Source: Lutibacter sp. A80
GTDB lineage: Bacteria > Bacteroidota > Bacteroidia > Flavobacteriales > Flavobacteriaceae
NCBI RefSeq assembly: GCF_022429645.1
Contig: NZ_CP092480.1
Coordinates: 3,578,501-3,642,500, forward strand
DNA length: 64,000 bases
Reading direction: 5' to 3'
Part shown: positions 1 to 64,000 of the stretch, in pieces
Layout of the letters: every line of letters starts with the position of its first letter
Numbering within the stretch: position 1 is the first letter of the stretch
The notes under the pieces: generated by a model
What the model saw: the letters and a program-made list of their open reading frames with translations, nothing else
Databases searched by the model: none
Told to the model about the DNA's origin: nothing
Translations under genes and position numbers: made by a program

Positions 1-1497
1 ACAACTATGGCACAGCATACGGTTTCTGTAGATTATGATCAAGATAGGTTGTACGATTTAATTTGGAAAAGAACTATTGCCTCTCAAATGAGCGATGCGC
101 AATTAGAACGTACAAATGTTAAAATTTCAAACTCTAACAATACTACTGTTTTTACCGCAAATGGTGAAATGATTAAGTTTGAAGGGTTTTTAAAAGTATA
201 TTTAGAAGGTACTGATAATGAAGATGAAGAGCAAGAAGGAATGCTGCCTAATCTAACAAAAGGAGATGCCTTAATAAATAAAAATATTGTAGCAACCGAA
301 AGATATTCTAGACCTCCTTACAGATATACAGAAGCTTCATTGGTGAAAAGATTAGAGGAATTAGGAATTGGACGTCCTTCAACATATGCACCTACAATTT
401 CAACAATACAACGTAGAGAATACGTAGAAAAAGGTACTGTAGAAGGTGTTGATAGAGAGTATACACAACTAAAATTAGCAAAAGGAAAAGTAGCTGCTAA
501 GGTATTGACTGAAAAGGTTGGTTCGGATAAAGGAAAGCTAGTTCCAACAGATATTGGAAATATTGTAAATGATTTCTTAGTTGAAAATTTTTCAAATATT
601 TTAGATTTTGGGTTTACTGCAAAGGTGGAATCTGAATTTGATGATATTGCCGAAGGAAATGAAGATTGGATTTCTATGATTAAAGATTTCTATAACAATT
701 TCCACCCAATAGTAGAAGATGTAGCTGCAAATGCCGAAAGAGCAAAAGGAGAACGTTTATTAGGGATCGATCCAAAAAGCGGTAAAAATGTATATGCCCG
801 TTTGGGTAGATTTGGCGCAATGGTGCAAATTGGTGAAGCTACTGACGAAGAAAAACCGAGGTTTGCAAGCTTACAACCTGATCAAACATTAACTTCTATA
901 ACCTACGAAGAGGCTATGGATTTATTTAAGCTTCCTAAAACTATTGGAGGTTACGAAGGGAATGATATTGTTGTAGCTAACGGACGTTTTGGACCTTATA
1001 TTAAATACGATTCTATGTTTGTGTCTATTCCTAAAGATGAAAATCCAATGTCTGTAGATGTAAACAGAGCTATAGAATTAATTCAAGAAAAACAAAAAGC
1101 AGATGCACCAATTGGTACTTATGAAGACTTACCAATTCAAAAAGGTGTAGGTAGATTTGGACCGTTTATTAAATGGAATGGTATGTTTATTAATGTTAAT
1201 AAAAAATACGATTTTGATAACTTAACCCAAGCCAATCTTGAAGAATTAATTGAAGATAAAAAGCGTAAAGAAATTGAAAAAGTAATTCATAATTGGGAAG
1301 AAGAAGGCATTAGAGTTGAAAAAGCACGTTGGGGTAGATTTAATATTTTAAAAGGAAAAATAAAAATAGAAATGCCAAAGACAACCGATGCTAAAAATTT
1401 AACTTTAGAAGAGGTAAAAGATATTATAGAAAAGAAAGCTCCAAAAAAGAAAGCGACTAAACGAAAAACAACTAAAAGAAAAACAACAAAAAAATAA
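1..1497 (+). CDS. topA: DNA topoisomerase I, C-terminal part (5' end outside window)
   Basis: The reading frame is open from base 1, so this is the last 498 codons of a protein that is normally over 800 residues. Type IA topoisomerases relax negatively supercoiled DNA through a tyrosine-linked single-strand break. The visible part contains the end of the catalytic core (RYSRPPYRYTEASLVKRLEE and the GIGRPSTYAPTISTI segment typical of type IA enzymes), then C-terminal repeats of the form GRFGPYIKY / GRFGPFIKW / ARWGRFNIL. It ends in a strongly basic Lys/Thr/Arg tail (KKKATKRKTTKRKTTKK) common in Bacteroidota TopA. No zinc-finger cysteines remain in this portion. The internal ATG at base 7 is not the start. 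The ureohydrolase-like gene follows after 46 bases on the same strand. Confidence 0.93.
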   Translation, partial: TTMAQHTVSVDYDQDRLYDLIWKRTIASQMSDAQLERTNVKISNSNNTTVFTANGEMIKFEGFLKVYLEGTDNEDEEQEGMLPNLTKGDALINKNIVATERYSRPPYRYTEASLVKRLEELGIGRPSTYAPTISTIQRREYVEKGTVEGVDREYTQLKLAKGKVAAKVLTEKVGSDKGKLVPTDIGNIVNDFLVENFSNILDFGFTAKVESEFDDIAEGNEDWISMIKDFYNNFHPIVEDVAANAERAKGERLLGIDPKSGKNVYARLGRFGAMVQIGEATDEEKPRFASLQPDQTLTSITYEEAMDLFKLPKTIGGYEGNDIVVANGRFGPYIKYDSMFVSIPKDENPMSVDVNRAIELIQEKQKADAPIGTYEDLPIQKGVGRFGPFIKWNGMFINVNKKYDFDNLTQANLEELIEDKKRKEIEKVIHNWEEEGIRVEKARWGRFNILKGKIKIEMPKTTDAKNLTLEEVKDIIEKKAPKKKATKRKTTKRKTTKK

Positions 1498-1543
1498 ATT
1501 TTTTATTATCTTGCCAACAATTAGATTACTTTAACCCCTAAAA

Positions 1544-2701
1544 ATGAAATTTAATTATCTTCAACCTGTAGATACTCCATTAGTGAATTTCGCTAAAATG
1601 CAAGCCAATCTCTCGATTGGTCAATGTATTAAAATATACGCTACTAAAGATGATTTTCCAGATTTAACAACTACAAAAATTGCAATTTTTGGTGTTTTAG
1701 AAGGTAGAGCCGCAGTTAATAACAGCGGAACAGGGGTAGATTTACAAGAGGTTAGAAAAGAATTGTACAAGCTATTTCCAGGAAATTGGCCTATAAATGT
1801 TGCTGATTTAGGAGATATTGAACAAGGAAATACCATAGAAGATACCTACTTTGCTGTAAATGAACTTTCAAGTTATTTAATTAAAAATAAAATTATTCCA
1901 ATTATTATTGGGGGAGGACAAGATCTTACCTATGCAAATTATAGAGCGTATGATGTTTTAGAACAGACAGTTAACCTAGTTGCTGTAGATCGTAAATTTG
2001 ACTTAGGAACAATAGAAGATCCCTTAAATTCAGAATCGTATTTAAGTAAAATTGTTATGAACCCGCCTAATAATTTATTTAATTTTTGTAATATTGGTTA
2101 TCAAACCTATTTTAATTCACAAGACGAAATAGACTTATTAAGTAGTTTGTATTTTGATACGTGCAGATTAGGGGAGGTGCTAAATTCTATTCAATTAGTT
2201 GAACCAATTTTAAGAGATGCAGATATTGTAAGTATAGATTTATCTTCAGTTAAAAATGCTGAATCTCCTGCTAGTAATAATGCAGGGCCGAATGGACTTT
2301 CAGGTACCGATATTTGTGCTATTGCAAGGTATGCTGGTATTAGCGATAAAGTTACATCGTTCGGGATATACGAGTACAACCCGCTGTTAGATACTAAAAA
2401 TCAATCGGCGCAATTAATTTCTCAAATAATTTGGTACTTTATTGAAGGATATAACTTTAGAGCAAACGATTATCCGTTTGGCCTAAAAGATCAATATGAG
2501 AAATTTATAGTACCCATAGAAAATGAATTGTTGAACTTTTATAAAAGTAATAAGAGTGGCAGATGGTGGATGGAAATAGAAATAAGTAATAATAAATTTA
2601 AAAGACATGCGTTAATACCTTGTACATATCAAGATTATATAAGTGCAAGTAACCAAGAAATTCCTGAAAGATGGATGCAAACATTTAAAAAATTAAATTA
2701 A
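1544..2701 (+). CDS. Ureohydrolase-family protein (formimidoylglutamase/arginase-like) with altered metal motifs
   Basis: This 385-residue protein has the ureohydrolase (arginase/agmatinase/formimidoylglutamase) layout and is usually annotated as formimidoylglutamase in flavobacteria, where it sits between topA and gldK. The expected metal-ligand motifs are changed. The GGxHS site reads GGGQDLTY (residues 123-130), the DAHxD site reads VDRKFD (about 148-153), and the SxDxDxxDP site reads SIDLSSVKNA (about 230-239). With these ligands missing, binuclear manganese binding and hydrolysis look unlikely, so the role is unclear. It could be structural, regulatory or linked to the neighbouring gliding genes; that is inference from position only. 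No histidine-utilisation genes are nearby. Confidence 0.75.
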   Translation: MKFNYLQPVDTPLVNFAKMQANLSIGQCIKIYATKDDFPDLTTTKIAIFGVLEGRAAVNNSGTGVDLQEVRKELYKLFPGNWPINVADLGDIEQGNTIEDTYFAVNELSSYLIKNKIIPIIIGGGQDLTYANYRAYDVLEQTVNLVAVDRKFDLGTIEDPLNSESYLSKIVMNPPNNLFNFCNIGYQTYFNSQDEIDLLSSLYFDTCRLGEVLNSIQLVEPILRDADIVSIDLSSVKNAESPASNNAGPNGLSGTDICAIARYAGISDKVTSFGIYEYNPLLDTKNQSAQLISQIIWYFIEGYNFRANDYPFGLKDQYEKFIVPIENELLNFYKSNKSGRWWMEIEISNNKFKRHALIPCTYQDYISASNQEIPERWMQTFKKLN

Positions 2702-2761
2702 ATAAGGTGTTTTATATACTAAAATTCCTTTTTTTAAGTTTAAAGCAGATTAAATTAAATA

Positions 2762-2792
2762 TTGTATTTTAAAATAATTAGTAATACGTTTG
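2762..2792 (+). promoter_or_regulatory. Bacteroidota-type promoter for gldKLMN
   Basis: TACGTTTG at 2785-2792 matches the TAnnTTTG -7 consensus. A TTG at 2762-2764 lies 20 bases upstream in the -33 position. The gldK start codon is about 20 bases downstream. Confidence 0.55.
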
Positions 2793-2813
2793 CCAAAAGA
2801 ATTATAAATTAAT

Positions 2814-4175
2814 ATGAAGAAAATATCATTGTATATTTTACTAGCATTAGTGGTAGTCAGTTGCGGGTCAAGTGATCAAGGAGAATTAGTTGGAGTTAGA
2901 GGCTCCAGTAATTGGCATTCAGAAAGGCCGTATGGCATGACACTAATTCCTGGTGGATCTTTTACAATGGGTAAACAAAGTGAAGATGTTGCAGGTTCAC
3001 TTAATTCCCCAGCCAGAACTGTTACTGTGCGTCCTTACTATATGGATGAAACAGAGATTACTAATAGCGAATATAAAGAATTTGTATACTGGGTAAGAGA
3101 TTCTATTGTTAGAACCGAATTGGCGTTGTTTTCAGAATTAATGTCTTTTGACGGGGAACCAGTATTAGAAGACTACAAATTTTTAAATATAGATTCTACC
3201 GATATGTCACCATATCAAAAATATATGATGAAAACCTACGGGAGCTTAGGTGATTTAAACTCGCCAACACAAGGTAAAATGCTAAATTGGGACGAAGAAA
3301 TTATTTGGAATGTACACGAATTTCCAAGTGAAGAATATGCCGAAGTAATGATAGATTCTATTTTAACGCCTATTGAAGATAGTTTTGAAGGTAGAAGAAT
3401 GTTAAATGTAGAAAAATTAAACTTTACCTACTATTGGCTAGATCAAGAAGAAGCAGCCAGAAATAAAGGGAAAAGAAGAAACTTTATAAAACAAGAAACA
3501 GTAAATGTGTATCCAGATACTACGGTTTGGGTACGCGATTTTAAATATTCGTATAACGATCCAATGCACCAAGATTATTTTTACCACCAAGCTTATAACG
3601 ATTATCCTGTGGTAGGTGTTAATTGGATGCAGTCCAAAGCTTTTTGTAAGTGGAGAACTAAAAAGAAAAACGATTTTTTAAATTCTAAAAGAAGACCTAC
3701 ACAAGTACCGCAATTTAGATTGGCAACCGAAGCGGAATGGGAATATGCCGCTAGAGGTGGTCTAGAAAACGCTACGTACCCTTGGGGTAATCCTTATTTA
3801 ACAACTGATAGAGGTTGCTTTTTAGCAAACTTTAAACCAAGCAGGGGTAATTATGCTGTTGATGGTGCTTTGTATACTGTTGAAGCAAAATCGTACCCAC
3901 CAAATGATTATGGTTTGTACAATATGTCTGGAAACGTTGCCGAATGGACAAACACCGCTTATAGTGAAGCTTCTTATTATATAGGTTCTACAATGAATCC
4001 AAATGTAGAAATAGAAGAAAATCATAGAAAAGTAGTTAGAGGAGGTTCTTGGAAAGATGTTGCTTACTTTTTAGAAGTAAGTACACGTGATTATGAATAT
4101 GCAGATTCAGCAAGAAGCTATATTGGCTTTAGAACGGTCCAAGATTATTTAGGAACAGATATTAACGGAAATTAA
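2814..4175 (+). CDS. gldK: Gliding motility / type IX secretion lipoprotein GldK
   Basis: GldK is an outer-membrane lipoprotein that, with GldN, forms the periplasmic ring of the type IX secretion and gliding apparatus. The 453-residue protein starts with a lipoprotein signal peptide ending in VVSCG (lipidated Cys17). A formylglycine-generating-enzyme (sulfatase-modifying factor) fold follows, from about residue 40 (MTLIPGGSFTMG) to the C-terminus (VVRGGSWKD, SYIGFRTVQ). In GldK this fold is structural, not enzymatic. It is the first gene of the gldK-gldL-gldM-gldN operon, with its own promoter and 34 bases to gldL. The length and gene order fit GldK of other flavobacteria. Confidence 0.95.
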   Translation: MKKISLYILLALVVVSCGSSDQGELVGVRGSSNWHSERPYGMTLIPGGSFTMGKQSEDVAGSLNSPARTVTVRPYYMDETEITNSEYKEFVYWVRDSIVRTELALFSELMSFDGEPVLEDYKFLNIDSTDMSPYQKYMMKTYGSLGDLNSPTQGKMLNWDEEIIWNVHEFPSEEYAEVMIDSILTPIEDSFEGRRMLNVEKLNFTYYWLDQEEAARNKGKRRNFIKQETVNVYPDTTVWVRDFKYSYNDPMHQDYFYHQAYNDYPVVGVNWMQSKAFCKWRTKKKNDFLNSKRRPTQVPQFRLATEAEWEYAARGGLENATYPWGNPYLTTDRGCFLANFKPSRGNYAVDGALYTVEAKSYPPNDYGLYNMSGNVAEWTNTAYSEASYYIGSTMNPNVEIEENHRKVVRGGSWKDVAYFLEVSTRDYEYADSARSYIGFRTVQDYLGTDINGN

Positions 4176-4209
4176 ATTAACAAACTTTAAAATACTAACA
4201 TTACGAATT

Positions 4210-4857
4210 ATGGCACAATCAAAAGCAACTAAGAAAATATTTAATATGGCCTATGGGCTAGGGGCATCAGTAGTAATTATTGGAGCACTTTTTAAATTAA
4301 CACATTACAGCATCGGACCTTTAACAGGTGGTGTAATGCTAGCCATCGGTTTAATAACAGAAGCCGTAATTTTTGCAATTTCAGCTTTTGAACCTGTAGA
4401 TGACGATTTAGATTGGTCACTTGTATATCCAGAATTAGCGGGTGGTGCCATGAGAGAAAAAGCAAAAATTCAAGAATCAACTGAAACTCAAGGATTGTTA
4501 TCTCAAAAATTAGATACTATGCTTAAAGAAGCAAAATTAGATGCTAATTTAATGAAAAGCTTAGGTGATAGCATTCAAAATTTTAAAGGCGCTGCCGAAA
4601 ATATTGCACCAGCAGTAGACTCAATTGCCGCAACTACTAAATATAGCGAGCAATTATCTTTAGCAGCAACGCAAATGGAATCTTTAAACAGTTTGTATAA
4701 ATTACAATTAGATAGTACTGGTAGACAAGCTGAAATTAATGAGCAAGTGGCAGCAAATGCTGGAAAATTAAAAGAACAAATGGAATCGTTAGCTACTAAT
4801 TTATCATCTTTAAACGGTGTATACGGAGGTATGTTATCTGCAATGTCTAATAAATAA
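4210..4857 (+). CDS. gldL: Type IX secretion motor protein GldL
   Basis: GldL is the inner-membrane stator-like partner of GldM; together they use the proton gradient to drive type IX secretion and gliding. The 215-residue protein has two N-terminal transmembrane helices (about residues 16-31 and 36-60) and a long cytoplasmic, helical C-terminal half rich in Gln, Leu and Ala. Residues thought to handle protons in the family are present in the membrane part: Lys29 and His32 at the end of helix 1 and Glu51 in helix 2, which corresponds to the essential membrane glutamate of GldL. It lies 49 bases before gldM. Confidence 0.95.
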   Translation: MAQSKATKKIFNMAYGLGASVVIIGALFKLTHYSIGPLTGGVMLAIGLITEAVIFAISAFEPVDDDLDWSLVYPELAGGAMREKAKIQESTETQGLLSQKLDTMLKEAKLDANLMKSLGDSIQNFKGAAENIAPAVDSIAATTKYSEQLSLAATQMESLNSLYKLQLDSTGRQAEINEQVAANAGKLKEQMESLATNLSSLNGVYGGMLSAMSNK

Positions 4858-4906
4858 TTAGTTGTTTATTTTAAATAAATTATTAATCAAAAAAAACTAA
4901 TTAAAA

Positions 4907-6442
4907 ATGGCTTCAGGTAAATTATCACCAAGGCAAAAGATGATAAACTTAATGTATTTAGTATTTATTGCTATGCTTGCAATGAATATGTCTAAAGAAG
5001 TTTTATCAGCTTTCGGTTTTATGAATGAAAAGCTAGTTGAAAACAATTTAACAGCTACACAAAAAAACAATCAAACACTTAGCAATTTAGCAACCAAAGC
5101 ACAAGAGCAACCAGAAAAATATGCAGATTTGTATGAAAAAGCAAATACTATTAGTCAATTATCAAAAGATTTTACAGCATATTTAGAAACTAAAAAAGAA
5201 TTCTTTTTAGCAGAACAAGAAGATCCAAAAAATTACGAAAGTATGGATCAATCAAATCTCGTTGATCAATATTTTTTTGCAAATGACAAGTTTACAAAAG
5301 AAGGACAAGAATTTTTAGATCAAATTAGTGGTTATAAAACTAAAGTTGTAGAAATTCTAGGTGAAAACAATCCGTTAAGCGATGTTGTAAAGAATCGTTT
5401 TGATACTTCAGACCAAAAAAAGGGTGTAGGTACACAACCATGGTTAAACAATAGATACGAAGGCTTTCCTTTAATTTCTACCATAACCAATTTTACATCT
5501 ATGCAAATGGATATAAAAACAACAGAATCTGAAATTTATAGCAGCTTGCTAGGTGGTCAGTTAGAAAGTGATGTTTCTTTAACAAATTACGACGCCATTG
5601 TGGTTGCAGATAAAACAGCTTTCTTTCAAGGAGAAAAGTTTACAGGTAAAATATATTTAGGAAAAAAAGATCCAACCTTAAAAGCAGATGTGGTAGAAAT
5701 TGGTGGTAGAGCTTTACCAGAATCTAGCATACAAGCTGGTCAGGTATTGTTAGATTTTCCAGCAGGAAATGTTGGAGAACATACTATTAAAGGTAAATTT
5801 GTATTTACAGAAAACGGAGAAAAAGTTGAAATTCCAATCGCAAGTTCGTATGCTGTAATTCCAAAACCAAATAGTGCAGTTATTTCAGCTGATAAAATGA
5901 ATGTAGTGTATAGGGGTGTGCCAAACCCAATGACTATTTCTATCCCTGGAATTCCTGATAATTTGGTAAAAGCATCAGCGCCAGGATTAAGAAGTACTGC
6001 AGGATCTGGAAAATATACAATGACACCTTCTTCGGGAAGAGAAGTAACAATTAAAGTTTCTGGAACATTGCCAAACGGACAATCGGTAAGTTCTTCACAA
6101 AACTTTAGAATTAAAGATATTCCTTCTCCACAAGGTACTATTAGAAAAGAATCTGGACACGTAGTAATGCCAAAATCTAGTTTAGAAAACGCAACTGTTG
6201 GTGTTCAATTACCAGACTTCGATTTCGACTTAAAACTTTCAACTACCGGATTTACACTTAAAGTTCCAGGTCAAGGAGCTGTTGTTGTAAGAGGAAATAG
6301 AATGAGTGCTGCTGCAAAAAAATCAATTGCAAAAGCTAAAAGAGGTGATGTAGTTACAATATTTGATATTAAATCCTCGTTAGTAGGAAACAGTGGTTAT
6401 AAAATAAAAAACGCTTCACCAGTAAGTGTTGAAATTCAATAA
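4907..6442 (+). CDS. gldM: Type IX secretion motor protein GldM
   Basis: GldM spans the periplasm as a dimer. Its single N-terminal helix sits in GldL, and its periplasmic domains contact the GldK/GldN ring. The 511-residue sequence begins with the typical basic segment and one transmembrane helix (MINLMYLVFIAMLAMNMSKE, about residues 11-30). A helical first domain follows, then beta-rich domains to the C-terminus. No catalytic motif is expected. It is 10 bases upstream of gldN and clearly co-transcribed with it. Confidence 0.95.
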   Translation: MASGKLSPRQKMINLMYLVFIAMLAMNMSKEVLSAFGFMNEKLVENNLTATQKNNQTLSNLATKAQEQPEKYADLYEKANTISQLSKDFTAYLETKKEFFLAEQEDPKNYESMDQSNLVDQYFFANDKFTKEGQEFLDQISGYKTKVVEILGENNPLSDVVKNRFDTSDQKKGVGTQPWLNNRYEGFPLISTITNFTSMQMDIKTTESEIYSSLLGGQLESDVSLTNYDAIVVADKTAFFQGEKFTGKIYLGKKDPTLKADVVEIGGRALPESSIQAGQVLLDFPAGNVGEHTIKGKFVFTENGEKVEIPIASSYAVIPKPNSAVISADKMNVVYRGVPNPMTISIPGIPDNLVKASAPGLRSTAGSGKYTMTPSSGREVTIKVSGTLPNGQSVSSSQNFRIKDIPSPQGTIRKESGHVVMPKSSLENATVGVQLPDFDFDLKLSTTGFTLKVPGQGAVVVRGNRMSAAAKKSIAKAKRGDVVTIFDIKSSLVGNSGYKIKNASPVSVEIQ

Positions 6443-6452
6443 ATTGAACTAA

Positions 6453-7355
6453 ATGATGAATAAGAGAAATATTGGAATGTTTATTTTATTGTGTGTGTTG
6501 TTTCAAACAACGTATGCACAATCTAATCTTTTAAATGCTAAAAGACCTTCCGATATTGGAAAAAAAACTGCTGCGCAAAAGGCTGTTGATAACGATAAAC
6601 CTTTAGAATACGGTTATGTAGATGATAGAGACATTTTATGGTCTAAAATGATATGGGAATATATAGATTTAAACGAACGTATTAATTTACCGCTGTATTA
6701 TCCTGTAGATACCACAAATGTAGCTAGTGATAGAAGATCGCTATTCGATACCTTATTAAAAGGTATTAGAGAAGGTGAAATTACCGAAGTGTACGACGAT
6801 TCTTATTTTACAGCTAAAATGACCTCTGCCGAAATCAATAGAAAACTTTTTAGAGTTGATACTACTGATGCTGGTTTTGATGAATTAAATGCCGGAGCAA
6901 TTAATATTGATGAGTATGTTGATAAAATAAATTTAACATCTCAAGATATTGAAGGCTTTAAAATAAAAGGTGTTTGGTATATTGATAAACGTCAAGGAGA
7001 ATTAAAATATAGATTATTAGCCTTAGCACCTGTTGCTCCAGATGTGCAAACTATGGGGAGAGAGGATATTAGTATTACAGAACAATTGCCATTGTTTTGG
7101 GTGTGGTTTCCAGATGCGCGAAATTTATTGCATAAAATGAAGGTTTTTAATCCAAAAAATTCAGCATTTCCTATTTCTTACGATCATATTTTAAATGCTA
7201 GAAGATTTAATTCTAATATTTACAGAGAAGAAAATATTTACGGAGATCGTGATATTTCAGATTATGTTAAAGGAAATTCTTTATTCCAAGTGATGGAATC
7301 CAATAAAATTAAAGAAGAAATTAGAAATAAAGAACTCGATATGTGGAGCTATTAA
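6453..7355 (+). CDS. gldN: Gliding motility / type IX secretion protein GldN
   Basis: GldN is the periplasmic partner of GldK in the trans-envelope ring. The 300-residue protein has a signal peptide ending at TTYAQ (about residue 23). The mature part is rich in charged and aromatic residues, with the family-typical DRDILWSKMIWEYIDLNE stretch near residue 58. Two adjacent ATG codons (6453, 6456) could both start it. It is the last gene of the operon, followed 28 bases later by an intrinsic terminator. There is no gldO paralogue next to it, unlike Flavobacterium johnsoniae. Confidence 0.93.
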   Translation: MMNKRNIGMFILLCVLFQTTYAQSNLLNAKRPSDIGKKTAAQKAVDNDKPLEYGYVDDRDILWSKMIWEYIDLNERINLPLYYPVDTTNVASDRRSLFDTLLKGIREGEITEVYDDSYFTAKMTSAEINRKLFRVDTTDAGFDELNAGAINIDEYVDKINLTSQDIEGFKIKGVWYIDKRQGELKYRLLALAPVAPDVQTMGREDISITEQLPLFWVWFPDARNLLHKMKVFNPKNSAFPISYDHILNARRFNSNIYREENIYGDRDISDYVKGNSLFQVMESNKIKEEIRNKELDMWSY

Positions 7356-7383
7356 AGCTTATGTATTATATTTAATAGTAGTT

Positions 7384-7428
7384 AATCCCGAATTTAGTTT
7401 ATAAAACTTTATTCGGGATTATTTTTTT
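7384..7428 (+). terminator. Intrinsic terminator of gldKLMN
   Basis: Perfect 10-base stem AATCCCGAAT (7384-7393) with ATTCGGGATT (7411-7420), a 17-base loop, then a T-run (7422-7428). Confidence 0.88.
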
Positions 7429-7439
7429 AATGAATTCTT

Positions 7440-8790
7440 TTTTAGCCTTCGTCAAGCTGAACTCGATTACTCACTTTGCGGTTTTATTTTATTATTAGTG
7501 TTCGTGAACCTGCGGTTTCAGTAGCTGTTTGTACTCACCGTCATGCTGAACTTGATTCAGCATCTGTCCCTAAAGAACCCCAATCATCATTTAGTTAACA
7601 TCATGAGATCTCGAACCAAGTTGGGGATGACGTTACTTTAAAACCCGTCATTGCGAGGGCGTGTTGTAATGCAATGAAAACACAACTGCGGCAATCTGTT
7701 AATTAATACCTTAATCAAAATAAAACCGTCATGCTGAACTCGATTACTCACTATGCTGTTTTATTTTATACTAAAGTGTTCGTGAACCTAAGGTTTCAGT
7801 AGCTGCTTCTACCGTACGTCATGCTGAACTTGATTTAGCATCTGCCACTAAAGAAATCAAATCACCCGTTCATTTTTACTCATCCCATTATTATTTGTTT
7901 TTGTATTCGTGATGTGCTACGCAGTTCCATCGATGAAAAACGAAATCGACGATAGGAGATTCACGAACTCCAAATAAACAATAAGGCAGGCGTGAGCTAA
8001 CCAAAAAATCTAGGCTTACGAAACTGTATCTAAATATTTTGTTCAACATCTAAATTTTAGGAACTCGCCTTTAAAAATTTAGTTAGCTAGTATAATCGGT
8101 TTGGCTCAAACAGCCTAAAATTTTACGATGTTTTCACTTCATATTTTACGATACACCTTCGATATGCCGGGTTAAACTTTATTCCGTTATTACAATTGTT
8201 ATTGACTTTTTAAATTTTATCATAATTCATACTATAGATGTCATTCCTGCGGAGGCAGGAATCCATACTCAGCTTCTGAAAAATTAACAAGTTTATTAAT
8301 TAAAAATGTTATTTTATTATTGTGTTCGTGAACCTACGGTTTCAGCATCTACCACTAAAGAACCTCAATCATCATTTAGTTAAGTTCATGAGATCCTGAA
8401 ACAAGTTCAGGATGACGGACACAGCTAAACAAGTTCGGGATGACGAGAGGTTTAGGATGACGTTACTTTTAAACCCGTCATTGCGAAGGCGTGTTGAAAT
8501 GCAATGAAAACACAACTGCGGCAATCTGTATCTAGAAACCTCAATCATCATCTAGTTAAGTTCATGAGATCCTGAAACAAGTTCAGGATGACGTTCTTTC
8601 ACTTCGTCATGCTGAACTCGATTCAGCATCTGCCACTAAAGAACCTCGGAATAACGATTACCAATAGCCAAAATCAACAACAAAGGCCAAAACCCAAAAC
8701 CAACAACCTCCTTAAATCGTATAAAAAAATATCACTAAAAATTGTAAGTACCGATGTTATAGATTACTTTTACTGTATTAAATTTTACGA
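7440..8790. repeat. Intergenic repeat island A (gene-free)
   Basis: About 1.35 kb with no credible gene. It is built from short modules that recur in the other islands: ATGCTGAA...TTCAGCAT hairpins, CCTGAA...TTCAGG hairpins followed by ATGACG, TTCGTGAACCTGCGGTTTCAG units, an ATTGCGAGG...GCAATCTG unit (7646-7698 and 8476-8528), a GTCATTCCTGCGGAGGCAGG unit (about 8240-8263), and one copy of the long element (8001-8179). An imperfect inverted repeat of about 24 bases (about 7890-7985) encloses a CCATCGATG core. Confidence 0.85.
8001..8179 (+). repeat. Long conserved intergenic element, copy 1
   Basis: First of four same-orientation copies of a roughly 180-base element that begins CCAAAAAATCTAGGCTTACG and ends GCCGGGTTAAACTTT. 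It contains an inverted repeat CTAAATTTT / AAAAATTTAG around GGAACTCGCC, a GGCT-CAAAC-AGCC hairpin, and two direct ATTTTACGAT repeats. It has no open frame of note. Confidence 0.85.
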
Positions 8791-8793
8791 TTA

Positions 8794-8863
8794 GCGGGAA
8801 CTAATCGGGATTTTCTTAAAAAATACAACTCAATGATTAGGGTCCTAACCGTGAATTATTGAG
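8794..8863 (+). repeat. Diverged duplicate of the 3' end of the HU gene
   Basis: This 70-base block matches 9232-9301 with about ten differences. At 9232-9301 the same sequence holds half of the HU terminator, the spacer and the last codons plus stop of the HU-like gene. The copy carries no gene. Confidence 0.75.
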
Positions 8864-8904
8864 TTTTTTTTATGTCTTAATATTCGTGTAATCAGTTAGG
8901 TAAG

Positions 8905-9195
8905 TCGTTTAAATGTTAATAAACAGCATATAAATGTTAGTAAATCGCCTATAACATTTATTTTATAAGTGCTAAAATGCTTGATTTTTAGTGCTTTTTT
9001 AATTGAAAACAGCCGTATAATAGCAAAAAACAGCTGTATTTTTCACTTTTTTGAGAATTATAGTGCGTTTTAAAAAAGATACTAATAGATTTTTTATTTA
9101 TTAAATAGATTTAGAGAAAGATACTAATAGTTCAAAAGATTTATTAGTATAAATAATGGTATTTATTAAATAGATTTTTAGATTTATACTAATAA
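8905..9195. repeat. AT-rich non-coding stretch with iterated short repeats
   Basis: Direct repeats TAAATGTTAATAAA (8910-8923) and TAAATGTTAGTAAA (8931-8944) are 21 bases apart. ATACTAATA occurs at 9079, 9121 and 9186, and inverted at 9142-9150. TTTATTAAATAGATTT occurs at 9097-9112 and 9162-9177, 65 bases apart. No gene was found. Confidence 0.65.
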
Positions 9196-9216
9196 ATATA
9201 GCTGAAATTTGGGTAT

Positions 9217-9247
9217 AAAAAAACCCAAGCTGCGGGAACAGCTCGGG
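9217..9247 (-). terminator. Intrinsic terminator of the HU-like gene
   Basis: On the minus strand, CCCGAGCTG (9247-9239) pairs with CAGCTTGGG (9232-9224), with one G-T pair, around a 6-base loop. A run of seven T follows (9223-9217). Confidence 0.83.
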
Positions 9248-9282
9248 ATTTTCTTAAAAAATACGACTCAATAATTAGGGTC

Positions 9283-9666
9283 CTAACCAGCAATTATTTT
9301 GTATTTCATAACATCTAGCATATCTCTTAAATTAGATCCAGGTCTAAAATTGATATGCGCTTTTTTAACAGAATTTGCACTTACTTCCTCCGGTGTAGTC
9401 TCTCCTCTAGAAGATACTCCTACTTGAAGATTCCCGATACTACCGAGTTGTACAACCTTCCCTTGTTTCAGTTCGTCCATAATGTTATGTTCTAATGCAC
9501 GTAGCACTGCATAACAATCCGATTCACGAACTGTACATTGGTTGGATACTAAATATGCTAATCTTTCAAAATCTATTACTCCTTGAGAAATAGCTTTAGC
9601 ATAAAATTTGTTGTCCGCGTTTACGTCTTGCGGATTTGTGCGCTCGAGCGCTTTAATTGCAATCAT
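9283..9666 (-). CDS. HU-family DNA-binding protein (HU-related, Bacteroidota type)
   Basis: A 127-residue nucleoid-type DNA-binding protein of the HU-related family widespread in Bacteroidota. It is longer than classical HU (about 90 residues). Helical segments at the N-terminus (FYAKAISQGVIDFERLAYLV, CYAVLRALEHNIMDELKQGK) precede a beta-arm region (VVQLGSIGNLQVGVSSRG...AHINFRPGSNLRDML). It is an isolated gene between two repeat islands, with its own terminator. The stretch upstream on the minus strand shows no clear TAnnTTTG promoter. A diverged copy of its 3' end lies at 8794-8863. Confidence 0.87.
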   Translation of the reverse strand: MIAIKALERTNPQDVNADNKFYAKAISQGVIDFERLAYLVSNQCTVRESDCYAVLRALEHNIMDELKQGKVVQLGSIGNLQVGVSSRGETTPEEVSANSVKKAHINFRPGSNLRDMLDVMKYKIIAG

Positions 9667-9917
9667 TATAAATATATTTATAAATGTATAACTTTTATTG
9701 AGGTAGTTATACCGGCACCTCTTCTTTTGTTACGCTTTTAAAAGTACACCTTCATTCTGAAGTGAATTCACCGCGTTTTTAGTGGTATTCAATTGTAATA
9801 CATATAGTTACAATGTGTGAGTCTTATAAATTAAATCATACCTTTACCTTATTCATAATCAGTTTGTTATGAATTTATTTTTATGTTAAAAAATTAGGTA
9901 AACTAAAAGAAGAGTCT

Positions 9918-10009
9918 TAAATTTGTCTTGTTAAAAAAATAAAGATGCTTCTTTTAGCATTACCACTCAAATACAAAGTTCTAAAGTTGCCGCTTTAGGA
10001 CTTTTTTTG
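9918..10009 (+). ncRNA. Candidate small RNA ending in an intrinsic terminator
   Basis: A strong plus-strand terminator (stem AGTTCTAAAG 9977-9986 with CTTTAGGACT 9993-10002, then TTTTTTTG) stands more than 2.6 kb from any upstream plus-strand gene. TAAATTTG at 9918-9925 fits the -7 box, although no good -33 box is visible. A transcript of roughly 80 bases would start near 9932. No coding frame is present. I cannot assign it to an RNA family. Confidence 0.4.
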
Positions 10010-10078
10010 TTTCTATAGCACTTTATTTAATTATGTGCTATTTAGAAAATAGATTCGTTACTATTTTCAAGTTCCTTA

Positions 10079-10107
10079 ATAACAAGTTGTTAAACGTTAC
10101 TTGTTAT
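10079..10107. repeat. Inverted repeat in an otherwise empty AT-rich stretch
   Basis: ATAACAAGT (10079-10087) and ACTTGTTAT (10099-10107) are perfect 9-base arms with an 11-base spacer. Apart from this and the candidate small RNA, 9667-10254 shows nothing I can support. Confidence 0.5.
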
Positions 10108-10254
10108 GTTTCTTTTGTAAAAATATATATTTTTTAATGCTAATTTCATCTTTTATAAAATTAGTTAATAACATTTTGTTGTTAAAAAGTAATTTTTTTT
10201 TATTGTAAAAAGAATTTTATGTATAGTGTTGTTTTTTAGTGGCTTGGTGTAATA

Positions 10255-11110
10255 TTACTGAAAATATGATATTAAATTTAGTAACCCGCCATTATTTTAT
10301 TATTAATGTTCGTGAATCTGTGATTTTAGCATCTGTTTGTATTAGTCGTCATGCTGAATTTAGTTCAGCATCTGCCACTAAGAATCCCAATCATCATTTA
10401 GTTAAGTTCATGAGATCCTGAATCAAGTTCAGGATGACGAGAGGTTTAGGATGACGTTACTTTAAAACCCGTCATTGCGAGGGCGTGTTGTAATGCAATG
10501 AAAACACAACTGCGGCAATCTGTATCTAGAAACCTCAATCATCATTTAGTTAAGTTCAAGAGATTGCCGCGGTCGTACCTTCCTCGCAATGACGGAATTC
10601 ATTATAGCTCGTCATTATGGGGTGACGAATTTAAAAACGTCCTATGAGAATTTAAGTAGCAATCTAAGGAAGTGAAGCGACGAGAGTAAGCCAAAGAGCG
10701 CAGCGGTCTGGCGTCGACTGCGTAACTTCTGTAAGATTCAATTAAATTATCATCAGACTAGATTTTTTTGTTTCGTTTTTTCATCGATGGAAAAAATGAA
10801 AAATAAGATAAAAAGAGAGTATATAATTCTTTTAACTATTATCATGAGATCCTGAAACAAGTTCAGGATGACGTTCTTTCACTTCGTCATGCTGAATTTA
10901 GTTACTCACTATCCTTTTTTATTTTATTATTGGAGTTCGTGAACCTACGGTTTCAGCATCTGTCCCTAAAGAACCCCAATCATCATTTAGTTAACATCAT
11001 GAGATCCTGAAACAAGTTCAGGATGACGTTACTTAAAAACACTCAATCATCATTTAACTAACATCATAAGACCCTTAAACAAGTTCAGATAACAGACCAA
11101 ACGAAAACAA
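10255..11110. repeat. Intergenic repeat island B (gene-free)
   Basis: It has the same modules as island A: ATGCTGAATTTAGTTCAGCAT (about 10350), CCTGAA...TTCAGG hairpins (about 10417, 10850, 11005), the ATTGCGAGG...GCAATCTG unit at 10470-10523, and an inverted fragment of it at 10560-10595. The stretch 10655-10740 is distinctly richer in G+C and matches no other part of the window. Short frames here are chance products of the repeats. Confidence 0.8.
10757..10802 (-). repeat. Truncated or diverged long element in reverse orientation
   Basis: Read on the minus strand this gives CATTTTTTCCATCGATGAAA followed by ACGAAAC and AAAAAAATCTAG. That is the lead-in and first bases of the long element (compare 33549-33590), after which similarity stops. 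Confidence 0.6.
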
Positions 11111-11182
11111 CCTCGGAATAACAGTTCCCAATAACCAACAAACAACCAACACCCAACTTTTAACTTATAAAGAATAAAACCA

Positions 11183-11231
11183 TATATTTGCAGCAAACAT
11201 TTGTAACCCCAAATCTTTAAGCAAATGTTTG
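11183..11231 (+). promoter_or_regulatory. Promoter and perfect inverted repeat before the polysaccharide cluster
   Basis: TATATTTG at 11183-11190 matches the -7 consensus; the -33 region (TTTTAAC near 11158-11164) is weak. Just downstream, CAAACATTTG (11194-11203) and CAAATGTTTG (11222-11231) are perfect 10-base arms with an 18-base spacer. They would lie at the very start of the transcript, 34 bases before the first start codon. This could be an operator or an RNA hairpin. Confidence 0.55.
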
Positions 11232-11264
11232 TAATAGACTTAAAATAGAACCCTAAATTTAAAA

Positions 11265-12122
11265 ATGAACGGAAAACAACAAAATGCTTATTGGGATTTA
11301 ATAATAAAAGGGCATACTTCGTTATTAGATGTTAAGTTTGGAGATCTTTGGAGGTATAGAGATTTGTTATTTATGTTTGTAAAAAGAGATTTTGTAAGCT
11401 TTTATAAACAAACTATTTTTGGACCTTTGTGGTTCTTTATTCAACCTATTTTAACAACTATAGTTTTTACATTTGTTTTCGGAAATCTAGCAGGTTTAAG
11501 TACCGATGGTTTACCACAATTTTTGTTTTATCTTTCTGGAATCACCGCTTGGAATTATTTTTCAGATTGTATCACAAAAACAAGTACTGTTTTTAAAGAC
11601 AATGCCAATATTTTTGGAAAAGTCTATTTTCCACGGTTAATAATGCCTTTAAGTATTGTAACAAGTAATTTGGTTCGCTTTGGTGTGCAGCTTTTAATGT
11701 TGTTATTTATGATGGGCTATTACGCATATATGGGTGCAGATTTTCAAATAACTTCGGCCATACTTATTTTTCCTTTATTGGTTATAGTAATGGCTTTATT
11801 AGGGTTAGGTTTGGGCTTAATTATAACAGCTATGACCACAAAATATAGAGATCTTAGTTTTTTAGTAACGTTTGGTGTGCAGTTGTTAATGTATGGCACC
11901 ACCGTAATTTATCCATTAAGTACTGCACCCGAAAAATATAAATGGATTATCGAATTAAATCCTATGACAGGTGTTATAGAAGCCTTTAGATATGGATTTT
12001 TAGGAAAAGGAACCTTTACTTTATGGAGCGTTGGCTATCCAGTACTATTTACTATGGTAGTATTGTTCTTGGGAATTATTATATTTAATAAAACAGAAAA
12101 AACATTTGTAGATACTATCTAA
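11265..12122 (+). CDS. ABC-2 polysaccharide export permease (Wzm-like)
   Basis: The 285-residue protein is the membrane half of a polysaccharide ABC exporter. Six hydrophobic segments are visible, with the family-typical FVKRDFVSFYKQTIFGPLWF entry near residue 45 and a conserved ending (LNPMTGVIEAFRYGFLG, then a final membrane helix). It would move a finished lipid-linked glycan across the inner membrane together with the ATPase encoded next. The stop and the next start overlap (TAATG), so the two are translationally coupled. It is the first gene of the polysaccharide cluster, behind the promoter at 11183. Confidence 0.9.
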   Translation: MNGKQQNAYWDLIIKGHTSLLDVKFGDLWRYRDLLFMFVKRDFVSFYKQTIFGPLWFFIQPILTTIVFTFVFGNLAGLSTDGLPQFLFYLSGITAWNYFSDCITKTSTVFKDNANIFGKVYFPRLIMPLSIVTSNLVRFGVQLLMLLFMMGYYAYMGADFQITSAILIFPLLVIVMALLGLGLGLIITAMTTKYRDLSFLVTFGVQLLMYGTTVIYPLSTAPEKYKWIIELNPMTGVIEAFRYGFLGKGTFTLWSVGYPVLFTMVVLFLGIIIFNKTEKTFVDTI

Positions 12123-13390
12123 TGAGTAAACCAGTTATACAAGTAGAAAATCTTTCAAAGGCATACCAATTAGGGCAAATTGGTACAGGTACCTTAACAA
12201 AAGATCTAGAGCGTTTTTGGACTACTAAAATTTTAGGAAAAGAAGATCCTTTTTTAAGAATAGGTGAAACCAATGATAGAAGTACCAAAGGTGAAAGCAA
12301 TATAGTTTGGTCTTTAAAAGATTTAAATTTTAGTATTAACCAAGGTGATGCAGTTGGTATTATTGGTAAAAATGGCGCTGGTAAAAGTACCTTGTTAAAA
12401 TTACTATCTAGAGTAACCGCACCTACAACCGGACAAATAAAAGTAAAAGGGCGGATTGCTAGTTTATTAGAAGTAGGTACAGGCTTTCATCAAGAGTTAT
12501 CTGGTAGAGAAAACATTTATCTAAACGGTGCTATTTTAGGAATGCGTAAAAAAGAAATTACACGTAAGTTTGATGAAATAGTAGATTTTGCTGGTGTAGA
12601 ACGCTATATAGATACGCCTGTTAAACGCTATAGTAGCGGTATGTACGTAAGGCTAGCTTTTGCAGTGGCAGCACATTTAGAAAGTGAAATTTTAATTGTA
12701 GATGAGGTATTGGCTGTTGGTGATGCAGAATTTCAAAAAAAATGCCTAGGTAAAATGGGCGAGATTTCTAAAGGAGAAGGGAGAACAGTGTTGTTTGTAA
12801 GTCATAATATGGCGAGTGTGAAAAGTTTATGTACTAAAAGTATTGTCTTAGAAGATGGGTTAGTAGCTTTTGAAGGGAATACAAACGAAGGTGTTAACTT
12901 TTATTTAAAAGGAAGAAGTAAATTTATAAATAGCAAAATATTTAATAATACAGTGTTTTGTGATAATATTTTTAATTTAAAAGAAATTAATATTACTAAT
13001 ATAGATACACCTATAGAGCAACCAATAGTTGAAGATAAAGAAATTGTACTAAATACAGTTATTGATTTTTTGACAGATCAACCTCAAAGGTATCATATAA
13101 CTTATCATTTATTTAACGAAATGGGAGAGGCTTTGTTTTCTTTTTCTAATGTATCAAGTGAGGTAACAATTAAGAAAGGAGTTAACAAGTTAAATTGTAC
13201 TTTTCCAAGTTCATTTTTCCAAGCGGGTCAATTTTTCTTGTCATTGTTTGTGGTTGAAGATAAAAGAAAACCTATTTTTATTGAAAAAGATATTTTAAAT
13301 TTTACAGTTGTACCTGGTCAGCGTGATTTAGGTGTTTACATGGGGAAAGAGCCAGGCTCAATTAGACCAACTTTTAAATGGGAAAATTAA
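12122..13390 (+). CDS. Polysaccharide ABC exporter ATPase with C-terminal sugar-binding-type domain (Wzt-like)
   Basis: A 422-residue ATPase. The nucleotide-binding domain carries Walker A (GIIGKNGAGKSTLLKLL, about residue 78), the signature motif YSSGMYVRLAFA (about 176) and Walker B ILIVDEVLAVGD (about 196), with the H-loop SHNMASV. A beta-rich domain of about 150 residues follows from about residue 265 (NLKEINITN to LNFTVVPG). It resembles the Wzt C-terminal domain that recognises the capped end of O-antigen chains. Its presence suggests the exported glycan is checked for a terminal modification. It is coupled to the permease by a 1-base overlap. Confidence 0.9.
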   Translation: MSKPVIQVENLSKAYQLGQIGTGTLTKDLERFWTTKILGKEDPFLRIGETNDRSTKGESNIVWSLKDLNFSINQGDAVGIIGKNGAGKSTLLKLLSRVTAPTTGQIKVKGRIASLLEVGTGFHQELSGRENIYLNGAILGMRKKEITRKFDEIVDFAGVERYIDTPVKRYSSGMYVRLAFAVAAHLESEILIVDEVLAVGDAEFQKKCLGKMGEISKGEGRTVLFVSHNMASVKSLCTKSIVLEDGLVAFEGNTNEGVNFYLKGRSKFINSKIFNNTVFCDNIFNLKEINITNIDTPIEQPIVEDKEIVLNTVIDFLTDQPQRYHITYHLFNEMGEALFSFSNVSSEVTIKKGVNKLNCTFPSSFFQAGQFFLSLFVVEDKRKPIFIEKDILNFTVVPGQRDLGVYMGKEPGSIRPTFKWEN

Positions 13391-13391
13391 A

Positions 13392-14468
13392 ATGATTAAC
13401 GTTACCAAAACATTTTTACCACCTATTGAAGTTTACCAAAAGCAATTAGAACGTATTTGGAAAAATGAGTGGATTACAAACCGAGGAACATTGGTACGTG
13501 AGTTAGAGGAAAACTTAAAAGCGTATTTAGGTATTAGGCATATAATTTGTATGAATAACGGAACCATACCTTTACAAATAGCCTTAAAGCTTTTTGGTAA
13601 TACTGGAGAGGTTATCACTACACCATTTAGTTATGTGGCTTCCACTTCTGCTATTGTTTGGGAAAACTGTACCCCCGTTTTTGTAGATATACACCCTAGG
13701 TATTTAACCATTGATGAAACAAAGATAGAGGCTGCAATAACACCAAAAACCACCGCTATTTTAGCAACCCATGTGTTTGGGAATCCTTGTAATGTAGGAG
13801 CTATTGAAACCATTGCTAAAAAATATAATTTAAAAGTAATTTACGATGCCGCTCATAGTTTTGGCGTGCATTACAAAGGTACTTCGTTGTTTAATTATGG
13901 AGATATAAGCACTTGTAGTTTTCATGCTACTAAACTATTTCATACTGGAGAAGGCGGCGCCTTATTTTGCAATAACAAAGATTATGAATTGCAAAGTTTT
14001 TACAGTCATAATTTTGGACATAAATCTGCTACAGCATTTTACGGTGTAGGTATTAATGGGAAATTATCCGAGTTACAAGCAGCTATGGGCTTGTCTGTAC
14101 TGCCATATATGAATACCATACTTGAAGGAAGAAAAAAAGTAGTGGACTATTATAACATCAATCTAGATTTTTCTAAACTTGAAAAAATGGAATTAAGAGC
14201 AGATACAATATGGAATTATAGCTATTACCCTGTTATTTTTAAAAGTGAAGCAGCCCTGTTAAAAGTTCAAAAGGCATTAAACGAGCTTGAAATATATCCT
14301 CGAAGGTATTTTTATCCATCTTTAAATACTTTAAATTATGTAGGGGAGCAACAAATGCCAGTTTCTGAAAGTATTGCTGCACGCATCTTGTGTTTGCCGT
14401 TGTATGGAACTTTGGAAGAAAATGAGTTAAAGCTAATTTGTACACTAATTAATAAGGAATTATGCTAA
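13392..14468 (+). CDS. DegT/DnrJ/EryC1/StrS-family sugar aminotransferase
   Basis: A PLP-dependent aminotransferase of 358 residues that would convert a nucleotide keto-sugar into an amino-sugar. The PLP lysine is Lys181 in SFHATKLFHTGEGGAL, and the cofactor-stacking region YDAAHSFGV is at 151-159. I chose ATG 13392, one base after the ATPase stop, because family members begin with a MINVTK...P motif of this kind. An upstream in-frame ATG (13332) would add 20 unrelated residues that overlap the ATPase. It overlaps the following acyltransferase gene by 7 bases. This pairing fits synthesis of an N-acylated amino-sugar such as a bacillosamine- or perosamine-type sugar; the exact sugar is not known. 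Confidence 0.9.
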   Translation: MINVTKTFLPPIEVYQKQLERIWKNEWITNRGTLVRELEENLKAYLGIRHIICMNNGTIPLQIALKLFGNTGEVITTPFSYVASTSAIVWENCTPVFVDIHPRYLTIDETKIEAAITPKTTAILATHVFGNPCNVGAIETIAKKYNLKVIYDAAHSFGVHYKGTSLFNYGDISTCSFHATKLFHTGEGGALFCNNKDYELQSFYSHNFGHKSATAFYGVGINGKLSELQAAMGLSVLPYMNTILEGRKKVVDYYNINLDFSKLEKMELRADTIWNYSYYPVIFKSEAALLKVQKALNELEIYPRRYFYPSLNTLNYVGEQQMPVSESIAARILCLPLYGTLEENELKLICTLINKELC

Positions 14469-15109
14469 TAATTGGAGCAAAAGGGTTTGCAAAAGAAGTA
14501 TTAGAAATACTACATCAACAAAATAAGTTAGAGAATATCGCTTTTTATGATGATATAAATACTGATATTGGAGAGTTGTTATATAATAAATTTCCTATTT
14601 TAAAGAACGAAAAAGAAGTAATTAATTTTTTTAACGCTACGAGTAATAAATTTACTATTGGTATAGGTAATCCTATTTTACGTTATAAAATGAACTTAAA
14701 ATTTGAAAAGCTTAATGGTAATTTAATTTCTTGTATAAGTCCTTATAGTGTTATTGGAAATTATAATGTTAATTTAGGTGATGGTTCTATAATTATGAGT
14801 GGTGTTAATATATCAAATAGTACTTCATTTGGGGTTGGTTGTATTGTATATTATAATTCAAATATAACGCATGATTGTGTAATTGGTGATTTTGTTGAAA
14901 TTTCACCAAGCGTTAATTTGTTAGGTAATGTAAAAGTGGGTGCATTTACTCAAATTGGGTCAAATTCAACAGTTCTGCCAAATAGAACTATTGGTAAAAA
15001 TGTAATAATTGGAGCTGGCTCTGTTGTAACTAAAGATATCCCAGATAATTCTATGGCTTTGGGAGTGCCAGCTAAAGTGGTAAAGCAATTACAACCTTTA
15101 AATTTTTAA
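14462..15109 (+). CDS. Sugar O-/N-acyltransferase, NeuD/PglD family
   Basis: The 215-residue protein has an N-terminal Rossmann-like PglD_N part (MLIIGAKGFAKEVLEIL...AFYDD) and a C-terminal left-handed beta-helix of hexapeptide repeats (about residues 95-210, ending VVTKDIPDNSMALGVPAKVV). It most likely acylates the amino group installed by the aminotransferase whose gene it overlaps. A paralogue lies at 34665. The acyl donor and sugar cannot be read from sequence. Confidence 0.88.
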   Translation: MLIIGAKGFAKEVLEILHQQNKLENIAFYDDINTDIGELLYNKFPILKNEKEVINFFNATSNKFTIGIGNPILRYKMNLKFEKLNGNLISCISPYSVIGNYNVNLGDGSIIMSGVNISNSTSFGVGCIVYYNSNITHDCVIGDFVEISPSVNLLGNVKVGAFTQIGSNSTVLPNRTIGKNVIIGAGSVVTKDIPDNSMALGVPAKVVKQLQPLNF

Positions 15110-15113
15110 TTGT

Positions 15114-16058
15114 ATGGCAGAAATACCATTAGTTAGTGTGGTAATGATTACTTATAATCATGAAAAATACATTCAAAAAGCTATTGAAGGAGTATTAATG
15201 CAACAATGTAGTTTTGAGGTAGAATTAATTATTGTAGATGATAATTCACCAGATAAAACAGAAGAAATAGTCAAAAAAATAATAGAAGAACACCCCAATA
15301 GCAGTTGTATTAAATATACTAAACACAACGAAAATAAAGGAATGATGCCTAATTTTATTTGGGCATTACAACAAACCAAAAGTAAATACATAGCCCTATG
15401 CGAAGGTGATGATTATTGGACAGACCCCTTAAAATTACAAAAACAAGTAGATTTTTTGGAGGCGAATATGGAGTATAGTCTTTGTTTTACAGCAAAATCA
15501 AATATAGATATTAATGGAGTTTTTATAAATGAATCTAGGTATGGACACCAAGAAAATTGGATAACTAAAGATGTTTTAAATGGAAGTTTTATTGCACCTA
15601 CACAAACTATTGTTTCTAAGAATTTATCAAATGACCTTATTAACTTTTTAGCGAAATTTCCAGATTCTACGGGAGGCGATAAGCTTTACACGTATTTTTA
15701 TGCTACAAAAGGTAAATTAAAATATATAGATGCAAATACTGCCAATTATAGAGTTCATAGTGGTGGGGTTTGGTCTGGATTAAATAAGAAACAGCAATTA
15801 ATTATTCATATAAGAGAGCATCTTAAATTTTTAGAGGTTGTTAAAAAAGATAAATTACATTTTAAGCAGTTAAAAAGAGATATGTTTCGCTTTATTTTAA
15901 CAAGATTATATTTTAGTTTTTTTAAAGAACCGTTAAAAACTGTGAATAATCTATCTTTTATTTTAATAAAATACAAAATAGCCCCTATAGTGTTTTTATT
16001 GGCTGGAAAAGATTTTTCATTATATTATATTAAATTATTACAGTCAAAATTTAAATAG
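15114..16058 (+). CDS. Family 2 glycosyltransferase
   Basis: The 314-residue cytoplasmic GT-A-fold enzyme starts with VSVVMITYNHEKYIQKAIEG. It has the nucleotide-sugar binding VDDNSPD motif (about residue 42) and the metal-binding CEGDDYWTDPLKL motif (about 95), typical of a GT2 subgroup common in capsule clusters. The C-terminal third is basic and hydrophobic, suggesting membrane association. The substrate is unknown. It is followed by 124 AT-rich bases without an obvious signal, the largest gap in the cluster. Confidence 0.88.
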   Translation: MAEIPLVSVVMITYNHEKYIQKAIEGVLMQQCSFEVELIIVDDNSPDKTEEIVKKIIEEHPNSSCIKYTKHNENKGMMPNFIWALQQTKSKYIALCEGDDYWTDPLKLQKQVDFLEANMEYSLCFTAKSNIDINGVFINESRYGHQENWITKDVLNGSFIAPTQTIVSKNLSNDLINFLAKFPDSTGGDKLYTYFYATKGKLKYIDANTANYRVHSGGVWSGLNKKQQLIIHIREHLKFLEVVKKDKLHFKQLKRDMFRFILTRLYFSFFKEPLKTVNNLSFILIKYKIAPIVFLLAGKDFSLYYIKLLQSKFK

Positions 16059-16182
16059 GGTATATATTTACTATATGATAATGTAGTGTTTTGTAATTGA
16101 AATTAAGATTTTTCTAATGTAAATTAATTATATAATGAATTTTTTGTAAAAATGATATTTAAAAGAATCTTTTTAAAATAGT

Positions 16183-17217
16183 ATGAATAAATATTTAAGT
16201 GTAATAGTGCCTGTATATAATGTTGAAGATTATTTACACAAGTGTATTGATTCAATTATCAATCAAACATTTCATCATTTAGAAATTATACTTGTTAATG
16301 ATGGTTCTACAGATACATCTGCACAAATTTGTGATAACTATGCAAAAAAAGATACACGTATTAAAGTTATTCATCAATCAAATGCAGGAGTTTCTGTTGC
16401 CAGAAATAAAGGAATTGAAATAGCTATGGGTGAGTATATAACCTTTATAGATAGTGATGATTTTATTGAAGAAGATTTTATTGAAACGTTATATACAACG
16501 TCAAAAAAAAATAATTTAGATATTGTTATTTCAAATTTTCACAAAGAGCAAGAGGAAATAATTAATGAGCGCAAAAGCAATTTTTCAACAACTAAAGTTT
16601 TTGATAGGTTAGAGATACAAGAAAAAATTATTCCTTTTTTCTTAAAAGAAGATGGTTTAAATTCATGTTGCAATAAAATTTATAAAGCGGATTTAATAAA
16701 AAATAATGCAATTAACTTTCCAATAGGCATAACAAATGGAGAAGATGCATTATTTAATTTACAATGTTTTAACAAAGCTACCAAAGTACAATTTATAAAT
16801 TACGCTGGTTATTATTATAGGGAGGTTACCGGGAGTGCTACGCGTAACATTTTAAATAAAGATTATTTTAAAATAGCATTAGATGTATATAATTTTAAGC
16901 ATGTTAAAGCGTATAAGTTAACTTTAAGTGAAATAGAAGCAACTAAATTAAAATCAATACGTTTTGTAACTACAATAGTTTCATTAATTCATATTTATTT
17001 ACAATCGAATGCAGAAATACCGTTTAAACAACGTTTTTTGTATGTAAAAAATATGATTTCTAATAAACAGGTACAAGATGTACTACATAAAAATTGGACT
17101 GAACTAAAAATAAATAAAGGGAACTATCAAAAATTGCTTTTATATTGTATGAAAATAAAAAGTATGGCTGGGCTTTTTATACTAACAGCATATAGCAACA
17201 TAAGAAATAAAAGTTAA
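16183..17217 (+). CDS. Family 2 glycosyltransferase (EpsJ-like)
   Basis: The 344-residue GT2 enzyme has the classical start LSVIVPVYNVEDYLHKCIDS. It has NDGSTDTS (about residue 40), the QSNAGVSVARNKGIE segment, and the metal-binding DSDDFI (about 90) that defines the GT-A active site. A NGEDALFNL motif near residue 187 holds the likely catalytic base region. It adds one sugar to the repeat unit; donor and acceptor are unknown. Confidence 0.89.
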   Translation: MNKYLSVIVPVYNVEDYLHKCIDSIINQTFHHLEIILVNDGSTDTSAQICDNYAKKDTRIKVIHQSNAGVSVARNKGIEIAMGEYITFIDSDDFIEEDFIETLYTTSKKNNLDIVISNFHKEQEEIINERKSNFSTTKVFDRLEIQEKIIPFFLKEDGLNSCCNKIYKADLIKNNAINFPIGITNGEDALFNLQCFNKATKVQFINYAGYYYREVTGSATRNILNKDYFKIALDVYNFKHVKAYKLTLSEIEATKLKSIRFVTTIVSLIHIYLQSNAEIPFKQRFLYVKNMISNKQVQDVLHKNWTELKINKGNYQKLLLYCMKIKSMAGLFILTAYSNIRNKS

Positions 17218-17220
17218 GTG

Positions 17221-18366
17221 ATGAAAATACTAATGTTTTTCCATTCAGGGAGTACAAATAGAGGTTGTGAAGCTATTGTGAGAACAGCAGCAGTTTTAAT
17301 TAAAGAAAAGTACCCAAAGGCAATTATTCATTTGGCATCTGGAAATCCTGAATCTGATAAAATAATACCTTTCTTAGATGCTGTTTTTTTAGATAAAAGA
17401 AGGTCTATAAAAAAGTATTCGATACCATGGTTTATAAGTGCTTTTAAAGTTAAGCTATTGAATGATGAAAACTATGCTTTTAGAAAGATTTATGCTGACA
17501 TTATAGATAGCATTCCTAATTATGATATTTTTTTATCTATTGGAGGTGATAATTATTGTTATGGAGAGCAACCAGGTATTTATGAAATAGATAGATGTAT
17601 AAAAAAGGCAGGTAAAAAATTAATATTGTGGGGAGCATCTATTGGAAAGGAAGATTTATCTGAACCAAAAATTGAAGATTTAAAGTTATTTGATATAGTA
17701 TTGGCTCGTGAACCACTAACATATAATTTATTAAAAGAACATAAAATTCAAAATGTTAAACAGGTAGCAGATGGAGCTTTTCTTCTCGATAAAGAAGAAT
17801 TACCTTTGCCTGAAGGATGGCAAGAAGGGAATACTATTGGTTTTAATTTTAGTCCATTGGTGAATGCTAAAAATCAGAAATCAAAAGAAGCGGCATTTAA
17901 TTTGGTACAACATATTATTGAAACTACAGATATGGCCATTGCTTTTACACCTCATGTTATACAACCGAATAATGATGATTATGCGGTGCTATTGGAGTTT
18001 TATAGTCAATTTAAAGATTCTGGAAGAGTATTAATATTACCAAATAACTTAAATGCGACACAATACAAAGGATATATTGCGAGGATGCGTTTCTTTATAG
18101 GAGCACGAACACATGCAACCATTGCAGCTTATTCAAGTTTAGTACCTACCATGGTATTAGGTTATAGTGTAAAATCTAAAGGAATTGCGATAGATATTTT
18201 TGGAGAAGAAAAGTTAGTGCTAAACTTAAATGAAATATCTAATACAGAAATATTAATAGCTAAATTTAATGAATTATTAGAGGAAGAAGAACAATTAAAA
18301 GTGGTTTTAAAAAATAAAATTCCTGAAATAAAAAAAATGGCTATTAAAGCAATTGACTTTATTTAA
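17221..18366 (+). CDS. Polysaccharide pyruvyltransferase family protein
   Basis: A 381-residue member of the pyruvyltransferase family (CsaB/WcaK/ExoV type), which adds a pyruvate ketal from phosphoenolpyruvate to sugars of surface glycans. Visible features are the N-terminal FFHSGSTNRGCEAIVRTA, the LSIGGDNYCYGE motif, the LWGASIG motif, and the C-terminal ARTHATIAAYSSLVPTMVLG with the catalytic-site histidine. The preceding stop is at 17215-17217, followed by GTG (17218) and ATG (17221). ATG is taken as the start, though GTG is possible. It predicts a negatively charged, pyruvylated polysaccharide. Confidence 0.86.
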   Translation: MKILMFFHSGSTNRGCEAIVRTAAVLIKEKYPKAIIHLASGNPESDKIIPFLDAVFLDKRRSIKKYSIPWFISAFKVKLLNDENYAFRKIYADIIDSIPNYDIFLSIGGDNYCYGEQPGIYEIDRCIKKAGKKLILWGASIGKEDLSEPKIEDLKLFDIVLAREPLTYNLLKEHKIQNVKQVADGAFLLDKEELPLPEGWQEGNTIGFNFSPLVNAKNQKSKEAAFNLVQHIIETTDMAIAFTPHVIQPNNDDYAVLLEFYSQFKDSGRVLILPNNLNATQYKGYIARMRFFIGARTHATIAAYSSLVPTMVLGYSVKSKGIAIDIFGEEKLVLNLNEISNTEILIAKFNELLEEEEQLKVVLKNKIPEIKKMAIKAIDFI

Positions 18367-18374
18367 AAAAGTAT

Positions 18375-19565
18375 ATGAAAAAAAATATTCTATTTATAAT
18401 TCCAAGTCTAGATGCAGGTGGTGCAGAAAAGAGCTTAATAAATTTATTGAGTGTATTTGATTATTCTAAATATAATGTTGATTTAGTGTTGTTTAATAAA
18501 ACAGGATTGTTTTTAAACATGCTTCCCAAAGAAGTTTCAATTATTGAAATAAAAGGTGATTATACTGATTTTGTTCTGCCTTTAAAAGAATCTATATTAC
18601 AATTTATTAAACAATTTAAATTTAGGTTAGTGTTTAATAGGTTGCTATTTACGTTTAAAAATAAGTTTATTAAAAATAAAGCTTTAGCTGAGCAGTATTC
18701 TTGGAAAAATATGAGCACTGTAATTCCAAAGTCCGATAAAAAATATGATACAGCTATTGCTTTTTTAGAAAAATCATCTATTTATTTTTTAGTTGATAAA
18801 ATTGAAGCTAATAAAAAAATTGGATTTATACATAATGATTACAATAAGTTAGATTTAAATAAAGAATTTGATAATTTTTATTTTACAAAACTAAATTATT
18901 TGGTTACGGTTTCAGAAGAATGTTTAAGCGTATTAAAATTTATTTTTCCTAAATTAAAACAAAAAATTAAAACTATACATAATATTGTATCAACAGAATT
19001 AATATCCCAACTAGCTGAGAGCGACGCAGCAAATGAAATGATTATAGGTAAATATAATATTCTTTCAATAGGTAGATTACATCCTCAAAAAGGGTTTGAT
19101 ATGGCAGTAGATGCTTGTGGAATAATTAAGAGAAAAGGTTATAATTTAAATTGGTATATTATAGGAGAAGGAAATGAAAGGGAAAATTTAGAGATTAAAA
19201 TAAAAGAAAAAGAACTAGTTGAGAACTTTTATTTGCTGGGATTAAAAGAGAATCCTTATCCTTTTATAAAAAAAGCAGATGTTTTTGTTCAGTCATCTAA
19301 ATACGAGGGAAAATCAATTGTAATTGATGAAGCAAAGATTTTAAATAAACCAATTGTAACAACAAATTATTCAACAGTTAAAGACCAAATACAGCATAAT
19401 ATAAATGGTTTAGTTGTAGAAATAAATGCCGAAAGCTTAGCAAATGGAATTATAAAAATGATAATGGATAAAGATTTAAGAGAAAGTTTAGTTTTTAATT
19501 TAAATAAAGAAAATTTAGGAACAGAACATGAAATTAATAATTTGTATAATCTGATTGAATATTAG
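18375..19565 (+). CDS. Family 4 glycosyltransferase (tandem paralogue 1)
   Basis: The 396-residue GT-B enzyme begins with LFIIPSLDAGGAEKSLINLL, the GGAE nucleotide-sugar-side signature. Its C-terminal domain has ILSIGRLHPQKGFDMAVDA (about residue 228) and the EX7E-type site near SSKYEGKSIVIDEAKILNKP (about 310). It is the same length as, and collinear with, the next gene, which points to a local duplication. It lies 3 bases before that gene. The substrate is unknown. Confidence 0.9.
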   Translation: MKKNILFIIPSLDAGGAEKSLINLLSVFDYSKYNVDLVLFNKTGLFLNMLPKEVSIIEIKGDYTDFVLPLKESILQFIKQFKFRLVFNRLLFTFKNKFIKNKALAEQYSWKNMSTVIPKSDKKYDTAIAFLEKSSIYFLVDKIEANKKIGFIHNDYNKLDLNKEFDNFYFTKLNYLVTVSEECLSVLKFIFPKLKQKIKTIHNIVSTELISQLAESDAANEMIIGKYNILSIGRLHPQKGFDMAVDACGIIKRKGYNLNWYIIGEGNERENLEIKIKEKELVENFYLLGLKENPYPFIKKADVFVQSSKYEGKSIVIDEAKILNKPIVTTNYSTVKDQIQHNINGLVVEINAESLANGIIKMIMDKDLRESLVFNLNKENLGTEHEINNLYNLIEY

Positions 19566-19568
19566 ACA

Positions 19569-20759
19569 ATGAAAAAAGATATTCTTTTTATTATGAACAG
19601 TTTAAACTGTGGTGGTGCAGAAAAAGCTTTAGTTTCTTTATTACAAGTAATAGATTACAATAGATACAATGTAGACTTATATTTGTTTAAAAAAGAAGGA
19701 ATGTTTATAAAAGATGTACCAAAAGAAGTTACAATTTTACAGCAGCCTAAAAATTATTCTTTTTTCGATATGTCTATAAAGAAAGCAATAGTACAAAACT
19801 TAAAAAAAGGCAATTTTAAATTAATATTTTATAGAATGTTAGCCGGATTTGTTTATAAAATTGAAAAAAAACCAGTAGTTAGAGAACAAAAAGCTTGGAA
19901 ATACCTAAAAAAAGTAATTCCAAGCTTATCTAAAAAATACGTTGCTGCTATTGGCTATTTGGAAAAAACGCCTAATTATTTTTGTATAGATAAAGTAAAT
20001 GCAAAAATTAAAATAGGGTTTGTACATACGGACTTAGAGAAACTTGGAATTGATTTTATTAAAGAGCAAAAATATTTAACAAAATTAGATCATATTATAA
20101 CGGTATCAAAAGAATTACGAGATAGACTGTCTTTAAGATTGCCTTTTTTATCTTCAAAAATTACTTTTATAGAAAATATAGTTTCCAAAAATAAATTAAT
20201 TAAATTATCAAATGAACCAATGTCAATTAGTTTAGATAAAAATTATTTTAATATTTTGTATGTTGGTAGGTTAGCAAAAGAGAAAGGGCTTTTTTTTGGA
20301 TTAGACGCAATTGAAATTTTAATTAAGAAAGAATATAAAATTAAATGGTTAATAATAGGTGAGGGTAATAAAAAGGAAGAACTGGAAAAAGCTTCACAAG
20401 ATAAAGGAATTCGTGAAAATATTATTTTTTTAGGATTTAAAGAAAACCCTTATCCTTATATGAAAGAATGTGATTTATTCCTATTACCATCTTTTTATGA
20501 AGGTAAGTCAATTTCTTTGGAAGAAGTAAAATTATTGCATAAACCAATTGTGGTTACTAATTTTAGTTCTGCTCAAGACCAAATTGTTGATAATAAGACA
20601 GGTTTAATTTCCGAGTTTACACCAAAATCAATTGCCGATAATATTGAAAGGCTATTTGTTAGTAATGACTTAAGAGAATCTTTTATAAAAAACTTGTCAT
20701 TAAATATGGATGGAACAGAAAGTGAAATTAATAAACTTTACAATATATTAGAAAATTAA
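19569..20759 (+). CDS. Family 4 glycosyltransferase (tandem paralogue 2)
   Basis: Also 396 residues. It starts LFIMNSLNCGGAEKALVSLL, with ILYVGRLAKEKGLFFGLDAI and PSFYEGKSISLEEVKLLHKP in the C-terminal domain. Nearly every block of its neighbour at 18375 is found here in the same order, including FLGFKENPYPYMKECD against YLLGLKENPYPFIKKAD. The two probably add related sugars or make consecutive similar linkages. The stop overlaps the next start (TAATG). Confidence 0.9.
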   Translation: MKKDILFIMNSLNCGGAEKALVSLLQVIDYNRYNVDLYLFKKEGMFIKDVPKEVTILQQPKNYSFFDMSIKKAIVQNLKKGNFKLIFYRMLAGFVYKIEKKPVVREQKAWKYLKKVIPSLSKKYVAAIGYLEKTPNYFCIDKVNAKIKIGFVHTDLEKLGIDFIKEQKYLTKLDHIITVSKELRDRLSLRLPFLSSKITFIENIVSKNKLIKLSNEPMSISLDKNYFNILYVGRLAKEKGLFFGLDAIEILIKKEYKIKWLIIGEGNKKEELEKASQDKGIRENIIFLGFKENPYPYMKECDLFLLPSFYEGKSISLEEVKLLHKPIVVTNFSSAQDQIVDNKTGLISEFTPKSIADNIERLFVSNDLRESFIKNLSLNMDGTESEINKLYNILEN

Positions 20760-21661
20760 TGTTAGTTACAATATTTACTCCAGTTTTTAATAGAAAGCAT
20801 TTAGTTATAGATCTTTATGAATGTCTGTTGAGGCAAAGTTTTAAAGATTTTGAATGGGTAATTGTTGATGATGGGAGTTCTGATGGGCTCGAAGAGGTAG
20901 TTAATAATTTAATTAGTGATAATAAAATTAAAATAAAATACTTTTATAAGGAAAATGGAGGAAAGCATACAGCAATTAATTTAGGAGTAAAAAAAGCTAA
21001 CGGGGAATTATTTTTTTTAGTTGATAGCGATGATCTTTTAGTAGATAATGCTTTAGAATTAATGTCTAAAAAATGGCCTGAAATTAATGAGAACCCATTA
21101 ATTTGCGGTATTGTAGGTTTGTTTAAATTTGAAAATGGCAATGTTGTAGGAGATACTTTTAATGATTCTTTAGAAAAAGTTTCTTTTGCGGATATATATT
21201 TAAAATACAATCTAAAAGGGGATAAAACTGTTGCATTTAAAACAAAAATTATGAAGGATTACCCTTTCCCAGAGAAAAAAGGGGTAAAGTTTGTTTTTGA
21301 AGCAGTAGTTTGGCACGATATGGCAAAAAAATATTTTGTGATATGCTTAAATGAGATAATTGGTATTGTTAATTATCAACAAGAAGGTTTATCAGATAGT
21401 TCATATAAATTATGGTATATTGAAGGATTAGCATTCTCTTTTTTTCAATCTATAATTAAAAATATTCATCCATTTAACAAATATCCAAAAAAATATATTT
21501 CCAATTATATTCATTTAGCATCAAGTAGTCTATTGTCAAATAAGAATTATTTTTTGCAATTAAAATCTATTAAAAGTAAGTTTATATATATACTTATTTT
21601 TCCTAGGGCTTATTTTGCATATTTAAGAATGAGAAATAAAGTAATCAAAAGAGAAGAATGA
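20759..21661 (+). CDS. Family 2 glycosyltransferase
   Basis: The 300-residue GT2 enzyme has TIFTPVFNRKHLVIDLYECL at the start, VDDGSSDG (about residue 38), and the metal-binding LVDSDDLLVDNA (about 89). It is collinear with the gene at 26826 (shared CGIVGL, LKGDKTVAF and KYPF-type blocks), so the cluster carries a second dispersed pair of paralogues. It is coupled at both ends: a 1-base overlap upstream and a 4-base ATGA overlap downstream. Confidence 0.88.
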   Translation: MLVTIFTPVFNRKHLVIDLYECLLRQSFKDFEWVIVDDGSSDGLEEVVNNLISDNKIKIKYFYKENGGKHTAINLGVKKANGELFFLVDSDDLLVDNALELMSKKWPEINENPLICGIVGLFKFENGNVVGDTFNDSLEKVSFADIYLKYNLKGDKTVAFKTKIMKDYPFPEKKGVKFVFEAVVWHDMAKKYFVICLNEIIGIVNYQQEGLSDSSYKLWYIEGLAFSFFQSIIKNIHPFNKYPKKYISNYIHLASSSLLSNKNYFLQLKSIKSKFIYILIFPRAYFAYLRMRNKVIKREE

Positions 21662-22218
21662 TATTTAAACTTATAAAAAAAATTATATTGAAGTTGAAAG
21701 GGATATCAAATGAACAGTTGTCCTTAAATGCTAATATTGCAGCTGGTCTGAAAGTTGGTGAAAATTGTTCGGGTCTTATAGGTTGTACAATAGATCACGG
21801 TCATTGTTGGTTAATTGAAATTGGAGATAATGTGGTTTTTGCACCTCAAGTGTATTTATTAGCTCATGATACTAGTACTAAAAGAAGTTTGGGGTATACA
21901 AAAATAGGTAAAGTTAAAATAGGTGATAATTGTTTTATTGGTGCAAGAGCTTTAATAATGCCTAATGTAAGTATTGGAAATAACACAATAATTGGTGCAG
22001 GTAGTATTGTTACGAAATCTATTCCGGCAAATGTTGTGGCAGCTGGAAATCCAGCTAAAGTTATTAGTTCCATTGCTGAATATGAAAAGAGAATAAAGAA
22101 ATTAATTGAAGATTCACCAACTTATGAAAAGGAATATACTATGTCACATAATATTAACGATATTATGAAACAAAAAATGTGTAAAGATTTGGATTCTCTA
22201 AGTGGATTTGTAAGATAA
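21658..22218 (+). CDS. Hexapeptide-repeat acyltransferase (WcaF/CapG/maltose-acetyltransferase type)
   Basis: The 186-residue protein is almost entirely left-handed beta-helix hexapeptide repeats, with the catalytic-type segment VYLLAHDTSTKRSLGYTKIG (His near residue 70) and the ending IGAGSIVTKSIPANVVAAGNPAKVI. It resembles O-acetyltransferases of capsule and colanic-acid loci, so O-acetylation of the glycan is likely. The 4-base overlap with the preceding glycosyltransferase suggests they act on the same residue. Confidence 0.87.
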   Translation: MIFKLIKKIILKLKGISNEQLSLNANIAAGLKVGENCSGLIGCTIDHGHCWLIEIGDNVVFAPQVYLLAHDTSTKRSLGYTKIGKVKIGDNCFIGARALIMPNVSIGNNTIIGAGSIVTKSIPANVVAAGNPAKVISSIAEYEKRIKKLIEDSPTYEKEYTMSHNINDIMKQKMCKDLDSLSGFVR

Positions 22219-22224
22219 AAAAGT

Positions 22225-23388
22225 ATGAATTATATTGTTATTTTAATAATTATAATTATTGTTTTAATAGATATTATACCACAATTTATTTCTTGGAAAA
22301 ATCGTATTTATATAGGAAGATGGGAAACAACAGAGGTTTGGAAAGTAGCTATATTAAAAAAATCGATAAAATGGTTTAAAAAAACACCTACTATAAAACT
22401 AACGGATAATAATAGATTAATTATTATAGATATTTTAAAAGGAAATTATAAAAGAAAATCTATACAACATTGGCAGGAAGCTGGGTTAGTTTTAGGTTTA
22501 ACACAAGTTTATATTGAGAATAAAGATAAAAATATTAAAAAGGAGCTTATAAACTATATTAATACTAAAATAACTGAGAAAGGCAATTGGATAGAGCAGC
22601 CAAAAGAGATAGATGGCGTTATTTTAGCATACGCTATTTTAAATATATCTTGGGTAAATCATCAAAAAAATAAACCAGCTTATGATGCTGTGTATCAATT
22701 AATCAAACGTTTAATTGGAGAAGATGATACGGTACAATATCGTAAAAGCATGAAACACTATCGGTATGTAGATACAATTGGTTTTATATGTCCGTTTTTA
22801 GTTTTATATGGTGTTAAATTTAAAAATAAAGAAGCGTTAGATTTAGGCTTGTTTCAAATAACTGCATTTAACAAATATGCAATGTTACAAGAGTCTTTTA
22901 TTCCTTGCCATAGCTATCATATTAAAACAAAATTATCTGTTGGCTTATTTGGTTGGGGACGTGGTTTAGGTTGGTATGCCATCGGTTTAATTGATGCTTG
23001 GAATGCTTTACCAGAAGATGATTTAGATAAAAAGGTGCTAACCAATAATGTTATCTTATTTACAAAAATGATTTTAAAATTTCAAAATGTAAATGGTAGT
23101 TGGAACTGGATGATTACAAGTGCAGAAGCTAGAGCAGATTCTTCTACAACTGCTACTCTTGCTTGGTTTTTAGTTAATGCTGCTAAAATAGATGAACTAG
23201 AAACTGAGTGTTTAAATGCAAAAGATAAAGCTTTAAATTATTTAATGAAAGTAACACGTCGTAATGGGGCTATCGATTTTTCACAAGGAGACACTAAGGG
23301 AATTGGTGTATATTCCCAAAATTTTGATATTTTACCATTTACGCAAGGATTTACTTTAAGAACTAGTTTTTTAAATAAGACTGAATGA
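22225..23388 (+). CDS. Membrane-anchored GH88/GH105-like glycoside hydrolase
   Basis: A 387-residue protein with one N-terminal hydrophobic anchor (about residues 4-22) and an (alpha/alpha)6-barrel domain of the unsaturated-uronyl hydrolase type. Family-like blocks are HWQEAGLVLGL (about 82), LFGWGRGLGWYAIGLIDAW (about 243) and ARADSSTTATLAWFL (about 302). GH88/GH105 enzymes hydrate and cleave unsaturated uronic acids left by polysaccharide lyases. Such an enzyme inside a biosynthetic operon is unusual. It may trim or remodel the glycan, or it may be a domain relative with another role. It is coupled to the next gene by an ATGA overlap. Confidence 0.78.
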   Translation: MNYIVILIIIIIVLIDIIPQFISWKNRIYIGRWETTEVWKVAILKKSIKWFKKTPTIKLTDNNRLIIIDILKGNYKRKSIQHWQEAGLVLGLTQVYIENKDKNIKKELINYINTKITEKGNWIEQPKEIDGVILAYAILNISWVNHQKNKPAYDAVYQLIKRLIGEDDTVQYRKSMKHYRYVDTIGFICPFLVLYGVKFKNKEALDLGLFQITAFNKYAMLQESFIPCHSYHIKTKLSVGLFGWGRGLGWYAIGLIDAWNALPEDDLDKKVLTNNVILFTKMILKFQNVNGSWNWMITSAEARADSSTTATLAWFLVNAAKIDELETECLNAKDKALNYLMKVTRRNGAIDFSQGDTKGIGVYSQNFDILPFTQGFTLRTSFLNKTE

Positions 23389-24494
23389 TAAAGTTATTCT
23401 ATATTACAAATGCAATTAATGGCTCAGGAGGCTTAGAGCGTGTACTGGCGGTAAAAGCAAGTTATTTGGCAGATACATTAGGGTATAAAGTACATATTCT
23501 AACTTTAAATAATGGTGACAAATCTCCATTTTACAACTTTAGTACTAATATTAAGTTTATTGATATTAAAGTAAGTGGCAATGCTATCAATTATTTTTTA
23601 CAGTATAAAAAAGGAATAAAAAATGCGTTGAAAGTTGTAAACCCAGATGTTATTTCGGTATGTGATGATGGTTTAAAAGGTCTGTTATTTCCAATATTCT
23701 TTGGAAAAAAAACACCTGTTATTTATGAACGGCATGCCTCCTTAGATTTTAATTTTATTTCAGAAAAAAATAATTCAGCAATTCAAAAGCTTAAAAATTA
23801 TGGTGTACAATCTGCAATGCTTTGGAGTGCAAAAAAGTTTGATGCTTTTGTAGTACTTACCAATGGAAATAAAAAAGATTGGCATACAGTTAATTGTACA
23901 GCAATTCCAAATCCTTCTCCATTTAAAAATAGTATTAAAGATTTTAAAGCAGCAAAAAAAAATATAATTTTAGCTGTAGGGTCCCAGAGTTATAATAAAG
24001 GTTTTGATAGGCTACTTACCATTTGGGGGTTGATTGAAAAAAAATATCCAGATTGGAGCATAGAGGTTTATGGAAAACAACATAAAAAACTTAATTTGCA
24101 ACAAAAGTTAAAGGAGCAAGGTTTGAGTGCACGTTTTAGTTTTAATGAGCCAATTAAAAATATAGCAGATAAATATGCTGAAGCTTCCATATTTGTATTG
24201 CCTTCAAGGTCAGAAGGTTTTGGTATGGTATTGATAGAAGCCATGAGTTTTGGAGTACCCTGTGTTGCGTTTGACTGTCCACACGGTCCAGCAGATATTA
24301 TAAGCAATAATAAGGATGGTTATATAGTTGCGAATGGAAATTTAGAAGAATTTGCAGAAAAGTTAGCCACACTTATAGAACATCAAGAAAAAAGAAAGCA
24401 GATGAGTGGAGCGGCTATTAAAAACGTAAGACGTTATGCTCCAGAAAAAATAATGCCACTTTGGGATGAATTGTTTAAAAAAATGATCAATTAA
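23385..24494 (+). CDS. Family 4 glycosyltransferase
   Basis: A 369-residue GT-B enzyme. The N-terminal domain starts YITNAINGSGGLERVLAVKA; the C-terminal domain has ILAVGSQSYNKGFDRLLTIW (about residue 190) and the donor-site SRSEGFGMVLIEAMSFGVPC (about 275), including the EX7E motif. It resembles capsule and N-glycan GT4 enzymes such as PglJ/PglH and AmsD. The substrate is unknown. Confidence 0.9.
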   Translation: MIKLFYITNAINGSGGLERVLAVKASYLADTLGYKVHILTLNNGDKSPFYNFSTNIKFIDIKVSGNAINYFLQYKKGIKNALKVVNPDVISVCDDGLKGLLFPIFFGKKTPVIYERHASLDFNFISEKNNSAIQKLKNYGVQSAMLWSAKKFDAFVVLTNGNKKDWHTVNCTAIPNPSPFKNSIKDFKAAKKNIILAVGSQSYNKGFDRLLTIWGLIEKKYPDWSIEVYGKQHKKLNLQQKLKEQGLSARFSFNEPIKNIADKYAEASIFVLPSRSEGFGMVLIEAMSFGVPCVAFDCPHGPADIISNNKDGYIVANGNLEEFAEKLATLIEHQEKRKQMSGAAIKNVRRYAPEKIMPLWDELFKKMIN

Positions 24495-24496
24495 CC

Positions 24497-25711
24497 ATGA
24501 AAAAGATATTATTAATGATTCCGTATGGTAGTGTTGGTGGCATGGAAAGGTTAGCTTTGACTTTTTATGATTATTACAAAAGTAAAGGATATATAGTTAA
24601 AGGGTTAAAAATAATTAAATTAAATAATGATATAATTTCATTTGGAGATGATGAGATTTATTTAAGTAATAAAGATTTTAATGAAATGTCAAGATTTCAA
24701 AGAATGATATTTTATTTAAAGTGTCCTTTCTTAATAAATAGGCTAGTTAAAAAATATGAAATATCACATTCTATAGCTTTTGGTGATATGGCTAATTTAT
24801 TTAGTAGTTTGTCATTTAGTAAAGAATTTAAAGTTGGCAGTATTCATGCTTTAAAAAGTTCAGAATTTTCAGGCTTGTCTACCTTTAATAAAATATTTAA
24901 ATTAAGCTATAAGTCGACGTATTACTTTTTAGATAAAGTAGTATGTATTAGCAAAGGGATAAAGGATGATCTTATTGAAAATTGTTCATTTAAATTTAAA
25001 AATAAACTTATTGTAATTTATAATCCTCATAATATAAAAAGGATTAGAGAATTAGCTAATGATTCAATATTGGATATGGAAGAATCAATCCTTTTTCAAG
25101 GTCAAGTTATATTATTTTTGGGACGTGTTTCTATTCAAAAAGCTCCTTGGCACTTATTAAAGGCGTTTAAAGACGTGTTGTTAAAGTTTCCTAAAGCAAA
25201 ATTAGTATTTTTAGGAGCTGGGCAGGTAGAAGTTATAGATTATTTAAATAACTTAATAGCTGATTATAAATTACAAGAGAATATTATTTTTTTAGGTAGA
25301 AAATCGAATCCTTATAAATATCTTAAGAAGGCAAAAGTTTTAGCATTATCTTCTTATTATGAAGGGACTCCAAATGTAATTATAGAAGCAATGGCTTTAG
25401 AAACTCCAATAGTAACAACAAATTGTACAGATGGAATTGGAGAGCTGATGGGTTTAAAAAATAATGAAAAATATAAATTAAAAAATATAAAGACCGAAGT
25501 AGGGTTTATAACTCCATCTGTTTTTAGAGGAGATTTGAATATACCTGAAGATAAACTTTGTACAATTGAAGAGAAATTAATAGCAGAAGCTATAAGTGAT
25601 GTATTGAATAATGATTTTTGTTATAAAAACTCATCTGAAGTTGATAAGTTGCTTTCAAAATTTAATTTAAATCTAATTGCAAAGGATTATTTATTAAAAT
25701 TAAACAAATGA
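24497..25711 (+). CDS. Family 4 glycosyltransferase
   Basis: A 404-residue GT-B enzyme starting LLMIPYGSVGGMERLALTFY. It has ILFLGRVSIQKAPWHLLKAF (about residue 209) and SSYYEGTPNVIIEAMALETP (about 290) in the donor domain. It is somewhat longer than its neighbours because of an insert near GIGELMGLKNNEKYKLKNIK (about 320). It shares a 4-base ATGA overlap with the EpsG-like gene. The substrate is unknown. Confidence 0.89.
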   Translation: MKKILLMIPYGSVGGMERLALTFYDYYKSKGYIVKGLKIIKLNNDIISFGDDEIYLSNKDFNEMSRFQRMIFYLKCPFLINRLVKKYEISHSIAFGDMANLFSSLSFSKEFKVGSIHALKSSEFSGLSTFNKIFKLSYKSTYYFLDKVVCISKGIKDDLIENCSFKFKNKLIVIYNPHNIKRIRELANDSILDMEESILFQGQVILFLGRVSIQKAPWHLLKAFKDVLLKFPKAKLVFLGAGQVEVIDYLNNLIADYKLQENIIFLGRKSNPYKYLKKAKVLALSSYYEGTPNVIIEAMALETPIVTTNCTDGIGELMGLKNNEKYKLKNIKTEVGFITPSVFRGDLNIPEDKLCTIEEKLIAEAISDVLNNDFCYKNSSEVDKLLSKFNLNLIAKDYLLKLNK

Positions 25712-26796
25712 TTTTTAATTCCATTATACCTATTCCTTCTTATACACCATTATTTTATAATATGGTATTGCTAGTGGTGCTTTTAGCAGTTTTACAGTTA
25801 TTTGTTAAGGGTTATGTAATTAAAGATGCTACTAAAAAGGAAACCGCTTCAGTAATTTTATTAATTGTGGTCACCTTATATATGGGCTTACGGCCTATTA
25901 GTTTTGCCTTTGGAGATATGGGGATGTATGCAAAATACTTTAGAGAATTTGCCAATGGAGCTGAAATTACAAATACAAAAGATATTTTATGGCGCTTGTT
26001 TATGAAGTTTTGTAGCGGTATTATGTCTGCCCAATACTTTTTTTTACTCTGTGCTATTTTGTATATAGTACCCTTGTATGCCGCTGTTAAAAAATGGTTT
26101 GGAATAGATAAGTATTTTATTTTTTTAATGTTAATAGCTTCCTTTTCTTTTTGGGCATACGGCACCAATGGTATTCGGAATGGGATTGCAACTTCTTTTT
26201 TTATTTATGGTTTGGCAATTACCAATAATAAATATATTAAGTATGGGCTATTTTTATTAGCCTATTTAATACACGGCAGCATTATGATACCTATTGCAGC
26301 CTATGTATTAACTACTTATTATAATAATACACGGCATTATTTAATAGGCTGGTTGGTGGCAATACCTTTATCAATAGCCTTAGGTGGTTTTTGGGAAAGT
26401 TTATTTGCATCGCTAGGCTTTGGAGGAGAAAGGTTAAGTTATTTAGGGAATGCAATTGATAAATCTCAATTTTCAAAAACTGGTTTTCGGTGGGATTTTT
26501 TAGTGTATAGTGCAGCAGCTGTATATGCAGGCTATTATTTTATATTTAAGAAACATTTTAACGATAAAATGTACCACCAATTATTTAATATCTATCTTAC
26601 TGCCAATGCCTTTTGGATTTTGGTAATCCGTTCTAGTTTTTCAAACCGTTTTGCGTATTTATCGTGGTTTTTAATGGCGATTATTATTTTTTACCCCTTT
26701 TTTAAGCAACAATTTTTTGTAAAACAACAAAAAGTATTGGCATATACCGTATTGTTGTATTATGGTTTTACCTATTTTATGACAACAATTCTATAA
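25708..26796 (+). CDS. EpsG-family polysaccharide polymerase (Wzy-like membrane protein)
   Basis: The 362-residue integral membrane protein has about nine to ten hydrophobic segments. It has the EpsG-family N-terminal pattern LYMGLRPISFAFGDMGMYAK with a following FREFANG (about residues 56-85) and an ASFSFWAYGTNGIRNGIATS segment (about 143). EpsG proteins are thought to polymerise repeat units or span the membrane in exopolysaccharide systems. A second polymerase-like protein is encoded at 30032. Confidence 0.82.
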   Translation: MIFNSIIPIPSYTPLFYNMVLLVVLLAVLQLFVKGYVIKDATKKETASVILLIVVTLYMGLRPISFAFGDMGMYAKYFREFANGAEITNTKDILWRLFMKFCSGIMSAQYFFLLCAILYIVPLYAAVKKWFGIDKYFIFLMLIASFSFWAYGTNGIRNGIATSFFIYGLAITNNKYIKYGLFLLAYLIHGSIMIPIAAYVLTTYYNNTRHYLIGWLVAIPLSIALGGFWESLFASLGFGGERLSYLGNAIDKSQFSKTGFRWDFLVYSAAAVYAGYYFIFKKHFNDKMYHQLFNIYLTANAFWILVIRSSFSNRFAYLSWFLMAIIIFYPFFKQQFFVKQQKVLAYTVLLYYGFTYFMTTIL

Positions 26797-26825
26797 AAAA
26801 GACCTAATTTTTAAGCGCTAGATAT

Positions 26826-27710
26826 ATGAAATTAGTAACCGTTTTTACCCCAACATACAACAGAGCATTTTGCTTAGGGCAATTGTATGCGAGTTTAATA
26901 AAACAAACAGCAACTAATTTTTGTTGGCTTATTATAGATGATGGTTCTACAGATACTACAAAAGAACTGGTGCAAACTTGGATTGCTGAACATAAAATTG
27001 AGATAAACTATGTTTTTCAAGAAAACCAAGGAATGCACGGGGCACATAATACAGCCTATAGTCTAATCACTACCGAGTTAAATGTATGTATAGATTCGGA
27101 TGATTATATGCCCAACAATGCTATTGAGTTGATTTTAAATAAATGGGAAAGCGTTAAACATAAAAATACTATTGCTGGGATTGTAGGTTTAGATGTATTA
27201 AAAAATGGAACTATCATAGGAAAACAATTTCCTGAAGCTTTAGAATTTAGTACATTAAATAATATGTATACGCAATATAAAATTACTGGAGATAAAAAAT
27301 TGGTATTTAGAACTGATGTAGTTAAGAAATATCCAAAATACCCTATTTTTAAAAATGAGCGTTTTGTACCGTTGGGTACTTTGTATTTAATGATAGATCA
27401 AGATTATGAATTAGCCTGTTTAAACAAGCCATTATGTGTGGTAGAATATTTACCAGATGGTTCGTCAAATACTATTTTTAAGCAATATAGATTAAACCCA
27501 AAAGGGTTTCGTTATGCAAGAGGCGTTGAATTAAAATACCTAACTAGTTTTAAGGAAAAAGTAAAAAAATGCTTACATTTAATATCTTCAACCTTATTTA
27601 TAGGCGATTTTCAATTTTTTAAAAACAATCCTCAAAAATTATTAACAGTGGTTTGTTTTCCTTTTGGTTTTATATTTCACGGCTATATACTTTTAAAAAG
27701 TAAAAAATGA
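26826..27710 (+). CDS. Family 2 glycosyltransferase
   Basis: The 294-residue GT2 enzyme starts LVTVFTPTYNRAFCLGQLYA, with IDDGSTDTTK (about residue 38) and the metal-binding CIDSDDYMPNNA (about 88). It is a dispersed paralogue of the gene at 20759. A hydrophobic segment near the C-terminus (VVCFPFGFIFHGYILL) suggests membrane attachment. It overlaps the next gene by 4 bases. Confidence 0.88.
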   Translation: MKLVTVFTPTYNRAFCLGQLYASLIKQTATNFCWLIIDDGSTDTTKELVQTWIAEHKIEINYVFQENQGMHGAHNTAYSLITTELNVCIDSDDYMPNNAIELILNKWESVKHKNTIAGIVGLDVLKNGTIIGKQFPEALEFSTLNNMYTQYKITGDKKLVFRTDVVKKYPKYPIFKNERFVPLGTLYLMIDQDYELACLNKPLCVVEYLPDGSSNTIFKQYRLNPKGFRYARGVELKYLTSFKEKVKKCLHLISSTLFIGDFQFFKNNPQKLLTVVCFPFGFIFHGYILLKSKK

Positions 27711-28786
27711 AAGTACTACAAGTTATAAATAGTTTACATACCGGAGGTGCTGAAAAATTATTGTTAGAAAGTATTCCTTTGTATGTAAAGCAAGGAATTA
27801 AAATGGATATTTTATTATTAAATGGTTCTGAAACTCCTTTTTTAACAGCTTTAAAAAAGCAAGAATGTTGTCGCATATTTAGTATAGGGAAGGGATGGGT
27901 TTACAATCCTTTTTTAATTCTTAAAATAATTCTATATTTAAAGCATTATGATGTAGTGCATGTACACTTGTTTCCTGCCTTATATTTTGTTGCATTGGCA
28001 AAAATAATGTCATTTTCAAAAGTTAAATTCGTTTATACAGAGCATAATACAAATAATAAGCGTCGTAGGTTTTATGTTTTTAAATTAATTGATAGAATTA
28101 TTTACGAGAATTATAAAAAAATAATTACGATATCAAATGATGTTGAATTGAGTTTAAAAAAACATTTAAAAACTAGAAAGTCTAAATTTATAAGAATTCA
28201 AAATGGGGTAAATTTTCAAAAGTTTAGTAAAGTAAATGCATATAAATGTAGTGACTTTTTTTCGATAGAAGATAAAATCTTAATCCAAGTTTCTAGTTTT
28301 ACTCATCAAAAAGATCAAGTAACATTAATAAAAAGTTTAACAGCATTACCGGAGCAGGTAAAATTATTATTGGTAGGTGAAGGAGAGTTAAAAGAAAGGA
28401 GTGAAGTGTTAGTCCAAAAGTTGAAATTAACTACAAGGGTAAAATTTTTAGGCATAAGAATGGATGTGCCACAACTTTTAAAAACAGCTGATATTTGTAT
28501 TTTAAGTTCAAAATGGGAAGGTTTTGGTCTTGTAGCTGTTGAAGGTATGTCGTGTGGTAAACCATTAATAGCTACAAATGTGCCAGGTTTAAATCAAATA
28601 GTTAAAGGAGCAGGTTTATTATTTCCTGTTGGCGATGAAAAGGTTTTGGCAAAACACATTATGGATTTGTTGCATACTAAAAATTATTATAATAAAGTTG
28701 CAAATGCTTGTTTAGAACGTTCTAAAAAATATGATATTGAACTAATGGTAAATAAACATATTGCATTGTATAATTCATTAATTTAA
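27707..28786 (+). CDS. Family 4 glycosyltransferase
   Basis: A 359-residue GT-B enzyme: VLQVINSLHTGGAEKLLLES at the start, YTEHNTNNKRR in the acceptor domain, LIQVSSFTHQKDQVTLIKSL (about residue 190), and SSKWEGFGLVAVEGMSCGKP (about 265) carrying the donor-site glutamates. Its length and motifs are standard for the family. The substrate is unknown. Confidence 0.9.
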   Translation: MKVLQVINSLHTGGAEKLLLESIPLYVKQGIKMDILLLNGSETPFLTALKKQECCRIFSIGKGWVYNPFLILKIILYLKHYDVVHVHLFPALYFVALAKIMSFSKVKFVYTEHNTNNKRRRFYVFKLIDRIIYENYKKIITISNDVELSLKKHLKTRKSKFIRIQNGVNFQKFSKVNAYKCSDFFSIEDKILIQVSSFTHQKDQVTLIKSLTALPEQVKLLLVGEGELKERSEVLVQKLKLTTRVKFLGIRMDVPQLLKTADICILSSKWEGFGLVAVEGMSCGKPLIATNVPGLNQIVKGAGLLFPVGDEKVLAKHIMDLLHTKNYYNKVANACLERSKKYDIELMVNKHIALYNSLI

Positions 28787-28792
28787 AATCCA

Positions 28793-30028
28793 TTGAAATT
28801 AAAAAGTCTATATAATTTCTTAGAAAATGTCTTTTCTTTATTTTCAGTGAAAGTAATAGATTTGGCCATTGCTATATGGTTAATTCCGTATTTAATTTTA
28901 AAAGTAGGAATACAAAACTATGGTTTGTATGCTTTTGCAATTGCTTTAATGTTCTTTTTTATGAATATCTCTAATTATGGTTTCGATTTGGTTGCTGTAA
29001 GAACATTAGCAAAAGAAACAACTAAAAACAATAAGCACATCAATACAATTTTTAATGAAGTGCTATCGGTTAAAATCTATATCATTGGTTTTTTATTGTT
29101 GGTATTACTGCTCTTAAATTTAGTACAGCCAAGTTTTAGAGCCCATAGCATACTCTACCTTTTCGCTTCTTTTTTATTGCTTAGCGATTTGTTTTCTTTA
29201 CGGTGGTTTTTTATTGGTGTAGAAAAAATGAAATTTTTACCCGTTATAAACTTGTTAGCAACACTTATTTATGCATTGCTGGTGCTTTTATTTATTAAGC
29301 AACCTACAGATTATATTTATATTATTTTATTTGAAGCCATTGGTTTAATTGTAGCAGGTGTAATTAGCTTTTCGTATGTGTTAAATGAATACCAGTTAAC
29401 AATTAAGTTGCTGCCTTTTAAAAAAGTAATGCGCTATGTCTATCTTAACTTTAGTTCCTTTATTAATTTATTTGTACCTTCTGTACTTTCAAATGTAGCG
29501 GTATTGTTGGTGGGCTTTTTTAGTATTTCTACCCATGTAAGTTTTATGCAATTGGCTGTTAAATTTTCAAATGCTTTTGCTACGCTAAATGCTATTTTAG
29601 CAAAGGTGTTTTATCCTATTGTAAACAGAAATAAAGAGGTAATGAAAACATCGTTTACGGTGCTACTAATTACAGGAGTTTTATTATCGCTTGCTATGTT
29701 TTTTAGTGCAGATTATTTAATAGCACCTTGGTTAAAGTTAGAAAGTGAAGCAGCGATATTACAAGTAATACAGATTATTAAAATACTGAGTCCTACACCT
29801 TTTTTAATGTCGCTTATTGCTGCATTTGGTGTAAATGGTTTGTTGGTATTAGAAAAAGATAAATTATTTGGTAAAATTACAATTATTACTACGCTTATAG
29901 GTGTAGTAGTAGGAGTGGTTTTATTGGTGAATAATAATTATTTAGGTGGGGCATTATTTTTATTAACTGCCAGAGGATTGTATGCCTTAGCTTCCTATAT
30001 ATTGTTTAAAAAGACTAAAAAATATTAA
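28793..30028 (+). CDS. Oligosaccharide flippase (Wzx, MOP superfamily)
   Basis: The 411-residue protein has about 12 transmembrane segments and the polysaccharide-flippase look: an opening helix with FSLFSVKVIDLAIAIWLIPY, then a conserved NYGFDLVAVRTLAKE segment near residue 62. It should flip lipid-linked repeat units to the periplasmic side. The only start that keeps the first membrane helix is TTG at 28793; the next in-frame ATG would delete two helices. It is 6 bases after the preceding stop and 3 bases before a second TTG-started membrane protein. Confidence 0.85.
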   Translation: MKLKSLYNFLENVFSLFSVKVIDLAIAIWLIPYLILKVGIQNYGLYAFAIALMFFFMNISNYGFDLVAVRTLAKETTKNNKHINTIFNEVLSVKIYIIGFLLLVLLLLNLVQPSFRAHSILYLFASFLLLSDLFSLRWFFIGVEKMKFLPVINLLATLIYALLVLLFIKQPTDYIYIILFEAIGLIVAGVISFSYVLNEYQLTIKLLPFKKVMRYVYLNFSSFINLFVPSVLSNVAVLLVGFFSISTHVSFMQLAVKFSNAFATLNAILAKVFYPIVNRNKEVMKTSFTVLLITGVLLSLAMFFSADYLIAPWLKLESEAAILQVIQIIKILSPTPFLMSLIAAFGVNGLLVLEKDKLFGKITIITTLIGVVVGVVLLVNNNYLGGALFLLTARGLYALASYILFKKTKKY

Positions 30029-30031
30029 ATT

Positions 30032-31381
30032 TTGAAATCTATTATTTTAAATTTTAATAAAAGTGTTGTTTTGGTATTGTTACTTGCTTTAATGTCTGCA
30101 ATTATCATATTTTCCAATACAGGTACTCAATACAGCTTTAAGGTGTTGTTATTGTTTTTTACAATAAGCACCATGGCTTTGTATGGAGTTTTTTTGTTGA
30201 AAGATCAAGTAGCTTTTAGCTTAAATAAAACATTCAATATCTTTTATTATTTCTTTTTTGGTTTGGCGCCTGCAGTACAGTATAAATTTGAAAATTCATT
30301 TTTTAATGCACCTAAATTCAACGATTCAGATTATTTAAAGACAGGTTGTATATTACTAGTTATTTTATTAGTGTATTTAATAGGCTACAATCTATGTTAT
30401 AGGTTTTTTGAAAAACTAACACTAAAAAAAGAGACTTTATTTAAGCAGAAAGAAGCATTGTGGTGGTATTATTTAGTAGCTATTGGAGCTTTTGTTTTAA
30501 CCGTACTGATTGTAAAATTTAATTTTGAAGTTTTATTTTTAAGACCTCCAGCTAATTTTCTAAAAATAAATACAAATTTTGGGTTGATTGGTTATTCAAT
30601 ATTATTAATTGTTAGGGCAGTTCCTATAATTGTATTGTTGCGCTATATATTAATTGATGGTTGTAATCGAAAACATATAGTTATACTTGGTGTTATAGCG
30701 TTACTTACGGCATTTCCATTTTCATTGTCAAGGGGTATTGCCGCAGCTTATTATATTCCTTTTTTTGTGTTGTTATATCCCATACGGAAATCAAAATATG
30801 CGTATGCTGTCAGTTACTTTATAGGTGTGTTTTTAATTTTTCCCTTATTAAATGTTTTTAGAAATTCAAATAGTGGATTTTCTTATGGTATAGCAGCGTT
30901 TAAAACAGGACATTTTGATGCTTTTCAAAATTTTTCATTATTAATTAAAGAAGATATTATTACAGGTGGAAGGCAATTAATTGGAGCGCTATTATTTTTT
31001 GTACAAGAAACTACTTGGTCATCTAAGCCTCCAGGAACAGGAACTTTATTAGCAACAAGCTTAAATTTTAATCATACCAATGTGGCTATGCCTTATTTTG
31101 GAGAAGGCTATGCTAATTTTGGGTATTTTGGTATTGGATTATTTTTAGTGCTTATTGTAATTTTAAACGCTTACTTAGATACAAGCTATCGGCATAAAAA
31201 ACAAACATTGTTTTTAAAAATAGGCTATTTGTTTTTATTGGGTTTTGAGTTTTATTTGTTGAGAGGTGATTTAAGTAGTTCAGTAAAAAAAGGAGTAAGT
31301 TTTTTGTTAGCATTAATTTTAGTTCATTTTTATATAAAAATAATACGAAAAATAACGGAAACAATTTTCAATAAAATTTAA
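30032..31381 (+). CDS. O-antigen/oligosaccharide repeat-unit polymerase-like membrane protein (Wzy-like)
   Basis: The 449-residue protein has about 12 membrane segments and a central periplasmic stretch with FPFSLSRGIAAAYYIPFFVL (about residue 228) and FRNSNSGFSYG (about 275). A TSLNFNHTNVAMPYFGEGYA stretch follows near residue 345, consistent with Wzy-type repeat-unit polymerases. The start is TTG at 30032. Together with the flippase directly upstream it completes a Wzx/Wzy pathway. Polymerase families are divergent, so the exact family is uncertain. Confidence 0.75.
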   Translation: MKSIILNFNKSVVLVLLLALMSAIIIFSNTGTQYSFKVLLLFFTISTMALYGVFLLKDQVAFSLNKTFNIFYYFFFGLAPAVQYKFENSFFNAPKFNDSDYLKTGCILLVILLVYLIGYNLCYRFFEKLTLKKETLFKQKEALWWYYLVAIGAFVLTVLIVKFNFEVLFLRPPANFLKINTNFGLIGYSILLIVRAVPIIVLLRYILIDGCNRKHIVILGVIALLTAFPFSLSRGIAAAYYIPFFVLLYPIRKSKYAYAVSYFIGVFLIFPLLNVFRNSNSGFSYGIAAFKTGHFDAFQNFSLLIKEDIITGGRQLIGALLFFVQETTWSSKPPGTGTLLATSLNFNHTNVAMPYFGEGYANFGYFGIGLFLVLIVILNAYLDTSYRHKKQTLFLKIGYLFLLGFEFYLLRGDLSSSVKKGVSFLLALILVHFYIKIIRKITETIFNKI

Positions 31382-31383
31382 AA

Positions 31384-32553
31384 ATGAAAAAGAAGTTAAT
31401 TAGAATTACAACAGTTCCACTTTCTTTAAAAATATTATTGAAGGGGCAGCATCGCTTTATGTCGCAATTTTATAAGGTGCTTGGTGTTTCTTCTCGTGGT
31501 TCAGACCTACAAGAAGTAGCAACTAAAGAAGGTATTGCTGTTGCTGAGGTTGAAATGACCCGTACTATTGCGCCCTTAAAAGATCTGGTTTCTTTGTGGA
31601 ATTTTTATAAGCTTTGTAAAAAAGAACAACCTTTTATAGTACATTCACATACGCCAAAAGCTGGAATTATTGGTATGTTAGGCGCAAAGTTGGCAGGCGT
31701 ACCACATAGATTGCATACCGTTGCAGGAATGCCGTTGTTAGAAGCTACAGGTTTTAAACGTACACTTTTAAATATTGTTGAAAAACTAACTTATAGTTGT
31801 GCTACAAAAGTATATCCGAATTCAAAAGGTTTAGAAAAAATTATAAAAGCAGAAAAGTTTGCTAAAACTGAAAAACTAAAGGTGTTAGCCAATGGGAGTT
31901 CAAATGGAATAGATACTTCATATTTTAATAACGAGCACTTTACAAGTTCACAAAATGAAGCTTTAAAGCAACAATTAGGCATTGAAAAAAACGCCATTGT
32001 ATTTATTTTTGTGGGCAGGTTGGTAGGCGATAAAGGAATTAATGAGTTGGTAGCAGCGTTTAAAGAGTTGTCCGTTGACAGTCAGCAAGCAACAAGCAAC
32101 AAGCAACACCCAAAATTATTATTGGTAGGTCCTTTAGAAACAGCTTTAGATCCGTTATTGGAAGAAACGCAACAAGAAATTTTAAATAATAAAAATATAA
32201 TATCAGTAGGTTGGCAACACGATGTACGTCCGTATTTTGCTATTTCCAATGTATTGGTGTTTCCAAGCTATAGAGAAGGTTTTCCAAATGTAGTGCTTCA
32301 AGCTGGTGCTATGGCATTACCAAGTATAGTGACTAATATTAATGGCTGTAATGAAATTATTGAAGAAGGTAAAAATGGTTGGATTATTCCAGTAAAAGAT
32401 AAAGACGCTATTTTAAAAGCAATGCAGCATTGTTTAGTAAATGAAGCTAGTTTTAATATAATAAAATCCAATGCTAGAAAAATGGTTGAAACTAGGTATG
32501 AACAACAAGTGGTTTGGAATGCTTTATTAGAAGAGTATGAAGGGTTGGTTTAG
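31384..32553 (+). CDS. Family 4 glycosyltransferase (last gene of main cluster)
   Basis: The 389-residue GT-B enzyme belongs to a group common near PglC-type initiators in Bacteroidota. It has VHSHTPKAGIIGMLGAKLAG (about residue 85), VFVGRLVGDKGINELVAAFK (about 208) and PSYREGFPNVVLQAGAMALP (about 297). It probably adds the second sugar to the lipid-linked primer; that is inference from family. An in-frame insert of three heptanucleotide repeats (32087-32107) encodes a Gln/Ala/Ser/Asn patch (SQQATSNKQ) at about residue 235. It is followed directly by a repeat island. Confidence 0.88.
   Translation: MKKKLIRITTVPLSLKILLKGQHRFMSQFYKVLGVSSRGSDLQEVATKEGIAVAEVEMTRTIAPLKDLVSLWNFYKLCKKEQPFIVHSHTPKAGIIGMLGAKLAGVPHRLHTVAGMPLLEATGFKRTLLNIVEKLTYSCATKVYPNSKGLEKIIKAEKFAKTEKLKVLANGSSNGIDTSYFNNEHFTSSQNEALKQQLGIEKNAIVFIFVGRLVGDKGINELVAAFKELSVDSQQATSNKQHPKLLLVGPLETALDPLLEETQQEILNNKNIISVGWQHDVRPYFAISNVLVFPSYREGFPNVVLQAGAMALPSIVTNINGCNEIIEEGKNGWIIPVKDKDAILKAMQHCLVNEASFNIIKSNARKMVETRYEQQVVWNALLEEYEGLV
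32087..32107 (+). repeat. Three tandem AAGCAAC heptamers inside a glycosyltransferase gene
   Basis: AAGCAAC occurs at 32087-32093, 32094-32100 and 32101-32107. Three units equal 21 bases, so the frame is kept; a gain or loss of one unit would shift it. Confidence 0.85.
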
Positions 32554-32569
32554 AGGTTGTTTTGCAAAT

Positions 32570-34015
32570 GTTATTGTGAGAGCGTGTTTGTAGTGTACGT
32601 CATGCTGAATTTATTTCAGCATCTGTCACAATCAAACCAAAATCATGCTTCTAGTAAACATCATAAGATCCTGAATCAATTCTGCCTATCGGCAGGTTCA
32701 GGATGACGTTACTTAAAAACTAAGTCAAAATAAAATCGTCATGCTGAACTTGATTCAGCATCTGCCACAAGTAAACCTAAATCATGTTTCTAGTTAACAT
32801 CATAAGATCCCGAATCTAGTTCGGGATGACGTTCTTTTAATTCGTCATGCTGAACTCGTTTCAGCATCTGTCACAATCAAACCTAAATCATGCTTCTAGT
32901 AAACATCATAAGATCCTGAATCAATTCTGCCTATCGGCAGGTTCAGGATGACGTTACTTAAAAACTAAGTCAAAATAAAACCGTCATGCTGAACTTGATT
33001 CAGCATCTGCCACAAGTAAACCTTAATCATGTTTCTAGTTAACATCATGAGATCCCGAAATCGAAGATTCAGCGGAGCTAAACAAGTTCGGGATGACAGT
33101 CTTTCACTTCGTCATGCTGAACTTGATTACTTACTATATTTTTTTGTTTTATTGCTGGAGTTCGTGAACCTGCTGTTTCAGCATCTTTCATCTGTTTGTT
33201 ACGTCCGTTATGCTGAATTTATTTCAGCATCTGCCACAATCAAACCTAAATCATGTTTCTAGTAAACATCATAAGGTCCTGAAATCGAAGATTCAGCGGA
33301 GCTAAACAAGTTCGGGATAACGGTTGCCAATAGCTTACAAGAAACTTTATGACTTTATAACTTTTTCATAATTCAAAATATAGATGTCATTCCTGCCTTT
33401 CGACTCCGCTCAAGATAAACTCCGGCAGGAATCCATACTCAGCTTCTGAAAACTAACAAGTTTATAAATTAAAAGTGTTATTTTATGTATTAGAATTCGT
33501 GAATCTATGGTTTCAGTAGCTTTACCAAATTAAATCAAATTACTCGTTCATTTTTTCCATCGATGAAAAACGAACCAAAAAATCTAGGCTTACGAAACTG
33601 TATCTAAATATTTTGTTCAACATCTAAATTTTAGGAACTCGCCTTTAAAAAATTTAGTAAGCTAGTATAATTGGTTTGGCTCAAACAGCCTAAAATTTTA
33701 CGATGTCTTCACGTCATATTTTACGATACACCTTCGATATGCCGGGTTAAACTTTCGATTAAAATAATGTTATGCTGAACTTGATTACTTACTATATTTT
33801 TTTATTTTATTGCTGGAGTTCGTGAACCTACGGTTTCAGCATCTTTCATCTGTTTGTTACGTACGTCATGCTGAACTTGATTCAGCATCTGCCACAAGTA
33901 AACCTAAATCATGCTTCTAGTAAACATCATGAGATCCCGAACCAAGTTCGGGATGACGGTCTTTTAATTCGTCATGTTGAACTCGATTACTCACTATTCC
34001 TTTTTATTTTAATAT
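32570..34015. repeat. Intergenic repeat island C (gene-free)
   Basis: About 1.45 kb of the shared modules: ATGCTGAA...TTCAGCAT hairpins (about 32601, 32740, 32846, 32985), CCTGAA or CCCGAA stems whose loops hold other modules (CTGCCTATCGGCAG at about 32688 and 32934; ATTCAGCGGAGCTAA at about 33066 and 33290), and a GTCATTCCTGCC...GGCAGGAATCC unit whose loop is filled by another sequence (33386-33433). It also contains long-element copy 2. Apparent frames such as the one at 33029-33262 are products of these repeats. Confidence 0.85.
33575..33755 (+). repeat. Long conserved intergenic element, copy 2
   Basis: Near-identical to copy 3 over its full length. It is preceded by CATTTTTTCCATCGATGAAA and followed by CGATTAAAATAATGTTATGC, context shared with copies 3 and 4. 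Confidence 0.87.
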
Positions 34016-34056
34016 AGCAAAATCCATATAAAACCCCTAAATTTACCTCAAAAAAA

Positions 34057-34662
34057 GTGTACAAAACATACTTTAAAAGAATACTAGACAGCATACTTGC
34101 ATTTATCGGATTGCTAGTGTTATCCCCAATTTTAGTAGTTATTGTAGTGTTGTTAGCACTTGCTAATAAGGGAAAACCATTTTTTTTTCAAGTACGTCCT
34201 GGATTAAACGAGCGGTTGTTTAAAATAATTAAGTTTAAAACAATGACCGATAAAAAAGATAACTCAGGTAAATTATTACCCGATAAAGAGCGTTTAACTA
34301 AAATAGGTAGTTTTGTACGTAAAACATCGTTAGATGAATTGCCACAGCTGATAAATGTATTAAAAGGAGATATGAGTTTAATAGGGCCTAGACCCTTATT
34401 GCCAGAATACTTACCTTTATACTCGAACGAACAAAAAAAGCGTCATCAGGTAAAGCCAGGAATTACAGGTTGGGCACAAGTAAATGGTAGAAATGCTATT
34501 AGTTGGCAGCAAAAATTTGAATATGATGTTTGGTATGTGAGGCATTTAAGTTTTAAATTAGATGTGAAAATTGTAATAAAAACAATTAAAAAAGTAATAA
34601 AATCTGAAGGTGTTAATGCGAGCTCAACCGTAGCAATGAGCCGATTTAAAGGAAACAATTAG
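34057..34662 (+). CDS. pglC: Initiating sugar-phosphate transferase (PglC/bacterial sugar transferase family)
   Basis: The short 201-residue form of the bacterial sugar transferase family moves a sugar-1-phosphate from a UDP-sugar onto undecaprenyl phosphate and so starts repeat-unit assembly. It has one N-terminal re-entrant hydrophobic segment (about 11-33). The catalytic block follows: KFKTMTDKK (about 67), KTSLDELPQLINVLKGDMSL (about 90), GPRPLLPEYLPLY and KPGITGWAQVNGR (about 133). The start is GTG at 34057, giving the family-typical MYKTYFKRILD opening; no ATG fits. It sits between two repeat islands with its acetyltransferase partner, apart from the main cluster it most likely serves. 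The symbol is by family. Confidence 0.88.
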   Translation: MYKTYFKRILDSILAFIGLLVLSPILVVIVVLLALANKGKPFFFQVRPGLNERLFKIIKFKTMTDKKDNSGKLLPDKERLTKIGSFVRKTSLDELPQLINVLKGDMSLIGPRPLLPEYLPLYSNEQKKRHQVKPGITGWAQVNGRNAISWQQKFEYDVWYVRHLSFKLDVKIVIKTIKKVIKSEGVNASSTVAMSRFKGNN

Positions 34663-34664
34663 TT

Positions 34665-35261
34665 ATGTATTTATATGGAGCAAGTGGTCATTGTAAAGTG
34701 ATAATCGATAGTATAGAATCTTCAACGTTAAAAAAAATTGATGGTATTTTTGATGATAATACAACCATAAAAGAATTGTTATCGATACCCGTTTTTGATT
34801 ATGATACTTTTGATAAAGAATTGATTGATGAGTTAATTGTAAGTGTTGGTATTAATAGCGTTAGAAAGTTTATAGTCCAAAAATTACAAGCTAATTATGG
34901 TACTGTAATACATTCAAAAGCTCATGTTTCTAAATATGCTTTTATTGATAAAGGGACTGTTATTATGGCTAATGCAGCGGTAAATGCAGCAGCTAAAATA
35001 GGAAAACATTGTATTGTTAACACGGGTGCTATTGTAGAACATGATTGTGAATTGGAAGATTTTGTACATATTTCTCCAAATGCCTCTTTAGCAGGAAATG
35101 TAAAAATAGGAGAGGGCACTCATATTGGTATAGGCGCACAAGTTATTCAAGGAATTACTATTGGGAAATGGGTTACTATTGGAGCTGGAACTGTTGTTAT
35201 TAGAGATATTCCCGATAATGGCTTGTATGTTGGGAATCCTGCTCGGGAAATTAAGAAGTAG
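34665..35261 (+). CDS. pglD: UDP-amino-sugar N-acetyltransferase-like protein (PglD/NeuD family)
   Basis: The 198-residue protein begins MYLYGASGHCKVIIDSIES, the PglD N-terminal Rossmann motif. It has a beta-helix with the catalytic-type histidine in GAIVEHDCELEDFVHISPNA (about residue 125) and the ending VVIRDIPDNGLYVGNPAREI. Known PglD acetylates UDP-4-amino sugars in bacillosamine synthesis. It lies 2 bases after the pglC-like gene. The matching aminotransferase is not here; the closest candidate is at 13392. It is a paralogue of the protein encoded at 14462. The symbol is by family. Confidence 0.85.
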   Translation: MYLYGASGHCKVIIDSIESSTLKKIDGIFDDNTTIKELLSIPVFDYDTFDKELIDELIVSVGINSVRKFIVQKLQANYGTVIHSKAHVSKYAFIDKGTVIMANAAVNAAAKIGKHCIVNTGAIVEHDCELEDFVHISPNASLAGNVKIGEGTHIGIGAQVIQGITIGKWVTIGAGTVVIRDIPDNGLYVGNPAREIKK

Positions 35262-36185
35262 GAGTAACTCGTCATTGCGAGAGCGTGTTTGTAATGTAAT
35301 GAAAAACACAACTGCGGCAATCTGTTACTTAAAATCTTAATTGGAATAAAACCGTCATGCTGAACTTGGTTACTCATTATGCTGTTTTATTTTATTACTA
35401 GAGTTCGTGAACCTGCGGTTTCAGCATCTTTCATCTGTTTGTAGTGTACATCATGCTGAACTTGATTCAGCATCTGCCACAATCAAACCTAAATCATGCT
35501 TCTAGTTAACATCATAAGATCCCGAAATCGAAGATTCAGCGGAGCTAATCGAGTTCGGGATGACGGATGGAACTCATTTGTTCATTTTTCCATCGATGAA
35601 AAACGAACCAAAAAAATCTAGGCTTACGAAACTGTATCTAAATATTTTGTTCAACATCTAAATTTTAGGAACTCGCCTTTAAAAAATTTAGTAAGCTAGT
35701 ATAATTGGTTTGGCTCAAACAGCCTAAAATTTTACGATGTCTTCACGTCATATTTTACGATACACCTTCGATATGCCGGGTTAAACTTTCGATTAAAATA
35801 ATGTTATGCTGAACTCGTTTACTCACTATGCTGTTTTATTTTATTGCTGGAGTTCGTGAACCTTCGGTTTCAGTAGCTGTTTGTTACGTCCGTCATGCTG
35901 AACTTGATTCAGCATCTGCCACAAGTAAACCTAAATCATGCTTTTAGCTAACATCATGAGATCCTGAAATCGGAGATTCAGCGGAGCTAATCAATTCTGC
36001 CTGTCGGCAGGTTCAGGATGACGTTACTTAAAAACTAAGTCAAAATAAAACCGTCATGCTGAACTTGATTCAGTATCTGCCACAAGTAAACCTAAATCAT
36101 GTTTCTAGTTAACATCATGAGATCCCGAACCAAGTTCGGGATGACGGTCTTTTAATTCATTAAGCTAAACTCGAGTAATCACAGA
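35262..36185. repeat. Intergenic repeat island D (gene-free)
   Basis: The shared modules recur: the ATTGCGAG...GCAATCTG unit at 35270-35324, ATGCTGAA...TTCAGCAT hairpins (about 35452, 35893, 36055), CCCGAA/TTCGGG stems with an ATTCAGCGGAGCTAA loop insert (about 35521-35564) and a double-insert variant (about 35963-36020), plus long-element copy 3. Confidence 0.85.
35608..35789 (+). repeat. Long conserved intergenic element, copy 3
   Basis: Same length, orientation and flanks as copy 2. One extra A is present in the run following CC. Confidence 0.87.
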
Positions 36186-36198
36186 ATTTAACATCAAG

Positions 36199-36229
36199 TT
36201 GCGATACCAATTAAATAAATGTATTTTTG
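36199..36229 (+). promoter_or_regulatory. Bacteroidota-type promoter for the phnA-like gene
   Basis: TATTTTTG at 36222-36229 matches TAnnTTTG, with TTG at 36199-36201 and a 20-base spacer. The chosen start codon is about 20 bases downstream. Confidence 0.6.
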
Positions 36230-36248
36230 CAATTCTAAAAAATTAAGT

Positions 36249-36815
36249 ATGAGTTTAACAAAAGAATTAGAAAAGCGTAGCGGTGCTAAATGTGAATTGT
36301 GTGGAGCAACAGAAGATTTAAATGTTTTTGAAGTAGCACCATCAAAAGAAAGTATTGCTGCTTGTAAAGTGTGTATAGATCAAATTGAAAATCCAGATAC
36401 TGTAGATGTAAACCATTGGCGTTGTTTAAACGATAGTATGTGGAGTGAAGTTCCAGCTGTTCAGGTTGTTGCTTGGAGAATGTTAACACAATTACGTGCA
36501 GAAGGTTGGCCTCAAGATTTATTGGATATGATGTATTTAGATGAAGAAACTCTAGAATGGGCTAAAGCAACAGGTATTGGTGAGGAAGAAGATGAAAATA
36601 AGGTAGTGCATAGAGATGTAAATGGTGTGGTTTTACAAGCAGGAGATTCTGTGGTTTTAATAAAAGATTTAAAAGTAAAAGGGTCTAGTATGGTTGCCAA
36701 ACAAGGAACAGCTGTACGTAGAATTTCATTAGATCGTGATAATGAAAAATATATTGAGGGTAAAGTAGGGCCTACTCAAATAGTAATCATTACAGATTAT
36801 GTAAAGAAAATATAA
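36249..36815 (+). CDS. PhnA/YjdM-family zinc-ribbon protein
   Basis: The 188-residue protein has an N-terminal zinc-ribbon (CELCGATEDL at about residue 14 and CKVCID at about 39) and the PhnA C-terminal domain (VHRDVNGVVLQAGDSVVLIK...IEGKVGPTQIVIITDYVKKI). Despite the name, members are not shown to act in phosphonate breakdown, and their role is unknown. ATG 36249 is chosen because MSLTKELEKRSG is the conserved start. An upstream in-frame ATG (36219) overlaps the promoter -7 box at 36222-36229. It is a single gene between repeats. Confidence 0.88.
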   Translation: MSLTKELEKRSGAKCELCGATEDLNVFEVAPSKESIAACKVCIDQIENPDTVDVNHWRCLNDSMWSEVPAVQVVAWRMLTQLRAEGWPQDLLDMMYLDEETLEWAKATGIGEEEDENKVVHRDVNGVVLQAGDSVVLIKDLKVKGSSMVAKQGTAVRRISLDRDNEKYIEGKVGPTQIVIITDYVKKI

Positions 36816-36859
36816 TAGCGATAAGAAGTTATTCTAAGTAAAAGCTGTTTAAAAGGTAA

Positions 36860-37020
36860 AATTTTCGTCAACCTAAATTTGATTACTCATCCATTTCTTA
36901 TTTTTTAATAAGGAATTTATGAATCTTCGATTTCAGGTTCTCATAATAATTGATTATCAGTATAATGAGATTCTGAAATCGTAGATTCAGCGGAGCTAAA
37001 TAAATTCAGAATGACGGGTT
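36860..37020. repeat. Small degenerate repeat island E
   Basis: A weathered version of the shared modules: GATTCTGAAATCGTAGATTC, AGCGGAGCTAA and TTCAGAATGACG near 36965-37015. No gene is present. Confidence 0.65.
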
Positions 37021-37047
37021 TCTTTACTTTTTAGACAGCTTCTTTTT

Positions 37048-38436
37048 TTATTTACTCATTTCAGCAAAATATTTATAAAATAATGGGATAGTTTCAATTC
37101 CTTTTAGGTAGTTGAAAACACCAAAATGTTCATTTGGAGAGTGAATAGCATCGCTATCTAATCCAAATCCCATTAAAATAGTTTTACTTTTTAATTCTTT
37201 TTCAAACAATGCAACAATTGGGATACTACCACCTGAACGTTGTGGTATTGCAGGTATTCCAAAAGTTTCTGTATAAGCTTTGTTAGCAGCTTTGTATCCG
37301 ATATTATCTATTGGAGTTACATAACCTTGTCCGCCATGGTGTGGTGTAACTTTAACAGTTACAGCTTTTGGAGCAATACTTTCAAAATGTGTTTTAAAGA
37401 GTTCGGTTATTTCTTTCCAATCTTGATTAGGAACTAAGCGCATTGAAATTTTAGCATAAGCTGAGCTTGCGATAACCGTTTTAGCACCTTCACCAGTATA
37501 ACCACCCCAAATTCCATTAACATCTAAAGTAGGTCTAATAGAATTACGTTCGTTAGTTGTATAACCTTTTTCACCATAAACGTCATCAATATTTAAGGCG
37601 TTTTTATAAGCTTCTAAAGAAAATGGCGCTTTTGCCATTTCTGCTCTTTCTTCTAAAGATAATTCTTCAACCTTATCATAAAAACCAGGAATTGTAATAT
37701 GATTATTTTCATCGTGTAATGAAGCAATCATTTTGGTTAATATATTTATAGGATTTGCAACAGCACCACCATAAAGTCCTGAATGTAAGTCTCTATTAGG
37801 GCCAGTAACTTCAACTTCAACATAACTAAGACCACGTAAACCAGTAGTTATAGAAGGTTGGGTGTTAGAGATCATTCCTGTATCAGAAATTAAAATAACA
37901 TCATTTGCTAATTTTTCTTGATTGCGTTCTACAAACCAAGCCAAACTAGAAGAACCAATTTCTTCTTCACCTTCAATCATAAATTTTACATTACACGGTA
38001 GGTTGTTGTTTTGGGTCATGTATTCCAATGCTTTTACATGCATATACATTTGGCCTTTATCATCACAAGCACCACGAGCAAAAATAGCACCATCAGGATG
38101 TTTATCGGTAGTTTTAATTACAGGTTCAAATGGAGGTGAAGTCCATAAATCAATTGGATCTGCAGGTTGCACATCATAATGGCCATATACTAAAACTGTT
38201 GGTAAATTAGAATCAATTATTTTTTCACCATAAACAATTGGATATCCAGGTGTTTCACAAATTTCTACTTGGTCGCATCCAGCTTTTAAAAGAGCTGTTT
38301 TTACTGTGTCTGCAGTATCTAAAACATCTTGACTATAGGCAGAATCTGCACTAATTGATGGTATTTTAAGTAACTCGATAAGTTCGTTAATAAAGCGGTC
38401 TTTATGTTCACTAACGTACGATTTAATATTTTTCAT
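37048..38436 (-). CDS. M20-family metallo-dipeptidase
   Basis: A 462-residue cytosolic dipeptidase of the M20 family (CNDP/PepV-like) that cleaves di- or small peptides with a two-zinc centre. Metal and catalytic motifs are visible: VYGHYDVQPADP (first His and catalytic Asp), ARGACDDKGQMY (bridging Asp), IEGEEEIGSSSL (catalytic Glu and ligand Glu), ISDTGM, and SGGSIPIV plus DSDAIHSPNEHF near the C-terminus for the last His. The dimerisation domain (LRGLSYVEVEVTGPNRDLHS) lies between. ATG 38436 is taken as the start; a TTG 24 bases upstream gives only eight extra unconserved residues. It is transcribed toward the repeat island and away from tRNA-Leu. Confidence 0.9.
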   Translation of the reverse strand: MKNIKSYVSEHKDRFINELIELLKIPSISADSAYSQDVLDTADTVKTALLKAGCDQVEICETPGYPIVYGEKIIDSNLPTVLVYGHYDVQPADPIDLWTSPPFEPVIKTTDKHPDGAIFARGACDDKGQMYMHVKALEYMTQNNNLPCNVKFMIEGEEEIGSSSLAWFVERNQEKLANDVILISDTGMISNTQPSITTGLRGLSYVEVEVTGPNRDLHSGLYGGAVANPINILTKMIASLHDENNHITIPGFYDKVEELSLEERAEMAKAPFSLEAYKNALNIDDVYGEKGYTTNERNSIRPTLDVNGIWGGYTGEGAKTVIASSAYAKISMRLVPNQDWKEITELFKTHFESIAPKAVTVKVTPHHGGQGYVTPIDNIGYKAANKAYTETFGIPAIPQRSGGSIPIVALFEKELKSKTILMGFGLDSDAIHSPNEHFGVFNYLKGIETIPLFYKYFAEMSK

Positions 38437-38514
38437 TAAGATTATAATTTGTTTATTCAAAAATACATAATTTTATTCGGATTTTAAGTGTAATAAAAAA
38501 TATTGAAAAACTGC

Positions 38515-38544
38515 TTTGCAATTTTAAACTATTGTGTATATTTG
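38515..38544 (+). promoter_or_regulatory. Promoter of tRNA-Leu
   Basis: TTTG at 38515-38518, an 18-base spacer, then TATATTTG at 38537-38544. This is a textbook match to the Bacteroidota primary-sigma promoter, 17 bases before the tRNA. Confidence 0.8.
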
Positions 38545-38561
38545 CACCCACAATAACTAAA

Positions 38562-38643
38562 GCGGGCGTGGTGGAATTGGTAGACACGCTAGACTTAGGA
38601 TCTAGTGCCGCAAGGTGTGAGAGTTCGAGTCTCTCCGCCCGCA
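38562..38643 (+). tRNA. tRNA-Leu (anticodon TAG)
   Basis: An 82-base cloverleaf with acceptor stem GCGGGCG / CGCCCGC and discriminator A. The D-arm contains TGGAATTGGTAGACA. The anticodon stem CTAGA/TCTAG encloses loop CTTAGGA (anticodon TAG). A long class-II variable arm (TGCCGCAAGGTGT) is followed by the T-loop GTTCGAGTC. The CCA end is not encoded. Confidence 0.97.
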
Positions 38644-38647
38644 CAAA

Positions 38648-38676
38648 AGCTCTTCGATATCGAAGAGCTTTTTTTA
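38648..38676 (+). terminator. Intrinsic terminator after tRNA-Leu
   Basis: Perfect palindrome AGCTCTTCGAT / ATCGAAGAGCT (38648-38669) followed by a T-run. Confidence 0.9.
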
Positions 38677-38744
38677 TGGGTGATTTTTGTTGAAATACCG
38701 ATTGTTGTTTATGGGTAATTGTTGTTAAAGCATTGGCATTGCGT

Positions 38745-39560
38745 CAGGTTCAACTTGTTTGTGTACTATCTTTTTTTATTGCTGGAGTTTGTGAATCTGC
38801 GGTTTCAGTAGCTGTTACAATTAAACCTAAATCATTCTTTTAGCTAACATCATAAGATCCTGAAATCGAAGATTCAGCGGAGCTAATCGAGTTCGGGATG
38901 ACGGATGGAACTTATTTGTTCATTTTTTCATTGATAAAAAACGAACCAAAAAATCTAGGCTTACGAAACTGTATCTAAATATTTTGTTCAACATCTAAAT
39001 TTTAGGAACTCGCCTTTAAAAATTTAGTTAGCGAGTATAATTGGTTAGGCTCAAACAGCCTAAAATTTTACGATGTCTTCACTTCATATTTTACGATACA
39101 CCTTCGATATGCCGGGTTAAAATTTCGATTAAAACAATGTTATGCTGAACTTGATTACTCGCTATACTTTTTTATTTTATTGCTGGAGTTCGTGAACCTG
39201 CGGTTTCAGTATCTGTCTCAAGTAAACCTAAATCATGTTTCTAGTTAACATCATGAGATCCCGAACCAAGTTTGGGATGACGGTTGCCAATAGCTTACAA
39301 GAAACTTTATGACTTTATAACTTTTTCATAATTCAAAATATAGATGTCATTCCTGCGGAGGCAGGAATCCATACTCAGCTTCTGAAAACTAACAAGTTTA
39401 TAAATTAAAATGTTATTTTATGTATTAGAATTCGTGAACCTACGGTTTCAGCATCTGTCCCTAAAGAAGCCCAATTATCATTTAGTTAATATCTTGAGAT
39501 CCCGAAATCGAAGATTCAGCGGAGCTAATCGAGTTCGGGATGACGTTCGTTTAATCCGTT
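38745..39560. repeat. Intergenic repeat island F
   Basis: The shared modules recur: CCTGAAATCGAAGATTCAGC with AGCGGAGCTAA (about 38860-38900), ATGCTGAA units, GTCATTCCTGCGGAGGCAGG at about 39347, TTCGTGAACCTGCGGTTTCA at about 39188, and long-element copy 4. At its right edge a TGCTGAACTTGATTCAGCA unit runs directly into the remains of a sigma-factor gene. Confidence 0.83.
38946..39125 (+). repeat. Long conserved intergenic element, copy 4
   Basis: The most diverged of the same-orientation copies. It reads GGTTAGGCTCAAACAGCC where copies 1-3 read GGTTTGGCTCAAACAGCC. This change turns a T-T mismatch into an A-T pair in the central hairpin. Confidence 0.85.
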
Positions 39561-39726
39561 ATGCTGAACTTGATTCAGCATTTGATTTAGATTTTAGTAA
39601 GCTGAAACTAAAAGCGTAAATATCATCTTTATATTTTTGATATAATTTTCCAAAAGCCCTTTCATTGCCATTCGACAATTGCTTCACTAAAAGATAGTCC
39701 TCATTATTTCGTTCTTTCTTTATCAA
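39559..39726 (-). pseudogene. Truncated ECF-type RNA polymerase sigma factor (N-terminal remnant)
   Basis: The minus-strand frame of 55 codons reads IKKERNNEDYLLVKQLSNGN, ERAFGKLYQKYKDD, then IYAFSFSLLKSKSNAE. This is the start of sigma-70 region 2 as seen in extracytoplasmic-function sigma factors. The similarity stops at NAE, where an intact protein would continue with a VQEVF-type segment. Here the DNA switches into the TGCTGAA...TTCAGCA repeat and the frame stops five codons later. Regions 2.2-4 are gone. No in-frame ATG exists; TTG 39726 is the only start candidate. The rest of the gene is not elsewhere in this window. Confidence 0.8.
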
Positions 39727-40197
39727 TTAATATGAGATTTTAATATGCGTAAAGATTATTTTCAATAAATCAGTTATTTTGTTGAAAAAAATTCAATAAT
39801 AAGTGCAAATGTGTGAATTTTTCAGATAGGGTATTTGTTTTTTTTTAAAGTTTAACTCTAAAAACTAGTAGTTTTTTAATGAAAATTGCATTGATATAAA
39901 TTTTTAACGTCCTTTTTTTAAATGTAATTTACCATTTAAAGTTTGTAATAATTGTGTTTTTTATAGTTAATAGCTATTCGTTTAATATTCACATTATTTT
40001 TTTTAAACTGATTCTAAATTAGAAAAATATTTAAAATTTAAATAGGGTTATTTACAGCTATAAATTTATTGTTTTAACTAATTTAACTGCTTGTTTATTA
40101 GTTTTTTGAATTTTAAAATGTTTATTTGTTTCCGTTAAATGGAATTACTTTTTGTTGACAAATTATTTTTTTATTAGCTATTTTTTAATTTCTATAA
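39727..40197. other. AT-rich intergenic stretch without a recognisable gene
   Basis: Only small inverted repeats are seen, for example TTTAAATG (39917-39924) with CATTTAAA (39933-39940). No coding frame, promoter or RNA can be supported. Confidence 0.5.
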
Positions 40198-40235
40198 TTT
40201 TTTTGATTTTTTTAATCAAAAAATATGTATTTTAG
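40198..40235 (+). promoter_or_regulatory. Inverted repeat overlapping the likely galK promoter
   Basis: TTTTTTGATT and AATCAAAAAA (within 40198-40223) form 10-base arms around five T. Directly after comes TATTTTAG (40228-40235), a one-mismatch -7 box. The palindrome would cover the -33/spacer region, as a repressor or activator site could. Confidence 0.4.
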
Positions 40236-40278
40236 CAACTAAATTAATAAACGTAAAAAAGACATTTATTATTAAAAA

Positions 40279-41415
40279 ATGGAATTGATGGATTTAAATG
40301 AGCAACATTACAACTTAACAATTAATTCACCTGGTAGAATTAATTTAATTGGAGAACATACAGATTATAATAATGGATTTGTACTTCCAACAGCAATAGA
40401 TAAAAAAATTCAGTTTAAATTTAAGAAAAATGGAACGGTTGATACATGTAATGTACATAGTAAAAACTTTGATACTAGTTTTACTTTTAATTTAAGCGAT
40501 GTAAAACCAAGTGAGCAACAATGGGAAAACTATATTTTAGGTGTAGTTTACGAAATTCAACAGCTTTCAGATAAGTTAGAAGGTTTCGATTGTATTTTTA
40601 GCAGCGATATTCCTGTTGGTTCAGGTATTAGTTCTTCAGCGGCTTTAGAATGTGGTTTGGCTTTTGGTTTAAATGAATTATTTGAATTAGGATTGCCAAG
40701 AATTACACTTGTTGAAATTGGACAAAGAGCCGAACATAATTATGTAGGTACAAAATGTGGTATTATGGATCAATTTGCTTCAGTAATGAGTAAAGCAGGT
40801 CATGTAATTTTATTAGATTGCCAATCTTTAGAATATGAGCATGTGCCAATTCATATAAAACCATATAAAATATTATTATTAAATACCAATGTGTCGCATA
40901 ATTTAGCGGATGGAGAATACAATAAACGTAGAAGTTTATGTGAGCAAGGTGTAGCTATTATTCAGGAAAAATATCCTAAAGTAGCATCTTTACGTGATGT
41001 TTCTTCAGAAATGTTAGCCGAATTTAAAGAAGTATTTACGGAAGATATGTACAATAAATGTACCTATGTTGTTGAAGAAAAAACACGTGTTTTAAATTCT
41101 GTAGAAGCATTAAAAAACGATCAGCTAGAAGTTTTAGGAGCAAATATGTACGCAACGCATAACGGTTTATCAAATTTATATGAAGTAAGTTGTGAAGAAT
41201 TAGACTTTTTAGTAGATTTTTCTAAAAATTACGATACTATTATAGGCGCTCGAATGATGGGAGGTGGCTTTGGTGGTTGTACAATTAATATTATTCATGA
41301 AGATGCAGTCGATTCTTTTATAGCTGCTGCTTCAGAAGCTTATTTTAAAAAGTTTAATATTAAATTAACTGCTTTTGAAGCCAATCCAAGTGAAGGGACA
41401 GCAATAGAAGCATAA
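40279..41415 (+). CDS. galK: Galactokinase
   Basis: The 378-residue GHMP kinase phosphorylates galactose to galactose-1-phosphate, the first step of the Leloir pathway. It carries the galactokinase signature GRINLIGEHTDYNNG (residues 19-33), the ATP-loop PVGSGISSSAALE (about 114-126) and the third GHMP motif ARMMGGGFGGCTINI (about 330). Length is typical. It is followed after 140 bases by a sodium/sugar symporter, so the two probably form a galactose uptake and activation unit. No galT or galE is present here. Confidence 0.96.
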   Translation: MELMDLNEQHYNLTINSPGRINLIGEHTDYNNGFVLPTAIDKKIQFKFKKNGTVDTCNVHSKNFDTSFTFNLSDVKPSEQQWENYILGVVYEIQQLSDKLEGFDCIFSSDIPVGSGISSSAALECGLAFGLNELFELGLPRITLVEIGQRAEHNYVGTKCGIMDQFASVMSKAGHVILLDCQSLEYEHVPIHIKPYKILLLNTNVSHNLADGEYNKRRSLCEQGVAIIQEKYPKVASLRDVSSEMLAEFKEVFTEDMYNKCTYVVEEKTRVLNSVEALKNDQLEVLGANMYATHNGLSNLYEVSCEELDFLVDFSKNYDTIIGARMMGGGFGGCTINIIHEDAVDSFIAAASEAYFKKFNIKLTAFEANPSEGTAIEA

Positions 41416-41523
41416 ATAATGGAGATCTAACGGGTTATTTTAAAATAATAGTTAATGTTCATAATAAATTAAAGAAAATAACTAAATTCGTCTGGTCAAA
41501 AATTACAGAAACTAAACATAAAA

Positions 41524-41559
41524 ATGAATACATTAATTAAACTACACATATCATTATGA
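41524..41559 (+). CDS. Possible 11-residue leader peptide
   Basis: ATG-started mini frame encoding MNTLIKLHISL. Its TGA stop overlaps the symporter ATG in an ATGA, the arrangement used for translational coupling. It could equally be chance. Confidence 0.25.
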   Translation: MNTLIKLHISL

Positions 41560-43175
41560 CAACACATTTCGAATCTTGGGATTACCTCATTTTCATTGCC
41601 TATGCAGTTTTAATTTTAGGAGTGGGATTATGGGTTTCCAGAGATAAAAAAGGGCATGAGAAGAATGCCGAAGATTATTTTTTAGCAAGTAAAAGTTTAC
41701 CTTGGTGGGCTATTGGAACCAGTTTAATTGCCGCAAATATTTCGGCAGAACAATTTATTGGAATGTCTGGTTCGGGGTTTGCTTTGGGATTAGCAATTGC
41801 ATCTTACGAATGGATGGCAGCCATTACTTTAATTATTGTAGGGAAATATTTCTTACCAATTTTTATTGAAAAAGGATTGTATACCATTCCAGAGTTTGTT
41901 GAAAAACGATTTTCAACTAATTTAAAAACGATTTTAGCAGTATTTTGGATTGCTTTATATGTATTTGTAAACTTAGCATCAGTACTATATTTAGGTTCTT
42001 TAGCTTTAGAAACTATTATGGGAATACCAATGATGTATGGAGTTATAGGTTTGGCTTTATTTGCTGCAGCGTATTCTTTATACGGTGGACTTTCGGCAGT
42101 AGCTTGGACCGATGTTATACAAGTTGTATTTTTGGTTTTAGGTGGTTTAGTAACTACTTATATTGCTTTAAATACTGTTTCTGATGGAGAAGGTATTATT
42201 GCAGGTATGAAAACCGTTTATGAAGCTACACCAGAACGTTTTACAATGATTTTTGATGAATCGGATAAATACTACGATATGTTGCCAGGAGTTGGTGTTT
42301 TATTAGGTGGTATGTGGGTAGCTAATTTATATTATTGGGGTTTCAACCAATATATTATTCAAAGAACTTTAGCTGCTAAATCTTTAAGAGAATCTCAAAA
42401 AGGTATTTTATTAGCTGCGGGTTTAAAATTAATAATACCTGTAATTGTTGTAGTTCCTGGTATTGCAGCGTATGTTATGGTGAATGATCCTGCAATTATG
42501 GCGAGATTAGGAGCTGATGGCTTACATAATTTACCAACTTTAGAACAAGCTGATAAAGCATACCCTTGGTTATTACAATTTTTACCAACAGGTATGAAAG
42601 GTGTTGCTTTTGCTGCATTAGCAGCTGCAATTGTGTCGTCTTTAGCGTCTATGCTAAATTCTACTTCAACCATTTTTACAATGGACATTTACAAACAATA
42701 TATCAATAAAAATGCAAGTGATAAACAAACTGTTAATATGGGGAGAATTTCAGCTGCTGTAGCTTTAATTATTGCTTCTATAATGGCTCCTCTTTTAGGA
42801 GGAATTGATCAAGCATTTCAATTTATACAAGAATATACAGGAATAGTAAGTCCTGGTATTTTAGCAGTATTTATGTTAGGGTTATTTTGGAAAAAAACTA
42901 CAAACAGAGCAGCAATTATTGGTGCATTAGTTTCAATTCCAATTGCTGTTGCATTAAAATTCACATCAATGCCTTTTATGGATCAAATGGGGTATACTGC
43001 TTTATTAACAATGGTAGTAATTGTAATTACTAGTTTAATTCAACATAAAGGAAAAGATGACGAAAAAGGAATTGTAATTACAAAGCAATTATTTAAAACA
43101 AGTCCAGTTTTTAATATTGGAGCTTTTGCAATTATGTTAGTTTTAGTAGCATTGTATTCAATATTTTGGAATTAA
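41556..43175 (+). CDS. Sodium/sugar symporter (SSS family, probably galactose or glucose)
   Basis: The 539-residue protein has about 14 transmembrane helices and solute:sodium symporter hallmarks: DYFLASKSLPWWAIGTSLIA (about residue 36), ANISAEQFIGMSGSGFALGL (about 56) and AALAAAIVSSLASMLNSTST (about 355), which carries the sodium-site serines. It resembles SGLT/vSGLT-type sugar transporters. Placement after galK makes galactose the most likely substrate; that is inference. An intrinsic terminator follows. Confidence 0.9.
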   Translation: MTTHFESWDYLIFIAYAVLILGVGLWVSRDKKGHEKNAEDYFLASKSLPWWAIGTSLIAANISAEQFIGMSGSGFALGLAIASYEWMAAITLIIVGKYFLPIFIEKGLYTIPEFVEKRFSTNLKTILAVFWIALYVFVNLASVLYLGSLALETIMGIPMMYGVIGLALFAAAYSLYGGLSAVAWTDVIQVVFLVLGGLVTTYIALNTVSDGEGIIAGMKTVYEATPERFTMIFDESDKYYDMLPGVGVLLGGMWVANLYYWGFNQYIIQRTLAAKSLRESQKGILLAAGLKLIIPVIVVVPGIAAYVMVNDPAIMARLGADGLHNLPTLEQADKAYPWLLQFLPTGMKGVAFAALAAAIVSSLASMLNSTSTIFTMDIYKQYINKNASDKQTVNMGRISAAVALIIASIMAPLLGGIDQAFQFIQEYTGIVSPGILAVFMLGLFWKKTTNRAAIIGALVSIPIAVALKFTSMPFMDQMGYTALLTMVVIVITSLIQHKGKDDEKGIVITKQLFKTSPVFNIGAFAIMLVLVALYSIFWN

Positions 43176-43204
43176 TAATACTAGATTATTAAATTAATAG
43201 GTTT

Positions 43205-43236
43205 AAAGAGTTGGCGAAAGTCAACTCTTTTTTTGT
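43205..43236 (+). terminator. Intrinsic terminator after the symporter gene
   Basis: AAAGAGTTG (43205-43213) pairs with CAACTCTTT (43222-43230), followed by more T. Confidence 0.87.
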
Positions 43237-43323
43237 ATCAGAAATTTTAAATTTCTTATTTAAAAGCTATAGTGCTGATGGTTGTTAATTATTGTACAAG
43301 TTGTAAAAGTGGTCAATCAACAA

Positions 43324-43353
43324 AACCTAACAAGTTTTAAAACTTATTAGGTT
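43324..43353. repeat. 30-base imperfect palindrome
   Basis: AACCTAACAAGTTTT and AAAACTTATTAGGTT are inverted with a single mismatch and no loop. It lies in a 227-base gene-free gap. Confidence 0.7.
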
Positions 43354-43403
43354 GTAGTTGTAATGTTGTTTAAATCTTATTGATAAAAAAAACCTACCAA
43401 TTT

Positions 43404-43775
43404 CTAGTAATGTGTGCCTTTATTACTTCTAGAGCTATTATAATCTGTGGCATTAGTTAGCTTAGTAGGGCTAACAATAGGCTTGGGCTTTTGTGTCGTT
43501 TTTTTAGAGGTAGTACTGCTGGCTTTTTTTCTTAAATAAGAACCATTATCTGTTTGTTTGGTATCTTTTACATTAGTGGTTCCACTGTTTACTATTGAAG
43601 TTCCAGTTTTGGTGTTGTTACTTGTTTTTGCAACTTTTGTACTTAATTGTGCTTTCTTTGCGATAGCATCAACCGGTTTTCCTTAGTTTATCTTGTTGCT
43701 ACTAGAAAGATCAGATTTGTTTTTATAATAAGTATATCCTTTTCTTTCGGCTTGTTTTGTTTGTGAAAAAGTAAT
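43404..43775 (-). pseudogene. Broken gene for a small secreted, Ser/Thr/Lys-rich protein
   Basis: A minus-strand frame reads ITFSQTKQAERKGYTYYKNK, SDLSSSNKIN, then TAA (43683-43685). It continues in the same frame as GKPVDAIAKKAQLSTKVAK and ends SRSNKGTHY at a TAG (43404-43406). ITFSQ looks like the end of a flavobacterial signal peptide, but codons upstream of it are missing and a TAG precedes it. The simplest reading is a 5'-deleted gene with one nonsense change, possibly CAA to TAA. It lies just downstream of the nuclease gene on the same strand. I do not recognise the family. Confidence 0.6.
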
Positions 43776-43789
43776 CTAAAAAGCTGTTT

Positions 43790-44584
43790 TTAAAAATTCC
43801 AATTTAGATAATTGGTAGAAGTTTCTAACTTGTTTTCTATAGTATCTTCTAGTTCTGGGAAGAAATCAACTCCTGTAAGTTCTTCTATTTTATCTATAGG
43901 AGTTACAAATTTATACAGTGCTTTATCAGAATCTTCATGAGGAATTAAAAAAGCTATAGCTTTAATTTCAGGTTCTTGAAAATCTAAAATAATCTTATAA
44001 AAATAATTTGGAACAGTTACTTTTTCACTTCCAATAGTTTTGGTTGAATTTTCTAAAATACCACCTGTAACAACATATAAATTTTTATATTTTGTAGCCC
44101 AATATCTTGTTTTTTGCTCTAATCTGTTCCAAATACCAGCATTAAACTGATGTTCTTGTGGTGAAATATTACTGGTTAAAAAGGTTTCGTTGTAGGCAGA
44201 TTTTGAAAACTTTCTGTCTGCAGCAGGACATAAATGTCCTTTGTCGTATCCAGAATTTGAAAAGTTTTTATAATGGGCACTTTCAGTCTTAACCTTTGAG
44301 TCTTTTTCGAAATAAGGGCGTTTAAAATTGGTAGAAGAAATATGCGAATCTTTTAAAATATAAGCAACCCATTCTGCTTGTTCATGTTTTTCATTATAAG
44401 AAAGCGAATAGTTATTGTGATGAACTATTTGTCCGGTTGTTGAACTTGGTAGAAAATTAGTTGTATTTATAGCAAGCTCATCTGCGTTATTGCCAAAACC
44501 TTCAAAATCATAATTATCCCAAATAAAAAATAGGATGGCAAAAAATACAGTTACAAGTGTGTAAATAGTTTTCCTATTTTTCAC
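43790..44584 (-). CDS. DNA/RNA non-specific endonuclease (NUC1 family), membrane-anchored or secreted
   Basis: The 264-residue protein has an N-terminal hydrophobic segment (about residues 8-24), likely a signal anchor. A beta-beta-alpha-metal nuclease domain follows. The catalytic motif DRGH appears as YDKGHLCPAADRKF (general-base His near residue 116), and the metal-binding asparagine region is NISPQEHQFNAGIWNRLEQK. Lys for Arg in DRGH occurs in many Bacteroidota members. The start is GTG at 44584, inside the last codons of the upstream thioesterase gene (11-base overlap), so the two are coupled. It probably degrades extracellular or periplasmic nucleic acid. Confidence 0.86.
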   Translation of the reverse strand: MKNRKTIYTLVTVFFAILFFIWDNYDFEGFGNNADELAINTTNFLPSSTTGQIVHHNNYSLSYNEKHEQAEWVAYILKDSHISSTNFKRPYFEKDSKVKTESAHYKNFSNSGYDKGHLCPAADRKFSKSAYNETFLTSNISPQEHQFNAGIWNRLEQKTRYWATKYKNLYVVTGGILENSTKTIGSEKVTVPNYFYKIILDFQEPEIKAIAFLIPHEDSDKALYKFVTPIDKIEELTGVDFFPELEDTIENKLETSTNYLNWNF

Positions 44585-45023
44585 TTTTTAATGGTATTTC
44601 TTTAAAGTTTTCGGTTTTTGGTAAATCTTCTAGAATCTTAACAAATTCTGCAGGAGGAGTTGTTAGTCTTCGTTTATATAGGTCTATCCATGCTCCATAA
44701 ACTTTTATTTCAGCAGAAAGTACCCCTTTTTGATTGAATATTTGGTGTTTAAAACGCCAACGTTCAATTCCTTTAGAAACACCTTCTAATTCCATTTTAA
44801 CAGTAATGTTTTCGCCAATATGAATTTCTTTTAAAAAAGAAGTTTCTTCTTTAAATAAAATTGGACCAATATTTAGTTTGGCAAATTCGTTAATAGATAA
44901 ACCGTGTTCTTGAAAGTAGCGAACTCTAACTTCAGCAGCATAATCGTTATATGCTGTATGTCTCATATGTCTGTTTGGGTCAAAATCTGACCATTTTGTA
45001 TTAAAGGTAACTTCGAAATTCAT
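44574..45023 (-). CDS. Acyl-CoA thioesterase, YbgC/4HBT hot-dog family
   Basis: The 149-residue hot-dog-fold protein hydrolyses acyl-CoA thioesters. The catalytic-loop region SDFDPNRHMRHTAYNDYAAE (residues 12-31) corresponds to the DxDxxGHVNN-type motif, with the acidic residue at Asp15. The rest (GPILFKEETSFLKEIHIGEN, KVYGAWIDLYKRR) is typical. The length fits the family. It overlaps the downstream nuclease gene. Confidence 0.87.
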   Translation of the reverse strand: MNFEVTFNTKWSDFDPNRHMRHTAYNDYAAEVRVRYFQEHGLSINEFAKLNIGPILFKEETSFLKEIHIGENITVKMELEGVSKGIERWRFKHQIFNQKGVLSAEIKVYGAWIDLYKRRLTTPPAEFVKILEDLPKTENFKEIPLKSEK

Positions 45024-45153
45024 GTACTATTTTTTTTTGAGAGTGCTAATTTAACAAAGTAAAAAATATGCTAAGAAATTTTTAGGTTCTTTTTTATAAA
45101 ATTAGTTTTTATTTAACATTTTGTTTTTACTATACGTTACTCTATGTTTATAG

Positions 45154-45894
45154 TTAAATATGTTGAATTTTTTCTAAAAAATCTTTCCGTCTGGCTTTAG
45201 CAATAGGTAATTTATCGTTGTTATTTAAAATAACATAACCTTCATTTAAAAAATCGGACACATAATTTAAATTTATAAAATGAGATTTATGGATAGAAAA
45301 AAAGTTGTTTAGTTTAGGTGAATTTGAAAATTTACCAATGCTGTACGAGCTAAGTATAGATGAATTTTTAAGCACAATTTTGGTGTATCCATCAATACCT
45401 TCAAACCTAATAATTTCTGAAGTTTTAATAAAACTTAACCCTTTTTGTGTTGGAATTACAATGGTTGAGTTTCCGTTTGAAATTAGGTTTTCTAATAATT
45501 GTCTATTTTTTTCTAAAGCAGTTTTTTGTTCAATGTTTTTTATAGCATTGTTTATGGCATTTTTTAACTCATCATTATCAATAGGTTTAACTATATAGCC
45601 AATGGCGCAATGTTTTATGGCATCAATAGCGTATTGGTTATAAGCGGTTACAAAAATGATTTCGAAATTTGGATTTTCAATTTTAGAAAGTAAATCTAAT
45701 CCGCTTAATACGGGCATTTCAATATCTAAAAATAACAATTGTGGGTGGTTATTATTAATTTCTTCTAATGCCAATTTTGGGTTTTGAAATTTATGCGTAA
45801 TAGTTACTTGTGGAAAATATTTTTCAACTTTTAATGCTAAACTTTCCAGAGCATTTTTTTCATCATCAACAATTATAGCAGTTGTTTTATTCAT
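45154..45894 (-). CDS. LytTR-family response regulator
   Basis: The 246-residue regulator has a receiver domain with the acidic pocket Asp10-Asp11-Glu12, phospho-acceptor Asp57 (LLFLDIEMPVLSG), Thr83 and Lys103 (GYIVKPID). A C-terminal LytTR DNA-binding domain follows (about residues 140-246; GLSFIKTSEIIRFEGIDGYT). Its start overlaps the end of the sensor-kinase gene by 8 bases, so it is the cognate partner. Targets cannot be read from sequence; the secreted-protein operon just upstream is a plausible candidate. Confidence 0.92.
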   Translation of the reverse strand: MNKTTAIIVDDEKNALESLALKVEKYFPQVTITHKFQNPKLALEEINNNHPQLLFLDIEMPVLSGLDLLSKIENPNFEIIFVTAYNQYAIDAIKHCAIGYIVKPIDNDELKNAINNAIKNIEQKTALEKNRQLLENLISNGNSTIVIPTQKGLSFIKTSEIIRFEGIDGYTKIVLKNSSILSSYSIGKFSNSPKLNNFFSIHKSHFINLNYVSDFLNEGYVILNNNDKLPIAKARRKDFLEKIQHI

Positions 45895-48724
45895 TTTTTT
45901 TAAAAGTTAGTTTTACGCAAGTTCCACCATTATTTTCAATTTCGTAAATATTATAAGTTACAAACCACTCGTGTGATTGGTTTAGTAAATGTATGCGATC
46001 TTTAATAATATCGCTAGATTTAGAAATGTGAGTTTTTATAGATTGGTCTTTAATTTGTTTTGCTTTTTTTAATCCAATACCGTTATCTATAATTTCAACA
46101 GTATATTGATTAATTGCCTGATGTTTAAAATTTATTACAATAGTTCCTTTTCCTTCATTGTGAAATAAACCGTGGTTTACAGAGTTTTCTACAATAGGTT
46201 GTAAAAGCATTGAAGGAATTTTTTGATCGTTTAAATTAAGGCTTTTATCAATATTAAATTTATAATTAAACTCATCTCCAAAGCGCATTTTTTCAATTTC
46301 TAAATAGTTGTTTAATAATGAAATTTCTTGTTCTAGAGAAATAAATTTATCTCGTGAGAAATCGAAGAATTTTCTAATTAATCGTGAAAACCGAACCAAA
46401 TATTTTTCAGATAATTCAATTTCATTTTTAGTAATATAGTATTGAATAGAATTGAGTGAATTAAACACAAAATGAGGGTTCATTTGCGAACGTAAGGCGT
46501 GTAATTCGTATTCAGCTAATTTTTTTTGAGCATTTATTTTATTCGTTTTTTTAGTAAGTTCTCGGTCTCTAATTTTAAATAAAATTAAAATTAAAGTTCC
46601 TAAAATAAGAAAGAAGATTAAAAATTTAGAGATAGTACGTTGATACCACAACGCTGTTATTTGAAAACTATAATTTTCTGAATAGTTGTTGGCTTTTACT
46701 TCTAAAGTGTAATTATTTGGTTCTAAATCAGTAAAATTAATGTTGTTAGAATTAGTAGTAATCCAATTTTTTTGAACTGGATGTAATTTGTATTGATATG
46801 TAAAATCTTTATTGTTTTCATTAAAATTTATACTAGCAATAGAAAACGTTGTATTGTTATCTTTTATGTATTTAAAAGTACGTTTATGGTTGTTTATTTT
46901 GCTACCGTTATAAGCTGCTTTTTCTATGTAAATTTTTAAAAATTGAGAAATGTTTTTTTGGTCTTTTGGCAGAATTACAACGCCATTGTTAGTGCTAATA
47001 AAAATTTTATTTTTATGTATTAATACGTCATTTATATTATTTGAAGGTAAACCGTTATTGGCATTTATAATGGTTTCTAATTTATAGTTAGTGTATCTGT
47101 AAACACCTTCATTAGTAGCTAACCAAAGCTGATTTTTTTCTACAAAAGCATTTTCAACAATTAAAAAATCAGAATTTGGTAAACGATTTATTGTTTTTAA
47201 GTCGGTAATAAAACTTCCAAAGCCATCAGTATTTAATAAAAGGAGTTTTTCTGAAATATTGTTGATAGATAAAATAGATTTTTCAAAGGCTTGATTGGTG
47301 AAATTTATGCTCTTAATGGTGTCGTTTTTAAATTCTTTTAATCCATTATTGGTGGCTATCAATAATCGGTTTTTGAATTTAATAAGGAAATTACAACCCG
47401 ATTGGTAGAATTCTTTTTCAATTTCTAAAGTTGAGGCGTTAATTCTATTTAATCCGAAGGGGAAAAGACCGTATAAATTATTTTTAAAATATACGATATT
47501 ATAGGATAATGGATTGGTAATTAGCCTAGTATTTCTATAGTCAATAGTTTTTAAAACATTATTTTTTAGAGTGCTAATAGTAAATTTTGAAGGGAAAAAA
47601 GAAGTGTTTAACTCTTTAATTTCCGTTGGTTTATAAGGGTAGTCTTCTATTTTTAAAAATTGTTCGAAACTATTTATTTTAGAATTAAATTTATAAAAAC
47701 CTTTATTATAAATATTGGTATAAAGGTCGTTATTTATAATGCTAAATTTACCCGTATTTAGATTATTTAAATATGTTATATTTCTTTTAACATAGGGTAA
47801 TTTATAAATTCCATTAGAAAAAGTAGCGAGCCAAATAGTATTTGTTTTATCTACAATTGCAAAATGGGAGTCTATGTGCTTAGGAAACAAATAAGCATCT
47901 TTTATATGTAGCTCTTTGTCTAAAAAACCTACAAAACCAGTTCCAGAGATTTGAATTTTATTATTAATTATATTTATTCTAGCATGTTTTGCCTTTTCTA
48001 AACCTTTTTCATCTTTAAAGGTTGAAAACCTTAGTTTTAAGGTGTTTAAATTAAGGATTAGATAATCATTTTCAGTAACCCAACAATAAAGAGAATCATT
48101 TAATTGCTTTCTTCTTGCTAATACGTTTATATAAGGTTTATAAGTGAGTTTTTTTATTACTGAATTTTTATGATCAATTATTTTTAGGGTATCTTGAAGT
48201 TTTGTAAGGTTTAAATACTTTACACTAGGATGCTTAATATTTATTCGATCTCTAGACCCTATATTATTCAGAATAATTTCCCATTTATTGTTTTTCAATG
48301 CAAAAGTTTTGGTTGGTCCGGTGGGATATATCTTTTCTCCAATTTGACTAGAAAAAATAGGATTCATAATTTCTCCTTCATTTTTAGTTGGAAAAGAAAA
48401 TACACTATCGTTTTCTATATATCCTAACTCTGTAGTTTTTGTTATGTACCACACTTTAGAATCGGGTGTTGTAAATGCATCCCAAACATCATTTTTTGGA
48501 AGTCCATTTTTAGTTGTAAAGTTTTTAAATTCACTACCGTTATATCTAACCATTCCTTTATCGGTTAAAAACCATAGAAATCCTTTTGTGTCTTGCCGGA
48601 TAGTATAAATGTGATTACTTGGTAAACCATCTTTAATAGAATAATTGGTAAACTGTTGCGCAAAAGAAAAACTCCACATAACTAAAGTGAAAATTATAGT
48701 AATATGGAGTTTAAGATTTTTCAA
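45887..48724 (-). CDS. LytS-type sensor histidine kinase with beta-propeller sensor
   Basis: A 945-residue membrane sensor. A signal peptide (ending FSFAQ) is followed by two-component-regulator propeller repeats (for example FWFLTDKGMVRYNG, LLIATNNGLKEFKN, QLWLATNEGVYRYTN, KIFISTNNGVVI). Next come a Y_Y_Y domain (about 640-715; KNWITTNSNNINFTDLEPNN), one transmembrane helix (about 718-738) and a coiled coil. The kinase domain has the phospho-accepting His751 in QMNPHFVFNSLNSI and the ATP-binding QPIVENSVNHG and IIDNGIGL. Propeller/Y_Y_Y sensors usually monitor extracytoplasmic signals. Here no SusCD genes are nearby, so glycan sensing is not supported. Confidence 0.92.
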   Translation of the reverse strand: MKNLKLHITIIFTLVMWSFSFAQQFTNYSIKDGLPSNHIYTIRQDTKGFLWFLTDKGMVRYNGSEFKNFTTKNGLPKNDVWDAFTTPDSKVWYITKTTELGYIENDSVFSFPTKNEGEIMNPIFSSQIGEKIYPTGPTKTFALKNNKWEIILNNIGSRDRINIKHPSVKYLNLTKLQDTLKIIDHKNSVIKKLTYKPYINVLARRKQLNDSLYCWVTENDYLILNLNTLKLRFSTFKDEKGLEKAKHARINIINNKIQISGTGFVGFLDKELHIKDAYLFPKHIDSHFAIVDKTNTIWLATFSNGIYKLPYVKRNITYLNNLNTGKFSIINNDLYTNIYNKGFYKFNSKINSFEQFLKIEDYPYKPTEIKELNTSFFPSKFTISTLKNNVLKTIDYRNTRLITNPLSYNIVYFKNNLYGLFPFGLNRINASTLEIEKEFYQSGCNFLIKFKNRLLIATNNGLKEFKNDTIKSINFTNQAFEKSILSINNISEKLLLLNTDGFGSFITDLKTINRLPNSDFLIVENAFVEKNQLWLATNEGVYRYTNYKLETIINANNGLPSNNINDVLIHKNKIFISTNNGVVILPKDQKNISQFLKIYIEKAAYNGSKINNHKRTFKYIKDNNTTFSIASINFNENNKDFTYQYKLHPVQKNWITTNSNNINFTDLEPNNYTLEVKANNYSENYSFQITALWYQRTISKFLIFFLILGTLILILFKIRDRELTKKTNKINAQKKLAEYELHALRSQMNPHFVFNSLNSIQYYITKNEIELSEKYLVRFSRLIRKFFDFSRDKFISLEQEISLLNNYLEIEKMRFGDEFNYKFNIDKSLNLNDQKIPSMLLQPIVENSVNHGLFHNEGKGTIVINFKHQAINQYTVEIIDNGIGLKKAKQIKDQSIKTHISKSSDIIKDRIHLLNQSHEWFVTYNIYEIENNGGTCVKLTFKKNE

Positions 48725-48811
48725 TAGGTTTGGTAAAATAGTTTTAAGATTTAAATATACTATTAAATCAGTTATAATTGTATGTTCTTAAGTTGTTAAT
48801 AAAGCTTAGGT

Positions 48812-49495
48812 TTAAATTATTTCATCAATAAGACCATCACAATCGTTGTCAATACCATCTTTTATTTCTTTTGTAAAAGGATGTACTTTAGCATTGTTAT
48901 CATCACAATCTAGGTTGTTGGTTACACCATCATCTGTAGCTGCAAAATTTTGAGATCCGTAACCATCTCCATCTTCATCTATATAGTATTCAACAATATC
49001 AATTTCACCATCGCAATTATCATCTATATCATTTCCTCTAATTTCATCTGCTTTTGGGTTTACACTTGCATTGTTATCATCACAATCACCAGCAAACCAA
49101 GAATAACCATTTGGGGCATTATCGTCAAAATTGTCAACTTCAATAACCACCGGATTATCTGGGTTTCCAAAACCGTCTTCATCTTTATCTACATAAAAAG
49201 TAATTGCTATTTGTCCATTACAATCTTCATCAATTAGGTTGTCAGGTATTTCTGTTGCTCCTGGATATACATCGGCATTTGTGTCATCACAATCAGTGTA
49301 ATTTTCAACATAACCATCTGGGATAGGGTCGCTAACTTGAAATGCAGTTGAATTTGCTGTAGAATCTCCAAAGCTATCATTATCATTGTCTGGATAATAG
49401 TAAGCAAAGCCATCATTACATGCAGGCCCAATTATAAATACAGCTATTAAAAGTAATGTTACGGGAATGCCAATTTTTAAAATTAATTTTTTCAT
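48812..49495 (-). CDS. Secreted or lipid-anchored protein with MopE-type metal-binding repeats
   Basis: The 227-residue protein has an N-terminal hydrophobic signal segment ending GPAC (Cys26), possibly a lipoprotein site though not a perfect lipobox. It then has three copies of an acidic repeat, each with a YxDxDxDGFG-like half and a DCDDxNAxVxPxAxEIxxNxID half (TDCDDTNADVYPGATEI, GDCDDNNASVNPKADEI, LDCDDNNAKVHPFTKEI). These are the putative metal-binding (MopE / thrombospondin-3-like) motifs, expected to bind calcium. It is 3 bases downstream of the Lgt-like gene and is probably translated with it. Confidence 0.85.
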   Translation of the reverse strand: MKKLILKIGIPVTLLLIAVFIIGPACNDGFAYYYPDNDNDSFGDSTANSTAFQVSDPIPDGYVENYTDCDDTNADVYPGATEIPDNLIDEDCNGQIAITFYVDKDEDGFGNPDNPVVIEVDNFDDNAPNGYSWFAGDCDDNNASVNPKADEIRGNDIDDNCDGEIDIVEYYIDEDGDGYGSQNFAATDDGVTNNLDCDDNNAKVHPFTKEIKDGIDNDCDGLIDEII

Positions 49496-49498
49496 TTT

Positions 49499-50296
49499 TT
49501 AGTTATTTAAGTTTATTTTATTTTTAGTTTTTAATTTTATATATAAGACTGACGCAGTAATTAATATGAGTAAAGCAATGAATTGTGAATGCGATAGGAT
49601 GTTCTCAAAAATATAACCTCGATTGTCTCCTCTAAAAAGTTCTAAAATAGCTCTGCTTATTGCGTAGAAAACCAAGTAGAACAAGAAAATTTGTCCGCTA
49701 AATTGTTGGCGTTTTTTTATTATAAGTAAAATAATAATTAAGATAATTAGTGTAATTGCTTCGTATAATTGTGTTGGATGTACCGTTGTATTATGTGTGG
49801 TTGGAAAAACCATTCCAAAACTGTTATTTGTTGGAGCCCCATAACAACAACCGGCATTAAAGCAGCCTATTCTACCAATTGAATGTACAATTAATGTGGT
49901 AATTGCTAGAATATCTAACATAGGTAAAATGCTAATTTTGTGCTTTTTTAAATACCAGATTACAAAGGGAATAATAGTTACAAATGATCCGTAAAATACA
50001 AAACCACCTGAAAAATTATTGAGCATTAAATGTGGGTTATTCAAAAAATACAATGGTTTTTCTAAGTAGTAAAATAATTTTCCGCCAATAAACCCAGCGA
50101 TAAAAATTAGATAGAAAAATGAATTTGGTAAGTTAGCAATATTCATTTCTTTTTTTGCGCGCCATTTAGTGTATAAAGCTGCTACTAGAGTACCTGAAGC
50201 AATACAAAAAGCGTAGGTGTAGATGGTAACTTCTTGTATATTGAGAAAGTTAGATAAAAATTCAGGTAGATGAAAAGTAAATAGCTGCGGGTACAT
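49499..50296 (-). CDS. Prolipoprotein diacylglyceryl transferase (Lgt) family membrane protein, Cys-rich variant
   Basis: The 265-residue membrane protein has about seven transmembrane segments and Lgt-family layout: SGGFVFYGSFVTIIPFVIWY in the middle, HSIGRIGCFNAGCCYG (about residues 117-132), HPTQLYEAI (about 150) and a late FRGDNRG block. Classical Lgt has GRxGNFxN; here this reads GRIGCFNAGCC. The protein therefore belongs to a side branch and may transfer a lipid to other substrates, or be a second Lgt. Its gene pairs with that of the MopE-like protein, whose N-terminal cysteine could be its target (inference). Confidence 0.78.
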   Translation of the reverse strand: MYPQLFTFHLPEFLSNFLNIQEVTIYTYAFCIASGTLVAALYTKWRAKKEMNIANLPNSFFYLIFIAGFIGGKLFYYLEKPLYFLNNPHLMLNNFSGGFVFYGSFVTIIPFVIWYLKKHKISILPMLDILAITTLIVHSIGRIGCFNAGCCYGAPTNNSFGMVFPTTHNTTVHPTQLYEAITLIILIIILLIIKKRQQFSGQIFLFYLVFYAISRAILELFRGDNRGYIFENILSHSQFIALLILITASVLYIKLKTKNKINLNN

Positions 50297-50384
50297 ATAT
50301 GTTTATAAAATTTATATAAACCTACATAAACTTTCTCCTTTTAAAAATAGGGGTTTGATGAACTCTAAGTTTGGTTAGATGAAC

Positions 50385-50423
50385 TAAAAAAAGAAGCTTT
50401 CTGAAAAAAATCAAAAAGCTTCT
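50385..50423 (-). terminator. Intrinsic terminator of the surface-protein operon
   Basis: On the minus strand AGAAGCTTT (50423-50415) pairs with AAAGCTTCT (50400-50392) and is followed by a T-run (to 50385). A second small hairpin (50429-50447) lies between it and the stop codon. Confidence 0.82.
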
Positions 50424-50450
50424 CAATTTCTCTAAAAAAAATAGAGAGGT

Positions 50451-52535
50451 TTAATTAATGCTAACTGTTTCACTAACTTTAGATTTTCCACCGTCTGTAG
50501 TTACTACTTTTATTGCGTAAGCTGGGGATTTACTTGTTAAACGTTCTTTAAAAATTAATTCTCGGGTGTTTTTGTATTGCACCAAGTTTCCATCTTTATT
50601 CTCCTTGTAAATTACATACAAGGTTTCATTATTATGAAATTTGTATTTCCAGCTTAGAGTTATTTCATTTTTATCTTGTGTAACTTTTAAATCTTCAACA
50701 GGCGGACGTACACCTGTATCATAAGGTTTTCCCATTACAGGAACTGCAAAATCAGATTTGTTATCACTATCGTCTATTGCTTGTAATGAATAGTAATAGC
50801 GCGTTCCTTTTTCTACTTTTTTATCAATATATATTTTTTGATCATTTTGAAGTTGAGCTAATTGTTCCCATTCATCTTTAAGATTTAATTTTCTGAAAAG
50901 AATCTGTTGTTTTACATCTCTACTTTTACTTAAAGCAAACTCTAAATTCACAAAATCTTCACCTACTTTTACCCTTTTAAATACAGGAGTGGTTGGCGGA
51001 ATAATATCGGGTCTCTTAACTTTTAATATTTCTGAAAATTCAGAAGTGTTATGGTTAAAATCTAAAGCTTCAGTTCTATAATAAATATACGGAGTTAAAG
51101 ATTTAAGTGTAACAGTGTCTAAAAAAACTGTTTGAACTTCATTTTGGAGACTATCTAACGATAAAAACCCTTCTTTTATAACAGAAAACTCGTGCTCTGG
51201 ACTGTTAGAGCGGTACAAACGATATCCCATTAAATCTGTTTCTTTATTTTTTTGAATATTTACAGTAACTACGCCTAATGAGTCTATTTTTCCATCAATA
51301 AATATTGGTTTTACAGGAGGTACAGAATCTATAAGTGTTACTGAAATTGGAAAAGATGAACTTACGTTATTTGCGGTATCAAGCGCTTGTACTAAATAAT
51401 AATTACTTTGTCCTTTTATAAAGCTTTTGTCTATAAATTTTCTAGCTGAGCTTGGTAGTAATTTATCGTTTATTAACGAAAAATATCCATCGCTTTTATC
51501 GGATCTTGAAATTGCGAAACCTTTAAAATCCGGCTCAATAGGGTTATTCATTTCCCATTCTATATGAACTTCATCTGGTTTAGCATGTTTTGGTTGTTTT
51601 AAAAACGGTTTTTGAGGAGGTGTTAAATCTCTTGGCATTCCGGTAACTTCAGCAAATTTTACGCGTTCTCCAAAAATAGTTTGGGCATAAAATCTATAGG
51701 TGTATTTTTGATAATTCACCAAACTATCTTCACTAAAACCATTGTGTTTTACGCCTTCATAAGTTTTTCCTCTTACGGTATAAATAGGAGCATTATTTAG
51801 TTTTTTAAAAACACCATTTATTTCTCGTTCAACATCTACACCTGATAAATCTGGATGGTCTTCCCAAACAAAGCCTAATTGTGAATCTCCAGTTTTAATA
51901 TATACTTTGTTTTTATATTGATTGTTATTAATTGTTGTTTGAATGCTAACAGGTATGGATTTAATTTCATAAACAGCAGAGTTTTCAACTAGTTTTACAC
52001 GGTAGGTGTATTTTTTTCCAGTTTCAATAGTTTTGTCTATATAAGCTAAACCAAGTCCTTTAGCGGCATTAGCATTTTTTATAGCTGTTAAAATAGAAAC
52101 CATAAATTGAAAATCTTCATCTGCTTTTTGTTGTTTTAAATCTGCAATACCTTTTGAAAAATCAAATTCTCCACCAGTTTTTTCCTGACTTGAAATATAA
52201 AAATCTTGAGATATTTCAATCTGAATTTTTTCATCTTCTGTTTTTGCTTCTTGAAGGGCTTCTAGCCATTCATCTTCAGAAAAAGGAGTTGTTTTTACAA
52301 TTTCAATAAAGTTTTCAGAATTCCCTTCGGCTCTTTCTAGAATAAATCCACCTTGAAGTCCTAAGTCTAAGGTTTTTTTTCTGTCAGGAATAAAGCGTAA
52401 TTCTACACCGTTAGTAGTATAACGTGCGGCGGCTTTAATTTCACTAATTGGGTTTTCTTGTGCATTTATTTTAGTACTTCCAAAAAATAAACTAATGATT
52501 AATATTATATATTTTGTGCTTTTCATAATTTTCAT
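50451..52535 (-). CDS. Secreted fibronectin type III repeat protein
   Basis: The 694-residue secreted protein has a signal peptide ending TKINAQ (about residue 25). An N-terminal region rich in charged helices (residues about 90-150) is followed by at least four fibronectin-III-like modules, each with a TYRVKLV / YTYRFYAQT / SNYYLVQALDTANN / YYYSLQAIDDSDNK strand. No enzymatic motif and no clear type IX sorting domain were seen. It is the third gene of the operon, 2 bases after the stop of the giant-protein gene. The first or the fourth codon (both ATG) may be the start. A structural or adhesive role is likely; function is unknown. Confidence 0.8.
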   Translation of the reverse strand: MKIMKSTKYIILIISLFFGSTKINAQENPISEIKAAARYTTNGVELRFIPDRKKTLDLGLQGGFILERAEGNSENFIEIVKTTPFSEDEWLEALQEAKTEDEKIQIEISQDFYISSQEKTGGEFDFSKGIADLKQQKADEDFQFMVSILTAIKNANAAKGLGLAYIDKTIETGKKYTYRVKLVENSAVYEIKSIPVSIQTTINNNQYKNKVYIKTGDSQLGFVWEDHPDLSGVDVEREINGVFKKLNNAPIYTVRGKTYEGVKHNGFSEDSLVNYQKYTYRFYAQTIFGERVKFAEVTGMPRDLTPPQKPFLKQPKHAKPDEVHIEWEMNNPIEPDFKGFAISRSDKSDGYFSLINDKLLPSSARKFIDKSFIKGQSNYYLVQALDTANNVSSSFPISVTLIDSVPPVKPIFIDGKIDSLGVVTVNIQKNKETDLMGYRLYRSNSPEHEFSVIKEGFLSLDSLQNEVQTVFLDTVTLKSLTPYIYYRTEALDFNHNTSEFSEILKVKRPDIIPPTTPVFKRVKVGEDFVNLEFALSKSRDVKQQILFRKLNLKDEWEQLAQLQNDQKIYIDKKVEKGTRYYYSLQAIDDSDNKSDFAVPVMGKPYDTGVRPPVEDLKVTQDKNEITLSWKYKFHNNETLYVIYKENKDGNLVQYKNTRELIFKERLTSKSPAYAIKVVTTDGGKSKVSETVSIN

Positions 52536-52537
52536 TT

Positions 52538-55500
52538 TTAATGAGTCATTATTGCTCCTGCGCTTCCACTTACAAGTACTGGAGCGCCCGTTCTAAAGTT
52601 TTTTACAATTGTTTGGTTTACGGGTGAACCGTTATTTTTAACAGCATTTACCCAAATTGAACCATTCCATTCTTTTAAGGTTGCAGTTACTGTAAATCTA
52701 TAGCTTTTATTTTCAGTAAGCGAATTAATTACAGGGGCTGGCTCAGGTGGTAAATCATCATAGTCATCAGAAGGTCCTGGAGCAGGGTACATCATTAAAC
52801 CACTAGGTGCTACCATTGCACCTACAGCAGGTGTTGCTGCTGGTGTAAATCCGGCAGGTGCTGTATATGCCATACCAACTGGTGCTGCAGCTGCAACGGT
52901 TAATCCGCCTGCACCGCCACTTGGTGGCATTGGGGCAAATGTTGCTGGAGCAGCAGTAATTGAAATTGGTGTGGCTATTGTATATAAAAATTCACCTAAG
53001 TTATTTTCATCAGTTGTTAAACTTACTCCAGTCCAAGTACCGGTATCATCATCTTTAACTTGTAAAATTTTAGTAACCTCCATTTTAAATGTACGCATTT
53101 CTACAGTTCCATTTGATTGTTGCTCTGATACGTCAAAAACTTCATCTGGATTTAAACCATATTTTACTGCAAGAGGTTGATCAGTAGGAAAGTTAAAACT
53201 GCTGTTTGGGTGTACATATTGTATTAATGCGTTTTCTTGATCAGCAGCTGCATCACCTTGTGTTACTGCAGCACCACTACTAGCTCCACCATTACCACAC
53301 TGAGTTCCTTTTTCGAAACTTTTGTGGAAATTAAATGAAATTAAATCAAAAACTGTAATTGAGCCATCAATAGCACCTGCTACATAATATGGATTTGGGA
53401 ATTCGCCAGTAATCCAAGCACCTGCTGCTAAACTGGCAATGGTTTTATTCCATTTAAGATCACCTCCAATTTTATACTTTTTAACACCAGCTGCTGCCAT
53501 ACCATACATGCCTAAGCTTCCTTTTGCACGCCAACCGTTAATTCCAATAGGAGTGTTACCGTCGCAGCTTCCTAAATATTGCATATATGATAGATGTAAT
53601 TCTGCGCCTGCAGCTAAGTTAAAACTTAGTACGTGTTTTTTATTTCCATTATAATAATCAGTTAATTCTTTTTCACCGCTTTTATCAAACATAAAACCAA
53701 TACCTAAAGCAAATCCTTTTCCACTAGCTGTGTTGCTTCCAATACCTCCTGTTGAGGCGCCTCCTGCACTAGGGTAAGCACCAACAGCATTGTGATAATT
53801 TGTTCTAAAAGTGTTTGTAAATCCACCTGGATATGGAATATCATTTCCGAACATTAAATATTCGTATAAACTTATTCCAAATACATTTACAGTATTTAAA
53901 TTAGCCGGTTCACCAAATTTAAAATACCAATCGTTTGTTTTACCATTAATATCCAATACCAAACTCATAGGGCTAGGTGTTGAAATAGGTGATGCATTTA
54001 CATTTACGTTTGCACTTAAATTAAAGTGTTTTTGAGGGAAATCGTAATCAACAGTAACCGAACCATCTATTTTAGCTTTATTCCTTGTAGCAAAACTTGC
54101 TCCTACATAAAAATCTCCAGTAAAACCAATATACGTCATACCTCCGCTACCAGAAAATGTTCCAAGTAAGCCAACATCGGCATTAAAAGTTTCTTCTTTT
54201 GGTGTGGTTGCTAATACTGCTTTTGCTCTAAAACCTAATGAAGAATACTTTGGAGTAAACGTGTAGGTAGATCCAGATAAGGTAGCTTCCATATTTTTAA
54301 ATGCGCCTCCACCAAAACCACGGAAAGCCATTCCAGGTAAAAATGTGATTCCTGGGGCAGGGAATGTAGCTTCTGCTTCTACTCTCCAGTATCTATACCT
54401 TGATGAATGTAAGTATGTAGTGTTTCCAAATTCAGCAAGGGCGCCAACTTTAATTCCAGGCCCTTTAAATTCGGCACTTAAAGTACCAATAAATCCGTCA
54501 CCAAAAACAGGGTCGTCATTTCTAAATCCAATGGCTCCATTTATTTTTACTGCAGCCATGTCAGCACTAATAGCAATAGAATCAATAATACCGCCAATAA
54601 ATTCAGGTTCAAATTTCTTTCCTCCACTGCCAGATTCATCATTTATGGCAACTTCTGCTCCTAATGTTGTCATTCCTCCAATTTTGTCTGAAAGATTGAA
54701 AATAACATCAAAGTTTAGTTTTCCATGTAGTAGTTGATTTCCCGAAGTAGTCATTTCATTGTATTCAATCTCTTCAATTGTTACTGGGAAATTTGCCATT
54801 TTCTTTTGTGGGCTTGCAAACGACCAGTTACCAGAATCAAAGGCTAATTTGTTACTTGCTAAACTTGAATCGTAATCAAAACCTACGCCTTCAAAACCAA
54901 TTTCGATATTAATTTGATTTACAGGTCCTATTTCTGCATCTTCCCAAGTAAAATCACCATTTAGTTCCATAGTGAATGTTTTTTTGTCTTTATCAAAATA
55001 ACCAGAAAGGTTAGAGGTTTCATCTAAATTCATTGTCCCTTTCAATAAATCGGCATTTATTGGCTGATCAGGTGTTAATGTAATTTGAAAGTTTTTATTT
55101 TCTGCAGGATTTAAAGGTACATTAAAAAGTGCAGTATAAGCTAGAGAATCGTCTAGACTATTTCCTTCACTAACAGGAATGGCAATGCGTCCTTCAACAC
55201 CAGCTTCAACAAAGCTACTAGATAAAATTTCTAAGTAAATACGATCAATACTTGCAGCCATATCTCCAACTTCTGCGTTACCAAAAACAACTAAGTTTTC
55301 AATTTCAGACTCTAAGGTAATTCCTGTATCATCAATAATCATATCATTAATACTAATTTCAATAGGATCTCCTCCAGGGGTGTTCATTTTATTTGGAGAG
55401 AATTTTAAGGTTAATTCTTCCATATGAAAACCTCTAAATAGGTTGGTAGTTTCACCAGTATATATTGTAGGAAATTCAATTGCAGGAGCATTTGCTAAAT

Positions 55501-58500
55501 CTGACCAATCATATGAAATATTATCGGCTAAGATTATAAAATCGTGTGCGCCAGAATCTGTGGGAACTCCAGAATTTGGATCTGGAATTGTACTTGAAAT
55601 AACGGACTCTTCTAAATTTCCAATTAGTATTAAATCACCCCAAGCACTACCAGTAGCTATTAAATTGGCTTTTGCTTTTGAGGTTCCATCATCAGGTAGC
55701 GGTATTAACCATTCACGTGTAAAGTTAGCATCTAATTCTACTCCATAGTTTGAGAATCCGAATTCATCCCATTCAATATAACATCCAGGATTGTCTATTG
55801 TTGGAGCTTTAAATGTAAAGGTTATTTTTTCGTTGATATTTCCAATAGTGATGTCTTCTAAAAGTTCCATTCTTTCAGGTGGAAACTCAGGAGAATCTGG
55901 ATGAAATTCAATATTTAAAGCTTTAAATCCTATTAATTGGATATCTCCCCAATCTGGTGGAGTTGTTTTTGCAGCCACTAGGTTAAATTCAGATTTGTCT
56001 GCTCTAAACACCATTTCTGTAATTGCTAATTGGTCTCCACTTGGAAAATTTAATCCTAGAGGAACTTTAACGGGCATAATTGCACCTGTGGCAGGATCAT
56101 AATCTATTTCTTGTGCAGTGTTTGCATCAATCCAATCCATAATATCTTCTGCATGTTGGTGGTTAAATGTAAGTCCGCCACCCATACCAATTAACCAGGC
56201 TACAGGGTAGGTAGGGGCAGTATCATGTATTTGAGCTGTTATAAAGCCAGTAACAAGATTATTGTCATTATCAATAGTGATGTCTGTAAATTCAACGGTC
56301 ATATCAGATTTTATCCAATCTATATACACTGTTCCGGTTCCTGAATAAGGACCAGGAGCAGCACCTTCTAAAGTGGTAGTAATAATTTCAAATTCTCCTT
56401 GACCATTTACGTGTTCGCCAGCAAAGATACTTTCGCCTAATGTAAGATCTCCTTCACCAATACCAATGTTTAGAGCTAATAATTCTGGAGAAACAGGGAT
56501 GCATTTAACAGTAACACAACTTACTTCTTCATCACCTTCTTCTGGAAATAATGGGGCAATTGTAAAAGTTGCACAAATTTCTGTTGGAATTTCATTTTCA
56601 ATAGTATATTCGTGAATAAACGGGCCGCTATTTACTATAGATTCTTCAGAGAAATCACCTCCCCAGTCTAAAGTAACAACCATACTGTGTGTTTCTAAGC
56701 TGTAATTTTCATTGCAATTTAATAAGTAATCACGGTAAGCAATTACACCTGCTAAGGTTAAATTTCTTGGGTTGTCTTCTGGTTCTGTTTGAAAAATATT
56801 TAGTTCTGGCTCAATTACTTCTTCATCTGTACAAGCGCAATCACCATCATTATCGCCATCATTGTCACCATCGGCAATACCATCTGTATCTTCGTTATCT
56901 TCATTATCGTTATCAGTTACGTCATTTCCGTTATTATTGTCTGTTTCATCGACTAATATTTCAATATCATCAAAACTGTCAATCAACCATTGTGGTAATT
57001 CTTTACAGACAGTGTTTATACAAACAACTTCTGTTGTTTTAGCATTTATAAGTTCTAAGGTAATACAAACTTCAGTTGGATTGCCTAATATTTCGGCTAT
57101 AGTATGGTTTCCATAATCATGGTCGATTTCTGTATCCGTACCATCGTATTGATTAACAGAGTGAATACAGCCCCAATCTACACTTATAAATAAAGTAAAT
57201 TGCGTTGGATCTATTCCGTCTAAAAGTTGTGACATATATGTCATACTCATAACATTAAAACCAGCTATTTGAATTAGACTCGGTTTTTCTTCTGATTGAG
57301 GTAAAAAAGTTAAAATATTTTTAAGAGCCTCTTCATCAAAATTTTCACAGTTTTGAGTTAGTTCATGATATTCTGACGGCCAGTTGGCTTTTAAATGTTC
57401 TTGTATATCACTTGGATAAGGGATACATACAGTTTTTTCACAAATAATATCTTTGGAATCGTTGCTTCTTATTATTAATCTAAGACAGATTTCAGAAGGG
57501 ATTTCATTATTTCCCATTAAATAAACATTGCTATAATTAAATGATTCTCCAAACCTGCTAACTTCATCTGTAGTTGTTTCGTAACCCCAATCTATTTCTA
57601 TGTAAGAAGTATAATTTTCAGGGTCTGTAATGCCTATATGTGCCATATAATTTTCTGCCATAGTATCAATATTGTAGATATCTACTGAGGCGTCTTCGTT
57701 AGATCCTGTTCTAAAAACTAACGGAGAGATAAAATCGTTGTCTGACATATTACAGCTTATATCATTATCTCGGTCGTTTTCTTGGTTTTCAGCTTTCTCT
57801 TTAAAACTTAGTAAGACTTCAGTTTTACAAGATTGGCCTGTAGTTAGGGAGCGTAACTCCATTTTAACGGTTACTCCAGTTGAAGGAGTAGTGCTATTGT
57901 CTCCAAAATTATTATAATTATGAGTTTTATTAGGTGTGTTATATGGTGTAACATCCATAGTATGTGTACAACCCCAATCGATATAAGTAGTTAGTTGGTA
58001 TTCTGCTGGGTTAATAGTGCCGGCAACAAGAAGCCAAAAATTATTTTGGACTGCAGAAATACCGTGTAAATCTACAATGTCGCTATTACCAGTATCTACA
58101 AAAAATAGATACTTTTTTAAGTCGAGAGGATTAATTGCACAATTAAATACATCTGAAGATTTTGTGGTAGGAGTACCATTATTTTCAGAGCCATCATTTA
58201 AACCTTTAACATTAAAAGTTCCTATTTTAACAAAGCTGTTATTTCCAGATTTGTATGGGTTATCGTTATAAGTTACTGGTTTTATACTCCATACATATTG
58301 AGTGTCTTCATCAGGAGCAACAATATCGGTAGGCCAGTTAAATTGTGTGCCGGCCATAATTTCTTCTTCAACCAATGGGTAGTTTACATCAAAAGCTGCT
58401 GTGGCTGATTGCTTGTTTTTAACTTCACTAATTGCAATAATATATTTTATGCCTTCATCTCCAGGTGGAGTAGGTGCAATAGGAGACCAAGTAAAAATGG

Positions 58501-59035
58501 TTGAAGCTAAATTTTGTGCTAGAATTGTTGTATTTTCAATAGGGTAAATTAGTTCAGGTAATAGATAGTCTGTAATTATCATTGGTTTACAGAAACTTTC
58601 TTGCTTTGTTAGTATATTTCCTTTTAAATCTACTAATGAAACACAAAATGAATACATTCCTGCGGGTAATAATCCAGTTTGAATGATTGTTTTTTCTATA
58701 GATCCGTAAAAAGTTAATGCATTATATGGTACTATTTCATCAGCTAAAAAAGTTTCAGAGCCAAAAGGTAAATACATAATTGGCATTTGACTGGTTTTTG
58801 TTTCAGCAACCAATTCGTTGTCTTTATAAATTTTAGTTTGAATTTTGTATTCGTAATCTTCATACTTTTCGTTTGTATTTACAATGGTTAACAATGCTAG
58901 TTCGGCTCTGTCTACCCATTCAGATATTTGAGGATTTGGGTTAGAGTCAACATTTAAGCTAACATTAATTTCTTGTGCATTTAATTTTATAAAAACACTT
59001 AAAATGAATACGAATATTATATGTAATTTTTTCAT
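52538..59035 (-). CDS. Giant secreted surface protein, TANFOR-like ends with PKD-like repeats
   Basis: A 2165-residue protein starting at ATG 59035, which gives a clean signal peptide ending KLNAQ (residue 21). An upstream in-frame ATG would overlap the previous gene. Order of parts: an N-terminal region (about 22-280; LPAGMYSFCVSLVD, STIFTWSPIAP) resembling TANFOR-domain proteins as I recall them; four PKD-like repeats marked by DWG (about residues 353, 482, 620, 792); an acidic Asp/Asn linker (about 695-742) with CAC; a long beta-rich region (about 850-1900); a WYFKFGEPANLNTVNVFG block near 1730; an Ala/Pro/Met-rich stretch (about 2025-2082); and a final VTATLKEWNGSIWVNAV domain. No catalytic motif was seen. 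It is likely exposed at the cell surface; function is unknown. Confidence 0.8.
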   Translation of the reverse strand: MKKLHIIFVFILSVFIKLNAQEINVSLNVDSNPNPQISEWVDRAELALLTIVNTNEKYEDYEYKIQTKIYKDNELVAETKTSQMPIMYLPFGSETFLADEIVPYNALTFYGSIEKTIIQTGLLPAGMYSFCVSLVDLKGNILTKQESFCKPMIITDYLLPELIYPIENTTILAQNLASTIFTWSPIAPTPPGDEGIKYIIAISEVKNKQSATAAFDVNYPLVEEEIMAGTQFNWPTDIVAPDEDTQYVWSIKPVTYNDNPYKSGNNSFVKIGTFNVKGLNDGSENNGTPTTKSSDVFNCAINPLDLKKYLFFVDTGNSDIVDLHGISAVQNNFWLLVAGTINPAEYQLTTYIDWGCTHTMDVTPYNTPNKTHNYNNFGDNSTTPSTGVTVKMELRSLTTGQSCKTEVLLSFKEKAENQENDRDNDISCNMSDNDFISPLVFRTGSNEDASVDIYNIDTMAENYMAHIGITDPENYTSYIEIDWGYETTTDEVSRFGESFNYSNVYLMGNNEIPSEICLRLIIRSNDSKDIICEKTVCIPYPSDIQEHLKANWPSEYHELTQNCENFDEEALKNILTFLPQSEEKPSLIQIAGFNVMSMTYMSQLLDGIDPTQFTLFISVDWGCIHSVNQYDGTDTEIDHDYGNHTIAEILGNPTEVCITLELINAKTTEVVCINTVCKELPQWLIDSFDDIEILVDETDNNNGNDVTDNDNEDNEDTDGIADGDNDGDNDGDCACTDEEVIEPELNIFQTEPEDNPRNLTLAGVIAYRDYLLNCNENYSLETHSMVVTLDWGGDFSEESIVNSGPFIHEYTIENEIPTEICATFTIAPLFPEEGDEEVSCVTVKCIPVSPELLALNIGIGEGDLTLGESIFAGEHVNGQGEFEIITTTLEGAAPGPYSGTGTVYIDWIKSDMTVEFTDITIDNDNNLVTGFITAQIHDTAPTYPVAWLIGMGGGLTFNHQHAEDIMDWIDANTAQEIDYDPATGAIMPVKVPLGLNFPSGDQLAITEMVFRADKSEFNLVAAKTTPPDWGDIQLIGFKALNIEFHPDSPEFPPERMELLEDITIGNINEKITFTFKAPTIDNPGCYIEWDEFGFSNYGVELDANFTREWLIPLPDDGTSKAKANLIATGSAWGDLILIGNLEESVISSTIPDPNSGVPTDSGAHDFIILADNISYDWSDLANAPAIEFPTIYTGETTNLFRGFHMEELTLKFSPNKMNTPGGDPIEISINDMIIDDTGITLESEIENLVVFGNAEVGDMAASIDRIYLEILSSSFVEAGVEGRIAIPVSEGNSLDDSLAYTALFNVPLNPAENKNFQITLTPDQPINADLLKGTMNLDETSNLSGYFDKDKKTFTMELNGDFTWEDAEIGPVNQINIEIGFEGVGFDYDSSLASNKLAFDSGNWSFASPQKKMANFPVTIEEIEYNEMTTSGNQLLHGKLNFDVIFNLSDKIGGMTTLGAEVAINDESGSGGKKFEPEFIGGIIDSIAISADMAAVKINGAIGFRNDDPVFGDGFIGTLSAEFKGPGIKVGALAEFGNTTYLHSSRYRYWRVEAEATFPAPGITFLPGMAFRGFGGGAFKNMEATLSGSTYTFTPKYSSLGFRAKAVLATTPKEETFNADVGLLGTFSGSGGMTYIGFTGDFYVGASFATRNKAKIDGSVTVDYDFPQKHFNLSANVNVNASPISTPSPMSLVLDINGKTNDWYFKFGEPANLNTVNVFGISLYEYLMFGNDIPYPGGFTNTFRTNYHNAVGAYPSAGGASTGGIGSNTASGKGFALGIGFMFDKSGEKELTDYYNGNKKHVLSFNLAAGAELHLSYMQYLGSCDGNTPIGINGWRAKGSLGMYGMAAAGVKKYKIGGDLKWNKTIASLAAGAWITGEFPNPYYVAGAIDGSITVFDLISFNFHKSFEKGTQCGNGGASSGAAVTQGDAAADQENALIQYVHPNSSFNFPTDQPLAVKYGLNPDEVFDVSEQQSNGTVEMRTFKMEVTKILQVKDDDTGTWTGVSLTTDENNLGEFLYTIATPISITAAPATFAPMPPSGGAGGLTVAAAAPVGMAYTAPAGFTPAATPAVGAMVAPSGLMMYPAPGPSDDYDDLPPEPAPVINSLTENKSYRFTVTATLKEWNGSIWVNAVKNNGSPVNQTIVKNFRTGAPVLVSGSAGAIMTH

Positions 59036-59045
59036 AATGTTAGTT

Positions 59046-60743
59046 TTAGAAATTTTGTAATAATGCAAATTGCATTCTATGTTCGTTTGTTATTGCATTT
59101 GGTTTTGAAGAACCGTATTTGTAGTTATTTAAGTTATATGATAAATTAAATAGTAACTTTTTTGTTATTTTATATTTTGCTTTCACACGCATACTAAATC
59201 TATGGTCTGTTGTAAAGTTATCTCTAGTAATATTGGCTAAATTAAAACCTAAAGAAGGGCTTAATTTTTTATCGAAAAATTTGTAGCTAAAGGTTGTTCC
59301 GTAATTGCTCATTTTTATGGTACTCGAAGGCATTTCATTATTAAAAAACAAGCTGATAAAATTTATATTTAAAGGCATTTCTTTAAACATTAGATTGTAA
59401 TTTAAACTTACAGTTTTAGATTTGGTAGCTACAAAAGCACTACTTACAGCGTCATATTGGTCAAAAAGGTTTAAACTACCGTTTACATTTACCTGGTGGT
59501 TGATTGTTTTAGTTTTAAAATTATATGAAGGAGAAAGTGAGAAAGAGTTGTTAATCATTTCAACTCGTATTAAATTATTTATTTCGTTATTGTTAAACCC
59601 AAAATTTGAATAATTTGCATTTATAGCAAAAGCATCACTTATTTGTGAAAACACATTAACATTACTAATTATACGTTTGGTGCTTTGTAGATTGGTGTTT
59701 TTAACATTATTAGTTCTTATACCAAACATTCCATTTATAGATGTTTTATCTTTAAATAATTTAAAACTAGATCTTAATTTATAATCTAAAATATCTTTTT
59801 CAACATTTCTATACCCAACAGGTACAAAGCCAGGACCAATATATTTTACTTCACCACCAATAGTAAATTTTTTAGACGTCCAATCTATTGATGAAACATG
59901 TGAAATGTCAGCCTTACTCGATGCGTTAATTGTTATAAAATCACTTAAAGATTCAATTGTAGCATCGTTTATTGTAAAAGTGTTGTTTAAATTGCTTGTA
60001 AAAATAGAAGCGGCTGTTTCTGTTTTGAAAAGTAATTTTTCTGAAATGTTAAATTCAATTAATGGAGAAATTGAAATTCCTTCAATTGGGTCATCATATA
60101 AAGGCGCATTGGTTACTGAGTTTATATCATCTTTAACTTTTACAAAATTTAAGGTAACTTTTGGTCCATCAATTTTACCATAACCAATTCTTGTGGCTAA
60201 TATTTTTTGCTTGTAAGCACCAACAATATTAAACATTGCGTCTGACTCTATTGCTCTTTGAGATAGACCATAGCTAGTAGAAAAAATAAGTTTACCAGGA
60301 TTTATATCTATTCCAATACCAAAAAGGGGAGTGTCTCCAGTTGTTAATAATGAATAATTTGGAGTTTGTGAACCTAAATAACCTTTTAACCACTTATATT
60401 CTGGGTTTATGCTAATATCATTTTTAGGATTTTGTATAAAATCGATTAGGTTTTCCTCAGGAAGTGATGGTAGGTTGTAGAGTGTTTTTTGATTGCTAAT
60501 ACTAAGTCCAAATGGAATTGATAAATATTCTCCAATTTGTATTGTGGCATTAGCATTTAACCGTAATTCGTTTTCTGGATATTTTGGTCTAAAGGTTGGG
60601 TAATTTTCTTCGGAATAATTATAAGTATCAAAAAAAAGACCAACATTTCCACTAAAAGTAATTTTTTGTTCTTTTTGTTGAGCAAACATAAAACTACCTG
60701 TGAAAATAAAAGTTAGGCATAAAAAATAATTTATTGATTTCAT
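59046..60743 (-). CDS. Putative outer-membrane beta-barrel protein
   Basis: The 565-residue protein has a signal peptide ending GSFMFAQ (about residue 22). The mature part is made of short alternating amphipathic strands throughout (for example KITFSGNVGLFFDTY, LLFKTETAASIFTS, TTFSYKFFDKKLSPSLGF) and ends in a C-terminal Phe (FALLQNF), as outer-membrane proteins do. It lacks TonB-box or plug motifs and does not look like SusC. It is the first gene of the operon, 10 bases before the giant-protein gene, and may anchor or export that protein (inference). Family not recognised. Confidence 0.7.
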   Translation of the reverse strand: MKSINYFLCLTFIFTGSFMFAQQKEQKITFSGNVGLFFDTYNYSEENYPTFRPKYPENELRLNANATIQIGEYLSIPFGLSISNQKTLYNLPSLPEENLIDFIQNPKNDISINPEYKWLKGYLGSQTPNYSLLTTGDTPLFGIGIDINPGKLIFSTSYGLSQRAIESDAMFNIVGAYKQKILATRIGYGKIDGPKVTLNFVKVKDDINSVTNAPLYDDPIEGISISPLIEFNISEKLLFKTETAASIFTSNLNNTFTINDATIESLSDFITINASSKADISHVSSIDWTSKKFTIGGEVKYIGPGFVPVGYRNVEKDILDYKLRSSFKLFKDKTSINGMFGIRTNNVKNTNLQSTKRIISNVNVFSQISDAFAINANYSNFGFNNNEINNLIRVEMINNSFSLSPSYNFKTKTINHQVNVNGSLNLFDQYDAVSSAFVATKSKTVSLNYNLMFKEMPLNINFISLFFNNEMPSSTIKMSNYGTTFSYKFFDKKLSPSLGFNLANITRDNFTTDHRFSMRVKAKYKITKKLLFNLSYNLNNYKYGSSKPNAITNEHRMQFALLQNF

Positions 60744-61130
60744 TAATTAGTTTGTTTAAATGTATATAAGATGCGACTTAAATTTGTTACCTATTTTTTT
60801 TAAAAAAATTATAAATAAGTAAAAAACACTAATTTAAAATCTAATATAAATCATACGTTCAGTTATAGAAATAGTGATTCTATAAACTGTTAGTTTGGTT
60901 AGATTATTTGATTTTTTAGTAATAGTTGGTTATGAAAATAGTAAAAATTATTCAAAAAAATAAAAAAGTATTATTATTTTAATGATTAAAGTGTGGAATT
61001 GTCACTTTTTTAAGTTAAAAAATGATAATATTTAATTTGTTTTATTTTGTAAAGAAAGAAGATGTGAAAAGTAAAAAAATGGTTGCTAAGTAAGGATAGA
61101 GTAAGTATAACTGTTTTAGAATAATAAAAA
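60744..61130. other. Intergenic stretch upstream of the surface-protein operon
   Basis: AT-rich, no gene. It must contain the promoter of the minus-strand operon, but I find no TAnnTTTG box on that strand. TAAATTTG at about 60778 is on the plus strand and faces away. Confidence 0.5.
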
Positions 61131-61170
61131 ATGAGGTGGTTTAAAAAGTTAACTTTTTAAACCACCTCAT
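61131..61170 (-). terminator. 40-base perfect palindrome, terminator of the tail-specific protease gene
   Basis: Two 20-base arms without loop (61131-61150 / 61151-61170), beginning ATGAGGTGGTTTAAAAAG. On the minus strand it is followed by TTTTTATTATT, 23 bases after the ctp stop; on the plus strand by GCTTTTTTAG, so it could work both ways. Confidence 0.85.
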
Positions 61171-61193
61171 GCTTTTTTAGAGTTTGTATATAA

Positions 61194-63302
61194 TTAATTT
61201 TTTACTAAGTGATTTTTAGATTTTATTTTTAATTCACTCAATACATTTAAAGCTTCATCAACATAAATATCTTTTTTTAAGTTTTTATGCCAAGCGGTTC
61301 TTTTATCGGCTAAATCTTTATCAGCTTCAATTTTAGAAAGCTCGTATTGAGGAGAGTTAAATGTTAGGTTTGTTGTAAAATCACTAATAGATTTATACTT
61401 TATAGATTCATTTTTGTTATTTTCAAGATCTTTTTTATAGGCATCTAAGCTCAAGTAAATTAATGTATCGTCTTGAGTGTCTTTTAACCATTTAGCATTA
61501 TCATTTATTAGTTTAAAATTGTTGTTGTTAGCAACTCTTTTTTTACTATTATTAATTGCGCTATCAAAATTTTCGTAATTATTCCATAAGCTATAATTTG
61601 CTTCTGGAACTTTGTCATAGGCTAAAGGGTTTGTTAAATCTCTTTCACCAATTTCTAAATACATAAATCTGTCAGGTAACACAATATCTGAGTGTACACC
61701 TTCTAATTGAGTAGAGCCACCATTAATTCTATAGAACTTTTGAACAGTCATTTTTAACGCTCCAATATCTTCTTTTAAATTGTGATATCTATTTAAATCT
61801 AAAACACGTTGTACAGTTCCTTTACCGTAAGTTTGTTTTCCACCAATAATAACAGCTCTTTTATAATCTTGCATAGCAGCAGCAAATATTTCAGAGGCTG
61901 ATGCGGAGAATTCATTAACTAATATTACCAAAGGACCATCCCATTGAATTTTAGAGTCAACATCTTTTAAAACGTCAGCGTTTTTATCTCTAGATTTTAC
62001 TTGAACTACTGGACCTTTATCTATAAATAAACCAGAAATTTCAACAGCAGTTTGTAAAGATCCACCACCATTATTTCTTAAGTCGATAATTAAACCTTCA
62101 ACATTTTCTTTTTTAAGGCGTTCAATTTCTTGTGCCATATCAGTTGTTGAATTTCTGTAATTTTTTTCATCAAAATCGATGTAAAATTTAGGTAAGTGAA
62201 TTAGACCAAATGTACGATTGTCTTTTTTTACCACACTAGATTTTACAAAAGTTTCTTCTAATTCTACCACATCTCTAATTATAGAAATTACCTTAGTAGT
62301 ACCGTCAACTTTTTTTACAGTAAGTTTAACTTCGGTTCCTTTTTTCCCTTTTATATATTGTATGGCATCGGATAGACGCATACCTACAATATTTACAGGC
62401 TCTTCATCTCCTTGTCCCACTTTTAAAATAAGATCTTCAGCCTCTAATTCACCTTGTTTCCAAGCAGGACCACCAGAAACAAGTTCACTTACTTTGGTAT
62501 AATCATTTTTCTTTTGAAGTCTAGCACCAATACCTTCTAATTTTCCAGAAATATCTTGATCAAATCCTTTTTTAGCATCAGGATCGTAATAATTAGTATG
62601 TGGGTCAAATTCTTCAGAAATACTATTTATATAAGTTGAAAACCAGTCAGACTCATTCAGTTCATCTAAGCGCATAAAATATTCATCCATATTTTCTAAC
62701 GTAGATTTTCGAGCTTCAGCTTCTAGAGTTTCTATTGATTTTTTATGATATGAACTATCTTTTTCAAACTTGTCATTTTCATCATTTATTTTGTCGTATA
62801 GTTTAGATAAAGCGCTAAATTTTAATTGTTTTTTCCAATTAAGAATTAATTCATTTTTGTTTTTAGCATATTGTTTAGCATCGTAATCAACATTTAAAGT
62901 ATCTTCAATATTGAAGTTAAAACGCGAATTTAATATTTCTTTATAATATGCTTTGGACTCTTCTGTACGTTGAGAAAAACGTTCGAAAACTAAATTAAAA
63001 AAGCTTAAATCTTCTTTTTTTATTTGGTCATCAATATCTTTTTTATACTTTGAAAATTCATCTATATCAGCTTGTAAAAAGTACCTTTTAGTAGGGTCTA
63101 AATTATCAATAAACTTAGTATATACATTTTCTGAAAACGAATCATTTATATCTTGCGGATGATAATGCCATTGTGTTAATACATAATTTAGAATGGTTAT
63201 TAAAACTTTATCTTTTGGATCTGTATTATTAACCTTTTTAAAACTTGTTGAAAAACCAATTATAAGAATAATGGGTACTAAAAATTTAAATTTTCTAATC
63301 AT
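61194..63302 (-). CDS. prc: Tail-specific (carboxy-terminal processing) protease, S41A family
   Basis: A 702-residue periplasmic protease with the Prc/Tsp layout. An N-terminal signal segment (about 7-21) is followed by a helical region containing NLDPTKRYFLQADIDEFSKY (about 70), a PDZ domain (about 240-330; VSELVSGGPAWKQGELEAED) and the S41 catalytic domain. The nucleophile serine lies in NEFSASASEIFAAAM (about residue 468) and the general-base lysine in KQTYGKGTVQ (about 493). A C-terminal tail domain follows. It degrades or trims periplasmic proteins from their C-terminus. It is divergent from surE. Length fits the long Prc form. Confidence 0.93.
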   Translation of the reverse strand: MIRKFKFLVPIILIIGFSTSFKKVNNTDPKDKVLITILNYVLTQWHYHPQDINDSFSENVYTKFIDNLDPTKRYFLQADIDEFSKYKKDIDDQIKKEDLSFFNLVFERFSQRTEESKAYYKEILNSRFNFNIEDTLNVDYDAKQYAKNKNELILNWKKQLKFSALSKLYDKINDENDKFEKDSSYHKKSIETLEAEARKSTLENMDEYFMRLDELNESDWFSTYINSISEEFDPHTNYYDPDAKKGFDQDISGKLEGIGARLQKKNDYTKVSELVSGGPAWKQGELEAEDLILKVGQGDEEPVNIVGMRLSDAIQYIKGKKGTEVKLTVKKVDGTTKVISIIRDVVELEETFVKSSVVKKDNRTFGLIHLPKFYIDFDEKNYRNSTTDMAQEIERLKKENVEGLIIDLRNNGGGSLQTAVEISGLFIDKGPVVQVKSRDKNADVLKDVDSKIQWDGPLVILVNEFSASASEIFAAAMQDYKRAVIIGGKQTYGKGTVQRVLDLNRYHNLKEDIGALKMTVQKFYRINGGSTQLEGVHSDIVLPDRFMYLEIGERDLTNPLAYDKVPEANYSLWNNYENFDSAINNSKKRVANNNNFKLINDNAKWLKDTQDDTLIYLSLDAYKKDLENNKNESIKYKSISDFTTNLTFNSPQYELSKIEADKDLADKRTAWHKNLKKDIYVDEALNVLSELKIKSKNHLVKN

Positions 63303-63594
63303 TTTTTTATACTAATAAGTGTATTTATAAGATTACTAACTACTAAAATAGTGCTAATATTTTGGATTGGTGACCAATTTAACTTTTTTTTATAAATTCA
63401 ACGCCAAACTTGAAATAAATTAATGCTTTTTAATAAGTAATTATCAAATATGTAGTTAAGTTTGCTGTTATTTATGGTTATTTTAATTAAGTAATTATAA
63501 AAAATATGTTATAGCTAATGTTATGTTTTGCTACATACAATAGTACTTAAAACAAACGTTAAATTATCTTTATAAAATGTTAAAGTTAAATTTA
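63303..63594. other. Divergent intergenic region between the protease gene and surE
   Basis: AT-rich and without genes. The surE promoter starts at its right edge; no convincing minus-strand promoter box was found for the protease gene. Confidence 0.5.
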
Positions 63595-63623
63595 TTGAAA
63601 CCAAATAAAATATAGTAGCTTTG
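63595..63623 (+). promoter_or_regulatory. Promoter of surE
   Basis: TTG at 63595-63597, an 18-base spacer, then TAGCTTTG at 63616-63623 (TAnnTTTG). The start codon is 18 bases downstream. Confidence 0.65.
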
Positions 63624-63641
63624 TTCTTTAAAATTTGAAAT

Positions 63642-64000
63642 ATGGATAGAAGACCTTTAATTTTAGTGACTAATGATGATGGTATAACAGCTCCAGGTAT
63701 ACGTACTTTAATAGCTGTAATGAATGAAATTGGTGATGTTGTTGTGGTTGCACCAGATAGTCCTCAAAGTGGTATGGGACATGCAGTAACTATAAGTGAA
63801 ACTTTATATTGTGATGCTATAAAAATTGATGATGGCCCACAAGAAGAATATAAATCTTCTGGAACTCCTGCCGATTGTGTAAAGTTGGCAGTAAGTGAAA
63901 TTTTAGATAGAAAACCAGATTTATGTGTTTCAGGTATAAATCATGGTTCAAATTCGTCTATAAACGTCATTTATTCTGGAACAATGAGTGCTGCAGTTGA
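63642..64000 (+). CDS. surE: 5'-nucleotidase SurE, N-terminal part (3' end outside window)
   Basis: The first 119 codons of a protein usually about 255 residues long. SurE is a metal-dependent nucleoside-monophosphate phosphatase. The metal-binding start LILVTNDDGITAPGI (the two Asp), the VVAPDSPQSGMGHAVTI segment with the metal-ligand-region serine, and the VSGINHGSNSSINVIYSGTM motif with the conserved Asn are all present. ATG 63642 gives the typical N-terminus and sits behind a good promoter. Frame and motifs are intact up to the window edge. Confidence 0.95.
   Translation, partial: MDRRPLILVTNDDGITAPGIRTLIAVMNEIGDVVVVAPDSPQSGMGHAVTISETLYCDAIKIDDGPQEEYKSSGTPADCVKLAVSEILDRKPDLCVSGINHGSNSSINVIYSGTMSAAV

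What the first reader, a model, noticed from the sequence alone, without database searches (positions are those of the whole stretch)
48812..60743. Candidate undescribed surface system: barrel + 2165-residue secreted protein + FN3 protein, beside Lgt-like and MopE-like genes
Seen: three tightly packed minus-strand genes (gaps of 10 and 2 bases) encode a putative outer-membrane barrel, a giant secreted protein and a fibronectin-III protein, all with signal peptides. After one terminator come an Lgt-family gene and a calcium-repeat protein gene 3 bases apart, then a LytS/LytTR pair. Known: FN3, PKD and MopE repeats are typical of surface and adhesive proteins. Inferred: the barrel may hold or export the giant protein, the FN3 protein may be a partner, and the LytTR pair may control them. 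I know of no assigned function for this set.
Basis: partly seen in the sequence, partly recalled or inferred. Interest (0 to 1): 0.75.

Follow-up and report, generated by a model that had tools for sequence, protein, structure and literature searches.

The report
TANFOR giant, barrel and FN3 operon
Three neighbouring genes, conserved across a large group of bacteria, seem to build a cell-surface apparatus whose docking domain is shared with a known family of bacterial toxins, and they point to a candidate outer-membrane partner for that domain.

Summary
Three packed minus-strand genes encode a predicted outer-membrane barrel (F2, 565 aa), a 2165-aa giant (F0) and a fibronectin-III protein (F1, 694 aa). 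They form a conserved operon: in 47 loci with enough flank, F1 accompanies the giant's core in 47 and F2 in 42; the median gap is 11 bp. The core occurs in 46 of 395 phylum genomes.

The giant's N-terminus is a TANFOR-type domain, known as the head of Bacteroidetes polymorphic toxins whose export is unsolved (PMC7073777). Here it is also found on toxin-like proteins, standing alone, and fused to F2 barrels. F2 (E<1e-40) occurs in 57 of 59 genomes with a strong TANFOR match and 0 of 46 without one (thresholds set afterwards). All 125 TANFOR genomes carry the T9SS gene sprA, but 0 of 46 F0 C-termini carry a T9SS signal.

Best reading: F2 is the dedicated outer-membrane anchor or shuttle of TANFOR proteins; in this probable Lutibacter the cargo is a toxin-less surface giant. 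Lgt and MopE are not part of the module. A LytS/LytTR pair sometimes is.

The parts
59046..60743 (-). F2: predicted outer-membrane beta-barrel, 565 aa, with signal-like N-terminus
   Evidence: AlphaFold model pLDDT 89.5, pTM 0.76, 26 strand elements; PDB fold hits are membrane barrels; last residue Phe nearly invariant in 52 sequences
52538..59035 (-). F0: giant secreted protein, 2165 aa (236 kDa, pI 4.2)
58136..59035 (-). TANFOR-type head of F0 (residues 1-300, signal included)
   Evidence: profile without the window, E 1.2e-102; profile-profile comparison with toxin heads
56456..58135 (-). acidic spacer of F0 (residues 301-860) with DWG motifs at residues 353, 482, 620 and 790, possibly PKD-like repeats
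   Evidence: poorly conserved in distant relatives
53156..56434 (-). conserved all-beta core of F0 (residues 868-1960)
   Evidence: alignments A3, A4; model pLDDT 83.2, pTM 0.49
52541..53155 (-). C-terminal region of F0 (residues 1961-2165), no T9SS sorting domain recognised
50451..52535 (-). F1: FN3-type partner, 694 aa
50391..50424 (-). terminator-like hairpin after F1
45887..48724 (-). LytS-type sensor kinase, 945 aa (likely regulator, with the next gene)
   Evidence: orthologues within three ORFs of the module in 19 of 89 loci
45154..45894 (-). LytTR response regulator, 246 aa
49499..50296 (-). second Lgt gene of the genome; neighbour, not part of the conserved module
48812..49495 (-). MopE-repeat protein; neighbour, not part of the conserved module

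Best explanation
The three genes are one surface-display operon. The proteins cross the inner membrane by Sec (inferred from N-termini). F2 folds in the outer membrane as a large barrel (predicted). The TANFOR head of the giant is the part that F2 recognises and holds (inferred from fusions and co-occurrence). Behind the head, an acidic spacer and a long all-beta core form an elongated body (predicted beta; shape not known), with F1 as its constant partner (inferred). The T9SS, found in every TANFOR genome sampled, is the likeliest engine that carries the giant across the outer membrane, and F2 does for it what PorP/SprF barrels do for type B CTD proteins, but with an N-terminal handle in place of a C-terminal one (inferred). 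In this genome the cargo has no recognisable toxin tip and no immunity gene follows it, so its job is probably structural or adhesive. In relatives the same kind of head sits on polymorphic toxin-like proteins. The LytS/LytTR pair probably controls the operon (inferred).
For: Conserved operon: F1 in 47 and F2 in 42 of 47 loci with room; 123 of 142 intergenic gaps at most 100 bp. The head is found in four settings: on the F0 core, alone, on toxin-like proteins, and on F2 barrels (control against F1 1.9%). F2 at E<1e-40 in 40 of 40 and 17 of 19 genomes with a TANFOR match of E<1e-29, and in 0 of 15 and 0 of 31 TANFOR-negative genomes. Of 76 listed TANFOR places 61 have F2 within 20 kb, the nearest always on the same strand; in the second set 15 of 19 genomes have F2 within 5 kb on the same strand. 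sprA in 125 of 125 TANFOR genomes against 179 of 270 others. Cognate barrel-cargo pairs are established for type B CTD proteins (PMC12618676, abstract and Discussion; PMC9143113, abstract).
Against: No experiment and no complex model. F0 lacks a T9SS sorting domain in 46 of 46 C-termini scanned. F2 belongs to no PorP/SprF family (0 of 52). TANFOR matches of E 1e-10 to 1e-29 lack a strong F2 (0 of 12), and G404 and G292 break the rule. G304 and G342 have F2 away from their listed TANFOR genes, save a weaker F2 piece beside one in G342. F0 cores without TANFOR exist (L099, L116, L151), and L139 has F2 without a detected TANFOR. The sprA link may reflect phylogeny. The core's overall shape is uncertain (pTM 0.49).
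Confidence: 0.55

Rival explanations
1. F2 is itself the exporter: a T9SS-independent outer-membrane translocon that takes TANFOR proteins by their N-terminal head, as FhaC-type barrels do with their partners.
For: Large predicted barrel whose fold hits include usher and SprA translocation pores besides MtrB and porins; TANFOR fused to the barrel itself in five loci; no CTD on F0.
Against: sprA is present in all 46 core genomes and all 125 TANFOR genomes; no POTRA or usher family is matched by 52 F2 sequences.
Confidence: 0.2
2. The three proteins stay in the envelope and serve outer-membrane biogenesis or lipid movement, the all-beta core acting as a groove beside the barrel.
For: Core strands are two-faced to a similar degree as F2's (z 4.6 and 4.8 against shuffles); top fold hits of the core are LptD, then ApoB100.
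Against: Those LptD fold hits have TM-scores of at most 0.22; the patchy distribution (46 of 395 genomes) and the sharing of the head with toxin-like proteins do not suit housekeeping.
Confidence: 0.1
3. The window giant is itself a polymorphic toxin with an unrecognised C-terminal toxin domain.
For: TANFOR head; toxin-like relatives have conserved heads and unrelated tips: L041 and L042 are 88% identical over about 1040 residues and show no similarity beyond.
Against: The giant is 93% identical to its relative in G019 over the whole length, without a swapped tip; only 2 bp separate F0 and F1, leaving no room for an immunity gene; no toxin family is matched.
Confidence: 0.05

Closest known systems
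TANFOR-containing polymorphic toxins of Bacteroidetes (PMC7073777; NCBI model TIGR02542)
   Same: Homologous N-terminal head, Sec-type N-terminus, genomes with T9SS, FN3-type and SprB-repeat neighbours in some relatives
   Different: No variable toxin tip and no immunity gene in the window; TIGR02542 itself does not reach the window copy. The words barrel and porin do not occur in that paper's main text; its supplements were not seen.
Type B CTD adhesins with cognate PorP/SprF shuttle barrels (PMC12618676, PMC9143113)
   Same: A large surface cargo paired by gene order with its own outer-membrane barrel in T9SS genomes
   Different: The shared handle is N-terminal; no CTD on F0; F2 is a larger barrel outside the PorP/SprF family
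Two-partner secretion (T5bSS)
   Same: Large secreted protein and barrel encoded side by side, with an N-terminal handle
   Different: No POTRA, ShlB or haemagglutination-domain family matched; constant FN3 partner and T9SS association
TAM / Lpt envelope machines
   Same: A large beta-rich protein with an outer-membrane barrel
   Different: No family match; TM-scores to LptD at most 0.22; head shared with toxin-like proteins

Membership tests
TANFOR polymorphic toxin class | N-terminal TANFOR domain | tested here: met
   Own profile without the window E 1.2e-102; window-type heads against toxin heads 98.0%, E 2e-13. The curated model TIGR02542 matches 8 of 37 heads but not the window's.
TANFOR polymorphic toxin class | Variable C-terminal toxin domain | tested here: not met
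   No toxin family; C-terminus conserved, 93% identity to G019 over the full length
TANFOR polymorphic toxin class | Immunity gene directly downstream | tested here: not met
   F1 follows after 2 bp
T9SS substrate (type A or B) | C-terminal sorting domain | tested here: not met
   0 of 46 F0 C-termini in NCBIfam and Pfam; 0 of 13 F1 in Pfam; positive control: SprB-type neighbours match PF18962
T9SS substrate (type A or B) | Host genome has the T9SS translocon | tested here: met
   sprA model TIGR04189 matches the window's genome and all 46 core genomes
T9SS substrate (type A or B) | Export lost in a T9SS mutant | not testable with these tools
   needs an experiment
PorP/SprF shuttle barrels | Match to the PorP/SprF family | tested here: not met
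   0 of 52 F2 members at E 0.01; best families are generic barrels: Porin_4 and OMP_b-brl in 8 each
Two-partner secretion (T5bSS) | POTRA-bearing FhaC-type transporter | tested here: not met
   No POTRA or ShlB family among the six families matched by 52 F2 members
Outer-membrane beta-barrel | Closed antiparallel barrel with C-terminal aromatic residue | tested here: met
   Prediction only; fold hits; terminal Phe

The most novel reading that the evidence does not exclude
F2 is the founding barrel of an undescribed outer-membrane export route of the Bacteroidota and their sister lines that works without T9SS, reads an N-terminal TANFOR head as its signal, and carries both toxin-less surface giants and polymorphic toxins.
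Probability: 0.18. Interest if true: 0.88.

Novelty: new variant of a known kind. Interest (0 to 1): 0.62.

Why it matters
TANFOR toxins were described in 2020 with T9SS export as a hypothesis only. A barrel that, in the genomes sampled, occurs where a strong TANFOR occurs, mostly lies beside it and is sometimes fused to it, makes the open question of how TANFOR proteins reach the surface testable by deleting one gene. It also places a very large unannotated protein core, found in 32 of 171 sampled genera, in a surface apparatus, and suggests that toxin delivery in this group shares its parts with a non-toxic display system.

Tried and rejected
Single-sequence scan of genome contigs with the giant confirmed no relative; the core alignment then gave 288, of which 80 were kept. 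SprB repeats were not found in the window's genome, but no control genome rang either, so nothing follows. Counting Lgt and MopE into the system was dropped. F0 as a CTD substrate was dropped, and F2 as PorP/SprF. Fold comparison of the core gave LptD and ApoB100 at low TM-scores and porins at target-normalised TM of about 0.3; not used for function. PDB sequence search: nothing for the core, nothing convincing for F2 or TANFOR. BLAST self-comparison of the spacer found no repeat. F1 is a poor marker on its own: 204 of 395 genomes match, many weakly and in ORFs of other lengths, which I read as cross-matches of ordinary FN3 domains. In one search two of the 16 F1 genomes match only weakly, and G061 has F1 without an F0 match; G060 has a weak barrel match without F0.

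Rows dropped before counts: L079, L080, L081 and L085 (same contigs as loci); also loci with under 4 kb before or under 4.5 kb after F0. Three of the 46 core genomes match only at E 1e-5 to 1e-3. The 40 TANFOR genomes were picked for listed TANFOR and F1 matches; the 31 were all genomes with TANFOR E<1e-10, no core match and not yet searched. The limits F2 E<1e-40 and TANFOR E<1e-29 were set after seeing results; at E 0.001, 10 of the 31 controls match F2 (best 8e-28, mostly ORFs of about 800-920 aa). Profiles F0, F1 and F2 contain the window and near relatives as seeds. One search lists were cut by the tool, so places are lower bounds.

Full report
What is there. On the minus strand lie F2 (59046-60743), F0 (52538-59035) and F1 (50451-52535), with gaps of 10 and 2 bases, then a terminator-like hairpin, Lgt, a MopE-repeat protein and a LytS/LytTR pair. 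F0 matches no Pfam or NCBIfam family at E up to 1. The genome is one contig of 3.93 Mb with two Lgt genes and sprA. The genus is inferred to be Lutibacter: contigs of the same-genus genomes G030 (17,271 bases), G001 (200,073) and G017 (74,340) have the lengths of records titled Lutibacter, and that of G027 (89,046) of one titled Flavobacteria bacterium.

The set is conserved. Among 100 relatives, the own genome included, F0 matches in 13, F1 in 16 (two weak) and F2 in 13 (one weak). In the neighbourhoods of the 12 other F0 genomes F0 and F1 are together in 12 of 12. A core alignment of F0 matches 46 of 395 phylum genomes and 32 of 171 genera, three of the genomes weakly, and 288 stretches of named genomes, 80 kept, from Flavobacteriia, Bacteroidales, Chitinophagaceae, Saprospiraceae, Balneolales, Ignavibacteria, Kapabacteria and Chlorobiota. 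Over 89 loci (four duplicates removed; many cut by contig ends) the order is F2-F0-F1 in 33, F0-F1-F2 in 15 and something else or incomplete in 41. Of 142 gaps between module genes the median is 11 bp and 123 are at most 100 bp. In the 47 loci with enough sequence on both sides F1 is present in 47, F2 in 42 and a TANFOR domain in 43; for two of the five loci without F2 (L042, L043) a barrel lies at or past the edge of the stretch. A kinase and LytTR regulator like the window's are within three ORFs in 19 of 89 loci; in the window they are the third and fourth genes after F1. Lgt and MopE do not travel with the module.

The head is of TANFOR type. A profile from the first 300 residues of 63 other F0 proteins matches the window with E 1.2e-102. 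It also matches proteins that were not in the seed: toxin-like proteins in L040, L041, L042, L043 and L149 (E 2e-32 to 8e-41), stand-alone genes of 282-412 aa, and the N-termini of F2 barrels of 711-953 aa in L102, L103, L104, L106 and L107. Profile-profile comparison agrees: toxin heads 98.0% (E 2e-13), stand-alone genes 100%, barrel heads 97.6% (E 5e-12), against a control with F1 of 1.9%. NCBI's model TIGR02542 matches 8 of 37 such heads at E 0.01, best 1.1e-10, but not the window's.

What is known of TANFOR. PMC7073777 (text parts 1-3 of 6 read, and passages; supplements not seen) reports that TANFOR proteins carry polymorphic C-terminal toxins, that SprB, Fn3 and CTD domains are enriched nearby, that more than 95% of TANFOR genomes have T9SS, and it hypothesises T9SS export. 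The words barrel, porin and LytTR do not occur in its main text. Loci here fit: L041 and L042 carry TANFOR proteins 88% identical over about 1040 residues and then without similarity, while the F0 proteins next to them are 90% identical end to end. Three such proteins show an HExxH motif, and a small neighbouring ORF in L040 has an ADP-ribosyltransferase match below the cut-off. In L040-L043 and L149 the F0 core has no TANFOR domain; the toxin-like protein has it instead.

F2 follows TANFOR. In a first set, 40 of 40 TANFOR genomes have F2 at E<1e-40 and 0 of 15 TANFOR-negative genomes of the same family have any match; the 40 were picked for listed TANFOR and F1 matches. In a second set, chosen without regard to F1 and without F0 cores, F2 at E<1e-40 is in 17 of 19 genomes with TANFOR at E<1e-29, in 0 of 12 with weaker TANFOR, and in 0 of 31 TANFOR-negative genomes with sprA, 10 of which have weaker matches down to 8e-28. 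Pooled this is 57 of 59 against 0 of 46, with limits set after the fact and no correction for phylogeny. Of 76 listed TANFOR places in the first set, 61 have F2 and 54 have F1 within 20 kb, the nearest always on the same strand; 7 have neither. In the second set 15 of 19 genomes have F2 within 5 kb on the same strand. Many of these TANFOR ORFs are 3500 to 6400 aa long in genomes without the F0 core, so F2 tracks the head more than the core. F2 and TANFOR are both missing in L099, L116 and L151. In L099 and L116 the core is preceded by about 280 residues that read like a small outer-membrane barrel; Pfam supports this only weakly, in L097 and L116 (OMP_b-brl, E 2e-4 and 1e-3, below cut-off), and not in L096 or L099.

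Structure. F2 is predicted as a large barrel (pLDDT 89.5, pTM 0.76, 26 strand elements). Its nearest solved folds are chain B of the Mtr complex (TM 0.52), then S-layer barrels, pilus ushers, porins and the T9SS translocon. The F0 core is predicted all-beta (pLDDT 83.2) with uncertain overall shape (pTM 0.49) and no convincing fold match: LptD at TM-scores of at most 0.22, OmpU and OmpF1 at about 0.3 by target length. Strands of the core and of F2 are two-faced to a similar degree (z 4.6 and 4.8). Lipobox-like N-termini are rare: 2 of 85 F0, 3 of 86 F1, 3 of 63 F2.

T9SS. sprA (TIGR04189) is in 304 of 395 genomes: all 46 core genomes, all 125 TANFOR genomes, and 179 of the 270 without TANFOR (Fisher 4e-18, uncorrected for phylogeny). 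Yet 0 of 46 F0 C-termini carry a T9SS sorting domain, while SprB-type neighbours do. For type B CTD proteins, PMC12618676 (abstract and Discussion read) shows that cargo needs its cognate PorP/SprF shuttle, and PMC9143113 (abstract read) finds PorP and SprF bound to their cargo. By analogy I favour F2 as a shuttle or anchor for an N-terminal head with T9SS as engine, over F2 as an independent exporter. This step is inference.

Novelty. Literature searches cover open-licence PMC papers only. 'TANFOR domain' since 2019 returned PMC7073777 alone. Its enriched Fn3 neighbours may include F1, and its supplements may list other genes of the set. The TANFOR class is known. The link to a dedicated barrel, the conserved giant core, the toxin-less version and the barrel fusions I did not find in print in those searches. 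I file it as a new variant of a known kind.

Noticed in passing
window 48812-50296: A second Lgt gene (the genome has two) sits 3 bases from a MopE-repeat gene whose product begins like a weak lipoprotein signal; the pair is seen beside the module only in the window and L033.
   Followed up: partly
window 61131-61170: Perfect 18-bp inverted repeat, terminator-like on both strands, between the barrel gene and the 702-aa gene upstream.
   Followed up: no
L102, L103, L104, L106, L107: TANFOR-type head fused to the N-terminus of F2 barrels of 711-953 aa; L102 has two such barrels in tandem.
   Followed up: yes
L099:8466-13277, L116:9035-13849: Giant core without TANFOR and without F2 nearby; the first 280 residues read like a small outer-membrane barrel, with weak Pfam support in L116 and in the similar L097 only.
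   Followed up: partly
one search places G111:C7:116562, G228:C91:36406, G132:C39:354511: TANFOR heads on ORFs of about 6,400 aa; what the rest of these proteins is was not examined.
   Followed up: no
L034:15445-18954: A 1169-aa ORF right after the module, with a signal-like N-terminus and two HU-type DNA-binding matches (E 1.6e-26) among repeats; odd for a protein that looks exported.
   Followed up: no
L121:7262-15000: In this Nonlabens ulvanivorans record the giant is split into four ORFs and F1 into two, from frameshifts or assembly errors; left as it is.
   Followed up: no
L035-L038, genes after F2: In other Lutibacter genomes a stand-alone TANFOR gene is followed by a 506-aa protein; the L036 copy has an OmpA domain (E 1.7e-21), which could tie the apparatus to the cell wall.
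   Followed up: no
L040, L041, L042, L044, L149, L151, L155: A large gene of the SprB-type cluster (c6) follows F1; SprB repeats and a T9SS sorting domain were confirmed in L041, L044 and L151.
   Followed up: partly
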